In this document: in pieces, positions 1 to 64,000 of the stretch | How positions within the stretch are numbered: the stretch's first letter is position 1 | Layout: every line of letters starts with the position of its first letter | From: Desulfogranum japonicum DSM 18378 | Lineage (GTDB): Bacteria > Desulfobacterota > Desulfobulbia > Desulfobulbales > Desulfobulbaceae | DNA length: 64,000 bases | Assembly: GCF_000429945.1 (NCBI RefSeq) | Contig: NZ_AUCV01000003.1 | Coordinates: 62,001 to 126,000 of the forward strand | Direction: 5' to 3' | Notes under the pieces: generated by a model | Seen by the model: the letters and a program-made list of their open reading frames with translations, nothing else | Told to the model about the DNA's origin: nothing | Database searches by the model: none | Made by a program: the position numbers and the translations under genes

Positions 1-2593
1 TTTCCGCCTGCTGTTCCGCTTCACCTGCAAAATGGATGTCCAGACCGGGAAAGGAGCGCTCCAGTTCCGTTGCAATCTCTGTTTTCAGTTTGGCCACCAG
101 CTCAGTGGCAGACATCTGCTCTTTATCCACATCTGAAGAGATATACACCGCACGTTTCCCGTCAATACGATTGATGGATTCACGGGTATATCCATACGTT
201 ATTTTAGCAACTGAGGACAGGGGCAACACGGTGCCGTCTTCTGTTCGAATGTTTGCCTGCAGTACATCTGCCGGGTTTGAACGGTTCTCTTCCGGATAGC
301 GCACCTTCACGTCAATTTCATCACTATTTCGCTGGAATTGCTGTACCACCTGGCCACTGAAAGCCTGGAGCACCTGGATGGAAAGCATATCTGTGGTTAA
401 CCCCAGGGCGCGTCCCTGCTGGTTAAGTTCCAGGTGAAGCTGGGGCAGCCCCGGTTCAAGGTTATCCTCGATGCCGCTTACAGCTGGTATGTTCTCCAGA
501 TAGGTCTTTAATTTCCTTCCCGCAGCTGTCAGTTCGCTGTCATCATCACTTCGCAGTTCCACCTTGAGCGCGCTGACCATTCTGGACGCATTTTGAATGG
601 AAAGTGTGCGAACCCCTTCGGGAAACCCGGCAAGCTGTTGCCAGTGGCGGGTAAACTGGTTGATGTCATACGGGCTGTCTGCCTTAAGCTCCACAGTGAT
701 TTTACCTGCCTGGTCTGATTCGGAGAGTAGTTGTAGGTTGGCGATACCTGAGGTCGAATTTCCCTGTCCGAGTTCTTTATCAGTCTGAAATGCCAGTTCT
801 TCCAGATGATTCAAGGCAGCATGGGTCAGACCATAGGTGGCGTCGTTTTCCATGATCAGTTCTGCGCGGACCGTATCGCCTACAATATCAGGGAAAAAGC
901 TCAGGCGCACCACTCCTGTAAAAGGCATGGAAATCACCAGTACGAACAGGGCGGAAAACAGTATGGATACCGTATAACGCTGACACAGAGCCAGTTCAAT
1001 AACACGCCGGTATATTTTCTCGTTGAACCACTGCAATGATGCATCCGCCAGACCCTGTACTTTTTGCCATATTCGCATGTAAGGATTGGCGCTGGCCTGT
1101 TGACCTGTATGCAGGTGATTAAGATGTGCAGGCAGAATCAGCTTGGATTCAATCAGAGAGAGAATCAGGCAGATGGCGACGACCATGGCAAACTGGCTGT
1201 ACAGGTGACCAAGGCCTCCACTGGTTTGTGACAGGGCATAAAAGGCCGCCACGGTGGTAAACACGCCAAATAGAGTAGGGATGGCAACCCGCATGGTGCC
1301 TTTGATGGTACTTGCCATCGTATCTCCGTCTCTTCGGCGGATAGTATATACGCTCTCTCCGATTACAACGGCATCATCCACCACAATACCAAGGGCCATG
1401 ATAAAACCAAAGGTGGTGAATTCATTCAGGGTCAGGTTAATGAGTGAGGTGCCCATGAAATAGAGTGTGCCGAAAAAGATAAAAGGCAATCCCATGGCAA
1501 CCCAGAACGCAACGGTCAGGTTAAGAAATACAGCGAGCAGCAGGAACACCAGGGCTATACCGGTAACCGCGTTTTCCACCAGCAAATGCAGGCGCTCCTT
1601 GATCATTTGCGAGCGGTCATACCATGTCGCCAGTTCAATACCTTGAGGCAGTTTACCGGAATAATGCCATTCCTGTACCACTTCCCTTGCCCCGGCGACT
1701 GATTTGGTGATGTCATCCTGGCCTGCGGCTACTACCTGCAAACCAATGGAACTCTCGCCATTAAACCTGGACAGCACTGTGGTATCGTCGTCAAAGGTAT
1801 CTGCAATGGTGGCAACTTCGCCAAGCAGAATCTGACTCCCATCATCCGTGGTGAGCAGCGGGATGGAGGCAAACTGTTCCTTGTAATAGGCCTGCTGGGA
1901 GGATTTCAGTTGCAGGTAGACGTTTTCATTGCGCAGCACTGCGCTCATGGTATCAGAAGATCCGTGGTTGACAGCCTCTTCAACATCAGAAAGAGAGAGT
2001 CCGTAGGCCTGGAGTTTATCTTCGTTGATCTCCACCACGATCATGGGATCAATCCAGCCGGAAATGGAAACCCGGCTGATATTGTCGTGGGCGAGCAGGT
2101 CATTTTTCAGGCGATTGGCAAGGCTCTGCAGGGTGGCCCTGTCGGCATTGCCATAGAGTTGTATCCACAGTGAATGCTCTTCTCTTTCTGCCTTTTCAAT
2201 AACCGGGTTCTTTGCGTCGGTAGGAAAAGAGGATATGGCATCCACCTTGGCTGTAACATCTTCCAGCAGGGTATCGAGATCATAGCCATCTTCCATCTCG
2301 ACAGTAACAGTGGCTCCACTGCCAGTTGAAGAGGATGTGATGGAGTCTATGCCAGTGACATCTTCCAACTGATCCTCGATTTTCATGGCAATGCCTTCTT
2401 CCGCCTGTTTGGCTGATCCGGAATCATAACTGACCGAGATGGTAAGGGAGTCCGGTTCCATGGGCGGGAAAGCTTCTTTGCGCAAAGAGCCTGATTGCAT
2501 GATTCCCAGTACGATTACCAGAACCATGAGCAGGTTTGCGGCCACGGGGTTTTTGACAAACCAGGCAATGATGCCGTTGGTGTTGTTATGCAT
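1..2593 (-). CDS. RND multidrug efflux permease (HAE1/AcrB type), 3' end beyond window
   Basis: Inner-membrane proton-driven pump of a tripartite efflux system. Reading right to left, the frame opens with ATG at 2593 (MHNNTNG) and stays open to base 1, giving about 864 residues of a family usually 1,000-1,050 long, so the C-terminal membrane bundle is missing. Visible are TM1, the first porter domain, and the TM4 segment with the adjacent acidic pair (GIVVDDAVVIGE, residues about 406-407), which matches the proton-relay Asp pair of AcrB. The start overlaps the stop of the upstream adaptor gene by 8 nt (ATGCATAA), with an AAAGGAG ribosome site inside the adaptor gene, so the two are translationally coupled. 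The substrate cannot be told from sequence. Confidence 0.93.
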   Translation of the reverse strand, partial: MHNNTNGIIAWFVKNPVAANLLMVLVIVLGIMQSGSLRKEAFPPMEPDSLTISVSYDSGSAKQAEEGIAMKIEDQLEDVTGIDSITSSSTGSGATVTVEMEDGYDLDTLLEDVTAKVDAISSFPTDAKNPVIEKAEREEHSLWIQLYGNADRATLQSLANRLKNDLLAHDNISRVSISGWIDPMIVVEINEDKLQAYGLSLSDVEEAVNHGSSDTMSAVLRNENVYLQLKSSQQAYYKEQFASIPLLTTDDGSQILLGEVATIADTFDDDTTVLSRFNGESSIGLQVVAAGQDDITKSVAGAREVVQEWHYSGKLPQGIELATWYDRSQMIKERLHLLVENAVTGIALVFLLLAVFLNLTVAFWVAMGLPFIFFGTLYFMGTSLINLTLNEFTTFGFIMALGIVVDDAVVIGESVYTIRRRDGDTMASTIKGTMRVAIPTLFGVFTTVAAFYALSQTSGGLGHLYSQFAMVVAICLILSLIESKLILPAHLNHLHTGQQASANPYMRIWQKVQGLADASLQWFNEKIYRRVIELALCQRYTVSILFSALFVLVISMPFTGVVRLSFFPDIVGDTVRAELIMENDATYGLTHAALNHLEELAFQTDKELGQGNSTSGIANLQLLSESDQAGKITVELKADSPYDINQFTRHWQQLAGFPEGVRTLSIQNASRMVSALKVELRSDDDSELTAAGRKLKTYLENIPAVSGIEDNLEPGLPQLHLELNQQGRALGLTTDMLSIQVLQAFSGQVVQQFQRNSDEIDVKVRYPEENRSNPADVLQANIRTEDGTVLPLSSVAKITYGYTRESINRIDGKRAVYISSDVDKEQMSATELVAKLKTEIATELERSFPGLDIHFAGEAEQQAE

Positions 2594-3752
2594 CGTTGTT
2601 CTCCTTTACTGGGCGCACTTCCATACCGGTTACATAACTGGATAATGGATGAATGAGCACATTCTGGGCAGCAGTGGCCAGAGCAGGAGGAACTTGTATG
2701 TAAATACTGTCATGGTCACTGAAAAGGGGAGTACTTTGAAAACATGCCAGGGTATTGTTGTCAGCCACAAACCAGATTTCACCTCGCTGGCTCAATGCAG
2801 AGCCCGGCAGTTTCCAGAGAGTATCTAGCTCTTTACCAGGAATATCCACCCGTACAAAGGTTCCAGCCAGCAGAGGAATGTTCTGGGTGAATGGCTGGTT
2901 GACCTTAACAATTATGGTTCGCTGTCTGGTTTTGGTATCAACATGGTTCTCCATGCGGCCGATGGTTCCCTGCCAGGTTTGTTGTCCGTCCTCAACGCTT
3001 GTGATGGTGACCGGATGGTTGTTTTCCACCGCATCTGCCGGCAGATTTCCCCACTCAGAGGCAGAAAGGGCAATGTTGATTTCCATAGTATCAATACTAT
3101 ACAGGGTTGCCACTTCTGTCCCCGCCTGTACATAACTTCCCGGAGTCACATCCCTGGAGACTATCAAACAGTCAAAGGGGGCTGTTACCGTTGTTTTACT
3201 TAGATTTTTGCGGGCAAGTTCCAGTGCAGCTTTTTTGTTTTCAACCTCTGCCCGAGCAGCAGCAAGCTGGGGTATACGGAGTACCAGGTCAGAATCCGGT
3301 TCGCCTTCAAGACCCGAAGATTCCCACTCCAATTGTGCCTGCCTTGCCTGGCGTTCTTCTTCCAGTAATGCCAGCTCACTTTCTGCCAGTTCGCTTTTTG
3401 CTGTGGCAAGTTCAGCAGTATATGCCGTATCTTCAATGCGAAAAAGCATATCACCTTTATGCAGGATACTGCCGGATTCAAAGTTGTTTCCCACGTTTTC
3501 TATCCTGCCGCTGACCTCTGTGGTCAAGGGCAGGCTGTAGTGGGGGGTAGCTTCGCCCTGACCGGATATATGCGCGTTATAGCTGCCAGGGGTCACGGTA
3601 ACAACCGATACATCGGGATGCTGAGGTGATTCCTCTGCCATGGGCATAGGCTGACGGCTGTGTGCACCCATATTCTGAACAGTAAAAAAGATAACGCCTG
3701 CCAGTACCACGAGTGCCAGAGGAGGGGCAAGCCATTGTGTTATACGTCCCAT
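2586..3752 (-). CDS. RND periplasmic adaptor (membrane fusion protein, HlyD/AcrA family)
   Basis: Periplasmic adaptor bridging the pump at 1-2593 and the outer-membrane factor at 3752-5113. The 388-residue protein has an N-terminal membrane anchor (about residues 8-28). It then has a half-lipoyl/barrel segment (TTEVSGRIENVGNNFESG), a long alpha-helical hairpin rich in Ala, Glu, Leu and Arg (about 112-185), and the second lipoyl half (APFDCLIVSRDVTPGSYV), followed by beta-barrel and membrane-proximal domains. Length and order are normal for the family. Its ATG shares one base with the upstream TAA (TAATG), a classic coupled arrangement in the order outer-membrane factor, adaptor, pump. Confidence 0.93.
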   Translation of the reverse strand: MGRITQWLAPPLALVVLAGVIFFTVQNMGAHSRQPMPMAEESPQHPDVSVVTVTPGSYNAHISGQGEATPHYSLPLTTEVSGRIENVGNNFESGSILHKGDMLFRIEDTAYTAELATAKSELAESELALLEEERQARQAQLEWESSGLEGEPDSDLVLRIPQLAAARAEVENKKAALELARKNLSKTTVTAPFDCLIVSRDVTPGSYVQAGTEVATLYSIDTMEINIALSASEWGNLPADAVENNHPVTITSVEDGQQTWQGTIGRMENHVDTKTRQRTIIVKVNQPFTQNIPLLAGTFVRVDIPGKELDTLWKLPGSALSQRGEIWFVADNNTLACFQSTPLFSDHDSIYIQVPPALATAAQNVLIHPLSSYVTGMEVRPVKENNDA

Positions 3753-5113
3753 TATTCAGTTACTCCCAATCCCAGGGCTAGGCCCAGGTCAATTCGATTT
3801 GCCAGTTGCTGGTACATAAGCTCGTCCAGTTCTATTTCAAGGTCATAGGTCTTTTTCTGAACAGTCAATAAGTCAAGAATGTCAACCAGTCCGGTACGAT
3901 AGCTCTGCCTGTATGTTTGTAGAGAGTTGCGGGCGCTGGTCAGTGCCGCGTTGATATGTGTTATACGCTGAATCAGTTCCTGTTCATAGCCAAGGGCATC
4001 CTCCACCTCTTGCACAGCGGTGAGCAGGGTTTCCCGGTAAGCCTGGAAACTTTTGGCTGCTTCCAGCTGCGCCTTGTCAGCAGCCGCTTTCAGGCTACCG
4101 CCTTGGAAGAGGGGAGCAGTCAATTGCCCTAAGATGGACCAGAGGGGATCATTGAACAGCAGGCTGGAAGGAGACGATCCCACATCCTGCAGCGTGGCAC
4201 CCAGGCTGATGCTGGGCAGTAACTCTTTGTAGGCCACCGAGGTCTCTAGATCTGCTGATGCAATGGCATAATAGGCTGCCTGCAGGTCCGGGCGGCGAGC
4301 CAGGGTCTGCTCAGGCAAGTCTGCCAATGGAATAAGCACCGCCGGATACTCTGAGGGAATGGCCACACTGTCCTTGTTGCTTTTTCCAAGCAGGATACGC
4401 AGGGTACGTTGCAGCCTGTTGAAGTTTTCTCTGTATTCAACAAGGGTTGCTCTGGCAGAGGAGGTAGAACTGCGTGCACTGTCAAGGTCTTCCAGCTCAC
4501 CCAGACCGTTGCGGTAGCGCTCCAAAATGTATTGTTCATTTTTTTCCAGGGTGGCAAGGCGCCTTTCCTGGATGGCCACACTGTGCGATTGGGCAATTAA
4601 CTCTAACCAGGTCTTCATCACCTCGGCAGCCAGGGTGTCACTGGCAGCCTGAACAAGTGCAGCCTGCTGGGCAACATCCATATTGGCGGCAGCTGTTTCA
4701 TCGGCCAGTTTCAGCCACAAATCAATAGTCCAGCGGATGGTAAGTGAGCCTGTATAGCTCTCGTCACTACTTTCTTCCTTTGAGCCGGAGAGATCCGCAG
4801 CAGCCTGCGGTAACCTGCTGCCCCTGGTCTGGCGCAGTTCAGCCTTTGCAATCTGCAGGCTCAGTCGGGTCTGTTTCAGTCCTGGATTGGCTGTAAAGGC
4901 TTCCTGTACCAGGGCGCGAAGCTGTTCAGAGTCAAGCAGATCAAACAGGGTGGCGGCCTGTACAGCCTCTGCCTGCGATGACCACGTCGGAACCTGGGAT
5001 TGTTGCACTTCAGTCAATGGGGCATATTCAGTACCCGGCTTGAATCCGCAGGCTGTAAGCTGTAGCAGGGCGAGAGCGGTAAGCAGCAATTTTTTCTGTT
5101 GTTTTTTCATCAT
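3752..5113 (-). CDS. Outer-membrane efflux lipoprotein (TolC/NodT family)
   Basis: Outer-membrane channel of the efflux system and first gene of the operon. The N-terminus is a lipoprotein signal: a Lys-rich start, a hydrophobic core and a lipobox LTAC with the acylated Cys at residue 22. The 453-residue length and the two repeated halves of long amphipathic helices (for example residues about 85-200 and 300-430) fit the NodT subclass. A palindrome resembling a TetR-type operator lies 30-52 bp upstream (5143-5165). Confidence 0.92.
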   Translation of the reverse strand: MMKKQQKKLLLTALALLQLTACGFKPGTEYAPLTEVQQSQVPTWSSQAEAVQAATLFDLLDSEQLRALVQEAFTANPGLKQTRLSLQIAKAELRQTRGSRLPQAAADLSGSKEESSDESYTGSLTIRWTIDLWLKLADETAAANMDVAQQAALVQAASDTLAAEVMKTWLELIAQSHSVAIQERRLATLEKNEQYILERYRNGLGELEDLDSARSSTSSARATLVEYRENFNRLQRTLRILLGKSNKDSVAIPSEYPAVLIPLADLPEQTLARRPDLQAAYYAIASADLETSVAYKELLPSISLGATLQDVGSSPSSLLFNDPLWSILGQLTAPLFQGGSLKAAADKAQLEAAKSFQAYRETLLTAVQEVEDALGYEQELIQRITHINAALTSARNSLQTYRQSYRTGLVDILDLLTVQKKTYDLEIELDELMYQQLANRIDLGLALGLGVTE

Positions 5114-5142
5114 ATAATTAAAGAGACACGTAAAAAGAGTAA

Positions 5143-5165
5143 TGTATGTCCTGTATGAACATACA
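5143..5165. promoter_or_regulatory. Operator-like palindrome upstream of the efflux operon
   Basis: TGTATGT at 5143-5149 and ACATACA at 5159-5165 form a 7-bp inverted repeat with a 9-bp spacer. Nested inside is GTATG-AA-CATAC (5153-5164). It sits 30-52 bp before the first gene of the efflux operon, where repressors of the TetR or MarR families usually bind. No regulator gene is adjacent, so the assignment is inference only. Confidence 0.35.
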
Positions 5166-5459
5166 ATAGCAGGGCGAAGGTTAAGGGCAGGTTAACGGAG
5201 GGGAAAAAGATGTGATTATCCGAAAGATACAGCCTTTGAAAAGTGTATTTTGTTGATATCGTGGTGTAATGTGAGGGAAGTTGTCCCGTGGATTACATAT
5301 TTCGCTCAGGAAATATTTGTTTATCTGGAAGTGTTTTAGCCCGGATTTCTCATGACTTTTTTGGAATAAATGTTAAAAATCTGAAATAACTAAACTTATC
5401 TAACAAAATCGAAAAACAATGTGTTTTTCTGGAAAATTCAAAAAAGTCACCTTGCAGGG

Positions 5460-5557
5460 CGAGTAAATTTTACAGAATCTGCTTTGTTACCGGACATTTG
5501 CAGTAGTTCTCTACGGCTACATGTCCGGTGCCTCGCATCTACTGCAAACTTTACTCG
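5460..5557. repeat. Interlocked inverted repeats in intergenic region
   Basis: The 5114-5674 gap has no convincing gene. Within it three perfect inverted repeats interlock. CGAGTAAA (5460-5467) pairs with TTTACTCG (5550-5557). CCGGACAT (5490-5497) pairs with ATGTCCGG (5521-5528). TTTGCAGTAG (5497-5506) pairs with CTACTGCAAA (5539-5548). The second and third cross each other, so a single strand could form either one stem or a pseudoknot-like fold, closed by the first. Nothing else in the window resembles it. Confidence 0.5.
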
Positions 5558-5600
5558 TGAGAAATCCTGGTTAGGGCAAGGGCAGGCAGTAAAGAGTAAC

Positions 5601-5673
5601 GAGTGTCTGTTTATACATGAGGATTTTCCTTACCTGCTTTGGAAGGAAAATTCCCATTTATAAACAGACACTC
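5601..5673. repeat. Long hairpin made of two inverted REP-like units
   Basis: GAGTGTCTGTTTATA (5601-5615) is perfectly repeated in inverse at 5659-5673. The pairing continues imperfectly through GGATTTTCCTT/AAGGAAAATTCC, giving arms of about 31 nt with three mismatches around an 11-nt loop. It begins 2 nt after the stop codon of the kinase gene that ends at 5675, so it may also act as its transcription end. The head AGTGTCTGTT belongs to the REP-like family also seen at 25469, 41181, 53729 and 58786. Confidence 0.6.
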
Positions 5674-5674
5674 A

Positions 5675-8314
5675 CTATGACGAAGAGTCAATTTTTTGGA
5701 GAGTTGTTCGCAATTCCTCCAAATTAAATGGTTTTGGGAGAAAACCGCTAAATCCATAAGATTTATAGTTTGCCATTATCGGATCCTGTGAGTAGCCGCT
5801 GGCCACCACCAATATGGCGTTGGGATCCATTGCCAGGATCTTTTCCGCTGCCTCTTTACCGCCCATCCCACCGGGTATGGTTAAATCCATAATTACCAGG
5901 TTGATCGGTGTGTCAGAGTCCAGGTACTGACGATATCTTTCGATTGCTTCTTGCCCGTCAGCGGCCATAATAGTTGTATAGCCCAGGTGGCCAAGCATCT
6001 CGGCTGTTATTTCCCGCAACGTTTCTTCATCATCCATGACCATTACCGTTTTTCCAAGCTGCTCTACACTGGCCTGAATAGTCGGTTGTTCTTTCACTGT
6101 AGCTTCATAAGGTGCTGCGGGGAGCAGGATGATGAACGTGGTCCCACCTTCTTTTGGAGAATTGACAGATATTGAACCCTGGTGTTTGTTTATAATAGAG
6201 TGGGTTATGGCCAATCCCAGCCCACTGCCTTCCTTCTTGGTTGTAAAGTACGGGTCAAAGATACGTTGACGGAGCTTTTCAGGAATACCTGGACCGTTGT
6301 CGGCGATAGTAATCTCCAGGCAATTTTTGCCTGCTAGTAATTCCGTTGTTTGTGGAGCAGGTATCACATTACGGCAACTGACGGTTATAATGCCACCATT
6401 GGGCATTGCATGGCGAGCATTGACGATAATATTCTGGATGACCTGACTGATTTGACCTGCATCAACCTTGGCATGCCAGAGATTATCGGCAAAATTGAAA
6501 TTACAGCGCACATTGCTGCCTCGCAAAACGAATTCTGCAGATTCTCTGATTATTTCGGCAACGGCAGTTACTTTCTTGACCGGCTCTCCTCCTTTTGAAA
6601 AAGTAAGCAGTTGTTGCGTGAGATCCCGTGCTCGTATTGAAGCCTTTTCTAATTGTTCAAGAAATGTATAACGTTTGTCGTTTTCTTGAGTCCGCGTCTT
6701 AATAAGGCTGACATAACCCAGGATTGCCGCAAGGATGTTGTTGAAATCATGGGCGATGCCACCAGCCAGAACACCAATGGATTCCAGCTTGCTAATCTTC
6801 AGGCGTTGTTCTTCTGCTGCTTTACGTTCGGTAATATCACGAATACAGGAAAGTAATAAAGATTGTCCTCCGAGTTCCATAATGGTGGCGGAAATCTCCG
6901 CCTGAAAAACAGAACCATCCTTTCGTAAAATCGGGATGTCTTTTGAGAGGGTTTTACGTTGAGCAAGAACTTCCTCAAAATCTTGAATTATCCAGTTGTG
7001 ATCTTGAGGTGGATGCAAGTCTGTTACAGAGAAAGTAAGCAGTTCCTCTTCTGAATAGCCAAGCATGGTGCAGATCGTACGGTTGGCAAGTAGACATTTG
7101 CGTGTGGTCGTATCAGAGATTAAGATGCCATCTATGGAATTGTCAAAGATAGTCCTGAAACGTTTCTCCGAAGTCGCGAGGTTTTTTTCTGCCTCTTGAT
7201 GCTCTACAATCTCCAGTTCCAGTTCGCGAGTCCGATCCTGTACCATTTTTTCAAGGTGGTCACGGTAGGTTTCAAGTTCCCCGAAACTGGTACGAAGACG
7301 CGCGGTCATCTGGTTGAAAAGATCGCCGAGTTCACCGATTTCATCCCTTGTCGTGATTGTAACAGAGGTATTAAGATCACCGTTGACTATATTCAGGGCG
7401 GACCGTTTGAGTTCTGCAATGGGGCGGCTGATAAATTCTGAGAGAAGGATTATGGCACCGATGCTGATAAGTACTGCTAAACCGGAAGTGGCAACGATGA
7501 TGGTTTGTAATCTCTTAATATACTGGTTGATCAACCTTGTTTTGATGGTGATAGCCTGATTGAATTCATTTTTGAGTTGCTGGTAACTGCTACGCAGATT
7601 CCGATGAGAAAAGTCTAAATGTTCATACTGATCGGCAAATCTGTTGAAGACAATAGCAAAAGAGTTGGCTGCCCAGCTGATTCTATACAATTGAAGTTTG
7701 ATGTTGTCAGAGAATTGTTGTGTGTTCATTGCGACTAACTGCTGCCTGGCCCCGGTGATGGTTGTCTCGATTTCTCCTCGAATTTCGTTTTTTGGATTGG
7801 CGATATAATTTTGCTGAAGCACAAGTGCCAACATGATGCGGTATTCGAAATCTCGGCTAACCGCTAATGAAGTTTGTTTTACCAGATTGGCTACACGGTC
7901 ACGTAATCTTTTTGACTCTGCTTGCATGCGACTTCGCAATGTTTGCATCTCCAGGTTTTGTTGAACATAGTTAGAAAAAGAGTTCTCATAATCATTAAGT
8001 CTTTCAAGTACTCTGTTCAGTTGCTCCTGTTGCTGCTTTTCATCCTCCTTTTCCCGAGTCAGGAGTATTTTTTTGCGAACTTCAGTGAGCTTTTCAAGCA
8101 CCTGGCGAGAATGGGTGATAGCTTCCTCAGCAGTAAATGCCTGCTCCTGTGCGCTCATTGCCAAAAAAGTATGTTCGATATGGTTTAAAAAACTATAGAC
8201 TTGCTTCTGGCTGTTGAGTGCGCCGCGCATCCCCCACCAGCTGACCATCGAGACGATGATACTTAGAGATAAAACCAGACAGAAAGCAATAGTCAGTTTT
8301 GTGCGAAAAGGCAT
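5675..8314 (-). CDS. Membrane hybrid sensor histidine kinase (helical sensor-HAMP-PAS-HisKA-HATPase-REC)
   Basis: Signal-transducing kinase of 879 residues. TM1 is at 7-28, followed by an all-helical periplasmic domain of about 240 residues, TM2 (271-293) and HAMP (294-345). A coiled linker leads to PAS (about 383-500) and HisKA, with phospho-His 522 in the AHDFNN motif. The ATPase domain has its N box at VNARHAMP, DNGPGIP and the GSGLGLA lid. A C-terminal receiver has Asp 810 and Lys in LPKPF. All catalytic residues are present. The gene starts 17 bp after the solute-binding protein at 8332-9627, so the two are almost certainly co-transcribed, which suggests the binding protein presents ligand to this kinase. 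The regulated target is unknown. Confidence 0.93.
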   Translation of the reverse strand: MPFRTKLTIAFCLVLSLSIIVSMVSWWGMRGALNSQKQVYSFLNHIEHTFLAMSAQEQAFTAEEAITHSRQVLEKLTEVRKKILLTREKEDEKQQQEQLNRVLERLNDYENSFSNYVQQNLEMQTLRSRMQAESKRLRDRVANLVKQTSLAVSRDFEYRIMLALVLQQNYIANPKNEIRGEIETTITGARQQLVAMNTQQFSDNIKLQLYRISWAANSFAIVFNRFADQYEHLDFSHRNLRSSYQQLKNEFNQAITIKTRLINQYIKRLQTIIVATSGLAVLISIGAIILLSEFISRPIAELKRSALNIVNGDLNTSVTITTRDEIGELGDLFNQMTARLRTSFGELETYRDHLEKMVQDRTRELELEIVEHQEAEKNLATSEKRFRTIFDNSIDGILISDTTTRKCLLANRTICTMLGYSEEELLTFSVTDLHPPQDHNWIIQDFEEVLAQRKTLSKDIPILRKDGSVFQAEISATIMELGGQSLLLSCIRDITERKAAEEQRLKISKLESIGVLAGGIAHDFNNILAAILGYVSLIKTRTQENDKRYTFLEQLEKASIRARDLTQQLLTFSKGGEPVKKVTAVAEIIRESAEFVLRGSNVRCNFNFADNLWHAKVDAGQISQVIQNIIVNARHAMPNGGIITVSCRNVIPAPQTTELLAGKNCLEITIADNGPGIPEKLRQRIFDPYFTTKKEGSGLGLAITHSIINKHQGSISVNSPKEGGTTFIILLPAAPYEATVKEQPTIQASVEQLGKTVMVMDDEETLREITAEMLGHLGYTTIMAADGQEAIERYRQYLDSDTPINLVIMDLTIPGGMGGKEAAEKILAMDPNAILVVASGYSQDPIMANYKSYGFSGFLPKPFNLEELRTTLQKIDSSS

Positions 8315-8331
8315 AGGGTGATATCTATCGA

Positions 8332-9627
8332 CTAATGTGATTTATTGATCTCGTTCTGCATATCAGCCAGAATCTGATTGTATTGGCTGGGAAAGGCAAT
8401 CAACTCATTGAAGCTATCCAGCCCCCGGTCGGCTATAGCAGGCCTGGTTGACAGGTCAAAGGCGTTTGCCCACAGATCGGCGCGAGTTATTTTCTGCTTG
8501 AGTCTGAGTTTAAACGGCGTATAAAAGGAATCGGGAATGGTTGTGTTTGGGGCCAGGGCCCCGGAACCGGTGCTCATGATTTTCTGAGCTTCAGGAGATG
8601 CAAAATAAGCGAGTACTTCTTTGGCGAATTTGTGGTTATCTGATGCCCGTGAAATGACAATTCCATCAATGGGCCCCATTGCTACATTTGGTACGTCGTT
8701 ATCAATGACTGGAAAAGGAAAATAGTCATAATCACGACCGGGAACGTTTTTTGCCGGTCCTTCATCAAATATTTGAGTAGCCCAAGTACCCATCAGGGTC
8801 ATGGCTGCTTTCCCCTCTTTGACCATCTTGGTGGCTTCGGCCCAGTCCAGAGAATTCGCATCACTGTTAAAATAACCGTGTTGGAGCATATCAGACCACA
8901 TTCGGTAAACGGTTACCACCTGCTGAGCAGTGAAAGGTTCATGTTCCTGCAGTAGTCGGGTGCGGAAATCTGAACCTGCAGTGCGCAATAACAGGAAGTC
9001 AAACCAGTATTGTGCAGGCCAGCGTTCCCGGGAACCCAGAGCAACGGGAGATATGTTGTGTTGCAAAACCTGCTCGCAGATGTTGACAAATTCAGGCCAG
9101 GAGTCTGGCGGTATCAGGCCGAGATCGTCGAAAATTTGTTTATTGTAAAAAAAAACAATAATATGCTGCGTGATTGGCAGAAGATATTTTTTGCCGTTGT
9201 AACTCACTGCTGTATCAACTATGGCAGGGGCAAAACTGTTCGAAAGATTTTCCCTTGTCCAGAGATCGTCGATTTCCAAAAGCTGGTTTTTGTCAACCAG
9301 GTGTTGTACCCGCTCTCCTGCCCAATAGGAAAAAAGCTCTGGGGGATCGCTGCGGTCAAGAGAGACAGGGATCATTGTCTTGAAGGATTCGTGGTCAAGT
9401 GCACTGGTCAGTACGGTATATTCCTTGCTGTCCTTGTTTACCTTGGTCACCATTTCATCTATTCCACCACTCAGAGAACCGGAAAAGTAATGGAAAAAGT
9501 TTATTCTTTTTACACTACTTGCGGAGTTGTCCTGTTGCTCCGGGCGTTCGCCGTCACAGCCGGGTGACAATCCCAATATCATCGTCATAGATATTACTAT
9601 GGCTAAAAAACGAAAAAGTTTCATCAA
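8332..9627 (-). CDS. Extracellular solute-binding lipoprotein (SBP family 1, sugar type)
   Basis: Periplasmic binding protein of 431 residues with a lipoprotein signal (lipobox LSPGC, Cys 24). Typical family-1 features follow: a HYFSGS-like N-terminal strand, the hinge region around the LLPITQHIIVFFYNKQIF segment, and MGTWATQIF in the middle of the C-lobe. This family normally feeds ABC sugar importers, but no permease or ATPase gene lies nearby. Instead the next gene, 17 bp downstream, is a hybrid kinase. By analogy with LuxP-LuxQ-type pairs it probably acts as the sensory partner of that kinase; this is inference from the gene order. Confidence 0.88.
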   Translation of the reverse strand: MMKLFRFLAIVISMTMILGLSPGCDGERPEQQDNSASSVKRINFFHYFSGSLSGGIDEMVTKVNKDSKEYTVLTSALDHESFKTMIPVSLDRSDPPELFSYWAGERVQHLVDKNQLLEIDDLWTRENLSNSFAPAIVDTAVSYNGKKYLLPITQHIIVFFYNKQIFDDLGLIPPDSWPEFVNICEQVLQHNISPVALGSRERWPAQYWFDFLLLRTAGSDFRTRLLQEHEPFTAQQVVTVYRMWSDMLQHGYFNSDANSLDWAEATKMVKEGKAAMTLMGTWATQIFDEGPAKNVPGRDYDYFPFPVIDNDVPNVAMGPIDGIVISRASDNHKFAKEVLAYFASPEAQKIMSTGSGALAPNTTIPDSFYTPFKLRLKQKITRADLWANAFDLSTRPAIADRGLDSFNELIAFPSQYNQILADMQNEINKSH

Positions 9628-10204
9628 GAACTCCGTCTATCTTGGAAGGTGAGCTGCCTGTGGAGATTTGTAACAATATGCTAAGGAAAGTTTACCAAAA
9701 GATTAAACGGTGAAAAAGGTTTAACTTCTATCTCAAGAGGGGGAGTACTATGAAAAATGCTTGGACGATTGAAAGTTTTACAGTGTTATTGCATACAGAG
9801 CGCAATCTATTGCAATTAGAGAGGGTAAAGATGAGTGTAAATTAAAAAAAGGTTAGGGTTGTCTGTGATAATAGAATGCAATTACTATTGATACTGTGTA
9901 AATTTCATTTTTTACAAACTGCTAGAAGGCCGCCTGAGATACTGATGCAGACGTTAAAATTAAAATTTAAAGATAAAAAATAGAAATGACAGTTCATGAA
10001 TGAAATTGAGTTTTGTTCTGTGGTAAGTTTTAAAAATTACGCTTTAATCGATAAGATAATTGATGATGTATAGATAAATATCAAGTTGAAATGTAATTCG
10101 TGATAAGCGGGGAGGTAAAGATGAAATTGTAAAAAGTATTTCTTGAAGTAAGGGATGCAGTGCTAAATAGTATGTTTTTTATAAAATTATTGTATTGTGA
10201 TATG
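9628..10204. other. AT-rich gene-free stretch
   Basis: About 575 bp upstream of the binding-protein gene and downstream of the methyltransferase, strikingly A/T-rich. It should contain the promoter of the 9627-5675 operon. The only coding-like signals are two tiny reading frames behind good ribosome sites: a 31-codon frame at 9750-9845, and an ATG-AAA-TTG-TAA after GGGGAGG near 10110. I see no hairpin or repeat shared with the rest of the window. Confidence 0.4.
9750..9845 (+). CDS. Possible 31-residue small protein
   Basis: ATG at 9750 follows GAGGGGGAG by about 6 nt, a good ribosome site in otherwise AT-rich DNA. It opens 31 codons (MKNAWTIESFTVLL...) ending at TAA 9843-9845. No family is recognised and no membrane segment is clear. 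It may be chance; the ribosome site is the main support. Confidence 0.22.
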   Translation: MKNAWTIESFTVLLHTERNLLQLERVKMSVN

Positions 10205-10885
10205 CTACCGTATAAATTTTAGAATATGACCCTTGAATTTTTCTTTTAAATATCCAGAAGTGTTATTTGCCTTGTGACAACTATAGTAATATCCCATTTT
10301 TTTCATGATAGAGCATAGTTTGTTTTTACGGCCTCTTCCAGGATCAACAATAATAACTTCGCATGCTGGTTTTGAATGTTTTTCTATAAAATAAGAAAGT
10401 AGTTCAACATGACAGTCTTCATACAGGAGGTCGCTTCCAATTATTAAATCAAAAAGGCCAAGTTGATCATTTTTATCGGACCAGCCAACTCGTTCAAAAG
10501 CAATGTATTCTCCTTCATTAAGTAGCGTATTCCTCTGTAAAAATTTCTCTACTTCTGGATGATAATCTGTCGCGGTAATATCTGCATGTTTTTTGTTTAA
10601 GAGTAAACTTGAAAGTGCTATACCGCATCCAACTTCTAGTATCCTTTTTGAACCAAAATCGTAGTTATTAATAAAATGAGCAAGAACTAATCCTGAAGGC
10701 CAAATAACGCCAAATATAGGCCAAAGTGCTGATGAAATCCCAACTTTATCAGCAATTCCAGCTGGATCGTGAAATTGTTGTCTATCGCGTAAGGTACAAA
10801 GATGGATATCTGTTTCTCCAAACTCTAACGTTTGGTAACGCAAGCGAACACCTGTCATTGACTCACCTGGAGATAACTTTCGCAA
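10205..10885 (-). CDS. Class I SAM-dependent methyltransferase (METTL/lysine-methyltransferase-like)
   Basis: 226-residue Rossmann-fold methyltransferase. Motif I is RILEVGCGIALSSLL at about 80-94, the acidic motif II follows (ATDYHPEV), and a motif resembling IIGSDLLYEDCHVELL marks the Methyltransf_16 group. That group includes protein-lysine methyltransferases; the substrate here is unknown. An alternative start is Met 10 (MTGVRLRYQ). The start codon lies only 5 bp from one end of the MITE at 10891-11040, so either the promoter is inside the element or the element disrupted an older upstream context. It is AT-rich compared with most genes here. Confidence 0.8.
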   Translation of the reverse strand: MRKLSPGESMTGVRLRYQTLEFGETDIHLCTLRDRQQFHDPAGIADKVGISSALWPIFGVIWPSGLVLAHFINNYDFGSKRILEVGCGIALSSLLLNKKHADITATDYHPEVEKFLQRNTLLNEGEYIAFERVGWSDKNDQLGLFDLIIGSDLLYEDCHVELLSYFIEKHSKPACEVIIVDPGRGRKNKLCSIMKKMGYYYSCHKANNTSGYLKEKFKGHILKFIR

Positions 10886-10890
10886 TGCTG

Positions 10891-11040
10891 GCTAAGAGTC
10901 TGTCGGAGAATGCTCTTTTTTCCCATATTTGTGTTGTTTTCAGAAAATCAATGCTCGCAATATCAACTGTATGGCTGTGCTTTATTTCCTGAATATACCT
11001 TAATCTGAGAAAAAATAGCTTTTTCCGACAGACTCCTAGC
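10891..11040. mobile_element. MITE-like element, family R2, copy 1
   Basis: 150-bp element bounded by imperfect 23-bp terminal inverted repeats sharing AGTCTGTCGGA (10896-10906 and its inverse near 11025-11035). The interior is repeated at 50701-50801 with about 80-85% identity by eye (shared words CTCGCAAT, CAACTGTATGG, TAATCTG, CAGACTC). It has no coding capacity. Two related copies 40 kb apart, plus terminal repeats, indicate a non-autonomous mobile element. Confidence 0.65.
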
Positions 11041-11124
11041 TTGTAGAAGTATAATCTACTGAAAATCTGTCTTGGAATAGAGCCTATTACAAGCAGACCG
11101 CTCTAAAGCGTACAAAGGATATTG

Positions 11125-12720
11125 CTATATCTTACCTCTTTGAGCTTCAGAAATGCGGTTTGCAGAGCGTCTTCTTTGCCTGCTTTGCTGAATATTTGTC
11201 TTGTTGCTCTTTGGTTGTTTTAATTTCTGTATACTGGCTGGTGGGGTTAACATATTTTCTTCCGGAACGACACACTCCAGTTCTTTGCCAATATATTCCT
11301 CAATATCAGGAAGGTAGAAAGAATCTTCTTCACAGGCAAAACTTATAGAAGTCCCAAGCGCACCGGCCCTTCCTGTTCGCCCAATTCGGTGAACATAATT
11401 TTCCGGTTCATACGGCAAGTTAAAGTTGACCACATAGCTGACACCTTCGATGTGAATGCCTCTTGCTGCGACATCAGTAGCGATAAGCACATTAACTTTA
11501 CCAGTTCGAAATCTCTCCAGTCGTTTGCCACGCTTACGTTGGGGAACATCTCCCGAAAGAAGACTGCAACGGATATTATGGCCTTGGAGGTTTTGGCTAA
11601 GGGTTTTCGCCTCATGCTTTTGATTGGTAAAGATGATGATTTTTTCATCGAGGTTGCTGATAATAAGGTTATATAAAACGCGATATTTTTCTTCCGTAGT
11701 TACCAGGTAGACAATTTGTCCAACTGTATCAACAGTCAATTGTTCTGTGGGGATATCTATGAACTCAGGTTTTCGGCACCATTGGAAGGCAAGCTGCTTA
11801 ACAGCTTCCGTAATGGTGGCGGAAAACAGCATGGTCTGGCGCAAGTTTTTTTCTCGTACCTGACCGATAATTCGCCGAACATCAGGGATAAACCCCATGT
11901 CCAGCATTCGGTCAGCTTCATCGATAACCATGATCTCACACTGATCAAGCTTGATGATGTTTTTGCTCACAAAATCCAGTAACCTTCCAGGAGTGGCTAC
12001 TATAATATCGTTTGTATTATAACGGGCCTGGTCCAGTTGTTTCTGGTAGTCTTCTCCACCATAAACTGCCAGAATGTTCAGAGAAGTATATTTGGCTAAT
12101 TGGCGGCCATCGTTGGCAATTTGAATGACCAACTCTCGCGTCGGTGCTATCACCAGGGCTCTGGGTTTTGCAGGATTTAATGATACAGGCTGGCTAGTTT
12201 GGTTGAGCAGGCGGTTAATGATAGTAATGAGAAAGACCGCACTTTTGCCAGTCCCGGTGTTCGCTTTACCTACCATATCACATCCCTTTAACGTAATCGG
12301 GAGGGATTTCTCCTGAATCGGGGTGCAATATTTGTAGTTAAGGTCAGCAATGGCATGCATAACTGCGTTGGAAAGGCCGACATCGTGAAATCTGGTCTTG
12401 TCTGGGATTGGTCTAATGTCATAACCAGCAGGATCCCAAATTTTCATCCGTTGATTTTTTTTTGCTGGTAAGGGCTGAGGTTTAGCATGCAACCCGGAAG
12501 TTTCCAGTAAATAATCAGTAAGGTTTTGGCTGGTTGTTGGAAGGGGTGTGACGTGTCCATGTGCTACAGGATGCTCCCCGGTTTTCGGAAAAGTTATGGG
12601 TGCATTATTAGGTGCAAAATGGTTCGATTTGTTGATATGTTTACCTCCAAGAATTTTGAATTGTATACAGAAAAATAAGTTTGTCTCCAGGGCTATGAGC
12701 ATGTTTTTGAGTAAGCTCAA
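11125..12720 (-). CDS. DEAD-box ATP-dependent RNA helicase (RhlB/RhlE-like)
   Basis: RNA helicase of up to 531 residues with two RecA domains. Motifs in order: the Q motif (YKYCTPIQEKSLP), Walker A (ANTGTGKS), PTRELVIQ, TPGRLLD, DEAD (VIDEADRM), SAT, the C-terminal TDVAARGIHIEG and HRIGRTGRAG. The tail is Lys/Arg-rich (RQRRRSANR), as in RNA-binding helicases. The N-terminal ~100 residues before the Q motif are low in conservation. The best ribosome site (GGAGG, near 12648) is followed 7 nt later by an in-frame ATC rather than ATG, so the true start between 12640 and 12720 is uncertain. It stands alone, without an obvious operon. Confidence 0.88.
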   Translation of the reverse strand: MSLLKNMLIALETNLFFCIQFKILGGKHINKSNHFAPNNAPITFPKTGEHPVAHGHVTPLPTTSQNLTDYLLETSGLHAKPQPLPAKKNQRMKIWDPAGYDIRPIPDKTRFHDVGLSNAVMHAIADLNYKYCTPIQEKSLPITLKGCDMVGKANTGTGKSAVFLITIINRLLNQTSQPVSLNPAKPRALVIAPTRELVIQIANDGRQLAKYTSLNILAVYGGEDYQKQLDQARYNTNDIIVATPGRLLDFVSKNIIKLDQCEIMVIDEADRMLDMGFIPDVRRIIGQVREKNLRQTMLFSATITEAVKQLAFQWCRKPEFIDIPTEQLTVDTVGQIVYLVTTEEKYRVLYNLIISNLDEKIIIFTNQKHEAKTLSQNLQGHNIRCSLLSGDVPQRKRGKRLERFRTGKVNVLIATDVAARGIHIEGVSYVVNFNLPYEPENYVHRIGRTGRAGALGTSISFACEEDSFYLPDIEEYIGKELECVVPEENMLTPPASIQKLKQPKSNKTNIQQSRQRRRSANRISEAQRGKI

Positions 12721-12986
12721 ATGTAGGAATACCGTGGTTTAGATATGCCAGTATAATGTGCAGCCAACTCTAAGCTTTTCATATGCACGCTATTTTCCAA
12801 TGTAAGTAAGTGGTCAGAATGAACTTCTATGTTGGCGAACAACGCTGGAGAAAACGAAGTTTACGAGGACTACAGAAAAGGACATTACTTTTATTTTAGA
12901 ATATAGTATTACACAATACACGATTGTGTGCTTAATGCAAACATTATTGATAAATATTTTTATGAAAACAAAAAGCTACTAACTCG

Positions 12987-14177
12987 TTAATTGCGTTTGA
13001 GAATCCATAAGTCTCCGGTTAACCACTCATCATCCTCCAATCTCAATGGAGCTGATTCTTGTGACACTATCCGCCAGCCGGTTTTCAAGGCAGTTTGTTC
13101 AATATATTCTGGCGAATAGGCAAAACGTCCGGTTGGTTGCAATCGATACTGCGTTCCATTCAAATGTTCAGTGGAGCAACAAAATAAGGCTCCTGGTGTG
13201 GCAATGGTGCCAGCAAGAGAAAGAATTGGTACGAGATCACCTATATAAACAAAAACATCTGTTGCAAGAAATAAATCGTACGTTTCTTCTGTTGTTGTCA
13301 TGTGATGGACAATAGAATCTTGATAGATTTGAGCATAACACTTTTTATCTATCGCGTGAGCTATCATATCTTCTGAAAGATCCACCCCATCAAGAACATG
13401 AACCATTTTTTTAAATACAATACCACTCAGGCCCGTACCACATCCAAGATCCAAACCGTGTAGGCAGTAAGCCCCGCGTGCATCGCTACGATTTAGACAG
13501 TCATATAGCTGTTGTGGATTGTCATAACCTAGCTCAACAACAAGATCTTGTTCAAACTCACTGGCATAACTATTAAAGACGTCATGTATATAAGCGTCGG
13601 GTGCATGGTCTAAGTGAACACCCTGCAATGCTGCTAACAGATAACGAATCGACTCGTTTTGAGGTTGTTTTTCAAGAATTTGTTTGTAGTACATAATGAC
13701 CAGATCATGGTCTCCAGCTCTGTAATGAATATCTGCAATGTTGTGGATTGCAGGTACATAGGCTGGATTCAAGGTAAGGGCGCGTTGATAGCAGCCAATG
13801 GCTTGATCGTCGTCATATTGGTCGCGATAACAATTACCGAGACAGAAAAGACTGTCAAAATGATTTGGCTCTATGATTAAGAGACGTATATGGGTAGCGA
13901 TGGCCGCTGCATAATCTCCAGTTTTTTTTTGACAAAGAGCGAGGTTAAAAAGAGTGTCAGTGTCCTCAGGTTCAAATGAGGCAGCTAAAGAGAATTCGTT
14001 GATTGCATGATCGAATTCATCCTGTTGAAAATAGATTAGCCCAAGGTTGTATCGTAATGAAGCATGGTCGGGGTGAAGTTCAATGAGAAGCAGATACTGC
14101 CGACGGGCTTCCTGTAAAAGGCCTTTATCATGGGCAGTGCAGGCCAGCTCAAAAGACCTTTGAGATATTTCATCCAT
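12987..14177 (-). CDS. TPR-repeat protein with C-terminal SAM methyltransferase domain
   Basis: 396 residues. The first ~190 are five to six tetratricopeptide repeats (pattern such as YNLGLIYFQQDEFDHAI and FNLALCQKKTGDYAAAI). The rest is a class I methyltransferase with motif I LDLGCGTGLSG (about residue 246) and the following acidic GVDLSEDM. This architecture (TPR plus Methyltransf_11/25-like) is widespread in proteobacteria and often annotated only as a methyltransferase; the target, probably a protein or small molecule docked by the TPR region, is unknown. Start MDEISQRS. It is monocistronic, with 266 bp to the helicase gene. Confidence 0.88.
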   Translation of the reverse strand: MDEISQRSFELACTAHDKGLLQEARRQYLLLIELHPDHASLRYNLGLIYFQQDEFDHAINEFSLAASFEPEDTDTLFNLALCQKKTGDYAAAIATHIRLLIIEPNHFDSLFCLGNCYRDQYDDDQAIGCYQRALTLNPAYVPAIHNIADIHYRAGDHDLVIMYYKQILEKQPQNESIRYLLAALQGVHLDHAPDAYIHDVFNSYASEFEQDLVVELGYDNPQQLYDCLNRSDARGAYCLHGLDLGCGTGLSGIVFKKMVHVLDGVDLSEDMIAHAIDKKCYAQIYQDSIVHHMTTTEETYDLFLATDVFVYIGDLVPILSLAGTIATPGALFCCSTEHLNGTQYRLQPTGRFAYSPEYIEQTALKTGWRIVSQESAPLRLEDDEWLTGDLWILKRN

Positions 14178-14662
14178 TGAGGGCTATCCGTTGATATCGT
14201 TTGTATAGGGGTATAGGGTGAGAAAAACGAAATGTTCTCTATACCATTCTGGTTGGAATAACGCTCTTGTGAAGCGATTATTTTTAATTGTTTCTATCTT
14301 GTGGAAACTTGTTTCAGCACGTTATGGGTGAATAATACCTGTAATATTTGATATTTACTCAAGCCTGTATAATTGAGATTACTCCTGTTTATGCGTAACA
14401 AAAGACAAAATTTGTTGCGTATATGCACCGTACCTCCAAGTTCAGGGCGATAATGGCGTAGAATATGAGGAGGTTTCCAATCCCCTGGCGGAGGATCTGG
14501 TGTATGAAATCTATCTTGTAAAAAACAGTGCTGATGGTATTCTTTTTTTCAGAGATATTGATCTATTCTCCCATCCGGTAAGAATCGTCGCCTAGGTGAC
14601 GGCGAAAATCTATTTACTTTATAATCAATCATGGCAGTACGGATAGATGCTCCATAAAGGGA
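14178..14662. other. Intergenic region between divergent genes
   Basis: 485 bp between the TPR-methyltransferase (minus) and argA (plus), so it should hold both promoters. Apart from the gene-remnant-like frame at 14373-14595, I see only a near-palindrome GTCGCCTAGGTGAC at 14588-14601. No ARG-box-like operator could be recognised with confidence. Confidence 0.35.
14373..14595 (+). pseudogene. Possible gene remnant upstream of argA
   Basis: A frame open for about 74 codons without any ATG, GTG or TTG near its left end, terminating at TAG 14593-14595. Its last ~45 codons read like real protein (YAPYLQVQGDNGVEYEEVS, then LVYEIYLVKNSADGILFF). It could be the 3' end of a degraded gene. No family is recognised, and chance cannot be excluded at this length. 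Confidence 0.25.
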
Positions 14663-15994
14663 TTGGACACTAGTGTGAATATTACAAAAGACCCGTTTCT
14701 GGAGTGGTTCAGGAATGTTTCTCCTTATTTTCACGACCATCGGGGAAAAACGATTGTCATTATGATTCCTGGAGACTGCCTCTCGCAGGGAATGTTTTCA
14801 GGCATAGTGAGCGACCTTGCCATCCTGCATGCCCTAGGGGTTCGCCTTGTGCTGGTCCATGGGGCTCGCCTGCAGATAGATGAGGAACTGCATCAGAAAG
14901 GTTTTGTCTCAAAATTTCATAAAGGCGTTCGAATAACAGAACGAGAGCATATCTCCTCTATCATGAAAGCGGTTGGATCGGTTCGCTGGCAAATTGAGGC
15001 GTTATTCTCAAGCGGTTTGCCCAACTCGCCCATGTATGGTGCCAAAATCAAGATTCGCAGCGGGAATTTCATCACCGCCATGCCGAAAGGGATAATTGAT
15101 GGTATCGATCATCAGATGACCGGCAAAGTAAGAAGCGTGGACGGTGGTGCTATTAATGATATTCTTAAAGAAAATGGAATTGTACTTCTTTCTCCACTTG
15201 GGTATTCAATCACCGGTGAAGTCTTCAATCTTTCCTTTGCTGATATAGGGATCTGTGTCGCCAGCACAATAAAAGCCGATAAGGCTATCATTTTTAATGA
15301 TGACGGGGCTATTTATGACAGAGACAACAAGCTATACAGGGAGCTTACCCTTGCCCAGTGCAAAGAGTTTCTTGATGGCAGTGATCTGCATGCTCCAAGC
15401 AATTCCTATTTTTCTCTGCGAGCCTGCTATTCTGTATGCCAAAGAGGTGTTCCCCGTGCCCATATCATCTCTTCACGTGACGACGGTTCTTTACTTAAAG
15501 AACTCTACACGAGGGATGGTGACGGCACCATGGTATACAGTGACAGTTATGAGGTGGTCAGGCAAGCGCAGTTGGAAGATGTGAGCGGAATAATCAACCT
15601 CATTTCTCCGCTGGAGCAGAAAGGCGTTCTCGTTAAACGTTCAAGGGAAAAGCTGGAAAACGAGATCGACTATTTTGCGATCCTGGAAAAAGACAGCCTG
15701 GTTATTGGTTGTGCCGCCCTCTATCCCATTGAAAAGTCAAACGCCGGTGAGCTTGCCTGTGTGGCCATCAGAAAGGAATATCAGAAAGCAGGCCTTGCTC
15801 CTATCCTGCTTGCCTATGTTGAAAAGCTGGCGGCTTCTCGTAATATCACTGAAATATATACGCTGACAACCCGGACCGCCCACTGGTTTCTTGGGCAAGG
15901 TTTTGTCGAAGTAGAAGTAGATGCGCTTCCTGCAAGCCGAAAGGCTCTTTATAATTATCAGCGAAATTCAAAGGTATTTTGTAAGAAGCTTTAA
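14663..15994 (+). CDS. argA: N-acetylglutamate synthase (amino-acid N-acetyltransferase)
   Basis: Catalyses acetyl-CoA + L-glutamate to N-acetylglutamate, the first step of arginine synthesis. The 443 residues equal the length of classical ArgA and show its two domains. An amino-acid-kinase-like N-terminal domain (about 25-290; IVIMIPGDCLSQG, LVLVHGARLQID) binds arginine for feedback. A GNAT domain follows (about 300-435; VAIRKEYQKAGLAPILL as the acetyl-CoA loop, LTTRTAHWFLGQGF). The start is TTG 14663, directly after AAAGGGA, or GTG 14675, which has better spacing. It stands alone on the plus strand. Confidence 0.9.
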   Translation: MDTSVNITKDPFLEWFRNVSPYFHDHRGKTIVIMIPGDCLSQGMFSGIVSDLAILHALGVRLVLVHGARLQIDEELHQKGFVSKFHKGVRITEREHISSIMKAVGSVRWQIEALFSSGLPNSPMYGAKIKIRSGNFITAMPKGIIDGIDHQMTGKVRSVDGGAINDILKENGIVLLSPLGYSITGEVFNLSFADIGICVASTIKADKAIIFNDDGAIYDRDNKLYRELTLAQCKEFLDGSDLHAPSNSYFSLRACYSVCQRGVPRAHIISSRDDGSLLKELYTRDGDGTMVYSDSYEVVRQAQLEDVSGIINLISPLEQKGVLVKRSREKLENEIDYFAILEKDSLVIGCAALYPIEKSNAGELACVAIRKEYQKAGLAPILLAYVEKLAASRNITEIYTLTTRTAHWFLGQGFVEVEVDALPASRKALYNYQRNSKVFCKKL

Positions 15995-16096
15995 AAAATT
16001 TTCTCCATCAGCTAACTCACTTAAAACCCTTGAGGGCCAGAGTGCAATAGATTCTTCTTTGTTACTTCCTTGATGTAACCAGTTACCCCAATACCC

Positions 16097-18973
16097 TTAT
16101 TCTTTGCGGGAGCCAGAATCAGGCTCAGCGCCACCTTGGTCAGCGGCTTGGGTGAACCTGGTGAGGTCCTGCAAAGTATCCTCCAGTTGCTTCAGTGCCT
16201 CTGAAGCATCTTGGAATCGTTTTTCTCCCAGTGCGTTGAGGTATGTCTCAAATGCAGTATTCGCCTGGGTGGCGAGATCCTGTATCGTGGGCTGTTGCGT
16301 TTCTGCGGGGCTTGCCATATCCGGGCGGAGGATTTGTTTATCGAAGAGTTTCTGCAATGCTTTATCAAAAGTTTCCGCATAGCTGAGCCGGTCCCCCTGC
16401 ATCAGGGCGACCAGGCGTAGCTCCGGATAAGCCGCTGTCTCTGCCTGCAGGTAAATGGGTTCTACGTAGAGCAGGCTGTCTTCCACTGGAATTGCAAGCA
16501 CGTTGCCGCGGATTACCCTGGAGCCTCTTTGGTCCCAGAGGGTTAATTGGCCGGAGAGAAATCTGTCCTGATCAATTTTTGTTTCCACCTGTTGAGGCCC
16601 GAGTACCCGTTTTTCTTTTGGGAACATGTAAGCAAGCAATCTACCGTATTGCGCACCGTCACACATGGCTGCAATCCAGCCGATGGATACCTGGCGATTT
16701 TTTGGAGTAAACGGCAGCATGAGAACGAATTCCGGATGATCTGATCCCGGTAATTCCCATAAGATATAGTAAGGCTCGACAGGTTTTATCGAACCGGAGT
16801 ATTTTTCCGTGGCACGTACCCAAAGATCTTCCTGATTATAAAAAACCGCTGGCTCGGTCATGTGATATTTTGCATAAACCAGTCCCTGGAGCAGCAACAT
16901 GTCTGTGGGGTATCGGACATGGCGCTGCAATGATACTGGCATGGCATCTGTCGTTTTGAACATATTAGGAAAAATATTCTGCCAGGTTTGGATGAGCGGA
17001 TCCTTGTCATCATATATATAGAAATCCACTGATCCTTCATAGGCATCAATGACTACTTTGATGCTGTTACGCACATAATTGCTTCCCCGGAATCTTGCCA
17101 GTTTTCTTTTGGCAAAAGAATCATCATGATAGATTGTGCTGTTGTTTTCATTGGAAAGGAAGCGTTCACTATATGGAAGATATGCAGATGAAGTGTAGGC
17201 ATCAAGTATCCAGTATAATTTACCTTCAGCCAATACAATATAGGGATCGTCGTCAAATTGAAGAAAGGGAGCAAGCTTCGAGGCTCGTTTTTCGATTTGT
17301 CGGTGAAAAAGTATACGGCTCTCAGCAGTGGGATAACCGGAAAGAAAGAGACGTATCCCATCAAATTTCCATCCATACAGAAATTTGCGCCACAAATTGC
17401 TTAGTTTGACCCCCCCAGACCCCTGGTAGCGGGTATAGGCGTTTTTTTCACCTGTGGGGAAATCAAACTCTTTTTCTTTGGTATTTACCAGCACAGGTGT
17501 GTTGGTAAGCTCTCCGTAATAAATTTCCGGTCGTTGTATTTCCAGTTCGGGATGGGGGCTGTGGGGTGGGATATCGCGGATGAGTAAATCTGGCAGACCC
17601 TGTTCTGTAAAGGTGCTTACGTTGGTCATGGTCATGCCGTATCCATGGGTATATTTAAATCTTTTGTTTACAAAAGTCTGGCTTTTGACCGGGATATTTT
17701 CAAGTTCCAATTCCCTGGCTGAAACCATGACCTGTGAATATCTCCCATCTATAAGGTAACGATCAATATCCACGCCGTGAAATTCGTAATAGAGACGTAT
17801 TTCCTGGAATTGTTTAAAGACCGCTTTTAATGCATTGTAATCCCATAGGCGCACGTTATCAAAAATAGTTCTATTACGTTCGACCATTGCAGGGGTAAAA
17901 ATATCAGCAGCAGGGAATTCCTTCTCTTCAACATTGTGCAGACGAAATCCATGTCGTGTCATGCGGATATTGTGGGCAATATAGGGACGTTCAAATGTAA
18001 TTTCGTTGGGTTCAACTGCCAGGCGCTGGGTCGCCATTGGTAGGATTTTGAGTATAGCCAGATCAAGCAAAACCACGCTCACAAAAGAACCTATGGTAAG
18101 CAGGTAATGAGCTTTGGAAAATGAAAATTTATTCTGCAGGATTGCGATAACTTTGTTTCGTAGAAAGGAAAAACCCATAAGTATTGCTAAAGCTGTCAGA
18201 AACAGCAACATTACGGTCAGGGCAGGTAGCCTTATGTGTATATCCGTCCAACCCGGGCCGGTAATGGCCCCCATTTCTGAATACATGAGTTGAAATCGTT
18301 GCAGGTAGGTCGCATAGGCAAAGACAATAAATAAAAATGTCAAAGATTGATATATTGCGCCACTGTTGGATGTGTTCAGGTCGGGGATGAGCTTTACGTG
18401 TTCCCCATGCTGCTGTATCTGAATAACATTTGCACAGTTTGTAACCAGACAGATAACTGCAAGCAGGAAAAGAAAACCTTTGAGTGAATCCTGGAGAGGC
18501 AGGGTAAAAAAGTAAAATCCCACAGGCTTATGAAAAATGGGATCAGTCATCTCTGTGGGAACAGCATGCAGAAAGCGAAGAATGTTTGCCCAGTTTTCGT
18601 TACCCCAGATGATCCCGGCAAGCGAGGCAAGAATTAACGCCGCAAGACGAAAATATTTTTTCTTCGTGGAATACCCCCGGGTAAAGAAAAAGACCAGACC
18701 CGCAGCTATACTGAAGCCCACTGTTCCAGCTATGAGTCGTACCCAGAAGACATCCCAGAATCTTCGGCTGTATCCCAGGCTTTGAAACCAGAGCATCTCC
18801 CCCCAGAAATCCATGAACCAGAAAAATACCGCGGTTCCTGTCGTTGCCAGTACCCCTGTGAGGAGAAAAGAGAAACGGCGCTGTTTAACCCCCACGATAA
18901 AAATAAAGAGGCCGATGCCCATCAGGAAAAGCATTAATGCTGTGTACATGATTACCTCGCTGCCTGATTGCAA
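16097..18973 (-). CDS. UPF0182 family large membrane protein
   Basis: 958 residues matching the UPF0182 family (DUF-type, usually 900-1,000 residues, function unknown). The N-terminal third has seven hydrophobic segments (for example 10-27, 36-53, 77-95, 105-120, 155-175, 205-225, 255-275). A large extracytoplasmic domain follows, with family-typical stretches such as YTHGYGMTMTNVS and IRDIPPHSPHPELEI. The C-terminal ~100 residues are Glu/Gln-rich helix. It starts with ATG 18973, upstream of a hydrophobic stretch. Convergent with argA; only ~100 bp separate the stops. Confidence 0.88.
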   Translation of the reverse strand: MQSGSEVIMYTALMLFLMGIGLFIFIVGVKQRRFSFLLTGVLATTGTAVFFWFMDFWGEMLWFQSLGYSRRFWDVFWVRLIAGTVGFSIAAGLVFFFTRGYSTKKKYFRLAALILASLAGIIWGNENWANILRFLHAVPTEMTDPIFHKPVGFYFFTLPLQDSLKGFLFLLAVICLVTNCANVIQIQQHGEHVKLIPDLNTSNSGAIYQSLTFLFIVFAYATYLQRFQLMYSEMGAITGPGWTDIHIRLPALTVMLLFLTALAILMGFSFLRNKVIAILQNKFSFSKAHYLLTIGSFVSVVLLDLAILKILPMATQRLAVEPNEITFERPYIAHNIRMTRHGFRLHNVEEKEFPAADIFTPAMVERNRTIFDNVRLWDYNALKAVFKQFQEIRLYYEFHGVDIDRYLIDGRYSQVMVSARELELENIPVKSQTFVNKRFKYTHGYGMTMTNVSTFTEQGLPDLLIRDIPPHSPHPELEIQRPEIYYGELTNTPVLVNTKEKEFDFPTGEKNAYTRYQGSGGVKLSNLWRKFLYGWKFDGIRLFLSGYPTAESRILFHRQIEKRASKLAPFLQFDDDPYIVLAEGKLYWILDAYTSSAYLPYSERFLSNENNSTIYHDDSFAKRKLARFRGSNYVRNSIKVVIDAYEGSVDFYIYDDKDPLIQTWQNIFPNMFKTTDAMPVSLQRHVRYPTDMLLLQGLVYAKYHMTEPAVFYNQEDLWVRATEKYSGSIKPVEPYYILWELPGSDHPEFVLMLPFTPKNRQVSIGWIAAMCDGAQYGRLLAYMFPKEKRVLGPQQVETKIDQDRFLSGQLTLWDQRGSRVIRGNVLAIPVEDSLLYVEPIYLQAETAAYPELRLVALMQGDRLSYAETFDKALQKLFDKQILRPDMASPAETQQPTIQDLATQANTAFETYLNALGEKRFQDASEALKQLEDTLQDLTRFTQAADQGGAEPDSGSRKE

Positions 18974-19295
18974 TTACCGGAAGACAGAGATGCACGACCT
19001 GTAACCCGTGCACTGTACAATCTTATTTATATCTTATGCACGAATACCTTTTCCTCCAACCTTGTCTGTAAGCAAAATGTAGTAACGGGTGTATGTTAAG
19101 GTGGCTTGAAAATACTACCCACCATTGCTTTTTGTTAATGGTGTTATACTGTTTAAGAGATGTTGTACCGATTTCCCCTCAAATCAACATCCCCACCCAT
19201 GTGTATCGATTCTACCAGGGGACAATGTTATTCTGGGGCTTGTAGTTGTATTGGCTGAGAAATGCTTTGCAATGACGAATCAACAGGAGCGCATT
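18974..19295. other. Divergent promoter region
   Basis: 322 bp between the UPF0182 gene and the YeeE/YedE pair. A 6-bp inverted repeat TGCACG (18991-18996) / CGTGCA (19007-19012) lies 18 bp before the UPF0182 start. No riboswitch-like fold or shared repeat was found. Confidence 0.3.
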
Positions 19296-19838
19296 ATGAA
19301 TTTGTCTTTTTCTTCTCCACGATGGAGCCCGTACATGGCTGGAGCGCTAGTAGGTGTCTTGGCTGTGTTGTCTGTTCTTGTTACTACTTTGGTGCTTGAT
19401 AAGCCTAAGTATTTGGGAGCATCCACCACCTTTGTTCGTGCTGCCGGGCTCATTGAAGCGTCTGTGGATGCCGAGCATGTTGCCCAGAACGCTTATTTTA
19501 CCTCCAAGAAAGTCAAGGTGGACTGGCAAATGCTTTTTGTAGTCGGTATTTTCATCGGGGCGTTTGTCTCTGCTCGTCTGGGTGCCTCAAGCAAATTAGA
19601 AACCGTGCCGCCTATCTGGAAGGATCGCTTTGGCACCAGTGCTGTAACTAGAGCGATGGGAGCCTTCATAGGTGGTTGTATTCTGCTTTTCGGAGCCAGG
19701 ATGGCTGGCGGATGTCCCAGTGGACATGGCTTGTCAGGAAATATGCAATTGGCGGTCAGTGGTTTGCTTGCATTGGTTTTCTTTATAATTGGCGGAATAT
19801 TTACGGCTCGCCTTGTATATGGAAAAGGAGGCGCATAA
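19296..19838 (+). CDS. YeeE/YedE family membrane transporter, first half
   Basis: Half-sized member of the YeeE/YedE (TsuA-like) sulfur-compound transporter family, likely importing thiosulfate or a related sulfur species. 180 residues with about four membrane segments and the conserved cysteine motif GGCPSGHGLSG (about 142-152). A longer frame extends upstream, but AGGAG at 19285-19289, six bases before ATG 19296, fixes the start. Its stop overlaps the next start (TAATG), so the two halves are translated together and presumably form one pore, as in two-gene versions of this family. Confidence 0.85.
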   Translation: MNLSFSSPRWSPYMAGALVGVLAVLSVLVTTLVLDKPKYLGASTTFVRAAGLIEASVDAEHVAQNAYFTSKKVKVDWQMLFVVGIFIGAFVSARLGASSKLETVPPIWKDRFGTSAVTRAMGAFIGGCILLFGARMAGGCPSGHGLSGNMQLAVSGLLALVFFIIGGIFTARLVYGKGGA

Positions 19839-20362
19839 TGGAACAGATACTTGGTTTGATTACAGGTGTGCTCTTTGGATTTCTTCTGCAAAAGGGAGAA
19901 GTGTTACGCTATGAAAGACAGGTAGGTTTCATGTTGCTTAAAGACATGACTATCATCAAGTTCATGTTTTCAGCTGTGCTTGTTGGCATGGTTGGAATAT
20001 ACGCCCTGCATGGGGCTGGAGTGATCAGTCTCAGCCTGAAGGCAACTCATGTTGCGGCCATTGTACTAGGCGGCCTTCTCTTTGGTGTTGGCTGGGCTAT
20101 TGCTGGTTATTGTCCGGGAACCTCAGTTGGAGCCCTTGCAGAGGGCAGGGTTCATGCTGTTTGGGCCATTTTAGGCATGCTCGTCGGCGCAGCTCTTTAT
20201 GCAGAAGTGTATCCTGTGTTAACAAACACCATACTCTCCTGGGGAAATTATGGAAAAATTACACTTCCCCAAATGCTTGGAGTATCTCCTTGGCTTGTCA
20301 TTATCGTCTTTATTGCCGTCGGACTGGGAATGTTTTACTGGTTTGAAAAGAAAGAGCTTTGA
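19838..20362 (+). CDS. YeeE/YedE family membrane transporter, second half
   Basis: Second half-transporter, 174 residues from ATG 19838 (MEQILGLITG), which overlaps the previous stop by one base. Five hydrophobic segments and the matching cysteine motif GYCPGTSVGAL (about 90-100). In the YeeE/YedE family both half-motifs supply cysteines that pass a sulfur ligand along the pore, so both genes are expected to be required. Confidence 0.87.
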   Translation: MEQILGLITGVLFGFLLQKGEVLRYERQVGFMLLKDMTIIKFMFSAVLVGMVGIYALHGAGVISLSLKATHVAAIVLGGLLFGVGWAIAGYCPGTSVGALAEGRVHAVWAILGMLVGAALYAEVYPVLTNTILSWGNYGKITLPQMLGVSPWLVIIVFIAVGLGMFYWFEKKEL

Positions 20363-20499
20363 TTGTGAGGTTTGATTAGAGAGTCTGACTTCCCCTGTAA
20401 CTAGTTCAATCCAGAATCTTTTTCTGCTTTTTCAATGTACGAAATCAATACTCTCTTTATAATGCTCGTTCCAAAGACTCTTTAAAGATCCATCTTTCC

Positions 20500-20817
20500 A
20501 TGCACGATGCAAACCTCTCGCAATTTGCTCTATTGCTTTTTTGTTTGATCTATGGAGGTAATTTTCTGATAGTGGAGGAGGGGAGAGGCTGTCAGTCTGA
20601 AATTTCCCTCATGAATCTTTCGCTGTTTGTTTTTGGGAATGATTGCGGTTTTCCGCATACAGAGACTGTGCTCATCAGCGAAAAACCGCTTTTAATCAAA
20701 CCGGAAGCAGCTGTAACCCGTTGCCAGGTTTCCTTCATGCAAAGCCGATATCTGCCGGGGGCAGATATCGTTTACCGTTATGAGGTAGATGAAAGTCAGG
20801 CTTTACATCTCCTGTGA
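20500..20817 (+). CDS. Doubtful 105-residue ORF
   Basis: A plus-strand frame in the 472-bp gap between the convergent YeeE/YedE and DeaD genes. The second half (NDCGFPHTETVLISEKP...) looks coding-like, but there is no ribosome site before ATG 20500 and no family is recognised. It contains the hairpin at 20746-20770. It may be a remnant or chance. Confidence 0.22.
   Translation: MHDANLSQFALLLFCLIYGGNFLIVEEGRGCQSEISLMNLSLFVFGNDCGFPHTETVLISEKPLLIKPEAAVTRCQVSFMQSRYLPGADIVYRYEVDESQALHLL
20746..20770. terminator. GC-rich hairpin between convergent genes
   Basis: CGATATCTGCC (20746-20756) and GGCAGATATCG (20760-20770) form a perfect 11-bp stem with a 3-nt loop, between the ends of the YeeE/YedE operon and the DeaD gene. 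No T-run follows on either strand, so it could be a 3'-end stabiliser or protein site rather than an intrinsic terminator. Confidence 0.4.
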
Positions 20818-20834
20818 TCAGTTGTATGCCACTG

Positions 20835-22622
20835 TTAATGGGTGGAAGGTCTTCTGGCAGAGCTACTGTTCTTTGAGGGCTTTCTCCTGGCCCGTTTTTT
20901 TCTGTCCTGGGGGCTTGGAAGGTCTCCGTGCAGTTGGTTTTCCCGTTTCATTTGCATCATACGGTTATAGATTCTGGCTTTCTGCAAAATTTTCAGAGTA
21001 TTATTCGGCATACCGTAGGGGAGGTCTACAGTGGAATAATCGCCAAAAATTGATATTCTGCCTATGAATTCACTGTCGATATCAGCTTCATTGGCAATGG
21101 CACCCACGATGTTCCCTGGGGTTACTCCGTGGTCAAAGCCTACCTCTATACGAAAGCGTTCCATGCCTGGTTCCGGCTTTCTGGAGCGGGTTGAACCCTG
21201 TTTACGGGGACTATCGTCTTTGCTTTGGATACTTGCGACACGATCCCGTGCCTCCTTTTTATTGCGGACAGGTTGCTGTTTAGGCTCCTCTTTCATGAGC
21301 AGAGGTTTTTTCTGGTGCATTAATGAGGCGAGGGCAGCGGCAGCTTTTTCCGGGGCGATATCGTACTCCTGACAATAATCGTGCAGCAACGTTTCATACC
21401 AGCTGCAGTCTTCACCCAGTGCGGCTGTGAGTTTTTCTTTGAATGCCTCAACCCTTCGCTGGGTGATGGCCTTTGCTGTAGGCAATTGCGCCAGGCGTAT
21501 TGAACAGCCTGTCTGCCGTTCTATGTTTTTCAGCAACCGTTTTTCCCTGGGTGCAAGAAAGAGGATTGCTTTCCCTGTTCTACCGGCCCGGCCTGTACGG
21601 CCGATTCGATGGATGTATGCTTCGGTATCATGGGGAGAATCATAATTGATGACATGGCTTATTCGGTCCACATCCAGACCGCGTGCTGCTACGTCGGTGG
21701 CCACGACAATGTCGAGTTTTCCGGTTTTCAGCTGGTCAACGATGCGTAACCGTTGTTCCTGGGGAATGTCACCATTCAGAGCACCACAGCGAAACTCTTT
21801 TTCACAAAGATATTCGGTAAGTTCAATTGTCTCAGCTTTGGTGCGTGCGAATATAAGGATGCCATCAAAATTCTCTGCCTCAAGAATTCTGATGAGAGCC
21901 TCTTTTTTACCATCGCGTCCTTTGGTTATAAGGCAACTCTGCTCAATGTTTTCACCGGTAGATGACGTACTTTCAACCGTTATTTCAACCGGGTTGACAA
22001 GATGTTTTCTGGCAATTTTGCGGATGGACGGTGGCATGGTGGCAGAAAACAGGGCTATCTGCTTTTGCGAAGGTGTCTGCTCGAGAATCCAGGTGACATC
22101 ATCAATGAAACCCATTTTTAACATCTCATCCGCCTCATCCAGTACAACACTGTTTAATGCACTGAGGTCAAGGGTATTTCGCCGGATGTGATCCATGATT
22201 CGTCCAGGCGTACCAACGACAATGTGCACTCCGCGCCGTAACTGCTGCAATTGAGACGAATAGTTTTGGCCGCCGTAAATCGGAAGAACCTTCAGGCCGG
22301 GGATATATTGTCCGTAAGTGGAAAAGGATTCACTAACCTGAATCGCCAGCTCTCTGGTGGGAGCAAGGACAAGAATCTGGGGTTTCCTTTTGTCCTGTGG
22401 GTTTAGGTTCTGGAGCAGGGGAAGGGCAAAAGATGCAGTCTTGCCTGTTCCCGTCTGTGCCTGGCCAACGACATCGCACCCGGTAATAAGGTGCGGAATT
22501 ATCTGTGCCTGAATGGGCGTTGGTTTTACGTAATTCAGGGCTTCCAGGGCATTAAGAAGTTTGGGGTTAAGATGAAGATCTGAAAAAAGTCCTGTCTCGG
22601 TGGTAAATGCGTCTTGAGTCAT
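20835..22622 (-). CDS. deaD: DEAD-box RNA helicase, DeaD/CsdA type
   Basis: ATP-dependent RNA helicase involved in ribosome assembly and RNA decay. 595 residues from ATG 22622 (MTQDAFTTETGLFSDL); an upstream in-frame extension of 56 codons is not helicase-like. Motifs: AQTGTGKT, APTRELAIQ, VLDEADEM, SAT, TDVAARGLDVD, HRIGRTGRAGR. A C-terminal DbpA-type RNA-binding domain follows (RFRIEVGFDHGVTPGNIVGA), then a basic tail (RKKRARRKPSKNSSSARR). This domain set distinguishes it from the helicase at 11125-12720. The 580-bp upstream gap leaves room for the long 5' leader often seen on deaD. Confidence 0.9.
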   Translation of the reverse strand: MTQDAFTTETGLFSDLHLNPKLLNALEALNYVKPTPIQAQIIPHLITGCDVVGQAQTGTGKTASFALPLLQNLNPQDKRKPQILVLAPTRELAIQVSESFSTYGQYIPGLKVLPIYGGQNYSSQLQQLRRGVHIVVGTPGRIMDHIRRNTLDLSALNSVVLDEADEMLKMGFIDDVTWILEQTPSQKQIALFSATMPPSIRKIARKHLVNPVEITVESTSSTGENIEQSCLITKGRDGKKEALIRILEAENFDGILIFARTKAETIELTEYLCEKEFRCGALNGDIPQEQRLRIVDQLKTGKLDIVVATDVAARGLDVDRISHVINYDSPHDTEAYIHRIGRTGRAGRTGKAILFLAPREKRLLKNIERQTGCSIRLAQLPTAKAITQRRVEAFKEKLTAALGEDCSWYETLLHDYCQEYDIAPEKAAAALASLMHQKKPLLMKEEPKQQPVRNKKEARDRVASIQSKDDSPRKQGSTRSRKPEPGMERFRIEVGFDHGVTPGNIVGAIANEADIDSEFIGRISIFGDYSTVDLPYGMPNNTLKILQKARIYNRMMQMKRENQLHGDLPSPQDRKKRARRKPSKNSSSARRPSTH

Positions 22623-23201
22623 GTACTGTCGTCTGTTTGAAAAAGTCGTTTCTGAGCGCGGTAATCTTGCAAGCAAGCCGGTACTATAACCTGGAGCGGC
22701 GCTGGAAATAAAAAAAGGCTGTGTAAAAAAGGAGGATATATGCAGATGAAATGTATACTGATCGGTGTGAAACCGGCAGGAGCAGGTCATCCCTGATTGT
22801 TTAGCCGTAAAGTTTGTGGCAACGAATCAGAAAACAAACCCATGACCACTTTTACGAATATACTGCACTTTACGATTAACAGCCAATGAAAAAATACAAA
22901 TCATAGCTTTTCTTTTTCTGCACAGTGAAAATATGGAGCGAAATGGAGCTGGGAGATGAAGCTGGAGGTATTTGTCAGTTACATATATATGGAAGCGTAC
23001 AATGCGGAAAACCTCATGGGGAAGAAACGACAGGGTTTTCACCGCAACCGGAGTTGTAGAATGTGGTGGAAACCCTGTTGGATAATCGTTTGCCAGGATC
23101 TGAAGTGTTGGCAGAACCCCATAAAAGCAAGAGATACTCCTTTTGAACAGGAAGGATTGGTCAGGATAGTTGATCCTGGCAGCGGTTTGAAAAAGGAGAT
23201 C
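22623..23201. other. Intergenic region upstream of deaD
   Basis: 579 bp. It holds the deaD promoter and leader, plus a short plus-strand frame with a perfect ribosome site (22740-22796). No repeats shared with other gaps were found. Confidence 0.3.
22740..22796 (+). CDS. Possible 18-codon ORF with strong ribosome site
   Basis: AAAAAAGGAGG precedes ATG 22740 by 4-5 nt, the best Shine-Dalgarno match in this region. The frame (MQMKCILIGVKPAGAGHP) ends at TGA 22794-22796, and then stays open for another 33 codons to a second TGA. It could be a leader peptide, the decayed start of a gene, or, least likely, an in-frame selenocysteine codon. Confidence 0.25.
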   Translation: MQMKCILIGVKPAGAGHP

Positions 23202-23855
23202 TTATTGGAGCCGTGTGAGCAGTTCCTCTAGCTTCACAGACATCTGTACATTGTTGTTATTGACCGTTTCAATTCGATCCACCATACTTTGAGCCTCATT
23301 CGCTGTATCTTTGACAGCAGATGCCACTACGGAAAAACTTCTCCCGAAATCCCCGGCTCTTGCCGCTTCTATGGCAGCATTAATAGAGAGGACCTTCAGG
23401 CTGGATGCAACATTGGTGATATCAGTCAGGGTATTTTTTACGGAGTTGGCGTTTTGTGATATCTCCTCACTGAGAGTACTGATTTCTGTAAAGACGGCCT
23501 GGTTTGCTTTTTTTCTGTTTTCAGCCAGAACATTAAACAACATCAGGGATGCTTTGCTGCTGATGAGTTCTGTTCCTGGATGCAGGTGTTCCTGTATGAT
23601 CTGGTGTACTTTTTCCGATCCTGTTGCCTCAAATATAAAATCCGGTTGATTATGTCGTAAAGCAGCAACCAGGTCTGTCTTTGTTGCTATACCCCGTGCT
23701 TTCGCCTCAACCATACCTACAGCCTTGAGATCCTGATCTACCATGAAGGCGATTTTAACCTGATCGCTGCCAGATAAAAGCTTCAGGATTTCCAGGCCGC
23801 CTCTGCCACCGCCAATGATGGCCAGGGTTGTTTTTTCTTGGTCGTTTTGGCTCAT
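23202..23855 (-). CDS. Rossmann-fold domain fused to a soluble chemoreceptor signalling domain
   Basis: 217 residues from ATG 23855 (AAGGAAAA ribosome site). Residues about 10-115 form an NAD(P)-type Rossmann unit (AIIGGGRGGLEILKLL; FEATGSEKVHQIIQEH resembles the homoserine/aspartate dehydrogenase N-domain). Residues about 130-217 resemble the tip and helices of a methyl-accepting chemotaxis protein (VLSINAAIEAARAGDFGRSF, VVASAVKDTANEA). There is no membrane segment. The likely role is a cytosolic redox- or metabolite-sensing receptor feeding a Che-type pathway; that is inference. A longer upstream frame would run into the repeat at 23896-23980, which argues against it. Confidence 0.75.
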   Translation of the reverse strand: MSQNDQEKTTLAIIGGGRGGLEILKLLSGSDQVKIAFMVDQDLKAVGMVEAKARGIATKTDLVAALRHNQPDFIFEATGSEKVHQIIQEHLHPGTELISSKASLMLFNVLAENRKKANQAVFTEISTLSEEISQNANSVKNTLTDITNVASSLKVLSINAAIEAARAGDFGRSFSVVASAVKDTANEAQSMVDRIETVNNNNVQMSVKLEELLTRLQ

Positions 23856-23895
23856 TGCGTTTTCCTTGATAATGATCTTGTGTTGCTTAAACTGA

Positions 23896-23980
23896 GGGGC
23901 GCGAAAAAAAATAACTCTCCAAAAAAGCGCAGAATGAGTTGAGAGTCCAACAAGATTAAAGAGCATTTTTTTCGCGCCCC
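23896..23980. mobile_element. MITE-like element, family R3, short variant
   Basis: 85 bp with perfect 15-bp terminal inverted repeats (GGGGCGCGAAAAAAA, 23896-23910, inverse at 23966-23980). The left interior (CTCTCCAAAAAAGCGCAG) resembles the corresponding part of the full-length R3 copy at 24120-24276, so it is probably an internally deleted relative. Confidence 0.5.
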
Positions 23981-24119
23981 TTATACCTCTTGTCCAATTA
24001 TCATATCAAAAGACAACCCGGATGTTATGAATAAAATAAAAATTTTCTGGCTGTTGGGTCAGGGAAAGAGGTTTTGTATTCAGGCCGGAATTTATTTTGA
24101 GTACACTGTGAAAAATTTA

Positions 24120-24276
24120 GGGTTGCGGAAAATAATACATATCCAAAAAAAGCGTAGGATATCGGGTTGATAAGTAGCATCAATGGTTCCATACTGGCCG
24201 TATTGAGCCATTGACACTACCACGTTACCGGGTGGAGAGACAAGCAAGATGGGATAATTTATTTTTTCCGTGCCCC
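24120..24276 (-). mobile_element. MITE-like palindromic element, family R3, copy 1 (inverted)
   Basis: 157 bp with terminal repeats GGGTTGCGGAAAA at 24120-24132 and TTTTTTCCGTGCCCC at 24262-24276. The core word CAATGGTTCCATACTGGCC is the inverse of the core in the copies at 31706 and 52410. The interior arms are more diverged than in the other copies. No coding capacity. Confidence 0.65.
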
Positions 24277-24450
24277 TTCTCTTATCTCTGATTTTGGTTG
24301 TCTGAAAAAATCGTTTGAAATGGGGGGCTGTTTTGTCCTTCGGTTTTGAGGGTGCTCTGAAAAATGCAATTGATTATGATTATTATTTCTATAATTAAGC
24401 TTGTGCGATTATAAAATGACCTTACAGTGCAATATAATGATCTTGCGGGC

Positions 24451-24535
24451 AGCTGCTCACAATATACCTGATTTTTTGCGATCAGCCTGGCTTATGCATC
24501 ACCCATTACCTTACATCAACCTGCTTGCGAGAACC
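24451..24535 (+). repeat. Direct repeat R4, copy a (partial)
   Basis: AGCTGCTCAC...CCTGATTTTTTGCGATCAGCCTGG...CTGCTTGCGAGAACC, homologous to the first 85 bp of copies b (25330) and c (26884). It precedes the orphan gene at 24615-25037. Confidence 0.55.
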
Positions 24536-24614
24536 ACAGACGGCCCGGAGTGATTGGGCTGCTCTGCCACACATGAACAACTCCGGCAGGAGAGAGAAAT
24601 AGATAAGAGGACAT

Positions 24615-25037
24615 ATGATATACGACATAACACAGGCAGCCATGGAAAGGGATAAGCGTAAGTTTGTTGCTGAGTTACGCGATTATTTTGTTGATAAAAC
24701 CAGGCAGGAGAGCGGCTGGGCCATTGTCAATGCGATTTCCCACCGCTTGAGACACAAGACATTTACCCATGGCGAAGCGCTCCGGATTGCGCACTATCTA
24801 AAGGAAAAATTTGAAATTCGTAGCGCTCATCTGGAATATGCCCGATCTTTCAGAGAAGGTGGCGTTGCTGTCAAGGTACAGCCAAACCCATCTCCTGACA
24901 TCACGGATAGGCAGTCTGTTCATGAATTTCATTCGTTATTCCTTCGTTTGCAGGTGTCGGTACAGGAACAACTTTTGAGTCACCGGGATGCCTGTCGGTT
25001 GATTCAGGAGATTCAGTCCGGTTATCCTTCAACATAA
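24615..25037 (+). CDS. Hypothetical helical protein, 140 aa
   Basis: No family recognised. The product is hydrophilic and mostly helical (residues about 5-70 and 105-135), with no signal peptide or membrane segment. It starts at ATG 24615 after AGATAAGAGGAC. It lies between repeat copies R4a and R4b in the same orientation as them, with its own probable promoter in the 80 bp before it. It could be regulatory or a small cytosolic adaptor; nothing in the sequence decides. Confidence 0.65.
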   Translation: MIYDITQAAMERDKRKFVAELRDYFVDKTRQESGWAIVNAISHRLRHKTFTHGEALRIAHYLKEKFEIRSAHLEYARSFREGGVAVKVQPNPSPDITDRQSVHEFHSLFLRLQVSVQEQLLSHRDACRLIQEIQSGYPST

Positions 25038-25329
25038 CATCAACTTTGCACAACGCCTGCTGCTGGTTTACGCACTCTTGCCAGCTCTCCACTTGGAATT
25101 TTTATTTATGGACAGGCCCCTGTTGGAAGCTTTTTGCATCTGCCAGGGAAATAATCAGGTGGTCAAAATACGTTATTGCAGAGAATGTAGCCATTTTTCC
25201 GAAAAGAGTGAGAAACTGGAGCTAGCTTGCCGTGTTTCCTTTTTTCTTGTTCTCATGATTCTCTTATTCTATAGTATGCCTTTATCGTCACAGCATACTA
25301 CATGTGTGTCTTTATTTTTGCTAACAGCC

Positions 25330-25462
25330 CACAGTGCACCTGATCTTTTCGTGATCAGCCCGGCCTACGTATAACCCCACGCGCTACCCAGCCTGTTTAC
25401 GAAAACCTTAGTCACCCTGTAAGCAGTTACGAATACAGGGGAGCTTAGTCACTTCCCCAATG
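25330..25462 (+). repeat. Direct repeat R4, copy b
   Basis: 133 bp colinear with copy c at an offset of exactly 1,560 bp for the first ~114 positions. Shared words include CACAGTG, GTGATCAGCC, GTAAGC, GTTACGAATACAGG and TCACTTCCCC. It contains the stem CCCTGTA...TACAGGG. The 25038-25569 gap holds this repeat and a REP-like unit at 25469, and no convincing gene. Confidence 0.65.
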
Positions 25463-25468
25463 AGTAGT

Positions 25469-25506
25469 AGTGTCTGTCAATAAATGGACTTTTGATCCAT
25501 TTCTTG
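25469..25506 (+). repeat. REP-like unit (family R1)
   Basis: AGTGTCTGTCAATAAATGG followed by a hairpin AAATGGA-CTTTTGA-TCCATTT (25482-25502). The conserved head followed by a variable stem is the layout of REP sequences. It lies about 60 bp before the secreted orphan gene. Confidence 0.5.
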
Positions 25507-25569
25507 CGATGTATTCTCTGGCTTGTTCAGAGTAGGGGCATCTGCGGTAATAAGTGAAAGGAAGTGTCA

Positions 25570-26829
25570 GTGAAAATGTTGCAATGTATTTATCTGATTA
25601 TTGGTGTCTTTTGTGTGATCGTGTCTGAAGTGTATGCTGCGGACAATGCAGCCGCTGCAATCCGATATCTTCTCCTGCAGGGGGATCAGCGTATTCAAAA
25701 AAGCAATTTGCTCTACCAGGGGGCTTTTGCCTTACCCCAGGAAACATATGGTGGTTCACGCTACGGCTATGGAGGACGCGGGATAACGCCATACACTGTT
25801 CCGGAAACCGGGCAACGGACATTATTCATGGAGGGACATGCCTGGTATCAAGGATATGTCGGACAGGTCGCAATCCCTGATTCTTTCAGCAAAAGTGATA
25901 ATTGGGCGGAATTACCAAAGGCAACAGTGCTTCAGGAGTTCAATTTTGTTCCAGACAACGGGTGGACTTCTCTGGGTACTACGGGGTATGAAGCAATCTT
26001 TGGTTTACTGGTGCATAATGGTCGTTTGATTGTTGGCGCAACCAGCTGGTATGATGCAGGATGCCAACAGACAGCCTCCCATGGCGTATCCGGACTGGAT
26101 CTCAGCAAGACAGATGATTTTCAGGGATTCTATTCCGTCGACGCTGCTGCAAACCCACGTTCCATTGGTGGATATATGACCCCGATTCCCAAAAAATGGC
26201 AGGAGCGTTTCGGCGGAACTGTTTTGACAGGTAACGCGGCACTATCCATTATCAGTTGTATATCATCGGGGCCCGCTGCAACGGTTATTGAGCCCGACGA
26301 TTTCGGCAGCACAGAAGCTGTTTCCGGCACAACCGTTGTCTACTATCCTTTGAGGCATTATCTGGTCTCCGGGGGAGTGACCGAAGAAAACAGTTTTACA
26401 TATGGTTCCGGAGTGGTTGGCGTCGCGTTTCCTGAAGGGAGTAGAAGTGTGCTCTTTTTTGGCCGTCAGAGTATGGCTGATGGCTACTGCTACGGGCCAG
26501 GTACTGATGATCCTGAGCTTCATAAAGTACCGACAGAAGGTGGGACATACTGTTATGATCTATGTGATCATTCCAAAGGCGGGCATGGATACCCCTACTA
26601 TCACTATGTGTGGGCCTATGATGCCAATGATTTACTCAAGGTCCGGGCTGGCGATCTAGAGCCCTGGGAAGTTGCCCCCTATGCAGCCTGGAAGCTCGAT
26701 GAAATGGATGACAGCGGCTGTGCAAGCATACGTGGGGCAGCTTATGATCCGGATACCAGGCAGTTGTATATTACCCAGGGGTTCAGTGAGCATGGACGTG
26801 TTGATGTCTATACGATTACAAAGCCATAG
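25570..26829 (+). CDS. Secreted hypothetical protein, ~419 aa
   Basis: An exported protein with a clear signal peptide (hydrophobic core LIIGVFCVIVSEVYA, likely cleavage before ADNAAA). The mature part is rich in Gly, Tyr and aromatic residues with repeated beta-strand-like blocks (for example RLIVGATSWYDAGC, SRSVLFFGRQSMADGY, AAYDPDTRQLYITQGF). These suggest a beta-propeller or lectin-like fold, possibly surface or carbohydrate related; I cannot name a family. Start GTG 25570 is spaced 7 nt from AAGGAA; GTG 25564 and ATG 25576 are alternatives. It is flanked on both sides by R4 direct repeats, which suggests acquisition as a unit. Confidence 0.75.
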   Translation: MKMLQCIYLIIGVFCVIVSEVYAADNAAAAIRYLLLQGDQRIQKSNLLYQGAFALPQETYGGSRYGYGGRGITPYTVPETGQRTLFMEGHAWYQGYVGQVAIPDSFSKSDNWAELPKATVLQEFNFVPDNGWTSLGTTGYEAIFGLLVHNGRLIVGATSWYDAGCQQTASHGVSGLDLSKTDDFQGFYSVDAAANPRSIGGYMTPIPKKWQERFGGTVLTGNAALSIISCISSGPAATVIEPDDFGSTEAVSGTTVVYYPLRHYLVSGGVTEENSFTYGSGVVGVAFPEGSRSVLFFGRQSMADGYCYGPGTDDPELHKVPTEGGTYCYDLCDHSKGGHGYPYYHYVWAYDANDLLKVRAGDLEPWEVAPYAAWKLDEMDDSGCASIRGAAYDPDTRQLYITQGFSEHGRVDVYTITKP

Positions 26830-26883
26830 GCTGAGCCTGAAAAGCTATTCACCTGCGGTACATTTTTTTCAACACACAGCGTA

Positions 26884-27031
26884 GCTGATCACAGTGCCCC
26901 TGATTTTTCCGTGATCAGCCTGGCTTAGGTATGGGCTATACGCTGCGCCATCCTGCTTGCGAAAATCTCAGGCACCATGTAAGCCGTTACGAATACAGGA
27001 GAGTTTCCAGGTTGAATCACTTCCCCTATGA
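26884..27031 (+). repeat. Direct repeat R4, copy c
   Basis: 148-bp copy of the repeat also found at 24451 and 25330. It opens with the hairpin GCTGATCAC...GTGATCAGC (26884-26919) and ends with TCACTTCCCC(T)ATGAG, with an 8-bp insertion relative to copy b. The remaining bases up to the EamA gene (27032-27253) show nothing recognisable. Confidence 0.65.
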
Positions 27032-27253
27032 GGAGTTACCAGGCAGCAAAGTTGAAACGGCACTGTTTTTGTCCAGCAGGTGAAAAGCTGCACGGATACC
27101 ACAATCCATGGCAGTCCTGCGTGAAATGGATTATTATGCATTAAACTTTTCCTATCTACAGGTTGACACAGGAAAATCCGTGCACTAAAACGCCTCCGGT
27201 TTTTGTCAGGCAGAGACCTGTGGCATCTTTTTAAACCGTGTAACGAGTAATAT

Positions 27254-28150
27254 ATGAGTGTACCGGATTTACTCCTGATTCTGATTGCCAATTGTGCATG
27301 GGGATTCAATTTTATTGCTGGCAAAATTGGTGCAGATACCTTCCAGCCTCTTTTTTTTACCAGCATACGTTTTATGCTGTTGCTTATCATCATGCTGCCA
27401 TGGCTCAGGCCTGCGCCTGGCTTCATGAAACCCATGCTGCGTGTGGCATTCCTGTTGGGTGTGGTACATTTCGGGATGATTTTTATAGGCCTCAGTGCCG
27501 GAGGCAATATAGCTTCCATTGCCATAACAGCTCAGTTATATGTGCCGTTTTCAGCTATTCTTGCAACGCTGTTGCTTAAAGAAAAAATATCTCTCCCCCG
27601 TGTTGCAGCCATTACTATTGCCTTGCTTGGGGTAATGGTAATAGGATTTGACCCGGTGGTGTTCAATCATCTTGACGCTGTTCTCTGGGTGGCTTCCGCC
27701 GCCTTGGTGATGGCCACTGCAACTATTTTCATGCGGCAATGCCCAAATCTCGGGGTATTACGGCTGCAGGCCTGGATTGCAGCCGTGGGCATGCCTTCAC
27801 AGCTCCTCCTCTCACTTTGTTTTGAAAGTGGACAGGCAGAGCTTTTACGTGAGGTCCGGCTCATTGATTACTGGTCCCCCTTGTATTCAGCCGTGGGAGC
27901 CTCGGTTCTCGGCCATGGTATCGTATATTACCTGTTGGGGAAATATCCCGTGTCCTACGTCACGCCATTACTGCTTCTGGCTCCAATTATTGCTTCTATC
28001 CTGGGGGTATTTCTGTTTGGAGATGAAATCGGTTGGAAGCTTATTACCGGAGGGATCATGACCCTTGTCGGTATCTTGTTTGTCTCCATCAATCCTGAAA
28101 CTATCACCAATAGAATTCGCCTGCAGAGATTTCAGAGAAGGCGAAAGTAG
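27254..28150 (+). CDS. EamA/DMT-superfamily permease
   Basis: 298-residue inner-membrane drug/metabolite transporter. Ten hydrophobic segments in two repeats, with family-typical starts (LILIANCAWGFNFIAGKIG) and the second-repeat end (PLLLLAPIIASILGVFLFGDEI). The substrate is not inferable; members export amino acids, sugars or metabolites. ATG 27254 gives MSVPDLLL. It is monocistronic, with 210 bp to the next gene. Confidence 0.88.
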   Translation: MSVPDLLLILIANCAWGFNFIAGKIGADTFQPLFFTSIRFMLLLIIMLPWLRPAPGFMKPMLRVAFLLGVVHFGMIFIGLSAGGNIASIAITAQLYVPFSAILATLLLKEKISLPRVAAITIALLGVMVIGFDPVVFNHLDAVLWVASAALVMATATIFMRQCPNLGVLRLQAWIAAVGMPSQLLLSLCFESGQAELLREVRLIDYWSPLYSAVGASVLGHGIVYYLLGKYPVSYVTPLLLLAPIIASILGVFLFGDEIGWKLITGGIMTLVGILFVSINPETITNRIRLQRFQRRRK

Positions 28151-28360
28151 AAGTATCTTCGCTTGGGTTAGTGTAAAAAACACAATAATTCAAAGTGTTA
28201 ACTGATCAGTTTTTTCGATTTACATAAAAAACGCTGTTTTATGCTTCAACAGGTATACTGTATAGTTGAATAGATCTACTTGAACTCTTCAGGTATGTTA
28301 TACAAAGAGGTTAGGGAAAACACTGTAAATTCCTGCCAGAGAGAACCGGGGTGAAGTATT

Positions 28361-31054
28361 GTGAAATCCGATCAACCTTTCCACAGTTTAACTCAGGATG
28401 CTGTTCTTGATAGCCTGCGGGTTGTCTCGGGTGAAGGGCTGTCCTCCCCTGAAGTTAATCTACGTAGACAGCAGCACGGCCCCAATGAACTTGAAACGGA
28501 GCAGATCCGTCATTGGGGACAGATTGTACTCCAACAGTTCAAAAGTGTAGTCATTGTAATCATGATCGTTGCCGCAGTTTTTGCCTTGGTAACAGGGCGT
28601 TTTCCTGAGGCGATCGCATTGCTGGCAGTAACTCTGATCAATGCTGCAATCGGCTTTTTTACAGAATTCAGTGCGGTACGTTCCATGGAAGCACTCCGTC
28701 GACTGGGCCGTCAGTATACGACAGTGATTCGGGAAGGTAAACGGCAACGGGTATTAGTCCGGGAACTGGTACCTGGTGATATTGTTGCTCTGGAAGAAGA
28801 TTTGGTTCCGGCAGATGTTCGTTTGCTGGGGGATAAAGAGATCAGGGTAAATGAAGCCGCATTGACCGGTGAATCCGTACCTGTACACAAAAATCCCACC
28901 CACGTAGATGCCAAATCTCCCTTATATGCACGCCACTGTATGGTATATAAGGGAACATCGGTTGTTAAAGGGACATCCATTGGCGTAGTGGTTGCCACTG
29001 GATCTGCGACTGAACTGGGTCGCATAGCAGAGTTAACGCGCCAGGCTCATAAAAAAGCAACTCCCCTGCAGCAACGATTGGACCAACTTGGAAGAAGAAT
29101 GGCCTGTATAACGTTAAGCCTCGCATTTGTTGTTGGTGTTGCCGGGTTGTATGCAGGCCAGGAACCAGTTTTGATGATTGAAACAGCCATTGCTCTGGGT
29201 ATTGCCGCTATTCCCGAAGGTCTCCCCATTGTGGCCACCATTGCTCTCGCCCGTGGCATGTGGTTGTTAGCACGAAACCATGCGTTAATGAATAGCCTGC
29301 CTGCGGTAGAAACCCTTGGGGCTACTTCTGTGGTGTTTACTGATAAAACAGGCACACTCACTGAAAACAAGATGGTTGTAAAGCAGCTTATAACCCCGAA
29401 AACTTCCGCTAACAGGGATAATCGGCAAGATCTTGCCGATTCAGGGCATGCAGAAGCGGAAATCTCCAAAAAAAGGTTGCTTGCCATAGGTGTTCTTTGC
29501 TCAAGTGTTCAACCTGATCATGATCTGAACAATGCATATCGTGGTGATCCCACGGAAATAGCTCTGGTGCAGGCTGCGGAGCAGGCAGGGATGACCTGTG
29601 AAGAGTTACGCGCAGAGATGGAAGAGGTTCGCGAAGTCCCGTTTGATTCCAGGACCATGATGATGGCCACAATTCATGTAAACAGGGAACAATCTTTTCA
29701 AAAACAGCAGTATTACGTTGCCGTGAAAGGAGCTCCGGCAAAAGTGCTCGAGCATTGCAGCAATATGCGAACCAGCACAGGAATATTCCCTCTTACAGAT
29801 ACAGATAAAGCGAACTGGAAGGAACAGGTAACTCGATTGGCCGGTGAGGGCCTGCGGGTTTTGGCTTTTGCAGAAAGCTATGTTGATGATCCTGAGCTTG
29901 ACCCCTATGCAGAATTAAGTTTTGTCGGCTTGGCAGCTCTGGAAGATCCTCCCAGAGAGGATGTGAAGGAATCTATAATGGCCTGTCGGCATGCAGGTAT
30001 ACGAGTCATCATGGTAACAGGTGACAGCGCTGAGACTGGTGGTGCCATTGGTAAACAGGTAGGCTTACAGGAGAGTGGTGATGCGCGTCAGGGGAGTGAA
30101 CTGCCATCCAATGAAAAACTGGCTGACGCGCGTGAAGAGTCCCTTTTCAAGGCACGGGTTTTTGCCAGGGTAACACCGGAGCAGAAATACCAGTTGGTTT
30201 GCATGTATCAGAACAACGGAGATATTGTTGCCATGACTGGAGACGGGGTCAATGATACACCGGCTTTGAAGCAGGCTGATATTGGTGTTGCCATGGGGCT
30301 CAAAGGAACAGATGCCGCCAAGCAGGTGGCTGATATGGTGTTGCTTGACGATAGCTTCAGTACCATTGTTGCCGCCATCCGTGAAGGGCGAATCATTTTT
30401 GCCAACATTCGCAAATCGGTCATGTTCATGCTGTGCACAAATTTTGCCGAAGTACTGGTTGTCACCCTGGCATCGTTGGCAAATGCTCCAATTCCATTAA
30501 AACCATTACAGATTCTGTTTTTGAATGTGCTCACCGATGTTTTTCCGGCCATGGCCCTGGCAGTTGGGAGTAGTGCCATTAACGTCATGAAGCGGCCACC
30601 TCGCCCGGCAGAGGAGTCCATTTTAACCAGGTATCACTGGCTGATGGTAGCAGGATGGAGCGGAGTGCTGGGAGTGGCTGTACTTGCAGGCCTGGCTGCT
30701 GCTTTGCTTGTCTTGGGGTATCCGGAGCAGCAGGCGGTTACGGTTTCCTTTTTGACCCTTGCCTTTGCTAAACTGGTATTTGTCTTAAATCTGCGTGATC
30801 CAGGAACCACAATTTTTCATAATGATATTGTCAGCAACTACTGGATGTGGGGAGCTTGGGGTGGCTGCGCTTCTTTACTTTTTGTTGCTGTGTATTGGCC
30901 ACCGCTTGCTAATCTTCTGCAAACAACAGCTCCCGGGATTACAGGCTGGTTGCTGATCACCATACTGATTGTTTTTCCTGTATTGGTGGGCCTGGTATTT
31001 CCTGACAGTCGATTATATTCAGCAAGCTCTGGAAAACCTGCTTCAACAGATTGA
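28361..31054 (+). CDS. P-type cation-transporting ATPase (Ca2+-ATPase-like, type II)
   Basis: 897-residue membrane pump. In order: N-terminal cation-ATPase domain, actuator motif LTGES (about 168), TM4 motif IPEGLP with the ion-binding Glu, and phosphorylation motif DKTGTLTE with Asp 328. The nucleotide-binding domain follows (KGAPAKVLEHC), then the hinge TGDGVNDTPALKQADIGVAMG and the TM6 motif NVLTDVFPAMALA. These fit the SERCA/PMCA-like group; Ca2+ is the likely substrate but Na+ or Mn2+ is possible. Start GTG 28361. Its stop lies 23 bp from the convergent gene at 31078. Confidence 0.92.
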   Translation: MKSDQPFHSLTQDAVLDSLRVVSGEGLSSPEVNLRRQQHGPNELETEQIRHWGQIVLQQFKSVVIVIMIVAAVFALVTGRFPEAIALLAVTLINAAIGFFTEFSAVRSMEALRRLGRQYTTVIREGKRQRVLVRELVPGDIVALEEDLVPADVRLLGDKEIRVNEAALTGESVPVHKNPTHVDAKSPLYARHCMVYKGTSVVKGTSIGVVVATGSATELGRIAELTRQAHKKATPLQQRLDQLGRRMACITLSLAFVVGVAGLYAGQEPVLMIETAIALGIAAIPEGLPIVATIALARGMWLLARNHALMNSLPAVETLGATSVVFTDKTGTLTENKMVVKQLITPKTSANRDNRQDLADSGHAEAEISKKRLLAIGVLCSSVQPDHDLNNAYRGDPTEIALVQAAEQAGMTCEELRAEMEEVREVPFDSRTMMMATIHVNREQSFQKQQYYVAVKGAPAKVLEHCSNMRTSTGIFPLTDTDKANWKEQVTRLAGEGLRVLAFAESYVDDPELDPYAELSFVGLAALEDPPREDVKESIMACRHAGIRVIMVTGDSAETGGAIGKQVGLQESGDARQGSELPSNEKLADAREESLFKARVFARVTPEQKYQLVCMYQNNGDIVAMTGDGVNDTPALKQADIGVAMGLKGTDAAKQVADMVLLDDSFSTIVAAIREGRIIFANIRKSVMFMLCTNFAEVLVVTLASLANAPIPLKPLQILFLNVLTDVFPAMALAVGSSAINVMKRPPRPAEESILTRYHWLMVAGWSGVLGVAVLAGLAAALLVLGYPEQQAVTVSFLTLAFAKLVFVLNLRDPGTTIFHNDIVSNYWMWGAWGGCASLLFVAVYWPPLANLLQTTAPGITGWLLITILIVFPVLVGLVFPDSRLYSASSGKPASTD

Positions 31055-31077
31055 GAAATGTGTAAATCGGTGGAGCG

Positions 31078-31503
31078 TTATCTGTTCATAGCAATTTCCG
31101 ATTCATGGCAGGGCCATTTTTCTGAAGCAGCCTGCATGAGGCTATCCACTGCAGGTTGCGAGAGCCTGTCAGGATTGTTTTCAGCCCACTCTAAAAAAGT
31201 TGTCACCATTTGAGAACGTGATATGGGGCTGTCTGAGCAGACAAGTTTGCTGATATTGGGATTTTCCTTAATTGCTCCATAGAAGCTCATGGTCCCGGAC
31301 ATGAACCCGTAACAGAATCCCATGGCCTTATCGTGGAGCTGGTATTCTTTGTCAGTGGAGCAGAGAGTTTTGAGGTCCTGGGCAGTTTTCAGGTAAAACG
31401 CTTCCTGAAACTTCTGGTTCTTGACGTTGACCTCCGAATCTGCAGCAGCACTGGTACCTGCCACAAGGAGAAAAGCGACGAGCGCGAGTATCTGTATGTT
31501 CAT
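31078..31503 (-). CDS. Rap1a/Tai-like secreted protein
   Basis: 141 residues with a signal peptide (LALVAFLLVAGTSAAA). The mature part shows the Rap1a/Tai immunity-domain pattern: CYGFMSGTMSF, then LVCSDSPISRSQMVTTFLEWAENNP, and a final PC (EKWPC) closing two likely disulfides. Rap1a/Tai proteins neutralise type VI amidase effectors in enterobacteria, but many homologues occur without effectors. No T6SS gene is visible here, so immunity function is uncertain. Confidence 0.7.
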   Translation of the reverse strand: MNIQILALVAFLLVAGTSAAADSEVNVKNQKFQEAFYLKTAQDLKTLCSTDKEYQLHDKAMGFCYGFMSGTMSFYGAIKENPNISKLVCSDSPISRSQMVTTFLEWAENNPDRLSQPAVDSLMQAASEKWPCHESEIAMNR

Positions 31504-31705
31504 GAAAAGTATGAAGGCTATGAAAACGAAAAGGGCATATTGAGTTTTTATGTAATATTGAGTGGATATCTAACATAGAGTGTGGGCTGGAAGCAAGATG
31601 AAAGTGAACATTTATCTTTCATTGGCTGTTTGTGAGTAGCAAGCCTTGAGTAGGGGCTCCATAACTGATCATGGACACTCCATGAAGTCTGCCGTTGGTC
31701 TCTTA

Positions 31706-31868
31706 GGGGCACGGAAAGAACAAATTATCCAATCCTGCTTGTCTCTCAACTCGGTAACGTCGTCGCGTCAATGGCTCAATACGGCCAGTATGGAACCATT
31801 GACGCGACAACGTTACCAAACCGATACCCTACGCAATTTTTGGATATTTATTTTTATTCTGATCACCG
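31706..31868 (+). mobile_element. MITE-like palindromic element, family R3, copy 2
   Basis: About 160 bp, starting GGGGCACGGAAAG. The core has arms GTAACGTCGTCGCGTCAATG and its near-perfect inverse around CAATACGGCCAGTATGG. The right terminal repeat is degraded. It is about 90% identical by eye to the copy at 52410-52570. The 31504-32102 gap contains this and nothing else recognisable, apart from the promoter of the gene at 32103. Confidence 0.7.
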
Positions 31869-32102
31869 ACTATTACATGGGTTAAATTAATAGTGCAAAA
31901 GCGGTGGTATGGACTTGTTGAGATTTTGCATGAATCTTGGAAATGCACACTCTCTGTTTCGACCAGTGAAGAGGTTATAGCTGATATAAAACTTTAGCTA
32001 CGATTTGACGCAGGTTGGCAAACAACATAAAATTTCTCTAGAGGTATGATATTTGGTTGACTGAGTTGCTCGTAATGCTCTTGTGCTCCGGGAGATATAA
32101 CG

Positions 32103-33032
32103 ATGTTGCGATATGTATCTTGTTGTTGTGTTATTCTGGCACTTCTGCTCGGTTTAGGAGGGTGCAAGGGGGAAGAGCAGAACGTAATCGTGCTCGATGA
32201 TGCTCCCAGAAAAGCAGAAACTTACAGACAGGCAGAGCAGCCAAAAATCCGCATAGCAATCGGGGGCATCATTACTCCGCAGGCCGGACTTGCCTATTAT
32301 CTTGACCTGCTCAGTTATCTTCAAGATAAAATAGAAAGGAAAATCGAATATGTGGATAGAGAGGACTATGCGGCTATTAACCAGCTGCTGAAAGAAGGGC
32401 AGTTGGAGGCTGCTTTTGTCTGTAGTGGCCCTTATGTGGAAGGAAAGGAAGAGTTCGGTCTCGAATTGCTTGTAGCTCCTCAAGCCAACGGGAAAACAGT
32501 CTATTATTCTTATATTATTGTTCACAAAGGTAGTTCCTATAAGGCATTTGAAGACCTTCGCGGTAAAAAATTTGCCTTCACCGACCCCCTGTCAAACACC
32601 GGAAAACTCGTCCCAACGTACATGCTTGCCCAGATGGGGGAAACTCCTGAAACTTTTTTTAAGGAATTTATTTTCACCACTTCCCATGATAAATCCATCA
32701 AGGCGGTATCATACGGCGTCGTTGACGGGGCTGCAGTAGATAGTCTTATCTGGGAATATCTTCGTACGACGAATCCCGATCTTACCTCTCAAACACAAAT
32801 CCTGGAAAGATCCCCGGCCTATGCTATTCCTCCAATTGTGGTGCCTTCGAATCTAGACAAAGAACTCAAGTCAAGATTGAAGAAGGCTCTGCTGGATGCT
32901 CATCTCGATCCCCGTGGTAAAGACATTTTAAAAAGAATGAATATCGACAAGTTCGTAGTTATTGACGACAATGCTTACGATTCGATAAGGAAAATGCAGG
33001 ACTGGCTTAGAAAGAATCAAGCCAAGCGGTAA
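32103..33032 (+). CDS. PhnD-type solute-binding lipoprotein
   Basis: 309 residues with a lipoprotein signal (LLLGLGGC, Cys 21). It has the phosphate/phosphite/phosphonate binding-protein (PhnD/SsuA-like) fold, seen in RIAIGGIITPQAGLAYYLDL, AFVCSGPYVEG, GKKFAFTDPLSNTGKLVPT and VSYGVVDGAAVDSLIWEY. No permease or ATPase gene is nearby. The next gene, three bases downstream, is a HAMP-containing membrane receptor, so it probably delivers ligand to that sensor. The ligand need not be a phosphonate. Confidence 0.87.
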   Translation: MLRYVSCCCVILALLLGLGGCKGEEQNVIVLDDAPRKAETYRQAEQPKIRIAIGGIITPQAGLAYYLDLLSYLQDKIERKIEYVDREDYAAINQLLKEGQLEAAFVCSGPYVEGKEEFGLELLVAPQANGKTVYYSYIIVHKGSSYKAFEDLRGKKFAFTDPLSNTGKLVPTYMLAQMGETPETFFKEFIFTTSHDKSIKAVSYGVVDGAAVDSLIWEYLRTTNPDLTSQTQILERSPAYAIPPIVVPSNLDKELKSRLKKALLDAHLDPRGKDILKRMNIDKFVVIDDNAYDSIRKMQDWLRKNQAKR

Positions 33033-33035
33033 GAC

Positions 33036-33989
33036 ATGCTTTCTATTACCTTGCGGATAAAAATTCTTTTCAGCATTATACTGACTACCGCGTTGTTCGG
33101 GATCGGTATGGTGGTGTTTGCCAAAACCATAATATATAGTAAGCTCAGCAATATCCTGTTAGAACAGACCGTCTATATAGCTAAAAAGATGGCACTTGAT
33201 TGTGTTAATCCGGTAATTACGGAGCAGTATTTTAAAGTTACTATCATGCTGAAAGATGTGATAACTTCCGAAGAAGAGCTGGTTTACGGATATGTTTTGA
33301 GCAATTCTGGAAGTGAGATAGCCCATACCTTTGAAAAAGGAGTGCCAGCAAGTCTGATTGGCGTTAATAATGTAAAATCTGACCAGGCTTTTTCAGTCAA
33401 AAAGCTGGCAACCGACAAGGGAGGCGTTTATGATATCGCTGTCCCTCTTCTTAACGGAGATATAGGGGTACTGCATCTGGGGCTGTCAGATAAGATGCTC
33501 AAAAGTGACGTAAATGAAATTGTTACGATAATCATCCTGTATGCTCTTACACTGTTGCTTATCGGTGTTATTCTTTCGATTATATTTTCACAGGCTATCA
33601 CCAGGCCTCTACGATCCCTTTCCAAGGCTGTGGAAGCTTATGGTAGGGGTGAAAAAACTGAATCTTTCCCTGTAGATTCAAAAGATGAAATCGGCGAACT
33701 GGCTTTGGTCTGTAACATTATGCTTCAAAGGAGAAAAGCTGCTGACGACGACCTGGAAAAAACGGTCAGAGAACTTCGGGAGGCTCTGGACAGGATCAAG
33801 AAATTGAGCGGACTCCTGCCTATTTGTGCTTCTTGTAAGAAAATCCGCGATGATAAAGGCTATTGGAATCAGATTGAGTCATATATCAAAACTCACAGTG
33901 ATGCGGAATTCAGTCATGGTATTTGTCCAGAATGCGCAGTGAAGCTCTATCCGGAGTTGGTAGATAAACACGGGAATTTTCTTGGCTAA
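33036..33989 (+). CDS. HAMP membrane receptor with C-terminal four-cysteine module
   Basis: 317 residues. TM1 (about 8-30), a periplasmic sensor of ~130 residues, TM2 (about 163-185), HAMP (ITRPLRSLSKAVEAYGRGEK), and a short coiled coil (DDDLEKTVRELREALDRI). It ends with a compact module carrying LLPICASCKKIRDDKGYW and HGICPECAVKLYPEL, i.e. two CxxC pairs. There is no kinase, GGDEF or chemoreceptor output. The same C-terminal signature recurs, in my memory, at the end of many deltaproteobacterial PAS/receiver proteins, where it lacks a clear function; zinc or iron binding is inferred from the cysteines. It is in an operon with the binding protein at 32103. Confidence 0.82.
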   Translation: MLSITLRIKILFSIILTTALFGIGMVVFAKTIIYSKLSNILLEQTVYIAKKMALDCVNPVITEQYFKVTIMLKDVITSEEELVYGYVLSNSGSEIAHTFEKGVPASLIGVNNVKSDQAFSVKKLATDKGGVYDIAVPLLNGDIGVLHLGLSDKMLKSDVNEIVTIIILYALTLLLIGVILSIIFSQAITRPLRSLSKAVEAYGRGEKTESFPVDSKDEIGELALVCNIMLQRRKAADDDLEKTVRELREALDRIKKLSGLLPICASCKKIRDDKGYWNQIESYIKTHSDAEFSHGICPECAVKLYPELVDKHGNFLG

Positions 33990-33997
33990 AACCCTCT

Positions 33998-34019
33998 CTG
34001 GAATATTTTAGGATTCCAG
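33998..34019. terminator. Hairpin between convergent genes
   Basis: CTGGAAT (33998-34004) pairs with ATTCCAG (34013-34019), between the stops at 33989 and 34031. The stem is short and lacks a proper T-tract, so it is only a candidate bidirectional end. Confidence 0.3.
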
Positions 34020-34030
34020 CGGATTTCTGA

Positions 34031-34594
34031 TTAAAATTTGAAAAGAATAAACTCTTCTGGTTTTTTATCCTTCTCAATGGGAACAAAATGGAATGAAGAA
34101 ATATCGAGTTCTTCCCACTGATTGACATTCACCTTGCTGGAAAATGGTTGGAAATAGAATGCCAGCTTCATCTTTTCGGTTGTAGTATTCATTTTCAGCT
34201 TAATCGTGACATTCTGTTGTTCCCATTTATAGGTAACGAGTTTGCTCGCTGTGGTTTTATAAGCTGGTAGCCCGTATTGAGATTTCATGTGGTTGAGTAA
34301 TGTATCATATATATCGATGGAATCTATATTGAGGTATATTCCAAAAAGTTGGTCCTTGTAGAACCCGTAGACAACATTGTCAATGGTCACATCACCAATT
34401 GTATATGTCTCTCCGGGATTGCTGTAATAGCTGACCTCCCCTTTAGCACCAAGTTTTGATAAACCACTATGCTTGGATGCGCTATCACCCCATGAGTATT
34501 CTGAAATTCCTTTTTCAATGTCTGATGCATTAACGTTGGTGCTTAAAAAAAAGGCCAGGCTAGCAATGATTACAATAATTCGTATAGTTATCAT
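34031..34594 (-). CDS. Secreted hypothetical protein, 187 aa
   Basis: Signal peptide (IRIIVIIASLAFFLSTNVNA, cleavage near SDIEKG), then a beta-rich mature region with the opening motif EYSWGDSASKHSGLSK. The pattern (WG...S, then a tyrosine-rich middle and paired beta strands) resembles small periplasmic proteins of unknown function. No named family can be claimed. It is convergent with the HAMP receptor gene. Confidence 0.6.
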   Translation of the reverse strand: MITIRIIVIIASLAFFLSTNVNASDIEKGISEYSWGDSASKHSGLSKLGAKGEVSYYSNPGETYTIGDVTIDNVVYGFYKDQLFGIYLNIDSIDIYDTLLNHMKSQYGLPAYKTTASKLVTYKWEQQNVTIKLKMNTTTEKMKLAFYFQPFSSKVNVNQWEELDISSFHFVPIEKDKKPEEFILFKF

Positions 34595-34784
34595 TTTTGC
34601 GTGTCTCCTGTGGTGGTCTTTTTCAGATACTATAAACTGGTTTGTCTTAATTACGTAAATAATAACAAACTGTTGCGTAATAAAATGAGGAAGGCTTGAT
34701 CTGTGTAGAATACGTTATTTTCTAACATACTTATTCTACAATAGTTTTTCGTTGAAGGTAACTGGAAAATAAAGAGGAAGAATT

Positions 34785-34809
34785 AGCAGGGGAGATGCTC
34801 TCCCCTGCT
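34785..34809 (-). terminator. Intrinsic terminator of the TRAP operon
   Basis: AGCAGGGGAG (34785-34794) and CTCCCCTGCT (34800-34809) form a perfect 10-bp GC-rich stem with a 5-nt loop. On the minus strand it is followed by a T-rich tract (AATTCTTCCTCTTTATTTTC), about 60 bp after the stop of dctM. Confidence 0.75.
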
Positions 34810-34869
34810 GATGTAGTGGTCAGATCGATAGTCAGTTCGAAACAGTGAATCAATGGTCACCTTGATAGC

Positions 34870-36150
34870 CTACATCAGGTGAAAAAATCTGGGTATGATA
34901 AGTGACAGTGACGGGAAAAGAATGACCACCACAAGAGCCACGATCATAGCAAGGACCATGGGGGCTACTGTGGTAAACGTCTTTTCCAGCCTTATCTGTG
35001 CAAGTTGGGTGGTGACATAAAGATTGACTGCCACAGGCGGTGTAAACTGTCCGATGGCAAGGTTCAGAGTCATGACAACGCCGAACCAGACGGGATCCCA
35101 GCCAAAATGACTTATGATGGGCATGAAGATGGGCAGGAAGATATAAAAAATAGAAACCGCATCAATGAGCATGCCACCAATGAAAATCAGTATATTGATT
35201 AATAGCAGTACTACCCATTCGTTATCACTGATACCCATGAGCATGTTCGCAAGGTTATCCAGAATGCCGACAGTGGCGCCAGCCCATGAAAAAAGCCCTG
35301 CAAAGGCTACAATGAGCATGACAATGGCAGAGGCCTCAGCCGCTTCCACCAGTATAGTGTACATTTTGTTGAGGTTCAGCGTCCGGTACACCACAAAACC
35401 GAGAAAAGAACTGTAAAAAACAGCAACAACTGCAGCTTCGGTAGGGGTGAATATGCCTCCATAAAGTCCTCCCAGAATGATCACTGGTGCAAGGATACCC
35501 CAGAAAGCCTTACAAAAGCTTTGCCAGAGGCTTTCCTCTTTCTCGCTCTTTACATTGGCACCGTAACCTTTGCGCCCAGCTATGATTAACGCCGGGATAA
35601 GCAGAGACAGACCAGCCAGAAATCCAGGGACAGCTCCGGCGGCAAACAATGCCGGAACAGAGGTATTGGTGATGGCGCCATAGATAATCAGAGCTATGGA
35701 TGGGGGAACAATAATTGCTGTGGAACCGGCAGCCGCAATCAGGGCTGCGCTATAGCTGCGACTGTATCCCTGGGAATACATGGCTGGTATTAAAATCGCA
35801 CCTATGGCCGCAGCATCAGCGGGACCGGAACCGGATACCCCGCCAAAGAAGACACACACTGCAATCGCCACAATTGCCAGGCCTCCCCGTCGTTGTCCAA
35901 TGAGCAGGTTGGCAAAATGAATAATGCGCTGTGATATACCGCATCGCTCCAGAATAAAGCCCGCAAGTATGAAAAGAGGAATGGCCAGTAATGGAAATTT
36001 GGCTATGCCTGCAAAAAAATTGGGTGCAATGACCGGAACTCCCAGGTCAGCTCCCCAGATAACAAGAAAGCTCGGGATACCTATGGCTATGGCAATGGGT
36101 GCTCCGATCAGGAGCAAAAAGAAAAAACCTAAAAATAAAGCGATCCCCAT
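34870..36150 (-). CDS. dctM: TRAP transporter large permease (DctM)
   Basis: 426-residue, 12-segment membrane subunit that carries the Na+-coupled transport pathway of TRAP systems for dicarboxylates and other organic acids. Family motifs visible: IAIPLFILAGFILERCGI, GSGPADAAAIGAILIPAM, GSTAIIVPPSIALIIYG, GGIFTPTEAAVVAVFYS. Its ATG overlaps the last base of the upstream dctQ stop region (36150), so the genes are coupled. Third gene of dctP-dctQ-dctM. Confidence 0.93.
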   Translation of the reverse strand: MGIALFLGFFFLLLIGAPIAIAIGIPSFLVIWGADLGVPVIAPNFFAGIAKFPLLAIPLFILAGFILERCGISQRIIHFANLLIGQRRGGLAIVAIAVCVFFGGVSGSGPADAAAIGAILIPAMYSQGYSRSYSAALIAAAGSTAIIVPPSIALIIYGAITNTSVPALFAAGAVPGFLAGLSLLIPALIIAGRKGYGANVKSEKEESLWQSFCKAFWGILAPVIILGGLYGGIFTPTEAAVVAVFYSSFLGFVVYRTLNLNKMYTILVEAAEASAIVMLIVAFAGLFSWAGATVGILDNLANMLMGISDNEWVVLLLINILIFIGGMLIDAVSIFYIFLPIFMPIISHFGWDPVWFGVVMTLNLAIGQFTPPVAVNLYVTTQLAQIRLEKTFTTVAPMVLAMIVALVVVILFPSLSLIIPRFFHLM

Positions 36151-36620
36151 TACCCCCTCCCTCTGAGTTCAGCAAGGGTCACCTGCAAGAGCCGGATGAC
36201 GATGAGGGTACAGCCAACAGGTATGCAGACGGTATACATCCATTGAGGCAGGTTGAGAGACTCTGAGGTAATTTCCAGTATTCGTTCATCCAGCAACTGT
36301 TGATATCCCAGATATCCCAGACTGGCAAACAAGCCCATTCCAGCCAGACCAATCAGTGTGTTGAGCAGTCGGCGAATGGCGTCGGGAAGTTTATCCTGGA
36401 AAAAAAGCAACCTGAGATGATGTTTTCTTTTAAAGGCAAGGCTTGTACCAAACAGGGTCAGCCAGACAAGGGCATTAACTTCGAGTTCTTCTGTAAAAGC
36501 AAGGGGGTATTCAAAAATATAGCGAGTTACGACATTGGCAAACGCCAGTATGGCCATGGCTGCCAGAAGTGATGCGCCGAGCACCTCTTCCAGATGCTCG
36601 GCAATCCAGCGAAAAAACAT
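36150..36620 (-). CDS. dctQ: TRAP transporter small permease (DctQ)
   Basis: 156-residue four-helix subunit (segments near 15-32, 48-62, 88-108, 130-147) with the family block NALVWLTLFGTSLAFKRKHHL. It stabilises DctM. It lies between dctP (10-bp gap) and dctM (1-base overlap). Confidence 0.9.
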   Translation of the reverse strand: MFFRWIAEHLEEVLGASLLAAMAILAFANVVTRYIFEYPLAFTEELEVNALVWLTLFGTSLAFKRKHHLRLLFFQDKLPDAIRRLLNTLIGLAGMGLFASLGYLGYQQLLDERILEITSESLNLPQWMYTVCIPVGCTLIVIRLLQVTLAELRGRG

Positions 36621-36629
36621 TATAAGGAC

Positions 36630-37661
36630 CTACTGCTGTGATGCCGTAATGGCTTTTTCTGCTTTATCAACCAGGTCCTTGCCAACGACATCCACCCACT
36701 TATCATATACAGAAGCGGTTTTCTCCCGGAATTGTTTTCGTGCCGCCTGGTCAAGTACGGTGACCTCCATGCCGTTTTCCTTCATTGTTTCAAGGGCACT
36801 GAGGTCCGGAGCAATCAGCCCTTTGCGAACAACCTCACGCTGCCACTGCCCAGCCTCTATTGCAGCCTGACGGATTATTTCCTGATCCTCAGGGGTAAAG
36901 GATTTCATGACGTTATTGTTAACGGTAATCATGAGGGGGTCGATGACGTATCGCCAAATGGTGGCATACTTATGGAATTGCCAAATTTTTACAGGGATTT
37001 CGATGGCAACCACCGGATTCTCCTGGCCGTCAACAACGCCTTGCTGAAATGCCACCTGGGCATCGCCCCAGTTCATATTTACAGGGTTAGCTCCCAGTGC
37101 CTTCATGGTATCAATGAATATAGGGGTGCCGACCACGCGAATTTTCATTCCTTCCAGGTCTGCGGGAACAGCAACCGGTTTTTTGGAATTCGTCAATTCA
37201 CGGAAGCCGTTTTCTCCCCACGCTAGCAGCGTGACGCCTTTTTCTTTAAGCAGTACGCCAAGTTCTTGCCCCACTTCACCTTGGGTTACGGCATCAAGAG
37301 CTTTGTAATCCGGAAAGAAGAAGGGCAGGTTGAACAGGTTAAGCGGTTTAATGGTTGTGGACCAGTTGATGGTGGATGCAAAACAGAAGTCTGCCACGCC
37401 CTTCCGGTGAATCAGGAACTCATTGGTCTGTTTACCAGCCATGAGTGAGGAAGATGTATAGACCTTGATGTTGATGCGTCCCTGGGTACGTTCTCTTACC
37501 AGGTCTGCGAATTTGGTGGCGCCTTCACCCCATGGAAGCTTTGGCCCAACGACAACGCTGAGTTTGTACTCATTTTTGTAACCCTTGGCAGCATATGCCA
37601 GTGAGGGGATGACCAGCACCATTGTTATCAAAATAATAAGAAAGGGTTTGCGCCTGAGCAT
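36630..37661 (-). CDS. dctP: TRAP transporter substrate-binding protein (DctP)
   Basis: 343-residue periplasmic receptor with a signal peptide (ILITMVLVIPSLAYAA). DctP hallmarks: PWGEGATKFADLVRERTQGR, ENGFRELTNSKKPV, the conserved Arg in the GMKIRVVGTPI block that salt-bridges the ligand carboxylate, and GVVDGQENP. The ligand is probably a C4 or aromatic carboxylate, not resolvable here. First gene of the TRAP operon; it starts 288 bp from the divergent kinase gene. Confidence 0.92.
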   Translation of the reverse strand: MLRRKPFLIILITMVLVIPSLAYAAKGYKNEYKLSVVVGPKLPWGEGATKFADLVRERTQGRINIKVYTSSSLMAGKQTNEFLIHRKGVADFCFASTINWSTTIKPLNLFNLPFFFPDYKALDAVTQGEVGQELGVLLKEKGVTLLAWGENGFRELTNSKKPVAVPADLEGMKIRVVGTPIFIDTMKALGANPVNMNWGDAQVAFQQGVVDGQENPVVAIEIPVKIWQFHKYATIWRYVIDPLMITVNNNVMKSFTPEDQEIIRQAAIEAGQWQREVVRKGLIAPDLSALETMKENGMEVTVLDQAARKQFREKTASVYDKWVDVVGKDLVDKAEKAITASQQ

Positions 37662-37949
37662 GGTTTCTCCTCATTGATTGTTGAGATCTTGCAGTTCATC
37701 GGTTTTTGCCGGTGACATTGAGGACTGCGATTGAAACTTCATTTTTAGCGGTTGATTAAGCGACAATTAGAAGGGATGATAGAAGAAAGGGAGCTGAAGG
37801 TCAACTGTTAATACCAATGTTTAATGTTCGGTAAAATAGGAGCCAATACGTTGACCACATTGAAAGTTTCGCGTAGGATACAAGAAATCTATACATTTCG
37901 GTAAACAACGAATGCTTTCATATCAGTTGATCAGGAAACAGGCGGAACA
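37662..37949. promoter_or_regulatory. Divergent promoter region, TRAP operon / hybrid kinase
   Basis: 288 bp serving both directions. The only repeat noticed is TTCGGTAAA at 37827-37835 and 37897-37905, in the same orientation 70 bp apart. No convincing palindrome or -24/-12 element. Confidence 0.35.
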
Positions 37950-40900
37950 TTGACAGAAAAGAAAGAAACAGAACAAACAGGGCAGTCTGATGTAAAAACT
38001 GATCTTTGTAACCTGTTTTATGACTGTCCGGTTGCCATGGGGTATCATCGGCTTATATACGATGAGAGCGGGAAAGCTGTTGACTATCTCTTTCTGGAGG
38101 CTAACCGGCCCCTTGTGAGTATTCTTGGCTGTGATCCCCGCAACAGCCTGGCAACCTCCATTTTTCCCGATCAGCGTATAACTTTTCTGGATCAGCTAGC
38201 CACCTTTATTGCAGCAGCCCACACTTCCCTGGTTCATCAGTTTGTCCAGTATGTTCCTGAAAAGAAACGCTGGTATACCTGTGTCGCCTATTTCAACAAA
38301 CCTGACCATTTTGTTGTGATGTACTTCATGGAGTCCTCCGAAGAGGCTTTTTCAGGATCCTTTCCAAGAGATGACAGCTCCTATAAGGAACTGGTTGATA
38401 ATATGCAGGAGTTGATGATGGTGTTGGATGAGGATGGCACTATTGTCTTTGCCAATCCAAAAACCAATGAATATCTGCTGGGTGAAAGCGTACATTCTCT
38501 ATATGGGCGGAATATTAATGAATTTGTTGTAGATATTGAGCACGGAGACATATTTGCCAATCTGAAAAATGTGTTGAAGTCCGGGGAGCCGTTACGGCGA
38601 GAACTGACCATTCGCTCTGTAAATGGACCACGAGTGCTGGAAACTACCTCCACGGTAATTACCTACGGTGGCGGCAGTAAGCAGGGGATATTGGCTTTTG
38701 GGTTGGATGTAACCGGGCAATGGGAGCAGCGTAAGATCGTTCAGGAGTCCGAAGAAAAGTACCGCGTCCTGTATAACAGCATGCAGGAGGGAGTGATCTT
38801 TTTTTCAGCAGGATATCAGCTGCTTACCTGCAATCCGGCAGCAGAACGTATTCTGGGGGTAAGTCAGGCAGAATTACGCACCCTGTTACATGAAGAATCA
38901 GCCTGGACTATTTACGATGAACAACTTCGGCCCTGTTCATTGTACGACAGGCCGGCATATCGGTGCATCAAGACAGGGAAGCCTCAGTCGAATGTTATAT
39001 ATAAACTCAAAATGCACAGTACGGGCAAAGAGGTGTGGGTTGATCTCAATGTTACCCCACTATTCCGAGATAATTCCGGGCTACCTACAGAGGTGATGCT
39101 CACCTTTTCAGATGTTACCGGCAGAATGTGGTTACAGAAGATTCGAGAAGCCAGGTTTTTTTTGCTGGAACATGCCAACCTCTGGACGGTGGAAGAGCTT
39201 TTGCAAGCCATTTGTGTGAAGTTAGCGGTGCTGACCCAGAGCCGATTCGGATTTTATCACTCCCTGGCGGAAGGCGATTTGCCACAACAAAGCGCACGGG
39301 TGTGGATAACGTCACCTGCAGACGCCGATGATATTCAGACCAGATATGAACCGGGATGCTATGGCCAGCATTCTGCGATTATTGAGCAATGTATCAGAGA
39401 AAGAACAGCCGTCTGTGTCAATGAGTATGAGCGAAGAAGCAAGGCAGATCAGCAACCCGAGCAGGTTACCCGTGAGCTGGCCATCCCCGTATTTCATAAC
39501 GGTATTCTCATCTGTATTTTTGGGGTGGGCAACCGCAACCACCAGTATACGGACGACGATATATCCATGCTGCAGCATTTCAGCGAAATTATCTGGGATA
39601 TTGTGGAGCAGAAGGTGTCTGCCGAGAAAGCTTCGGAGGCTCACAGACAATTATTGACCATTCTGGATGGTATTGAAGCCCATGTATTTGTCAGTGACCT
39701 GCAGACACATGAGATTCTCTATATGAATCAAAAAATGCAGCAGGAATATGGTCAGTTTGTCAACGGGCTTAGTTGCTATGAAATGTTCCAGAATCATTCC
39801 AGTCCCTGCTCGTTCTGTACCAAAGGTGCACTGCTTGACAAAGATGGTCGTCCAGGTGCGGTGATAACCTCGCACAAAATGAATCCGAAATCAGGCAGCT
39901 GGTTTGCCAACTATGATCGCGCCATATATTGGGTTGATGGCCAACTCGTTCATATCCAGTTTGCCATTGATATTACGGAACAGAAGCAGATGGAGAAAAA
40001 ACTTAAACAATCCCAGAAGCTTGAAACGATAGGCTTGTTGGCGGGTGGCATTGCCCATGATTTTAACAATATTCTTTCTGTGATTCTTGGGTATGCCACC
40101 ATGGCAATAGAAGAAAAAGAAGTGGACGGGGGATCGGTCCGTAGAGATATCAAGCAGATTCACAAGGCCGGGTTGCGAGCCAAGGATCTGGTTCGTCAGA
40201 TTCTTACCTTCAGTCATCAGGGCGAAGAGAATCTGAAAACCCTGAGTCTGCATATGCTTGTGAAAGAGACTGTGAAAATGATCAGGGCATCTTTTCCTAC
40301 TTCTGTGGATATCCAGACTGATATTGATGTCATCCCTCTGCCGGTGTTGGCAGATCCCACACAGCTTCATCAGGTAATACTGAATCTCTGCACCAATGCC
40401 CTCCACGCAATGGAAGGAACCGGTATATTGACTGTAAGCCTCAAACAGGATGTAATACGTGCACCACTGCTCCTGCCTCAAGGCTATCATTTGGAAAGCG
40501 GACAGTATGCGCGTCTGAGCATACGAGATACTGGCAGTGGTATTTCAGATGACCTGTTAGATAAAATGTTTGACCCTTTTTTTACGACCAAGGAAGAAGG
40601 GAAGGGCACCGGACTCGGACTTACGCTGGTACAGAAAGTCGTATTGGAACATAAAGGTGGGGTGAGTGTGGAGACAGTGCTTGGTCAGGGAACATGTTTT
40701 TCAGTCTACCTGCCATTACATTCAAGTGAATCACGCTCTGAATATGAAAAAAAGGAAACCCTTCCCAGGGGAACAGAAACCATTCTGGTGTGTGATGATG
40801 AGCCTTCTCTGGTTATGGTTATTCAGCGTATCCTTGAACGACTCGGGTACACTGTGGTGGCTTTTGATGACAGTACCAAAGCCCTAGCAGCGTATACCAA

Positions 40901-41153
40901 GTCTCCGGAGAAATATGATCTGGTCATTACAGATATGACAATGCCCCAGCTCACAGGCATGGCTTTGGCAAAAGCTATGTTTGCCATTGACCCGGATCAG
41001 GCCGTGATTATCTGTACTGGATACAGTGAGCTTATTACTGCTGAGGTGGCCAGGAGTGAAGGCATTAGAGAATTCCTGTTAAAACCTGTTTCCAAAAAGG
41101 AAATGGCTTTTACCGTACGTCAGGTGCTTGATGAGGCTGTCAGTAGGGAATAG
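37950..41153 (+). CDS. Cytosolic PAS/GAF hybrid sensor histidine kinase
   Basis: 1,067 residues without membrane segments. Several PAS domains (about 20-130, 140-260, 265-395), a GAF domain (about 400-560), and a further PAS with a CSFC cysteine pair (about 570-690). Then HisKA with His 703 (GGIAHDFNNIL), the ATPase domain (DTGSGISDDLLDKMFDPFF, GTGLGL) and a receiver with Asp 995 (LVITDMTMP). The catalytic set is complete. Start TTG 37950 follows GGCGGA. Its divergent position against the TRAP operon suggests it controls or responds to that transporter; this is inference. Confidence 0.9.
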   Translation: MTEKKETEQTGQSDVKTDLCNLFYDCPVAMGYHRLIYDESGKAVDYLFLEANRPLVSILGCDPRNSLATSIFPDQRITFLDQLATFIAAAHTSLVHQFVQYVPEKKRWYTCVAYFNKPDHFVVMYFMESSEEAFSGSFPRDDSSYKELVDNMQELMMVLDEDGTIVFANPKTNEYLLGESVHSLYGRNINEFVVDIEHGDIFANLKNVLKSGEPLRRELTIRSVNGPRVLETTSTVITYGGGSKQGILAFGLDVTGQWEQRKIVQESEEKYRVLYNSMQEGVIFFSAGYQLLTCNPAAERILGVSQAELRTLLHEESAWTIYDEQLRPCSLYDRPAYRCIKTGKPQSNVIYKLKMHSTGKEVWVDLNVTPLFRDNSGLPTEVMLTFSDVTGRMWLQKIREARFFLLEHANLWTVEELLQAICVKLAVLTQSRFGFYHSLAEGDLPQQSARVWITSPADADDIQTRYEPGCYGQHSAIIEQCIRERTAVCVNEYERRSKADQQPEQVTRELAIPVFHNGILICIFGVGNRNHQYTDDDISMLQHFSEIIWDIVEQKVSAEKASEAHRQLLTILDGIEAHVFVSDLQTHEILYMNQKMQQEYGQFVNGLSCYEMFQNHSSPCSFCTKGALLDKDGRPGAVITSHKMNPKSGSWFANYDRAIYWVDGQLVHIQFAIDITEQKQMEKKLKQSQKLETIGLLAGGIAHDFNNILSVILGYATMAIEEKEVDGGSVRRDIKQIHKAGLRAKDLVRQILTFSHQGEENLKTLSLHMLVKETVKMIRASFPTSVDIQTDIDVIPLPVLADPTQLHQVILNLCTNALHAMEGTGILTVSLKQDVIRAPLLLPQGYHLESGQYARLSIRDTGSGISDDLLDKMFDPFFTTKEEGKGTGLGLTLVQKVVLEHKGGVSVETVLGQGTCFSVYLPLHSSESRSEYEKKETLPRGTETILVCDDEPSLVMVIQRILERLGYTVVAFDDSTKALAAYTKSPEKYDLVITDMTMPQLTGMALAKAMFAIDPDQAVIICTGYSELITAEVARSEGIREFLLKPVSKKEMAFTVRQVLDEAVSRE

Positions 41154-41180
41154 GGTTGAATTGTTGCATGTCAGCAAGAT

Positions 41181-41199
41181 AGTGCCTGTCTATAAATGG
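41181..41199 (+). repeat. REP-like unit (family R1)
   Basis: AGTGCCTGTCTATAAATGG just downstream of the hybrid kinase. The conserved head is intact; the following hairpin is poor. Confidence 0.45.
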
Positions 41200-41423
41200 T
41201 CTTTTCGGAGTTTTGTTCCTCGCTTATTTGCCTAAGCTTTGTGTTATGTTCGAAAGTAAGCGAAGATAGATGCCGATATCAAGTATATGGCTGTTGTAAC
41301 ATGTATCGCATGGTTCGGAGTCTGCGCTTATCTAAACTTGAACACAATCCTCATTCATGGACAGTCACAACGTGTTGATATAATTACTGATTATCATAGA
41401 AAAAACTGGTAACAGAGAAGCTT

Positions 41424-41708
41424 ATGGGAACGTTGCGAATAGTGGAGAAAGGAAGCAGAGGGGGTCGTGATATCGATTTTCCTGCATTTTATATGAATGA
41501 TTTTTCTGTTCTCGGCCTGGTTGTCGATGGCTTGGAGCGAACTTTTGATGTCCTGTCTGAAAAGGGTGTGTCTGTTGAAAGAAAAAAGGACAGTCTTCTG
41601 ATTGCATTGGAAAAAAAAGATCGTGTAGAGCAGGTATTAGAAGTACTCTCTGCCCAAAATATCAGGTATACTCTGTCCGACCTGGTGAGTTGTGCTTACC
41701 AGGGATGA
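41424..41708 (+). CDS. Small hypothetical protein, ACT-like pattern
   Basis: 94 residues with an alternating beta-alpha-beta pattern (FSVLGLVVDGLERTFDVLSE, then DSLLIALEKKDRVEQVLEVL) reminiscent of ACT-type ligand-binding folds; not a firm assignment. ATG 41424 follows AGAGAAGC. A perfect 8-bp hairpin (41719-41737) begins 11 nt after the stop. Confidence 0.6.
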   Translation: MGTLRIVEKGSRGGRDIDFPAFYMNDFSVLGLVVDGLERTFDVLSEKGVSVERKKDSLLIALEKKDRVEQVLEVLSAQNIRYTLSDLVSCAYQG

Positions 41709-41718
41709 TGATGCGGGC

Positions 41719-41737
41719 CACTGCCCGTGGGGCAGTG
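41719..41737. terminator. Hairpin after small orphan gene
   Basis: CACTGCCC-GTG-GGGCAGTG, a perfect 8-bp stem 11 nt past the stop at 41708. No T-tract follows. Confidence 0.35.
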
Positions 41738-41886
41738 TGATATGATGATGTGACTTACCGAACTCCTGTGCAAGCATCTGATAGGAGGTCATTTCAGCGT
41801 CCCTCAAGGTGATATTCTGACTATGCGTCTGTATACAGTTGGAGTATTGGAATGTTTCTTTTATTTGCAGTCTTGTAGTACGTGTT

Positions 41887-42657
41887 ATGGTTTCAACTAC
41901 ATCAGTGTCCAAAAAAAAAGCACCCTGGATAAGCCTGGGGTATTCAGCCGGTTTTATTTTTCGTTATCCAAAACTCATGTCGGTCAGCATCCTGTTGATC
42001 GGGTTGACAGCCCTGCTTACCTGGGTTGGAGCTCATTTTACGTTGGGGCTGGTTGATTCCTACACCGGCAATTTTTTCGTGCAGCCTCCTGTGGCTGATC
42101 ATTTCTGGAAATATCCACTTGTCTGGGGGTGGTACGTTCTCGACTGGGTGTTTTTGTTTATAAGCCGGATTATTGTCTTTTATCTTGCCTTTCTTCTGGC
42201 TTACAGCCTCACCAGTCCAGGGTATGCCTTTTTAAGCATACTTGCCGGAAATCGATTCACCGGAAAGGTACGCGAGGGAGAAGCCGTCATGAGCCTGACC
42301 GGTTTTCTAGTTGATATGTGGGAGGGTATTAAAATAGGCTTTGTCGGTGTGTTGGCAACTGTCCTGGCTTTGGTGGTGAATTTTATTCCAGTTATTGGCC
42401 AGGTATCTGTATTTCTTATTTATGTATATTATTCTACGTTGATGTTCATTGACTTTCCATCATCCAGATATCGCTGGAGTCTTGGAAAAAAAATAGGCTG
42501 GATAGGAACCAACAGGACAGCATCGTTCAGGCTGGGGCTTTTTCCCGCACTTCTTAGTATGATTCCTCTTGTGAATATCTTTTTCATGGCTCTGTTTTTC
42601 CCTTTGTTCACCGTATATGGGACGTTGAATTACCTGACAATTGAGGGGAGAACCTGA
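41887..42657 (+). CDS. EI24/CysZ-like membrane protein
   Basis: 256 residues from ATG 41887, chosen because the homology-like start (KKKAPWISLGYSAGFIF) follows it; an upstream TTG 41839 is possible. Four to six hydrophobic segments and the family-type blocks RFTGKVREGEAVM and SSRYRWSLGKKIGWIGTNR. The EI24 family includes CysZ, which allows sulfate uptake; a sulfate role would fit the sulfur theme but is only suggested. Confidence 0.72.
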   Translation: MVSTTSVSKKKAPWISLGYSAGFIFRYPKLMSVSILLIGLTALLTWVGAHFTLGLVDSYTGNFFVQPPVADHFWKYPLVWGWYVLDWVFLFISRIIVFYLAFLLAYSLTSPGYAFLSILAGNRFTGKVREGEAVMSLTGFLVDMWEGIKIGFVGVLATVLALVVNFIPVIGQVSVFLIYVYYSTLMFIDFPSSRYRWSLGKKIGWIGTNRTASFRLGLFPALLSMIPLVNIFFMALFFPLFTVYGTLNYLTIEGRT

Positions 42658-42672
42658 GATAGGGATTGGTAC

Positions 42673-42701
42673 TCCAGGGAACAGGTGGATAGTTCCCTGG
42701 A
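42673..42701. terminator. Bidirectional terminator between convergent genes
   Basis: TCCAGGGAAC (42673-42682) and GTTCCCTGGA (42692-42701) form a perfect 10-bp stem with a 9-nt loop between the convergent genes ending at 42657 and 42717. A T-rich stretch follows on the plus strand. Confidence 0.6.
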
Positions 42702-42716
42702 ATATACTGCTTGTTC

Positions 42717-44414
42717 TTATTTTTTACGAGGATACGGCCAGGCCATGATGCCACCTTCCATGACTTTGACGTTTGTGTATCCATGGGCATTAAGAACGGT
42801 GGCCGCCTCATACCCCCGTAACGAGATTTTGCAGAAGCAGATAATTTCCTGACTTTTATCTTGCGGAAGTTCCTCCAGTCGTTTGCGCAACGCTCCGATG
42901 GGGATCAGTTTTTCACCAATTCCGAGTTGCATTTCCTCGTATTCCTGTGGGCTCCTGCCGTCCAGGAAAAATGGTTGCTCACCATTACTTACCTTTTCCC
43001 ATACCTCTTGCGCAGAGATACCGGTCATTCGACCTTTGAGCTTATTCTGCATGATATGGGCAGTTGCAATAAAATGATCAATGGCCAGCGAGAATGGTGG
43101 AGCATAGGGAAGATCCGCATTTACAAGGTCTTCAATGGTCAGCTTGCCCTGGATTGCCATGGCGGCCATGGCCACTTCCCTGCTTACATCACCTGGTCCT
43201 ACGCATTGAAAACCAAGCAAACGTTGATCCTGGGTGGAGATAAGCATTTTGGAGATGACAAGTTTTGCATCCATAAATCCAGGCTTGTCAGGACTGGCAT
43301 TGACAACGGTTGTGTAGTCTTTAAGACCAACCCGTTGAGCCATTTTTTCGCTCAATCCCGTTGAACCTGCGCTGAAATCAAATACTTTGCAGATCCCTGT
43401 ATGGTAGGTACCTGGGAAAGTTGTACAGTTCCCAAGCATGGCGTTCTCGCCGGCGACTCGACCCTCAAGGTTTGCCAGGTCGCCCATTGGAGAGAAGGTT
43501 TTTCCTCCAACATTGAGATTTTCGATTTCCACGCAATCGCCTGCTGCATAAATATGTGGATCAGAGGTTTGCATATGCTGGTCCACAGTAATACCACCAA
43601 ACTGACCGATTTCCAGGCCGCTGTCCTTGGCGATCCGGCTGTTGGGGCGCACGCCGATGGCCATAACGGCCAGTTCACATTCCACCATTGAACCATCGTC
43701 AAGGGTCACGCCATTGAGTTTGCCATTCTCGCCGGTGAAGGCCTTTACTCCTTTTTCAGTGAGCACACGGGCTCCTTTGGCCTGCATGTGGTTCTCAACC
43801 AGTTTGGCAAGTTGTCGATCAAGAAAGGGTAATACCTGGTCAAGCATTTCAATCAGCGTAACCTGTATGCCTGACTCCTGCAAAGCTTCACAGGCTTCTA
43901 CTCCGATGAGTCCGCCACCGATGATTACGGCCCGTCTCACTTTCCCTTCATCACGGATTTTTCTCAGATAATCTGTGTCCTTCATGGAAAGCAGAGTTGT
44001 TATGCCTTCCAGTTCACGGCCGGGAATAGGCGGCATGTTGGGTACGGAACCGGTGGCAATGATCAACTTGTCGTAATCGATGTTTTGTTCTGTGCCGTCA
44101 AAGGTATTGGCGCATCTGACAGTTTTTGCTTCGCGGTCAATTGAGGTGACTTCTGTGTTCACCAATGCCTTGATACCTTTGGCGTTTTGAAAGAAGTTTG
44201 GGTCTCGTACAACACCGGTCGGCGTACAAAGCAACATGTTCCGATTGTCAAAGGTGCCACCTACATAGTAGGGGTAGCCGCAGGAGGCCATGGAAAGATC
44301 CGGATCTTTCTGGATGATTGTTATTTCTGCGAATTCGTTGAGTCGCCTGGCCTTGGCAGCGGCTTTAGCACCCGCGGCAGACCCACCGATTACTACCAGT
44401 TTCTGGGTTGTCAT
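42717..44414 (-). CDS. FAD-dependent CoA-disulfide-reductase-like enzyme with C-terminal rhodanese domain
   Basis: 565 residues. An NAD(P)H/FAD pyridine-nucleotide-disulfide reductase (VVIGGSAAGAKAAAKARR, second dinucleotide motif IIGGGLIGVEACEALQE, FAD motif YAAGDCVE) with the single active-site Cys 45-type motif MASCGYPYYVGG typical of CoA-disulfide/persulfide reductases. A rhodanese domain follows (residues about 465-565) with the catalytic-loop Cys in CFCKISLRG. Such fusions reduce CoA- or protein-bound persulfides and polysulfide. It is divergent from a sigma-54 activator 432 bp away. Confidence 0.9.
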   Translation of the reverse strand: MTTQKLVVIGGSAAGAKAAAKARRLNEFAEITIIQKDPDLSMASCGYPYYVGGTFDNRNMLLCTPTGVVRDPNFFQNAKGIKALVNTEVTSIDREAKTVRCANTFDGTEQNIDYDKLIIATGSVPNMPPIPGRELEGITTLLSMKDTDYLRKIRDEGKVRRAVIIGGGLIGVEACEALQESGIQVTLIEMLDQVLPFLDRQLAKLVENHMQAKGARVLTEKGVKAFTGENGKLNGVTLDDGSMVECELAVMAIGVRPNSRIAKDSGLEIGQFGGITVDQHMQTSDPHIYAAGDCVEIENLNVGGKTFSPMGDLANLEGRVAGENAMLGNCTTFPGTYHTGICKVFDFSAGSTGLSEKMAQRVGLKDYTTVVNASPDKPGFMDAKLVISKMLISTQDQRLLGFQCVGPGDVSREVAMAAMAIQGKLTIEDLVNADLPYAPPFSLAIDHFIATAHIMQNKLKGRMTGISAQEVWEKVSNGEQPFFLDGRSPQEYEEMQLGIGEKLIPIGALRKRLEELPQDKSQEIICFCKISLRGYEAATVLNAHGYTNVKVMEGGIMAWPYPRKK

Positions 44415-44846
44415 TTGGTTTCCTCCTCAGATCAACACGTTGGGAAATCACTTGAATATTGTGGACAAAATATCGAAAAATGATCGTTTCATGCCTATTA
44501 TGTCAGACATGCAATACGAGTTTTCACAATCAAGGATCAGAGCAGAAGGGCAGTAAGCCATAGCTGGCTGACACCGAAAAGAAGGTGTTGGGTAGGATAT
44601 AGCGATCATATACACAAAACTGACAGTTACTGCCAGCTTTTTTCCTGAATAAATATGGTCGTCCGGGGTATATACTATTCAGATATTGCATGTGTATCTG
44701 AAATGGAGCGCTGTTTCTGCAGAATTTGAACTCGGCCGACACGCCAGAAATGAGAAAAATATACGGAATTTTTCACGATCATCATTTGAGAAAGTCATGA
44801 AAAATACGGCACAGGTGACGATGTAGTCAATGGAAAAGTATACACC
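44415..44846. other. Divergent intergenic region
   Basis: 432 bp between the FAD/rhodanese enzyme and the sigma-54 activator. I searched both strands by eye for GG-N10-GC elements and found none convincing. No repeat family member is present. Confidence 0.3.
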
Positions 44847-46232
44847 ATGAAGCAGGAAAATAATAAAGACGGTCATGTGACTGAAATTATTTTGGAAAGT
44901 ATTTCAGACGGAGTGTTTACCGTCAATCATGAGTGGCGAATAATGTCTTTTAACCGGGCTGCCGAGGAAATCACCGGTATCCCGCGAAGTGAGGCCATTG
45001 GCAGGTACTGCTGGGAAGTGTTTCGTTCCAACATGTGCGAAGGAGATTGTGCTCTAAAACGGACAATGAAGGAAGGCAAAGCCTTTGTCAATACATCTAC
45101 CTACATAATTAACAGCGAAAGACAACGCATTCCCATTGCAGTTTCCACAGCGCTGCTTCGAAACGAAAAGGGAGAAACGCTGGGCGGAGTGGAAACGTTT
45201 CGTGACAATACTGTGGTGGAAGAATTGCGTAAGGAACTGAAAGGTAATTTTCAACTTGGTGATATGGTATCACGTAGTACCTTGATGAAACGTATTTTTC
45301 AGGTTGTTCCCCAGATTGCTGAAAGTGACAGTACTGTTCTTATTGAAGGCGAAACCGGCACAGGTAAGGAAATGCTGGCAAGAGCTCTTCATAGTCTTTC
45401 CCTGCGGAGTGAAAAGCCTTTCATTGCCATCAACTGCGGTGCTCTTCCTGATTCCTTACTGGAATCAGAACTGTTTGGTTATAAAAGGGGGGCATTTACA
45501 CATGCCGTCAAAGATAAACAGGGATACTTTTCAGCAGCCGGGGGCGGGACCATCATGCTTGATGAACTGGGTGAGACCAGCCCGGCTTTTCAGGTGAAAT
45601 TGCTGCGGGTACTGGAAGAAAGAGAGTATCAACCGTTGGGCAGTGTTGAAAAGCATACCACAAATGTGCGTATTATTGCCGCTACCAACAGAGATCTTGC
45701 CCATCTCGTTGAGGAAGGGAGTTTTCGTAGGGATCTCTTTTATCGCGTTAATATTGTTCGTCTGCAATTGCCTCCTCTCCGTGAACGAATGGAAGACATT
45801 CCTCTTCTGGCAGACCACTTCATTGGTAAAATGAACAGATTGCGCGGCAAGGCTGTATCTTACTTGAGTGAAGAATCCCTTGAGGTGCTCATGCGTCATA
45901 GTTTTCCCGGAAATATCAGGGAATTGGAAAATATTATCGAGCATGCTTTCATCCTCTGTTCATCTGGACCTATCACCCTGAATCATTTACCGCAATCCCT
46001 GTTACATATAGATTCTGTTCCGCCAGCCAGCCCCCAGGACTCTGGCCAGCTCCAGCATGCTGTGCATAATACTGAAATTGAACAGATTCAAGCCGCTTTG
46101 CAACGAAACGATTATAATCGTACAGCAGCTGCCAGGGATCTTGGTATGCATAAAACTACATTTTTCCGTAAGGTTAAACGGCTGGGGATTACACTTCCTT
46201 CCCGTGATGGGCGGCATATACCTGGCAAGTAG
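44847..46232 (+). CDS. Sigma-54-dependent activator (PAS-AAA+-Fis HTH), ORP-locus regulator
   Basis: 461-residue enhancer-binding protein. PAS domain (about 10-125) with clustered Cys 55, 64 and 68 that could hold a metal or redox cofactor. AAA+ domain with Walker A GETGTGKE (168-175), Walker B TIMLDE (235-240), and the sigma-54-contacting loop reading GAFTHA (215-220) instead of GAFTGA. A C-terminal Fis-type helix-turn-helix follows (YNRTAAARDLGMHKTTFFRK). It lies directly before a -24/-12 promoter and the NifX/MinD cluster. In Desulfovibrio the ORP operons are controlled by such a linked activator (DVU2106), so the same role is inferred here. Confidence 0.9.
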   Translation: MKQENNKDGHVTEIILESISDGVFTVNHEWRIMSFNRAAEEITGIPRSEAIGRYCWEVFRSNMCEGDCALKRTMKEGKAFVNTSTYIINSERQRIPIAVSTALLRNEKGETLGGVETFRDNTVVEELRKELKGNFQLGDMVSRSTLMKRIFQVVPQIAESDSTVLIEGETGTGKEMLARALHSLSLRSEKPFIAINCGALPDSLLESELFGYKRGAFTHAVKDKQGYFSAAGGGTIMLDELGETSPAFQVKLLRVLEEREYQPLGSVEKHTTNVRIIAATNRDLAHLVEEGSFRRDLFYRVNIVRLQLPPLRERMEDIPLLADHFIGKMNRLRGKAVSYLSEESLEVLMRHSFPGNIRELENIIEHAFILCSSGPITLNHLPQSLLHIDSVPPASPQDSGQLQHAVHNTEIEQIQAALQRNDYNRTAAARDLGMHKTTFFRKVKRLGITLPSRDGRHIPGK

Positions 46233-46258
46233 CAGCGTGGCTTTTGTGCTACTGTATT

Positions 46259-46298
46259 CCGTTGCATATAGTAGCTTTTTCGGTACTGTATGCAACGG
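46259..46298. promoter_or_regulatory. Candidate upstream activator site (15-bp palindrome)
   Basis: CCGTTGCATATAGTA (46259-46273) and TACTGTATGCAACGG (46284-46298) are inverse with one mismatch around a 10-bp spacer. It is 143 bp upstream of the sigma-54 element and 27 bp after the activator gene, where Fis-type enhancer-binding proteins usually bind. It could also serve as a 3' hairpin for the activator mRNA. Confidence 0.5.
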
Positions 46299-46440
46299 CT
46301 GGTGCTGCCAGGAAAGGCCTTTCTTTCTTCATGACGCAACTCTTTTCTTGTGGAGGTTCCTCCTATCTCTCTGTAAGCTCGTGGCTGTAACTGGTTCGCT
46401 CGGTTGAAAGACTGAAGCCGGCAGAAAGAGCGCGCTTATC

Positions 46441-46456
46441 TGGCATTCATATTGCC
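46441..46456 (+). promoter_or_regulatory. Sigma-54 (-24/-12) promoter
   Basis: TGGCATTCATATTGCC: TGGCA and TTGC with GG and GC separated by exactly 10 bases, the spacing of RpoN promoters (TGGCAC-N5-TTGC type). The predicted transcription start (about 46466-46468) is immediately before ATG 46469, so the first gene may be nearly leaderless. Confidence 0.6.
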
Positions 46457-46468
46457 TGTATCTGTTCC

Positions 46469-46942
46469 ATGAAAAGATCATCTTCAGAGTTAAAAGTAGC
46501 CGTTACTGTATGGGGAGACAGGGTTTCCCCTGTTTTTGATGCTGCCAGAACTCTGCTGATAGCTGAAATCAACAATACAAAGATTATCCACACTTATTAT
46601 TTGCCTTTTATGCCTGAGCCTGTTTCCCAGTGCGTCCGTGTACTACAGGCTGAAGAGGTTGTGGTACTGATCTGTGGTGCTGTATCACAGGAACCAGCCG
46701 ATGCCCTGGAGGCAGCTGGGTTGGAAGTGATACCTTTTATTACAGGTAATATCGGCGTTATTCTGGAAAATCTGGTTGCTGGTTGTCAGGAATGGACAGC
46801 ATTGAAGATGCCTGGATGTGCGAGAACTGTTTGCTGCCGGGGTAGGATACGGAAAGGATCAGGGCAGACACAGAAGGTATCTGAAACAGGAACGACGATG
46901 AAAAGACAAAAACGGGATGCGACTGGACCACGGCGTAGTTGA
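46469..46942 (+). CDS. NifX/NifB-type Fe-Mo cofactor-binding family protein with basic tail
   Basis: 157 residues. The first ~105 form the dinitrogenase iron-molybdenum cofactor-binding fold (VAVTVWGDRVSPVFDAARTLLIAEI; VVVLICGAVSQEPADALEAAG). They are followed by a Cys- and Arg/Lys-rich tail (CARTVCCRGRIRKG) not usual in the family. First gene after the sigma-54 promoter. Family members carry Mo/Fe-S or Mo-Cu clusters; ORP of Desulfovibrio is one. Confidence 0.82.
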   Translation: MKRSSSELKVAVTVWGDRVSPVFDAARTLLIAEINNTKIIHTYYLPFMPEPVSQCVRVLQAEEVVVLICGAVSQEPADALEAAGLEVIPFITGNIGVILENLVAGCQEWTALKMPGCARTVCCRGRIRKGSGQTQKVSETGTTMKRQKRDATGPRRS

Positions 46943-47036
46943 ATATGGCGGCCGGGGGATCTAACTTGATGGATACTAACAGAAATAGCTCTCAGCAGTG
47001 TTGTAACGCTGGTGGGAGTACACCATGGGATAAAGC

Positions 47037-47402
47037 GTGACAATATTATTTGTTTGCCAGAAATCAGAACAGTTTCAATCTTTAAAAGACGCTCTGCTGG
47101 GTCAGGTTCAGTTACAGGAGGTTTACTCAGCCGGGGAAGCTCTGGAAAAGGCAAAACAGGAGAAGATAGAGGCGTTGGTTTGCTCCCAGACCTTACCAGA
47201 GATGGAAGGGCTGGAATTGTTAAAGCAGCTGGTCAAGGTGAATCCTTTAATTAATACAGCCCTGGTAAGTGATCTTCCGGAAAAAGAATTTCATGAAGTT
47301 ACCGAAGGGTTAGGCGTACTCATGCAAATACCCTCCGATGCCGGCGCAGAGCATGGTCAGCAGTTGTTGGATAAGCTCGCGAAGGTCGCAAGCCTTTTTT
47401 AA
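47037..47402 (+). CDS. Degenerate receiver-domain protein
   Basis: 121 residues with a CheY-like fold (TILFVCQKSEQFQSL, LPEMEGLELLKQL, INTALVSD), but the phosphoacceptor Asp position reads Ser (VCSQTLPEMEG) and the conserved Lys is replaced (VLMQIP). It therefore cannot be phosphorylated in the normal way. Start GTG 47037. It is 94 bp after the previous gene and 17 bp before the first MinD-like ATPase, so part of the ORP-like operon. A docking or regulatory role is likely. Confidence 0.75.
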   Translation: MTILFVCQKSEQFQSLKDALLGQVQLQEVYSAGEALEKAKQEKIEALVCSQTLPEMEGLELLKQLVKVNPLINTALVSDLPEKEFHEVTEGLGVLMQIPSDAGAEHGQQLLDKLAKVASLF

Positions 47403-47419
47403 TCAGGGAGATTGAGCAA

Positions 47420-48274
47420 ATGATTATCAGCGTAGCCAGCGGCAAAGGAGGAACCGGAAAGACAACAGTGGCCACTAATATGGCTCTTGCTGTGGAACAT
47501 GATCTCACACTGCTTGACTGTGATGTGGAGGAGCCCAACGCGCACCTGTTTTTACAACCAGCCATGACAGAAAAGATACAGGTGGAAACTCCAGTTCCTC
47601 ACATAGATATGGAAAAGTGCTCTTTGTGCCGCAATTGTGCCGCAATATGCAGGTTCAGCGCTATCACAGTTGTAGGGAAAAATGTTTTGGTTTTTCCCGA
47701 ACTCTGCCATAGCTGCGGCGGTTGTACTTTGGTGTGTCCTGAAGATGCCATTACTGAAGTCGGCAGGGTTCTGGGTGAAATCGAATCAGGCCGGCGGGAT
47801 CATATTTTCTTTTCCCATGGCCGAATGCGGATCGGCGAGGCAATGGCCCCGCCATTAATTAAAAAAGTACGTTCAATGGCTGTATCCGATGCCCCTGTTA
47901 TCATTGATGCACCTCCTGGAACATCATGCCCAGTTATAGCTGCCACATATGGAGTTGATTTTGTTCTTCTGGTGACTGAGCCGACACCTTTTGGTCTCCA
48001 TGATTTACAGCTGGCGGTTGAAGCTGTGAAATTATTGGGAATACCCAGTGGCCTGGTGATTAACCGCAGTGATTTGGGAACCGACGATGTGAAAGAATAT
48101 GCCAGATCTGAAGGGATACCCGTGTTGATGGAAATACCATTTGATCGAAAGATTGCCGAAGCATATTCCCACGGGAAGACCATGGTTGAAGAACTCCCTG
48201 AATGGGCAGGAAAATTTCAAAATTTGTACACGCAGATAGAGAGGTTGGTTCAGGCGGGCGGAGGTATGCAATGA
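47420..48274 (+). CDS. MinD/Mrp-family ATPase with ferredoxin domain (first copy)
   Basis: 284 residues. Deviant Walker A near the start (SGKGGTGKTTVATN), two inserted [4Fe-4S] motifs (CSLCRNCAAICRF about 65-77; CHSCGGCTLVCPEDA about 95-109), and Walker B-like region VIIDAPPGTSCPV. This architecture is the paired ATPase of the ORP locus (DVU2103/2104 type) and is thought to assemble or move metal clusters. It starts 17 bp after the previous gene; its stop overlaps the next start (ATGA). Confidence 0.9.
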   Translation: MIISVASGKGGTGKTTVATNMALAVEHDLTLLDCDVEEPNAHLFLQPAMTEKIQVETPVPHIDMEKCSLCRNCAAICRFSAITVVGKNVLVFPELCHSCGGCTLVCPEDAITEVGRVLGEIESGRRDHIFFSHGRMRIGEAMAPPLIKKVRSMAVSDAPVIIDAPPGTSCPVIAATYGVDFVLLVTEPTPFGLHDLQLAVEAVKLLGIPSGLVINRSDLGTDDVKEYARSEGIPVLMEIPFDRKIAEAYSHGKTMVEELPEWAGKFQNLYTQIERLVQAGGGMQ

Positions 48275-49179
48275 TTAATGAACTGGTAATCGTCAGCGGC
48301 AAGGGTGGGACCGGTAAAACAAGCTTGACCGCTGCTTTCAGTGCTCTTGCCAAAGGCACGGTTCTGTGCGATGCCGATGTGGATGCTGCAGATATGCATC
48401 TTTTGATGCAGCCGAAGATATGTCAAACAACGGATTTCATGGGTGGAGGGCAGGCATGCGTTGACCCTCAGGTTTGTACGCAGTGCGGTACTTGCAGAGA
48501 TGTGTGTCGCTTTGGGGCAATTGACGAGACATTTACCGTTCAGCCTATTTTGTGTGAAGGTTGCGGGGTATGCGTTGATATGTGTCCGGAGAAGGCGATC
48601 GGTTTTGAGCCGCAAAAGTGTGGGGAATGGTACTTGTCGGATTGTAAATACGGCCCCATGGTGCATGCACGTCTGGGTATTGCAGAAGAAAACTCCGGCA
48701 AGCTGGTCAGTCTGGTGAGAAAAGAGGCCAGAAATCTTGCAGAACAGAAAGGCTACGGACTTATTCTTACAGATGGACCTCCGGGAATAGGCTGCCCGGT
48801 GATTGCCTCCCTTAGCGGTGCAACTGCATTATTGATAGTTGTAGAACCAACAGTTTCTGGTATTCACGATATGCTGCGAGTTGCAGAACTTGCATCCCAT
48901 TTCAAGCTTCCTGGCATGCTCTGCATTAACAAATTTGATTTAAATCCAGAAATGAGCGATAAAATTGCAGATATTGGTCAGAAACACAATATGCCCGTTG
49001 TCGGACGTATTCCCTTTGATTCCAGCTTTGTTCAAGCCATGGTAGCAGGGCAGAATATTTTTGAATATCAGCCGGAGTCACAACTTTCGAAAACAATTCA
49101 AAAAATATGGACCCAAATTATCGGATCCCCGGCCATGAATAGTATGGGCGTGCTGGATCTGCAATCAACAATCCGTTAA
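48271..49179 (+). CDS. MinD/Mrp-family ATPase with ferredoxin domain (second copy)
   Basis: 302 residues from ATG 48271, with GGAGG 8 bp upstream; the preceding in-frame codons overlap the previous gene and are unlikely to be used. Same plan as the first ATPase: SGKGGTGKTSLTAAF, Cys motifs CTQCGTCRDVCRFG and CEGCGVCVDMCPEKA, and TDGPPGIGCPV. Two different paralogues side by side imply a heterodimer. Confidence 0.9.
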   Translation: MINELVIVSGKGGTGKTSLTAAFSALAKGTVLCDADVDAADMHLLMQPKICQTTDFMGGGQACVDPQVCTQCGTCRDVCRFGAIDETFTVQPILCEGCGVCVDMCPEKAIGFEPQKCGEWYLSDCKYGPMVHARLGIAEENSGKLVSLVRKEARNLAEQKGYGLILTDGPPGIGCPVIASLSGATALLIVVEPTVSGIHDMLRVAELASHFKLPGMLCINKFDLNPEMSDKIADIGQKHNMPVVGRIPFDSSFVQAMVAGQNIFEYQPESQLSKTIQKIWTQIIGSPAMNSMGVLDLQSTIR

Positions 49180-49199
49180 ATCAGTAAAAAGGTACAAGT

Positions 49200-49583
49200 A
49201 TGGCAATATTGAGAGTGGCGATTCCGTCTTTGGGCGATGGTGGTTTGGATGGTAAGAGAGCAGGGCATTTCGGTCACTGTGATGTATTCACCTTTATTGA
49301 TCTGGAGGATGGTGAAATCAAAGAAATAACAACCCTCCAAAATAAAGAGCACGTACAGGGCGGTTGTATGGTTCCTGTAAACTTGCTTGCTGAAAATAAG
49401 GTAAACGCCCTGGTGGTTGGCGGCATTGGTATGCGTCCTCTTATGGGGTTTCGTTCAGTAGGTATTGACGTGTATCACGATGCTGTCCGCGCAGACATTC
49501 GTCCTGTAGTTGAAGATTTCATTGCCGGTAAACTGCCGATGATTACCGATAACGATGTGTGCGGCGGAGGATCTGCACATTGA
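49200..49583 (+). CDS. NifX-type cofactor-binding protein (second copy)
   Basis: 127 residues with a HFGHCDVFTFIDLEDGEI block and GGIGMRPLMGF, the NifX/MTH1175-like fold, ending in a short GGGSAH tail. It contains a Cys in GGCMVPVNLL. It starts 20 bp after the second ATPase and is followed by the structured 49588-49701 element. Confidence 0.87.
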   Translation: MAILRVAIPSLGDGGLDGKRAGHFGHCDVFTFIDLEDGEIKEITTLQNKEHVQGGCMVPVNLLAENKVNALVVGGIGMRPLMGFRSVGIDVYHDAVRADIRPVVEDFIAGKLPMITDNDVCGGGSAH

Positions 49584-49587
49584 GATT

Positions 49588-49701
49588 GTATCCACCTGCA
49601 GGATTTTTCTGATATTAAATTTCAGAGTTTCTCCTACCTCGGAACTGAAGTTCCCCCTTACCGCCATCGGGTTGGCGGTTGTTGTTCCTGCGGGTGGGTA
49701 C
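49588..49701 (+). ncRNA. Candidate structured RNA leader (multibranched) upstream of third NifX gene
   Basis: A 16-bp closing stem pairs 49588-49603 with 49686-49701 with no mismatch when G-U pairs are allowed. The two G-U pairs are possible only in plus-strand RNA. Inside lie three hairpins: TCTGA/TCAGA (49608-49626), GGAAC-TGAA-GTTCC (49641-49654) and ACCGCCA-TCGGGT-TGGCGGT (49660-49679). It begins 4 nt after the previous stop and ends 10 nt before the ribosome site AAGAGGAAAA of the gene at 49725. The layout suits a cis-regulatory RNA or processing/stability element; I do not recognise it as a known riboswitch class. Confidence 0.45.
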
Positions 49702-49724
49702 AGTACGTATAAGAGGAAAATATT

Positions 49725-50084
49725 ATGAAAATTGCAGTGACAGCAAAAGGTGCCACGCTGGATAGCGATGTGGATCCCCGGTTTGGACGGGCAAGCTATA
49801 TCGTCATGGTTGATACGGAAACCATGGAAAATGAAGCACTGGATAACAGCGTAAATGTCAATGCGTTCAAAGGTGCAGGCATTCAGGCTGCAACGATGAT
49901 AGCTGATCGCGGGGCAGAGGTGTTATGCACTGGTTATTGCGGGCCCAAGGCTTTTCAAACATTACAGGCTGCGGGGGTGAAGGTGGTAAGTGATGTAGCA
50001 GGCACTGTGCGTGAGGCTGTCGAACTGATGAAGAGTGGAGATGTGCAGTACACTGAATCAGCTAACGCCGAGGCCCATTGGTAA
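49725..50084 (+). CDS. NifX/ORP-like cofactor-binding protein (third copy)
   Basis: 119 residues of the MTH1175/ORP type: IAVTAKGATLDSDVDPRFGR, GAGIQAATMIADRGAEVLCT, GYCGPKAFQTLQAAG, ending in basic/acidic residues without the tail of the first copy. By size and fold this is the closest match in the cluster to Desulfovibrio orange protein, which holds a Mo-Cu sulfide cluster. ATG 49725 follows AAGAGGAAAA. Confidence 0.85.
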   Translation: MKIAVTAKGATLDSDVDPRFGRASYIVMVDTETMENEALDNSVNVNAFKGAGIQAATMIADRGAEVLCTGYCGPKAFQTLQAAGVKVVSDVAGTVREAVELMKSGDVQYTESANAEAHW

Positions 50085-50131
50085 TGGAACGTAGGGATGC
50101 TTGTATAAAAATGTAGAGAAGGTGTTCTATT

Positions 50132-50575
50132 ATGGATGATGCGCAGTTTCACGCTATGGTTGATTCCATCCAGGAGAAGGTGTTTCAGGACGCTGAAGAA
50201 GCTTATGGGGCTGTCGGGTTTGACCGTTGGCGTAACCCCAGGTTTAATGGCGTCATTGATATTCCGGATGCAACCGGCTGTATCACCGGTGATTGCGGGG
50301 ATACTATGAAGATTTTTCTGCAGTTTGAGCAGGATACGGTAAGTAATGCTTCCTATATAACTGACGGGTGTGCATCCAGCAGTATCTGCGGCTCATTTGC
50401 AGCCGAGATGGCCATAGGCAAAACCATTGAGCAAATATTTGATCTCACAGGAGACGATATACTCAATCACCTGGGACAGTTTCCGAAAAATGAGACACAT
50501 TGTGCCTTTTTGGCTGTAAAAACGCTGCAGGAAGCAGTGAATCAATACATGATCAAGCAAACACGGCAGAAGTAA
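50132..50575 (+). CDS. IscU/NifU-like iron-sulfur scaffold protein
   Basis: 147 residues matching the NifU N-terminal scaffold, with cysteines in CITGDCGDTMKIFLQF, ITDGCASSSICGSFAAEM and a final Cys (ETHCAFLAVKTLQ). Normally three conserved Cys and an Asp hold the nascent [2Fe-2S]; those positions are present here. It is the last gene of the ORP-like operon, 47 bp after the previous, and is not part of the Desulfovibrio ORP operons as I remember them. Confidence 0.85.
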   Translation: MDDAQFHAMVDSIQEKVFQDAEEAYGAVGFDRWRNPRFNGVIDIPDATGCITGDCGDTMKIFLQFEQDTVSNASYITDGCASSSICGSFAAEMAIGKTIEQIFDLTGDDILNHLGQFPKNETHCAFLAVKTLQEAVNQYMIKQTRQK

Positions 50576-50630
50576 ACTGCTATCTGTCCGTGTATGGATT
50601 GGTGAATCCGATCTTTTTGCGGCCTGCACA

Positions 50631-50671
50631 AAAAATCCCGTACAGTTCATATTGACCTGTACGGGATTTTT
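50631..50671 (+). terminator. Strong intrinsic terminator of the ORP-like operon
   Basis: AAAAATCCCGTACAG (50631-50645) pairs with CTGTACGGGATTTTT (50657-50671), 15 bp perfect, followed by more T residues, 56 bp after the last stop. Confidence 0.9.
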
Positions 50672-50687
50672 TTTGTCTGTCTTTTTC

Positions 50688-50803
50688 GTCTCGCCTGGAT
50701 TTTTCAGAAAGACAATACTCGCAATGCCAACTGTATGGCCGTGCCTAATTCCCTGAAAATACCATAATCTGCGAAAAAATAACAACTTTCCCACAGACTC
50801 TTC
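50688..50803. mobile_element. MITE-like element, family R2, copy 2 (degraded)
   Basis: Homologous to 10925-11035 through CTCGCAAT, CAACTGTATGGC, CCTGAA and AATCTGCGAAAAAATA, and ends with CCCACAGACTC. Its left terminal repeat is lost or merged with the terminator at 50631-50671. Confidence 0.55.
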
Positions 50804-50896
50804 ACCGTTGAGCATGTATGTCAAAAGCTGTGGTAAATAGAGAGAAGGTAAAATGGGCATACTGCAATGAAAAGTTTACTGAACCTGGAAAATCAA

Positions 50897-50996
50897 ATTC
50901 TCTGAGCAGGAGGTGGGTGTTTTGAGTGATTATCTTGGGAAGTGGGGGCCAAGATGGTGGGGTGTCCTTGGGGGTGGACATTCCTGCTCAGAGAAT
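50897..50996. repeat. Long-arm hairpin 1 of 3
   Basis: ATTCTCTGAGCAGGA (50897-50911) is exactly inverted at 50982-50996, enclosing 70 nt that begin with GGTGGGTGTTTTGAG and contain CTTGG/CCAAG. Confidence 0.6.
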
Positions 50997-51031
50997 ATTG
51001 AGTTGTATGTCAACGTCAGGTAAAGGAAATT

Positions 51032-51121
51032 GCCAGAGCAGATGGGGAAGGGGGGGTGAGTGGGGTGTTATGGTGTGTAACTCATACTGCAGTCACAATC
51101 CATAAGAGAATCTGCTCTGGC
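51032..51121. repeat. Long-arm hairpin 2 of 3
   Basis: GCCAGAGCAGAT (51032-51043) is exactly inverted at 51110-51121, with weaker pairing outside it. The loop begins GGGGAAGGGGGGGTGAG. It starts about 135 bp after hairpin 1. Confidence 0.6.
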
Positions 51122-51170
51122 GAAATCCTAATTTATGACGCTGTCTTTATTTTTGTTGTGCTCGATAATA

Positions 51171-51292
51171 CAGGTTGATACCAAGGCAGGGAGGGGGTGT
51201 AAGGAGTTCTTTGAAGTGATAAATTGGAGAAGCATCACAGAGAAAATCAGCTGTGTTCCAAGAGTCATCAAACCTGCCCTGGTATCAACCTG
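51171..51292. repeat. Long-arm hairpin 3 of 3
   Basis: CAGGTTGATACCAAGGCAGG (51171-51190) is inverted at 51273-51292 with one mismatch. The loop begins GAGGGGGTGTAAGGAG, again G-rich at its 5' side. The rest of the 50576-51686 gap (51300-51686) shows only the promoter-proximal sequence of the DUF2284 gene, with ribosome site GGTGGGG. Confidence 0.6.
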
Positions 51293-51686
51293 GATTATAT
51301 ATTTCAGCACTATTGTCGTAGTTTACCTCCCGGTTACATACATGACAAATATTCGTATATATAAATGTTACGACACATTTTACAGTTTGTGAAGAGAATC
51401 ACTCTCATTTGTGATCCTTTCTTCTGAGACCTTTTAGCATATCACGCACAGTTTGCATAGTGAAAATGTGCTTTTGTGCATTTTTTCTTTTTTAAACTTC
51501 TTGTTGAGATGCGTAGAGCAAGGCTCTTGGTTCTCTGCCCGCCGTTGCTGTTGCTATCAAAATGCTCTTGTGATACTCTTTTAGGCATTTCAGCTTCCAA
51601 ATTATCTTTTCGCCCTGACAATGAAACGTTTGTGCTTTTTCCTTTGCGGGGCAAAATGACATACATTACGCACAAGGTGGGGTAAA

Positions 51687-52286
51687 ATGACCAGTGCAAT
51701 GTCTGATTTTTCCGCCCTTGTGCAAGTTGCATTGGAGACAGGGGCGTCTGCAGCAAAGGTTGTTTCTGTAGACCATGTTCGCGTTGAACAGCGCCTTGCC
51801 GGTCTATGCAGGGAACCTCGTTGTCCAAGTTATGGACTTGCTCCAGGGTGTCCTCCCCATGCGATGTCACCATCTGCTTTTGATGATATGCTAGCAATTT
51901 GCGTGCGCGTTTTGGTATTTAAACGAGATATTCCAATGAAATTTCTCTATGACAAGAGACGACTGGAAGTAGCGAAGAGTATTCACCGGATTGCTGCCCA
52001 GGTGGAGCGAGCAGCAAAAAAAATAGGATATACAGGTGCTTCCGGATTTGCGGCTGGATCCTGCAAGGAATTATTCTGTCCAAATCAGGAGGCGTGTCAG
52101 GTTCTTGAGGCAGGCAAGAGCTGCCTGCACCCTGATAATGCAAGGCCTTCGCTTTCAGCGGTGGGAGTGGATGTGAAGCGTCTCTGTGACGCTCTTGGCT
52201 GGAAATTGGTCTGGGGTGACCGGGAAACAGCAGAAAAAGATGAATCCCAAACAGCCTTGATGCTTGGGATGGTGTTACTCAAGTGA
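51687..52286 (+). CDS. DUF2284 predicted metal-binding protein
   Basis: 199 residues with the DUF2284 cysteine pattern: CREPRCPSYGLAPGCPPHAM near residues 38-57, then GSCKELFCPNQEACQVLEAG and CLHPDNARPSLSAVGVDV. It is cytosolic and probably binds an Fe-S cluster or zinc. Family members are common in anaerobes and have no established reaction. Monocistronic. Confidence 0.87.
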   Translation: MTSAMSDFSALVQVALETGASAAKVVSVDHVRVEQRLAGLCREPRCPSYGLAPGCPPHAMSPSAFDDMLAICVRVLVFKRDIPMKFLYDKRRLEVAKSIHRIAAQVERAAKKIGYTGASGFAAGSCKELFCPNQEACQVLEAGKSCLHPDNARPSLSAVGVDVKRLCDALGWKLVWGDRETAEKDESQTALMLGMVLLK

Positions 52287-52409
52287 GGCTTTTCTCAGGT
52301 TTTGCGAATTTATCAATGCAATTTCCCTTGCATTGCTGACTACCGTCTGACCTTAACAATACCGTGAAACGTCCCTGAAAACAGGTCGTTTTCAGGGATG
52401 TTTACCTAA

Positions 52410-52570
52410 GGGTCACGGAAAAAATGCATTATCCAATCTTACTTATCTTTCAACTCGGTAACGTCGTCGCGTCAATGGCTCAATACGGCCAGTATGGAAC
52501 CATTGGCGCGACGACGTTACCAAGCCGATATCCTACGCAATTTTTGGATATTTATTCTTTTCCGCGACCC
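52410..52570 (+). mobile_element. MITE-like palindromic element, family R3, copy 3 (best preserved)
   Basis: 161 bp with terminal repeats GGGTCACGGAAAA / TTTTCCGCGACCC. The inner arms GTAACGTCGTCGCGTCAATG and their near-perfect inverse surround CAATACGGCCAGTATGG. It is flanked by TAA on both sides, a possible 3-bp target duplication. It fills most of the 52287-52596 gap. Confidence 0.75.
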
Positions 52571-52596
52571 TAATTGGCCCTTCAGAAGTGGTAATT

Positions 52597-53316
52597 CTAC
52601 GAAACCTGTTTTGCAACCAGTGCTTTGAGATAGGCAATCCACTGGTCAAACCCTTCCCCGGAAGTCGCCGACAGGGCAATGATATCAAGGTCGGGTTGAA
52701 TGGTTTTGGCCTCCTGCTGAGCTTCCTCCATGTCAAAGTCAAAATGGGGGAGGAGGTCGGTCTTTGTGATGAGGAATAGATCTGCGCCTTTAAAGGTGGT
52801 GGGATATTTTACCGGTTTGTCAGAACCTTCTGGAACGGAGAGTAAAATAACGCGCTTGTGTTCTCCCAGATCAAACGTTGCCGGGCACACAAGGTTGCCG
52901 ACGTTTTCGATAAAGATCAGGTCAAGAGGGGCACCGTGGCAAAAGTGCTCAAGGACATGCAGACCACCATGTACCATAGGGGCGTCGAGATGACACGCTC
53001 CGCCGGTTGTCAGTTGTACTGCTGGAACACCTTTGGCCCGGATTCGATCTGCGTCCCGTTCTGTTTCGATATCTCCCTCAATGACCCCGATTTTCAAACT
53101 GTCTCCCAATGCATCGATGGTATGTTCGAGAAGGGTGGTTTTTCCGGAGCCAGGGCTTGAAATAAGGTTGATGGCAATGGCTCCCATTTTTTCAATATGG
53201 GATCTATTGGATTCAGCCTGCTTTTGGTTGGCGTCCAAAAGGCTTTGATTAACTTCAACAACTTTACTGTCCGTGTGATGATGTTCGTGAAGCTGACAGC
53301 CGCATACGTCGCACAT
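52597..53316 (-). CDS. hypB: Hydrogenase nickel-insertion GTPase HypB
   Basis: 239 residues. N-terminal CDVCGCQLHEHHHTD metal motif followed by the G-domain (NLISSPGSGKTTLLEHT P-loop, GDIETERDADRI, LLITKTDLLPHF). The His-rich stretch is short, so nickel storage is probably minor. Works with HypA, 5 bp upstream, to insert Ni into the [NiFe] active site. Confidence 0.94.
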   Translation of the reverse strand: MCDVCGCQLHEHHHTDSKVVEVNQSLLDANQKQAESNRSHIEKMGAIAINLISSPGSGKTTLLEHTIDALGDSLKIGVIEGDIETERDADRIRAKGVPAVQLTTGGACHLDAPMVHGGLHVLEHFCHGAPLDLIFIENVGNLVCPATFDLGEHKRVILLSVPEGSDKPVKYPTTFKGADLFLITKTDLLPHFDFDMEEAQQEAKTIQPDLDIIALSATSGEGFDQWIAYLKALVAKQVS

Positions 53317-53321
53317 GTGTT

Positions 53322-53705
53322 TTACTCCATTTCAATTTGTTTGAGTATCAGATCCGTGCCACCTTGTGGAGATAAACGGTCCGAGTTGCACTTGGGGCAG
53401 GAATGTTTCCCTGTAATTATACCTGCAACACCTGGAATCTGAGATTCTGCTGGCTCCATGGCGCTAATGTGTTGACACTCCAGGCAGAGGTATTCAGGAG
53501 TTGGTTTTTCCAGGATCAGTTCAGCCTCTTTGGTTTCCTGATACTCTTTTTTAAGTATGTTGAAACCAAAGTCAAAGCTATCAGCCACAATCCCTGAAAA
53601 AGGGCCAAGTATAACTGTGACTTTGCTTATGGTATCTGCGTTGTGCTGCCTGGCCAACCCGAGTAACTGCTCAAGGAGGCTCTGTGCCAGGGAAAGTTCA
53701 TGCAT
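53322..53705 (-). CDS. hypA: Hydrogenase nickel chaperone HypA
   Basis: 127 residues starting MHELSLAQ (His 2 binds Ni) with the zinc site of two CxxC pairs (CLECQHI, CPKCNSDRL). It follows hypE after a 168-bp gap that carries a REP-like unit, so hypAB may also have their own promoter. Confidence 0.93.
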   Translation of the reverse strand: MHELSLAQSLLEQLLGLARQHNADTISKVTVILGPFSGIVADSFDFGFNILKKEYQETKEAELILEKPTPEYLCLECQHISAMEPAESQIPGVAGIITGKHSCPKCNSDRLSPQGGTDLILKQIEME

Positions 53706-53728
53706 GGTGTATTTTCTTTTCGGCTTAG

Positions 53729-53746
53729 TAGTGCCTGTCTGGAAGT
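53729..53746 (+). repeat. REP-like unit (family R1) in the hypE-hypA gap
   Basis: AGTGCCTGTCTGGAAGTG, the R1 head with two changes, upstream of hypA. The following stem is not evident. Confidence 0.4.
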
Positions 53747-53873
53747 GAATATTTTTTGATGATCGCTAGTTCTAATTTCCCTGACAAACATATTGTTTTT
53801 CAGAGACGTTTAATGATCAATGGCCTTGTAAGTGATGTAATCATGTATTTACAATAGTCATGAGAAATGCCGG

Positions 53874-54896
53874 CTAACATATTCGCGGCAATGGTTCTCC
53901 TGTAAGTGGCTCAAGTAAACGGGTCCCGCCAATGGTGGTGGTCAGGGTTACCCGTGGTTTTTTACCCTGTTCCACCGTACTGACCGTGCCAATGATGGCG
54001 CTGTCTTTTCCTTCAGGCGTTTGCCGCATGATTTTAACCAGTTGCTCAGCTCTTGAGGCTGTGCAGATAATGAGGCATTTCCCTTCATTGGCCAGGTAGA
54101 GAGGGTCAAGGCCTATTATTTCGCAGGCTGTGTTTACCGAGGGTTTGATGGGGAGTTTGTCCTGTTCCAGAATAATATTCACCTTGGAAGATTGGGCAAT
54201 TTCACAGAGTGTGGTGGCCAGACCACCTCTTGTAGGATCTCGCATGACGTGTACGTCACAGGTTTCCGGTTCGAGGATGGAGGCAACCAGGTTGTGCAGG
54301 GAGGTAGTGTCACTTGCAATATCTCCGCCTATGTCAATTCCTGCCTGGTTGCTCATGATGGTTATGCCATGATCTCCCAGGCTTCCCGAAATAATCACCT
54401 TGTCTCCAGGTTTAGCGCGCTTGCCTGATATATTACAGTGGTGGGCGACAACGCCAATGCCTGTGGTATTGATGAAGAGCCCGTCTGCTGCTCCTTTGGG
54501 GACAACCTTGGTGTCTCCGGTGACAATGGCCACACCAGCCTCTTCGCTCACTCTGCCGATGGTCTGGATTATTTTTTCCAAATCGTCCAGGGGAAAACCT
54601 TCTTCAATGATCAAGGCAAGGCTTAATGCTATTGGGCGTGCACCTCGCATGGCCAGATCGTTAATCGTTCCGTTTACAGCCAGCTCTCCTATGTTCCCAC
54701 CAGGAAAAAAGAGAGGGGTAACGACATAACTGTCAGTGCTCATGGCTATACGGCCTGTTTGTTCGTCCAGAACAGCGCAATCTTCCAGGCTTGCAAGGGC
54801 TGGGCTGGTAAGGTACTTGAGAAACAGTTCTCCTATGAGTTTTTGACTTGCCAATCCACCGCTGCCGTGATCAAGGCTGATCGTTTTTTTATCCAT
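53874..54896 (-). CDS. hypE: Carbamoyl dehydratase HypE
   Basis: 340 residues of the PurM/SelD-type ATPase fold, with the essential C-terminal PRIC tail whose Cys carries the thiocarbamate that becomes cyanide. N-terminal SLDHGSGGLASQKLI and GTINDLAMRGARPIAL are typical. Together with HypF it makes the CN ligands of the NiFe site. Confidence 0.95.
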   Translation of the reverse strand: MDKKTISLDHGSGGLASQKLIGELFLKYLTSPALASLEDCAVLDEQTGRIAMSTDSYVVTPLFFPGGNIGELAVNGTINDLAMRGARPIALSLALIIEEGFPLDDLEKIIQTIGRVSEEAGVAIVTGDTKVVPKGAADGLFINTTGIGVVAHHCNISGKRAKPGDKVIISGSLGDHGITIMSNQAGIDIGGDIASDTTSLHNLVASILEPETCDVHVMRDPTRGGLATTLCEIAQSSKVNIILEQDKLPIKPSVNTACEIIGLDPLYLANEGKCLIICTASRAEQLVKIMRQTPEGKDSAIIGTVSTVEQGKKPRVTLTTTIGGTRLLEPLTGEPLPRIC

Positions 54897-54936
54897 GTTT
54901 CACTCTGTTCAGCTCTGAAGTTCTAGTGTTAAGTAT

Positions 54937-56025
54937 CTATTTTTTATCGCTATAGCGGTAAAATGCGGCACAGGTACCTTCGCTGGACACCATGCATGGG
55001 CCCACAGGGTTAAGCGGAGTGCATCGCGTGCCGTAAAGGGGGCAGTCCGGGGGGAGTAAATGCCCCTTGAGTATGTCGCCGCATTTGCAGCCTTTCGGCT
55101 CCCCGGCGGGTTCTGGATGAATATCAAGTTGTCGCGTTGCATCGAAACAGGCAAATTCTTCTCTGAGTTCAAGGCCGCTGTCGGGGATTGTGCCAAGACC
55201 TCTCCATTCAGAATCTGTTTCCATAAAGACTTGGTGCATGAGTTGGGATGCCCTGAGATTGCCCTGGGAAGTTACCGCTCTGGTGTAACAATTCTCGACA
55301 GTAGGTGCCTTTCTTTGTATTTGTCCGGCAAGACTGAGGAGTCCTGCCAGGATGTCTGCCGGCTCAAAGCCAGCGACAGCGCAACAGAGTTTGTAGTCGC
55401 GTGCAATGGGAAGGTAGGCGTCACTGCCAATGATGGCACTGACATGGCCTGGGCACAGGAGTCCGTCAACCGCTAGGTCAGGATCGCCCATAAGTTGTTT
55501 GAGGGCACTGGGCATGGTCTTGCCGGCACTCAGAATAAAAAAGTTTTTAATCTCCAGGTTTTTTGCCATCAGCACTGTCGCAGCAATTGTGGGTGCTGTT
55601 GTTTCAAAGCCTATGGCAGGAAAGACAATATTTTTTTTCGGGTTGTTTTGTGCAAGGCTGAGGGCATCCATGGGGGAATAGACGATTTCAACCTGTCCTC
55701 CCCGTGACCTTGCGTCGGCAAGGGAGCCCGAAGTACCCGGTACCCTGATCAGGTCGCCAAAGGTTGTCACGATGGTTTCGGGAAGAGACGCAGCTGCTAC
55801 AAAGGCATTGATGTGGCTCGCCGGGGTAACGCACACCGGGCATCCCGGACCAGAAAGAAGTGTAACCTCAGGTGGGAGCAGGGATCGTATGCCGTGGCGG
55901 AAAATAGACATTGTGTGTGTCCCGCAAACCTCCATGATGCGAATGGGTTTGTCTACGGTTTTCTGAAGTTCCTGTAGCAGGGGGGCTGTGATTTCCCTGC
56001 TTCTGAATTCATCGGCACATTTCAT
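54937..56025 (-). CDS. hypD: Hydrogenase maturation protein HypD
   Basis: 362 residues with the family cysteines CGTHTMSIFRHGIRSLLP and GPGCPVCVTP, and the C-terminal Fe-S cysteines (CKCGDILKGHLLPPDC). It assembles Fe(CN)2CO with HypC. Its start overlaps hypC's stop by 4 bases. Confidence 0.95.
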   Translation of the reverse strand: MKCADEFRSREITAPLLQELQKTVDKPIRIMEVCGTHTMSIFRHGIRSLLPPEVTLLSGPGCPVCVTPASHINAFVAAASLPETIVTTFGDLIRVPGTSGSLADARSRGGQVEIVYSPMDALSLAQNNPKKNIVFPAIGFETTAPTIAATVLMAKNLEIKNFFILSAGKTMPSALKQLMGDPDLAVDGLLCPGHVSAIIGSDAYLPIARDYKLCCAVAGFEPADILAGLLSLAGQIQRKAPTVENCYTRAVTSQGNLRASQLMHQVFMETDSEWRGLGTIPDSGLELREEFACFDATRQLDIHPEPAGEPKGCKCGDILKGHLLPPDCPLYGTRCTPLNPVGPCMVSSEGTCAAFYRYSDKK

Positions 56026-56300
56026 TGTTCTTGGTCCGGAAGGCGGCCTTCCCGTTCCAGGGCCTCGGCCATTTGACGCATGAGGTCAAGATTGATTTTT
56101 GCTTCTTCTTCACTTAATGAATGAATCGCAAACCCGGCATGGATGATCACATAGTCGCCCACTTGCGGTATTCTATCGACCATTTCCAGGCGCACTTCTT
56201 TTTGTATTCCATCGGTGTTGACCAGGGCAACCAGGGGATCACTGAAGTCTCCTTCGGTTCCTTTTAATTCAACAACCTGCATGGGTACGGCTAAACACAT
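56022..56300 (-). CDS. hypC: Hydrogenase maturation chaperone HypC
   Basis: 92 residues beginning MCLAVPMQV with the conserved N-terminal Cys 2. Carries the iron unit with HypD. It lies 22 bp after hypF. Confidence 0.94.
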   Translation of the reverse strand: MCLAVPMQVVELKGTEGDFSDPLVALVNTDGIQKEVRLEMVDRIPQVGDYVIIHAGFAIHSLSEEEAKINLDLMRQMAEALEREGRLPDQEQ

Positions 56301-56322
56301 AGGGTCCTCTCTTTGTTTCCTG

Positions 56323-58689
56323 TTACATTGTCAGCGTATTTCTGGTGAATGGTTGGGGTGGTCCGTTTCCTTTTTCGGTCGGCGCTCCGGCGATAAATGC
56401 CTGTCCCAGGGAGATCCCTCCATCATTAGTCGGAACCTGTATTCCGCTGTAAACGGTGAAGTTTGCACGCTGAAGCCTGTCTTCCAGGCCTTCGAACAGG
56501 AGTTTGTTTTGCATGCAGCCACCGCAAAGAATAACGGTATTGACGTTATTGATTTTCCTGTATTGTATCAGAAGATGTACCGCTGAGCTGATCAGCCACT
56601 GGTGAAAGTCATAAGCTATTTGTTCCAGGGGCTGCGCCCATAGAATATCACGAATGAGTTCCCTGGCAAGAGGACGATGATCTATTGTGTATAACGATCC
56701 GTGTTCAACCAGGTGAACGGGATAGCGTGGAGCTGGATCATGTGTGGGCTCATGGGCACTGGCGCAGGCCTCCAGAAGCATGGCGGCCTGTCCTTCGTAG
56801 GTGCTGACCGGGCATATGCCCAGTAATCCTGAAACAGCATCGAAAAGTCTGCCGCAGCTGGAGCTCAGTGGGCTGTTGACCTGTTTTTCAAGCATCTGCA
56901 GTAGCAGGTTTCGCCTGGACTCTTCAATGGTAGCCATGGCTGGGAGCTGAGAGAGGGCTTGTTCCAGTTGTTCTGGTGTGCAGGATTCATAAAGCAAAGA
57001 TATGGCCATTCTCCATGGTTCTTTGGCAGCCATATCTCCTCCTGGAAGACGTAAGTGGGAGAGATGTGCCAATCTGCGGTAATGGTACCTGCCAACTTCG
57101 TAAAGTTCGCCACCGTAAACAGTGTCGTCTTCAGCATATCCTGTGCCGTCGAAAATAAGAGCCATACAGGGGGCGTCCAGGTTATGTTCAGCCATGACAG
57201 CGGCAGCGTGTGCGTGGTGGTGCTGCACTGGCTGTAAGGGAATGTTCAGGGAAGCTGCATAACGTGTACTGAGGTAATCCGGGTGCAGGTCACAGGCGAC
57301 CTGCTGGGGAAAACATTGCAGTGCTTTTTGCAGGTGATCAATGCTTTCTCGATAGAAATCTTCACATTCAGGGGTCGAAAGTTCTCCTATGTGTTGGCTG
57401 AGATATGCTTCGCCATTTCTGACGATGCAGAAGGTGTTTTTCATTTCAGCCCCACATGCCAGAATGTCTTCCGTGGTCGCAGCGAGGGGAATGGCGACCG
57501 GTGAAAAGCCTCTTGCCCGGCGAATGGTTCGTATGGCGCCGCCAATGAGTCGCACAACAGAATCGTCCACCCGCGTAACGATATCCCGATTATGGAGGAG
57601 AAAGTAATCAGCCATGGTATGCAGGCGGGCAAGGGCGTCCTGATTACGTATACAGATTGGTTGGCCGCTGATATTGCCACTGGTCATGACCAGTGCCTCC
57701 GGGGCTTGAGGGGTTGCAAACAACAGGACGTGCAGTGGGGTATAGGGTAGCATTATACCCACAATACCCAGTCCGTATGCGAGGTTGGGGGCAAGGATGT
57801 TTTGTGCTTTGTATCGCGCAAGTACTATGGGACTCTGGGGTGAGCAGAGCGCTTTCTGTTCTTCGTCGGAAAGGTGGCAAAGCTGAAGAGCTGTTTCCAG
57901 ATCAGGCACCATTACTGCCAGGGGTTTATCCGGACGCCTTTTTCGTAGTCTGAGTTCAGCGACTGCCTCAGTGGATGTCGCATCCGCGGCCAGGTGAAAA
58001 CCGCCGAGTCCCTTTATGGCTACTATTCTCCCCTGTCCCAGGGCTGTCGCTGCATTTCTGATACAATCGTCAGTATCTATCTCCCGTCCCCTGTTGTCAT
58101 GCCAGCTGAGTTGGGGGCCACATTGGTGGCAGGCATTGGGCTGGGCGTGAAATCTTCGGTTAAGCGGGTCATGGTATTCTTCGGCACAGGCAGGGCACAT
58201 CGCAAAATGCCGCATGGATGTAAAGGGCCTGTCGTAGGGTACTTTTTCGACTATGGTAAAACGTGGGCCACAGTTTGTGCAGTTGGTGAAGGGGTAACCG
58301 TATCTGCGGTCATTGGGATTGAGAATTTCAGACCTGCAGTCTTCGCAGATAGCAATATCTGGAGTAATCGGCACAGTTGCCTTGCCCTGTTGGGAACTTT
58401 CGCAAATTGTGAAATCAGGAAAGTTTTCGAAATCAGAAGGCATACTGATGTTAATATCGGCGATATGTGCCATTGCAGGCGCTTCTGTCCTGAGTCGTGC
58501 CGTAAATTCGTTACATGCCGCTTGAGGCGCAGTGATCCGGATGTGTACTCCGGTTTCAGAGTTGGCCACAGTACCCCGTATGTCGAGAGCTTTTGCAAGG
58601 CGGTAAACAAAAGGACGAAATCCCACCCCTTGAACTATGCCCTGAACTGTCAGGTTGTACTGTTTGTGTGTCGTGTCAGCAGGGTGCAT
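56323..58689 (-). CDS. hypF: Carbamoyltransferase HypF
   Basis: 788 residues with all HypF parts in order: acylphosphatase (VQGVGFRPFVYRLAKAL), the zinc-finger pair (CEDCRSEIL, CTNCGPRFT, CPACAEEY, CHQCGPQ), the YrdC domain (GGFHLAADATSTEA), and the Kae1-like carbamoyltransferase domain (HHHAHAAAVMAEH, FDGTGYAEDDTVYGGE). Initiates cyanide-ligand synthesis from carbamoyl phosphate. First gene of hypFCDE; no hydrogenase structural gene is in the window. Confidence 0.95.
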   Translation of the reverse strand: MHPADTTHKQYNLTVQGIVQGVGFRPFVYRLAKALDIRGTVANSETGVHIRITAPQAACNEFTARLRTEAPAMAHIADINISMPSDFENFPDFTICESSQQGKATVPITPDIAICEDCRSEILNPNDRRYGYPFTNCTNCGPRFTIVEKVPYDRPFTSMRHFAMCPACAEEYHDPLNRRFHAQPNACHQCGPQLSWHDNRGREIDTDDCIRNAATALGQGRIVAIKGLGGFHLAADATSTEAVAELRLRKRRPDKPLAVMVPDLETALQLCHLSDEEQKALCSPQSPIVLARYKAQNILAPNLAYGLGIVGIMLPYTPLHVLLFATPQAPEALVMTSGNISGQPICIRNQDALARLHTMADYFLLHNRDIVTRVDDSVVRLIGGAIRTIRRARGFSPVAIPLAATTEDILACGAEMKNTFCIVRNGEAYLSQHIGELSTPECEDFYRESIDHLQKALQCFPQQVACDLHPDYLSTRYAASLNIPLQPVQHHHAHAAAVMAEHNLDAPCMALIFDGTGYAEDDTVYGGELYEVGRYHYRRLAHLSHLRLPGGDMAAKEPWRMAISLLYESCTPEQLEQALSQLPAMATIEESRRNLLLQMLEKQVNSPLSSSCGRLFDAVSGLLGICPVSTYEGQAAMLLEACASAHEPTHDPAPRYPVHLVEHGSLYTIDHRPLARELIRDILWAQPLEQIAYDFHQWLISSAVHLLIQYRKINNVNTVILCGGCMQNKLLFEGLEDRLQRANFTVYSGIQVPTNDGGISLGQAFIAGAPTEKGNGPPQPFTRNTLTM

Positions 58690-58785
58690 GCAACCTTTAA
58701 CCCGTATTCTTATGCCTTGTACATGGTCACCTGGCCTGGAAAATGTTTGAAACTGTCACTATTTTCCAGGGCACCGTATTTCAGC

Positions 58786-58821
58786 CAGTGCCTGTCCGTA
58801 AGTGGCCTTCCAGGAGGCCAG
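58786..58821 (+). repeat. REP-like unit (family R1)
   Basis: AGTGCCTGTCCGTAAGTGG followed by the hairpin TGGCCT-TCCAGG-AGGCCA. It lies in the 312-bp gap (58690-59001) before hypF, which otherwise shows nothing recognisable. Confidence 0.5.
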
Positions 58822-59001
58822 TCTTTTTGCTTTGGAGTCAAAAGTAAAAAAGGATGGACGGGCATCAATTTATACTATGCACTCTATCGCACCTGTACAA
58901 ATAATGCACCTGTTTTTGCATGAATGAACAATTTGCATACTTTGCATAATTAATATTGATGGGATTATGTGATCTAGTCTGTAATGAATTTGTAAAAAAA
59001 A

Positions 59002-59256
59002 TTATTGATAGGCTTCAACTTCTTTGCAAAGTTTTTTGTATTGGGGAGAATCAACGATTTTTTGTTGCTCGAGTTCGTCTATTTCTTCCTGGCTAAGATG
59101 AATCAGGCCGCAGGCAGGACAGGCCAAGTCGACGTCATCGTGGGCAGCTCGTTCTTTTAGTTCATCTGCGGTCATGTGTCCCACGTATCCGCAGGCGCAA
59201 CTTGGGCACTCGACGCGAACCGGTTTGCGGTACTTTTTTCTTTTCTTTTCTGCCAT
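59002..59256 (-). CDS. Small zinc-ribbon-like protein
   Basis: 84 residues, Lys/Arg-rich start (MAEKKRKKYRKPVRVE), then CPSCACGYVG and CPACGLIHLS, two Cys pairs as in zinc ribbons, and an acidic helical C-terminus. It sits 66 bp after the MvhD gene and may belong to the hdr operon. No function known. Confidence 0.7.
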   Translation of the reverse strand: MAEKKRKKYRKPVRVECPSCACGYVGHMTADELKERAAHDDVDLACPACGLIHLSQEEIDELEQQKIVDSPQYKKLCKEVEAYQ

Positions 59257-59322
59257 GTTATATCACTGCGTTGGGTACAATCTGTAGAAAGCCAATTCCG
59301 TAATGTATAGGAGCCCGGCTGA

Positions 59323-59724
59323 TTATGGGGTTTCTGATTTCAGGTCCAGAAGCGACTGATGCATTTGATTGATGGCTTCAACCAGTTTATCCTGCTCGGC
59401 TGAAGAGAGCCAGGCTATTGTAAACCGTTCTTCTTCATATCCCAAATCATCAAGTACTTCTTCAATGACTTCTGCGCGCGCAAGAGCTTTGTAGTTGCCG
59501 TCCTGGTAATGGCACTCTCCAAGCAGGCAGCCCAGCAGCATTACTCCATCTGCACCTTGATTTAAGGCGTGGATGACCATATCCGGGTGCACCATGCCTG
59601 AACACATGACGCGAATGATGCGTACAGAACAGGGATATTGCAGGCGTGAGATGCCGGCCAGGTCTGCCGCTGCGTAGGAGCACCAATTGCAGCAAAAAGC
59701 TATTATTTTAATTTCATTTTCCAT
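59323..59724 (-). CDS. mvhD: MvhD/FlpD-type Fe-S subunit (hydrogenase iron-sulfur subunit)
   Basis: 133 residues from ATG 59724 (MENEIKIIAFCCNWC); a longer upstream frame lies inside hdrA and is spurious. Family motifs: CCNWCSYAAADLAG, VRIIRVMCSGMV, GVMLLGCLLGECHY. It carries a [2Fe-2S] cluster and passes electrons into HdrA. It overlaps hdrA by 11 bp. Confidence 0.9.
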   Translation of the reverse strand: MENEIKIIAFCCNWCSYAAADLAGISRLQYPCSVRIIRVMCSGMVHPDMVIHALNQGADGVMLLGCLLGECHYQDGNYKALARAEVIEEVLDDLGYEEERFTIAWLSSAEQDKLVEAINQMHQSLLDLKSETP

Positions 59725-62700
59725 GTGACTGTTCTGGAGGTGCAGGTGTTGCCTGGGAGTGCCCTTGTGCAGGTTGAAGTGCTGCCTCGATCTGGGCAAG
59801 GAGCTGGTCATAATCGAAACCAGTGATATTGACGCCCCTCTTGGGGCAAATTCCCTGGCAAATTCCGCATCCTTTGCACAATGCAGGATCAATTTCCACG
59901 ATTTTGTGTTCTTCTCCATCACTGGTTGCCGTTTCAACCAAGGTGATGGCAGCATATGGACATGCTTCAATGCATAATGCGCAACCATCGCAATGTTCAA
60001 GGTCGACAATTGCAGTGATGGGGTCCAGTTCAATTGTCTTTTTACTGAGTAATGCAGACGCCTTGGCTGCTGCTGCAAGGGATTGGGAAATCGATTCCTC
60101 CACGGGTTTTGGGTAATGGGCAAGTCCTGTTACAAATATTCCATCGGTGTTGAACTCCACAGGCCTCAACTTGACATGCGCTTCCTGAAAAAAACCATCG
60201 CTGTTTAAAGGCAGTTTGAAAATATTTGCCAGGTCTTTGGAGTCCGGATTGGATAGCGTTGCCGAAGCAAGGATAACCAGATCTGCTTCAATTTCCAGAG
60301 GGCGGTGCAGTACGTGGTCATACACTTGTACCAGGGCCCCCTTTTCCCCTTCGGCAATTGTCGGTTCTCCGTGAAGTTCGTAATTGATAAAAATTATACC
60401 GAGCTCGCGGGCCTGGTTATAAATTCTTTCTCGTTGTCCATAGGTGCGAATTTCTCTATAGAGGATGTAAATACGTCGACTGGGCACCTCTTTTTTCAGC
60501 TTGATTGCACTTTGGATCGAATGGGTGCAGCATGATTTTGAACAGTAAGGGCGCTGTGTGTTGCGAGAGCCGACACATTGAATAAAAACAAAGGACTCTC
60601 CGTTGGCAATGCGCACTTCGTTGTGCATATGCAGTTTGTCAAATTCTATGGAAGCGACCACATTGGGTATTTTTCCATAACTGAATTCTTTTGGAATATA
60701 TCGTTTTCCACCAGAAGCAATGATCGTGGCACCATGTTCAATGGTTTTCTTGCGCCCGCTGCCACTTTTTATAACGGTTTTAAAATGTCCGGCGTGGCCG
60801 GTCGACCCGGTGACAGTTGTCTTCAGATGTACGGTTATGTTTTCCTGTTCAAAGACTTTTTCCTGCAGTTCCTTGAGATACAGGGGGACATGTTCTCCGC
60901 TCCATGTCTGATACAGGTGTAGGGCGTTGCCTCCAAGGAGTGAGGATTTTTCGATCAGCTCAACCTTGAACCCCTGGCCGGCGAGGTTGAGGGCCGAGGT
61001 CATGCCCGAGACACCGCCGCCAATAATAAGTGCGCGAGCAATAACCGGAACCTTAATGGGGTGTAGGGGTTTTTGCAGTGTTACCTTGGCAACGGCCATA
61101 CGGATAAGGTCTTTGGCTTTTTCCGTAGCCATTCCGGGAGTATTCTTATGGACCCATGCGTCTTGATTGCGGATATTGGCCATCTCGATGAGGAATTCAT
61201 TGATGCCGGCAGCTTTCAGGGTCTGACGAAAGAGGGGTTCGTGGGTTCGCGGGCTGCAGGCTGCAACAACGATGCTGTCGAGATTTTTTTCGCGTATCTG
61301 TTGTGTTATAAAATCCTGGGTGTCCTGGGCACAGGAAAAGAGGTTTTGTTCAACATGTATCACGCCAGGAAGGGTTCTGGCATACGTTGCCACATTGTCC
61401 ACATCAATTACACCGGCAATGTTGGTACCGCAGTGACAAACATATACACCTATGCGCGGTTGGCCTTCCTGATGGTGTCGCTCCTCTGGGTAGCTTATCT
61501 CAGCTGTCTGTTGGAATCGTGCTGCACTCAATAATTCTTCCGCGCAAGCCGCTGCGGCAGAACCACCTATGACAGCCTGGGGGATATCTCTGGGACCATT
61601 AAATGCCCCACAGGTAAAGATACCTTTTTTGGAGGTGGATACAGGCATGAAAGCTGAGATGGAGGCAAAGCGGTCGGGTGTGATGTGAATCCCCATGCGC
61701 TCGGCAAGGATGATAGCGGAATCAGGCGTTTCCAGGCCAACGGAAAGGATGACCATGTCAAAAAACTTTTCAACCTGTCGTCCCTGTTCATTGGCATAGT
61801 GCAATCTGAGGCTACCTTTGCGATCTCCGGGCTCAAGGCTGTGTATTTTTGCCCTGGTGTATTGGATATTGTATTCTTTTTGACTGCGGTTAAAGTATCT
61901 GTCGAAATCTTTGCCGTGGGTACGCATATCTGTGTAGAAGATTGTGATTTCTACTTCGGGAAGCAGCTCCTTGATCATGATGGCTTCTTTGATCGCGGAC
62001 ATACAGCATACTGAAGAGCAGTACTCGTTATTGCAGTGGTTTTTATCCCGGCTGCCCACGCACTGCAGGAAGGCGATACTCTTGGGAGATGAATTATCCG
62101 ATGGTCTGGCCAATACTCCACCGGTGGGCCCGGTGGGGGCAAGAATGCGTTCAAGCTGCATTGAGGATAGGACATTCGGGAATTTCCCAAACCCCCAGAT
62201 GCTTCTTTTTTGTGGGTTGAAGGCCTGAAAACCGGGCGCGAGTATGATAGCGCCTACATGTATTTCGTGATGTTTGGGTGTATCGTGAAAAATGATGGCT
62301 TCGGCCGGGCAGATGTCACGGCAGATACCACACTCTTTATCGTTTTTCAGGTGCAGGCAGACCCCGCTGTCAATTTCGTATTTTAATGGTACAGCCTGCG
62401 GATATTTTATGAAAATTGCTTTGCGTGGACCAAGGCTGCAATTGAAATCATCCTCGGTTGAAACCGGGCAGATATTGGAACATTGGCCGCAGGCAATACA
62501 GCGCTCCTGGTCAATGTAGCGCGGGGATTCTTTGACGTGGGCTGTAAAGTCACCCTCGGTTCCCTGAATCTGTTCAACTTCTGCCAGAGTAATGATCTTA
62601 ATATTACGGTGACGGCCACATTCCACCAGTTTGGGCGCAATGATACACATTGAGCAGTCATTGGTTGGATAGGTTTTGTCAAATTGGGGCATGGCTCCAC

Positions 62701-62827
62701 CTATTGCCCCGCTTTTTTCTATCAGGTACACGAAGAATCCAGCGTCAGCGAGGTCAAGAGCAGCCTGCATACCAGCAATGCCACCTCCGACCACCATGAC
62801 TGCACCAATTTTTTTACCCTCTGGCAT
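59714..62827 (-). CDS. hdrA: HdrA-like FAD/Fe-S electron-bifurcation subunit, long fused form
   Basis: 1,037 residues. An N-terminal HdrA-like unit (GGGIAGMQAALDLADAG; Cys motifs CSMCIIAP, CIACGQCSNICP, CGICRDICP) precedes the usual HdrA core (YVCHCGTNIAGVIDVD near 458; second flavin motif GGGVSGMTSALNLAGQG near 604). The C-terminus holds two [4Fe-4S] motifs (CDGCALCIEACP, CKGCGICQGICP). The long form is known from sulfate reducers. It likely couples H2- or Fd-derived electrons with a thiol/disulfide reaction through HdrD and MvhD. Confidence 0.9.
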   Translation of the reverse strand: MPEGKKIGAVMVVGGGIAGMQAALDLADAGFFVYLIEKSGAIGGAMPQFDKTYPTNDCSMCIIAPKLVECGRHRNIKIITLAEVEQIQGTEGDFTAHVKESPRYIDQERCIACGQCSNICPVSTEDDFNCSLGPRKAIFIKYPQAVPLKYEIDSGVCLHLKNDKECGICRDICPAEAIIFHDTPKHHEIHVGAIILAPGFQAFNPQKRSIWGFGKFPNVLSSMQLERILAPTGPTGGVLARPSDNSSPKSIAFLQCVGSRDKNHCNNEYCSSVCCMSAIKEAIMIKELLPEVEITIFYTDMRTHGKDFDRYFNRSQKEYNIQYTRAKIHSLEPGDRKGSLRLHYANEQGRQVEKFFDMVILSVGLETPDSAIILAERMGIHITPDRFASISAFMPVSTSKKGIFTCGAFNGPRDIPQAVIGGSAAAACAEELLSAARFQQTAEISYPEERHHQEGQPRIGVYVCHCGTNIAGVIDVDNVATYARTLPGVIHVEQNLFSCAQDTQDFITQQIREKNLDSIVVAACSPRTHEPLFRQTLKAAGINEFLIEMANIRNQDAWVHKNTPGMATEKAKDLIRMAVAKVTLQKPLHPIKVPVIARALIIGGGVSGMTSALNLAGQGFKVELIEKSSLLGGNALHLYQTWSGEHVPLYLKELQEKVFEQENITVHLKTTVTGSTGHAGHFKTVIKSGSGRKKTIEHGATIIASGGKRYIPKEFSYGKIPNVVASIEFDKLHMHNEVRIANGESFVFIQCVGSRNTQRPYCSKSCCTHSIQSAIKLKKEVPSRRIYILYREIRTYGQRERIYNQARELGIIFINYELHGEPTIAEGEKGALVQVYDHVLHRPLEIEADLVILASATLSNPDSKDLANIFKLPLNSDGFFQEAHVKLRPVEFNTDGIFVTGLAHYPKPVEESISQSLAAAAKASALLSKKTIELDPITAIVDLEHCDGCALCIEACPYAAITLVETATSDGEEHKIVEIDPALCKGCGICQGICPKRGVNITGFDYDQLLAQIEAALQPAQGHSQATPAPPEQSHGK

Positions 62828-63025
62828 GAATCAGCAACCTGTGTAGTTTCCCTTGGGGACAAAGCTGTCCCGGCGGTTGGTATTGTCTATTTCTGGGTGC
62901 ATACGAGAGTGCCCGGTTTCGCAAATCGCTATGATAAAGGTGAATTATCTGCTGCATCATACTCTGTGCCGGGGTAGCAAAGCCGTGATACGCCTCAGGT
63001 TCTCGGGCGTGAAATACTTTCGATT

Positions 63026-64000
63026 TCAGGAAAGTACCCTGGTCAGTGATTGTGCAACCAGCTCCCATATGTATTTTACTTCGATATCAAGATCAAACTC
63101 ACGATTTAGAGATTTTTCCATTTGATCTTTGCAGTTATGACATGAAGTCACTATCAGCTTTGCCTTTGATTCTTTGATCTGGCGGGCTTTTTTGCTGCCA
63201 TAATATACGCGTTCCACGGTGTAGGGGCTTGCCCAGGCGCCACCGCCAGCGCCGCAGCAATAGGTGTCGTTTCTGTTTGGCAGAAGTTCTGTGTAGTTGG
63301 GGCAACATGCCTGAACAATTGCCCGGCTCTCCTCGTAGAAAGCGTTGCCAAAAGTTTTCAGGGATTTTCTTCCGTAATTACATGAGTCATGGATAGCCGT
63401 CAGCTGGGTGTGGGTGGTGTTATCCAGAGTTATTCTTTTCTCACTGATATACTCCATTAACAGATCGAAAACAGAGTAGACAGTGAATTTTTCCAGAGTT
63501 TCCGGAAACCATCGCTGCAATCCGAGTCTGGTTGCATAGTAGGCATGCCCGCATTCAGGGAGGAGCAAAGCCTGACAGTTTAGCCGCTCCATGTTGTCGA
63601 CAATACGTTCAACAATGGTTTTCATGGCGTTGTCGTCACCTGAGTAGAGCGCCCAGTTTACGCCTTCCCAGTTTTCCGACGAAATAGTCCAGGATTCCTT
63701 GGCTGCGTGGAATATTCGCCACCACCATGTCATGTTTTCCGGTTGGGCAAAAGGTTCCTTGGAATTTATGGTGATAAGGAGTCTGGAGCCACGAACATCT
63801 ATGGGGGTGCTGAAGCCAGGACAGTCGCTGTTGTGTAACTCTTTCCCCAGAGAAGAAAGCAGGTCCATGAAATCAGTCTTTGGAATGCCGAGATTATTCC
63901 CTTTTTCAAGGCAGGTGGTGATCCCCTTTTGTATAGGGCTTGGCACTTTACCACGGGGCCTGCTGGCTCTCAGGGCACGCATGAGTTCAACGATACGAAC
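63026..64000 (-). CDS. hdrD: HdrD/HdrB-like CCG-domain Fe-S protein, 5' end beyond window
   Basis: A frame open from the right window edge, so the N-terminus is missing; an internal ATG at 63982 is not the start, because codons before it (RIVELMRALR) continue a typical HdrC-like region. The visible 324 residues have a CCG domain (CNYGRKSLKTFGN, ACCPNYTEL, YCCGAGGGAWAS, SCHNCKDQ) that binds the non-cubane catalytic cluster. It is 198 bp upstream of hdrA and co-directional. Confidence 0.88.
   Translation of the reverse strand, partial: VRIVELMRALRASRPRGKVPSPIQKGITTCLEKGNNLGIPKTDFMDLLSSLGKELHNSDCPGFSTPIDVRGSRLLITINSKEPFAQPENMTWWWRIFHAAKESWTISSENWEGVNWALYSGDDNAMKTIVERIVDNMERLNCQALLLPECGHAYYATRLGLQRWFPETLEKFTVYSVFDLLMEYISEKRITLDNTTHTQLTAIHDSCNYGRKSLKTFGNAFYEESRAIVQACCPNYTELLPNRNDTYCCGAGGGAWASPYTVERVYYGSKKARQIKESKAKLIVTSCHNCKDQMEKSLNREFDLDIEVKYIWELVAQSLTRVLS

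Follow-up and report, generated by a model that had tools for sequence, protein, structure and literature searches.

The window, as we call the whole 64,000-nucleotide stretch of DNA analysed here, contains a cluster of genes in which a short intercistronic segment lies between two genes of the NifX family (PF02579), as an earlier note on this DNA had proposed. The upstream gene, nifX1 (49200..49583, + strand), matches PF02579 with an E-value of 7e-18, and its best match among solved structures is PH0822 (2yx6); other NifX-like proteins match it better than the orange protein (ORP) does. The downstream gene (49725..50084, + strand; PF02579, E 6.7e-21) is ORP-like, again in agreement with the earlier note, since the best match of its product among solved structures is the ORP of D. 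gigas (2wfb, E 7.4e-29), and is termed orp. Reading towards nifX1, the cluster consists of a gene for a sigma54 activator, a NifX-family gene, a short response-regulator-like gene that stays just below the Pfam cut-off and two genes for P-loop ATPases with ferredoxin domains; nifX1 is followed by the element described below, by orp and by a NifU_N gene. The third NifX-family gene of the cluster is at 46469-46942, and by eye the C-terminal tail of its product seems basic. Moreover, a second orp-like gene, 43% identical, is present elsewhere in the same genome (G000:C27:896-1210). ORP contains a Mo-Cu cluster of an unusual kind, and we know of no settled function for this protein. No sigma-70-like promoter was found within 49150-50150. 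The gene neighbourhood resembles the sigma54/IHF-controlled orp cluster of Desulfovibrio vulgaris, and the accessible part of the corresponding study reports that the orp operons of this species are controlled at transcription start via sigma54, DVU2106 and IHF (PMC3897727).

The intercistronic segment 49588-49701 (114 nt) folds with a minimum free energy of -51.0 kcal/mol (z -7.19), and none of 200 dinucleotide shuffles is equally stable. The fold reproduces the 16-bp closing stem and the three internal hairpins described in the earlier note. On the + strand, the closing stem, P1, pairs 49588..49603 with 49686..49701 and encloses the hairpins P2 (49607..49627; 49607-49612 with 49622-49627), P3 (49641..49654; 49641-49645 with 49650-49654) and P4 (49660..49679). 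P4 is present in the genome of the window and in one relative (G005) only, and is followed by a U-rich TGTTGTT which a consensus scan called terminator-like. The ribosome site of orp indeed lies just past the element: P1 ends at 49701, 11 nt before the sequence GAGG (49713..49716, + strand), which is outside P1, and the start codon is at 49725. The opposite strand of the segment folds less stably (-41.9 kcal/mol, z -4.75). The window's copy has two U-G pairs within P1, and over the six species that carry the element P1 contains seven G-U cells on the + strand and two A-C cells, which are G-U on the - strand only. When the whole gap between the two genes is folded, z is -5.47 in the own genome, -4.33 in G005, -3.57 in G003, -5.05 in G002, -2.12 in G001 and -5.77 in G006, where the gap includes a further palindrome. 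This long palindrome with T-runs follows the element of D. mediterraneum at about 3495-3723 of L046, in a gap of 339 nt.

The element is found once in each of six of the seven Desulfogranum genomes examined, and the two NifX-family genes that flank it are the same every time. The carriers are the own genome, G001, G002 (Desulfogranum marinum DSM 2058), G003, G005 and G006 (D. mediterraneum DSM 13871). The gap sequences of G002 and G006 are those of the two named strains. In the remaining genome, G004, the gap measures 52 nt and is without the element. Because G004 lies inside the genus in the protein tree, as the sister of G006 (support 92, or 44 with fewer genes), the element has probably been lost there. 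A covariance model of the element, R1, recovers it once in every carrier. In genome-wide searches with R1, done with Infernal's stricter filters, the other 66 of the 73 genomes of the family gave six weak hits (E 0.105-0.672), the other 250 of the 257 genomes of the order a single marginal one (G213, E 0.0104); among 395 genomes sampled from the phylum, only the own genome and G006 were matched. The hit in G213 was dismissed as chance, since no core was seen on reading, and a further match in the own genome (C5, E 0.66) was rejected as it lies inside a coding gene. Three more weak model hits have E-values of 2.5-4.4, and the opposite strand of two of the elements also scored weakly, as is expected from a palindromic stem. 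The earlier note had named a lack of conservation in relatives as grounds for rejecting its proposal, and the outcome favours the note: sequence and pairing are kept in Desulfogranum. However, such conservation was seen in this one genus only and not across the Desulfobulbales. Finally, the reading frame of nifX1 stays open for 42 codons behind its TGA in the window, up to the TAA at 49710-49712, and is also open in G003. Selenocysteine read-through of this TGA was rejected because by eye the frame closes within 5-27 codons in G001, G002, G005 and G006.

To place these gaps among those of other relatives, 84 nifX1-orp loci were measured (that of the window, 80 in relatives, and L020, L021 and L023), of which four were dropped for want of the second gene and one for a negative gap, leaving 79 loci with seven from the genus. 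The gap is 30 nt or shorter at 44 of these 79 loci, all 44 being among the 72 outside the genus. At L043 and L048, which lie outside the genus in the protein tree, nifX1 is as similar as within the genus and the gap is 23 nt. Outside the genus, 14 gaps measure 60-400 nt, and six of these (L092, L020, L023, L074, L081 and L114) contain stable hairpins unrelated to the element (z -2.49 to -4.68), which hints that barriers are frequent at the nifX1-orp junction.

In a hand alignment of P1 over the six species, 85 of 87 cells are paired and compensatory changes are found at 8 of the 16 positions; this alignment was fitted to the structure and hence leans towards it, and two of its members, G002 and G003, are close relatives. 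In a program alignment of P1 and P3, 92.2% of 90 cells are paired, 11 cells are changed on both sides, and the covariation score is 0.392, compared to 0.050-0.169 for slid partners. Of the five measures applied to P1 and P3 in this alignment, two are unremarkable with six sequences: 98 of 500 shuffles have as many pairs changed on both sides as were observed, and 482 of 500 as many pair types. In G001, G002, G003 and G006 the 3' strand of P1 is followed, with no or one A in between, by T7-T9, which gives these four species the G+C-rich stem and direct U-tract of an intrinsic terminator. Neither G005 nor the window's copy has such a U-tract directly after P1, and intrinsic termination is therefore not a function common to all six carriers. 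Moreover, P1 encloses 57-84 nt in place of the short loop of a terminator; as the terminator scans were limited to loops of 3-8, they are uninformative on P1. The earlier note had argued that the element acts as a transcript, and this is supported by the covariation, the wobble pairs, the U-tracts and the fold stability, the last three all on the + strand.

Enclosed by P1, a stretch of 25 nt (49621..49645, + strand) is identical in G006 and agrees with the window at 24 of its positions in G003, 23 in G002, 20 in G005 and 18 in G001. It comprises the 3' strand of P2 and the CU-rich core UUUCUCCUACCUC (49628..49640, + strand), for which the model of the window's copy gives an unpaired probability of 0.9-1.0. 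In the models the core is mostly unpaired in four of the six species (own, G006, G003 and G002), partly paired in G005, and in G001 largely paired in its 3' half. The inner hairpins are less regular. The placement of P2 is inconsistent across species, so that its cross-species pairing is uncertain, and P3 has one pair changed on both sides and broken pairs in G005 (2/5) and G001 (3/5). An alternative pairing of P1a with the core, before P1 is complete, was rejected as inconsistent over the species; it consists of AGGA/UCCU in the model of the own copy and of a longer pairing, seen by eye only, in G006.

The longest run identical to the window is 25 nt in G006 (up to 10 nt in 100 shuffles) and 24 nt in G003 (up to 9 nt); in G005 (12, shuffles 9) and G001 (6, shuffles 11) it is hardly or not above shuffles. 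Over five lineages the mean pairwise identity is 0.82 in the conserved region, compared to 0.72 in P1b, 0.59 in P1a and 0.47-0.51 in the other parts, and conservation is thus mainly found on one contiguous strand. In the flanking genes, four-fold sites show only 25-40% identity between lineages and are thus saturated (70% between G002 and G003). A degenerate 18-mer of the core, with at most one mismatch, matches nothing but the element in the own genome, G001, G002, G003 and G006, and two further places in G005; over 57 genomes the count is 48 places, including the element itself six times, compared to 14 for the reversed control. None of the places other than the element is supported by the covariance model, and coding bias may explain them. 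No conserved short peptide over the core was seen by eye. Since both the pairing of P1 and the 25-nt stretch are kept despite saturated four-fold sites, the element is, as judged from the sequences, a structured RNA under selection rather than a mobile repeat.

Other repeats do occur in the window. A family of palindromic repeats of about 170 nt is represented at 24117-24278, 31702-31855 and 52406-52573, and at at least 39 other places of the own genome with 90-95% identity (at least 76 matches counting both strands; 40 of 267 candidates scored); it is probably a non-autonomous mobile repeat. Two copies of a second, more diverged family, with 18 matches in the own genome, lie at 10891-11040, where the ends are inverted, and at 50690-50800, just behind the NifU gene of the orp operon. 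Finally, 51165-51298 is an inverted repeat with arms of 26 nt that are 92% complementary and 82 nt apart.

What does the element do? The reading with the most support, which we hold tentatively and at a little under an even chance, is that the element works in cis between the cistrons, as an attenuator or a barrier to processing that separates orp from the genes upstream, with the CU-rich strand as the docking site of a factor. The closed domain would form a barrier between the upstream ATPase and NifX genes and orp. In four species P1 and the U-tract might end part of the transcripts by attenuation. In the species of the window, which lacks the U-tract, the element could uncouple translation of nifX1 and orp and mark a boundary of processing or decay. 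A trans factor, either an RNA-binding protein or another RNA, would act on the CU-rich strand and decide whether the barrier holds, and as a result the level of orp would be set apart from that of its operon partners. Such a barrier is favoured by the single copy directly before orp in six of the seven genomes and by the compensatory changes that keep P1. Also in its favour are the 25-nt stretch kept at saturated distance, the U-tract in four species, the + strand bias of wobble pairs and stability, and the short gaps (30 nt or less) at 44 of the 72 loci outside the genus. Against it stand the U-tract missing in two carriers, the 57-84 nt enclosed by P1, the two unremarkable alignment measures, the inconsistent placement of P2, the damage to P3 in G005 and G001, and G004, which manages without the element. 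On the evidence of the compared sequences, the element probably controls how much orange protein is made.

The same conserved strand could instead belong to a small RNA that acts in trans and is released from the orp operon mRNA by cutting or termination, the core being a seed for the ribosome sites of other mRNAs. A conserved unpaired CU-rich stretch between variable stems is the pattern of alpha-r14, to go by the accessible part of PMC10746234, and four species have a terminator-like 3' end. We nevertheless consider a small RNA unlikely. Near-perfect matches in seven genomes, assessed partly by eye, reveal no shared target start site: GAGGTAGGAGAAA within one mismatch occurs at 33 places, four of which are the element itself (30 loci were read by eye), and its reversed control occurs at 126, a number that composition may explain. 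Of 21 places with AGGTAGGAG-N-ATG, 15 were read and no related proteins start there; the one place that is probably shared (L197, L200) is inside a long open frame. The lack of a sigma-70-like promoter in 49150-50150 also counts against it. Alternatively, the core might directly sequester the ribosome site of orp, being complementary to Shine-Dalgarno sequences in general and placed in a structure that ends 11 nt before GAGG. However, pairing between the core and the orp start region amounts to -5.1 to -7.6 kcal/mol in the six carriers, whereas the 67 relatives without the element reach a mean of -8.76 kcal/mol (sd 2.1), and 47 to 63 of these pair at least as well as carriers. Direct blocking of orp is disfavoured because of this weaker pairing in carriers, and we regard it as very improbable. 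Even less credible is a remnant of a mobile palindromic repeat (REP- or MITE-like). Large palindromic repeat families are indeed present in the same genome, but each carrier genome has the element once and at the same orthologous position, unrelated places lack it, and it shows compensatory changes at saturated distance. Neither plasmids nor phages gave a match to the element, and the main core variant is absent from viral contigs. The earlier note had pointed to copies at unrelated loci as the mark of a mobile repeat; no convincing case of such copies, or of several copies per genome, was seen in the own, genus and order genomes or in plasmids and phages.

Two further readings concern the fold as a whole. 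In a riboswitch the junction would bind a metal, molybdate or thiomolybdate, or another cofactor, stabilise P1, and thereby end transcription or change access to orp. A multibranched fold before a gene for a metal-cluster protein invites this view, and P1 with the U-tract in four of the six species could serve as an expression platform. Yet the highest conservation (identity 0.82) runs along a single contiguous strand, the fold of the window's copy lacks both a U-tract and a ribosome site, the element was seen in one genus and at one locus, and no Rfam riboswitch matched. With conservation mainly on one strand and no visible expression platform in the window's copy, a riboswitch would be odd. 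The sensing of a metal or cofactor, which the earlier note had thought plausible, is possible but gains no direct support here, and we judge a riboswitch in general to be quite unlikely; the note's other suggestion, an mRNA processing element, may hold. More specifically, the element could represent a new class of riboswitch-like RNAs whose aptamer uses its own closing stem as terminator and responds to the chemistry of the Mo-Cu-sulfur cluster or to the loading of ORP. This is a long shot; if true, it would offer a first clue to the function of ORP. Finally, P1 may be a plain mRNA stabiliser or spacer that blocks 3' exonucleases for the benefit of the upstream genes, with the core having no partner. 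The unrelated stable hairpins in the same gap elsewhere (6/14 non-Desulfogranum gaps of 60-400 nt) fit this explanation, but it leaves unaccounted for a CU-rich stretch kept at saturated distance and is in our view doubtful, a little more so than a riboswitch.

If the cis-acting barrier or another function after initiation applies, a selected RNA element before orp in Desulfogranum would add a second layer of control. It would complement the control at transcription start (sigma54, DVU2106, IHF) that the accessible part of PMC3897727 describes for Desulfovibrio vulgaris. Moreover, a covariance model now exists for a structured RNA without a match in Rfam 15.

The earlier note had recognised no published class in the element, and we concur, since no Rfam family matches it. 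At gathering scores Rfam has no match in the window, and a search of 49480-49800 that admitted E-values up to 5 found none either. With E-values up to 10 admitted, the loci of five relatives gave two matches to eukaryotic families, far under the cut-offs and outside the element. The riboswitch nearest by theme is the Moco RNA (RF01055), likewise a multistem-junction RNA before genes of molybdenum metabolism and, in the part of the source available, most conserved near the junction (PMC2408646). The element differs in being conserved mainly on one strand and in giving no covariance-model match: RF01055 matched neither the window, nor the element's own region, nor the loci of five relatives, and at E 0.01 it was found in none of the seven genus genomes and in both control genomes. 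Like intrinsic terminators and intercistronic attenuators, the element has a G+C-rich stem that in four of the six species leads into U7-9; unlike them, it encloses 57-84 nt with inner hairpins and a conserved stretch, and the window's copy lacks the U-tract. In the alpha-r14 or cuckoo anti-Shine-Dalgarno sRNAs (NfeR1), as far as the accessible text goes, an ultraconserved CU-rich motif lies in unpaired regions and the stems differ in sequence (PMC10746234). This combination is also seen in the element, most clearly in the own copy, G006, G003 and G002 and more weakly in G005 and G001. In contrast, alpha-r14 sRNAs are described there as having three hairpins, each with CCUCCUCCC, and their own regulated transcription; the element has no CCUCCUCCC in each of three hairpins but one CU-rich stretch of another sequence, inside an operon.

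Desulfotalea is a relative. A Desulfotalea-1 motif has been printed, without an Rfam accession, as a structured RNA candidate (table of PMC2864571, seen in part). It is a candidate of the same sort as the element, with which it was compared by its description only, in the part of the source at hand. The 'n' marks at its table entry presumably mean that it is not cis-regulatory. No published description of the element is among the matches listed, for a literature coverage that is thin on subscription journals. A further parallel is the L17 downstream element, which according to the accessible part of PMC2864571 lies in what may be the 3' UTRs of genes for ribosomal protein L17, its function being unknown. 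Like our element it is structured, lies behind a gene and was assigned a strand by an argument from G-U pairs, and it differs by the L17 gene context and the unrelated taxon (PMC2864571, same part). Thus, with Desulfotalea-1 compared by description only, the element before orp is a candidate for a new structured RNA of a known general kind, found in one genus.
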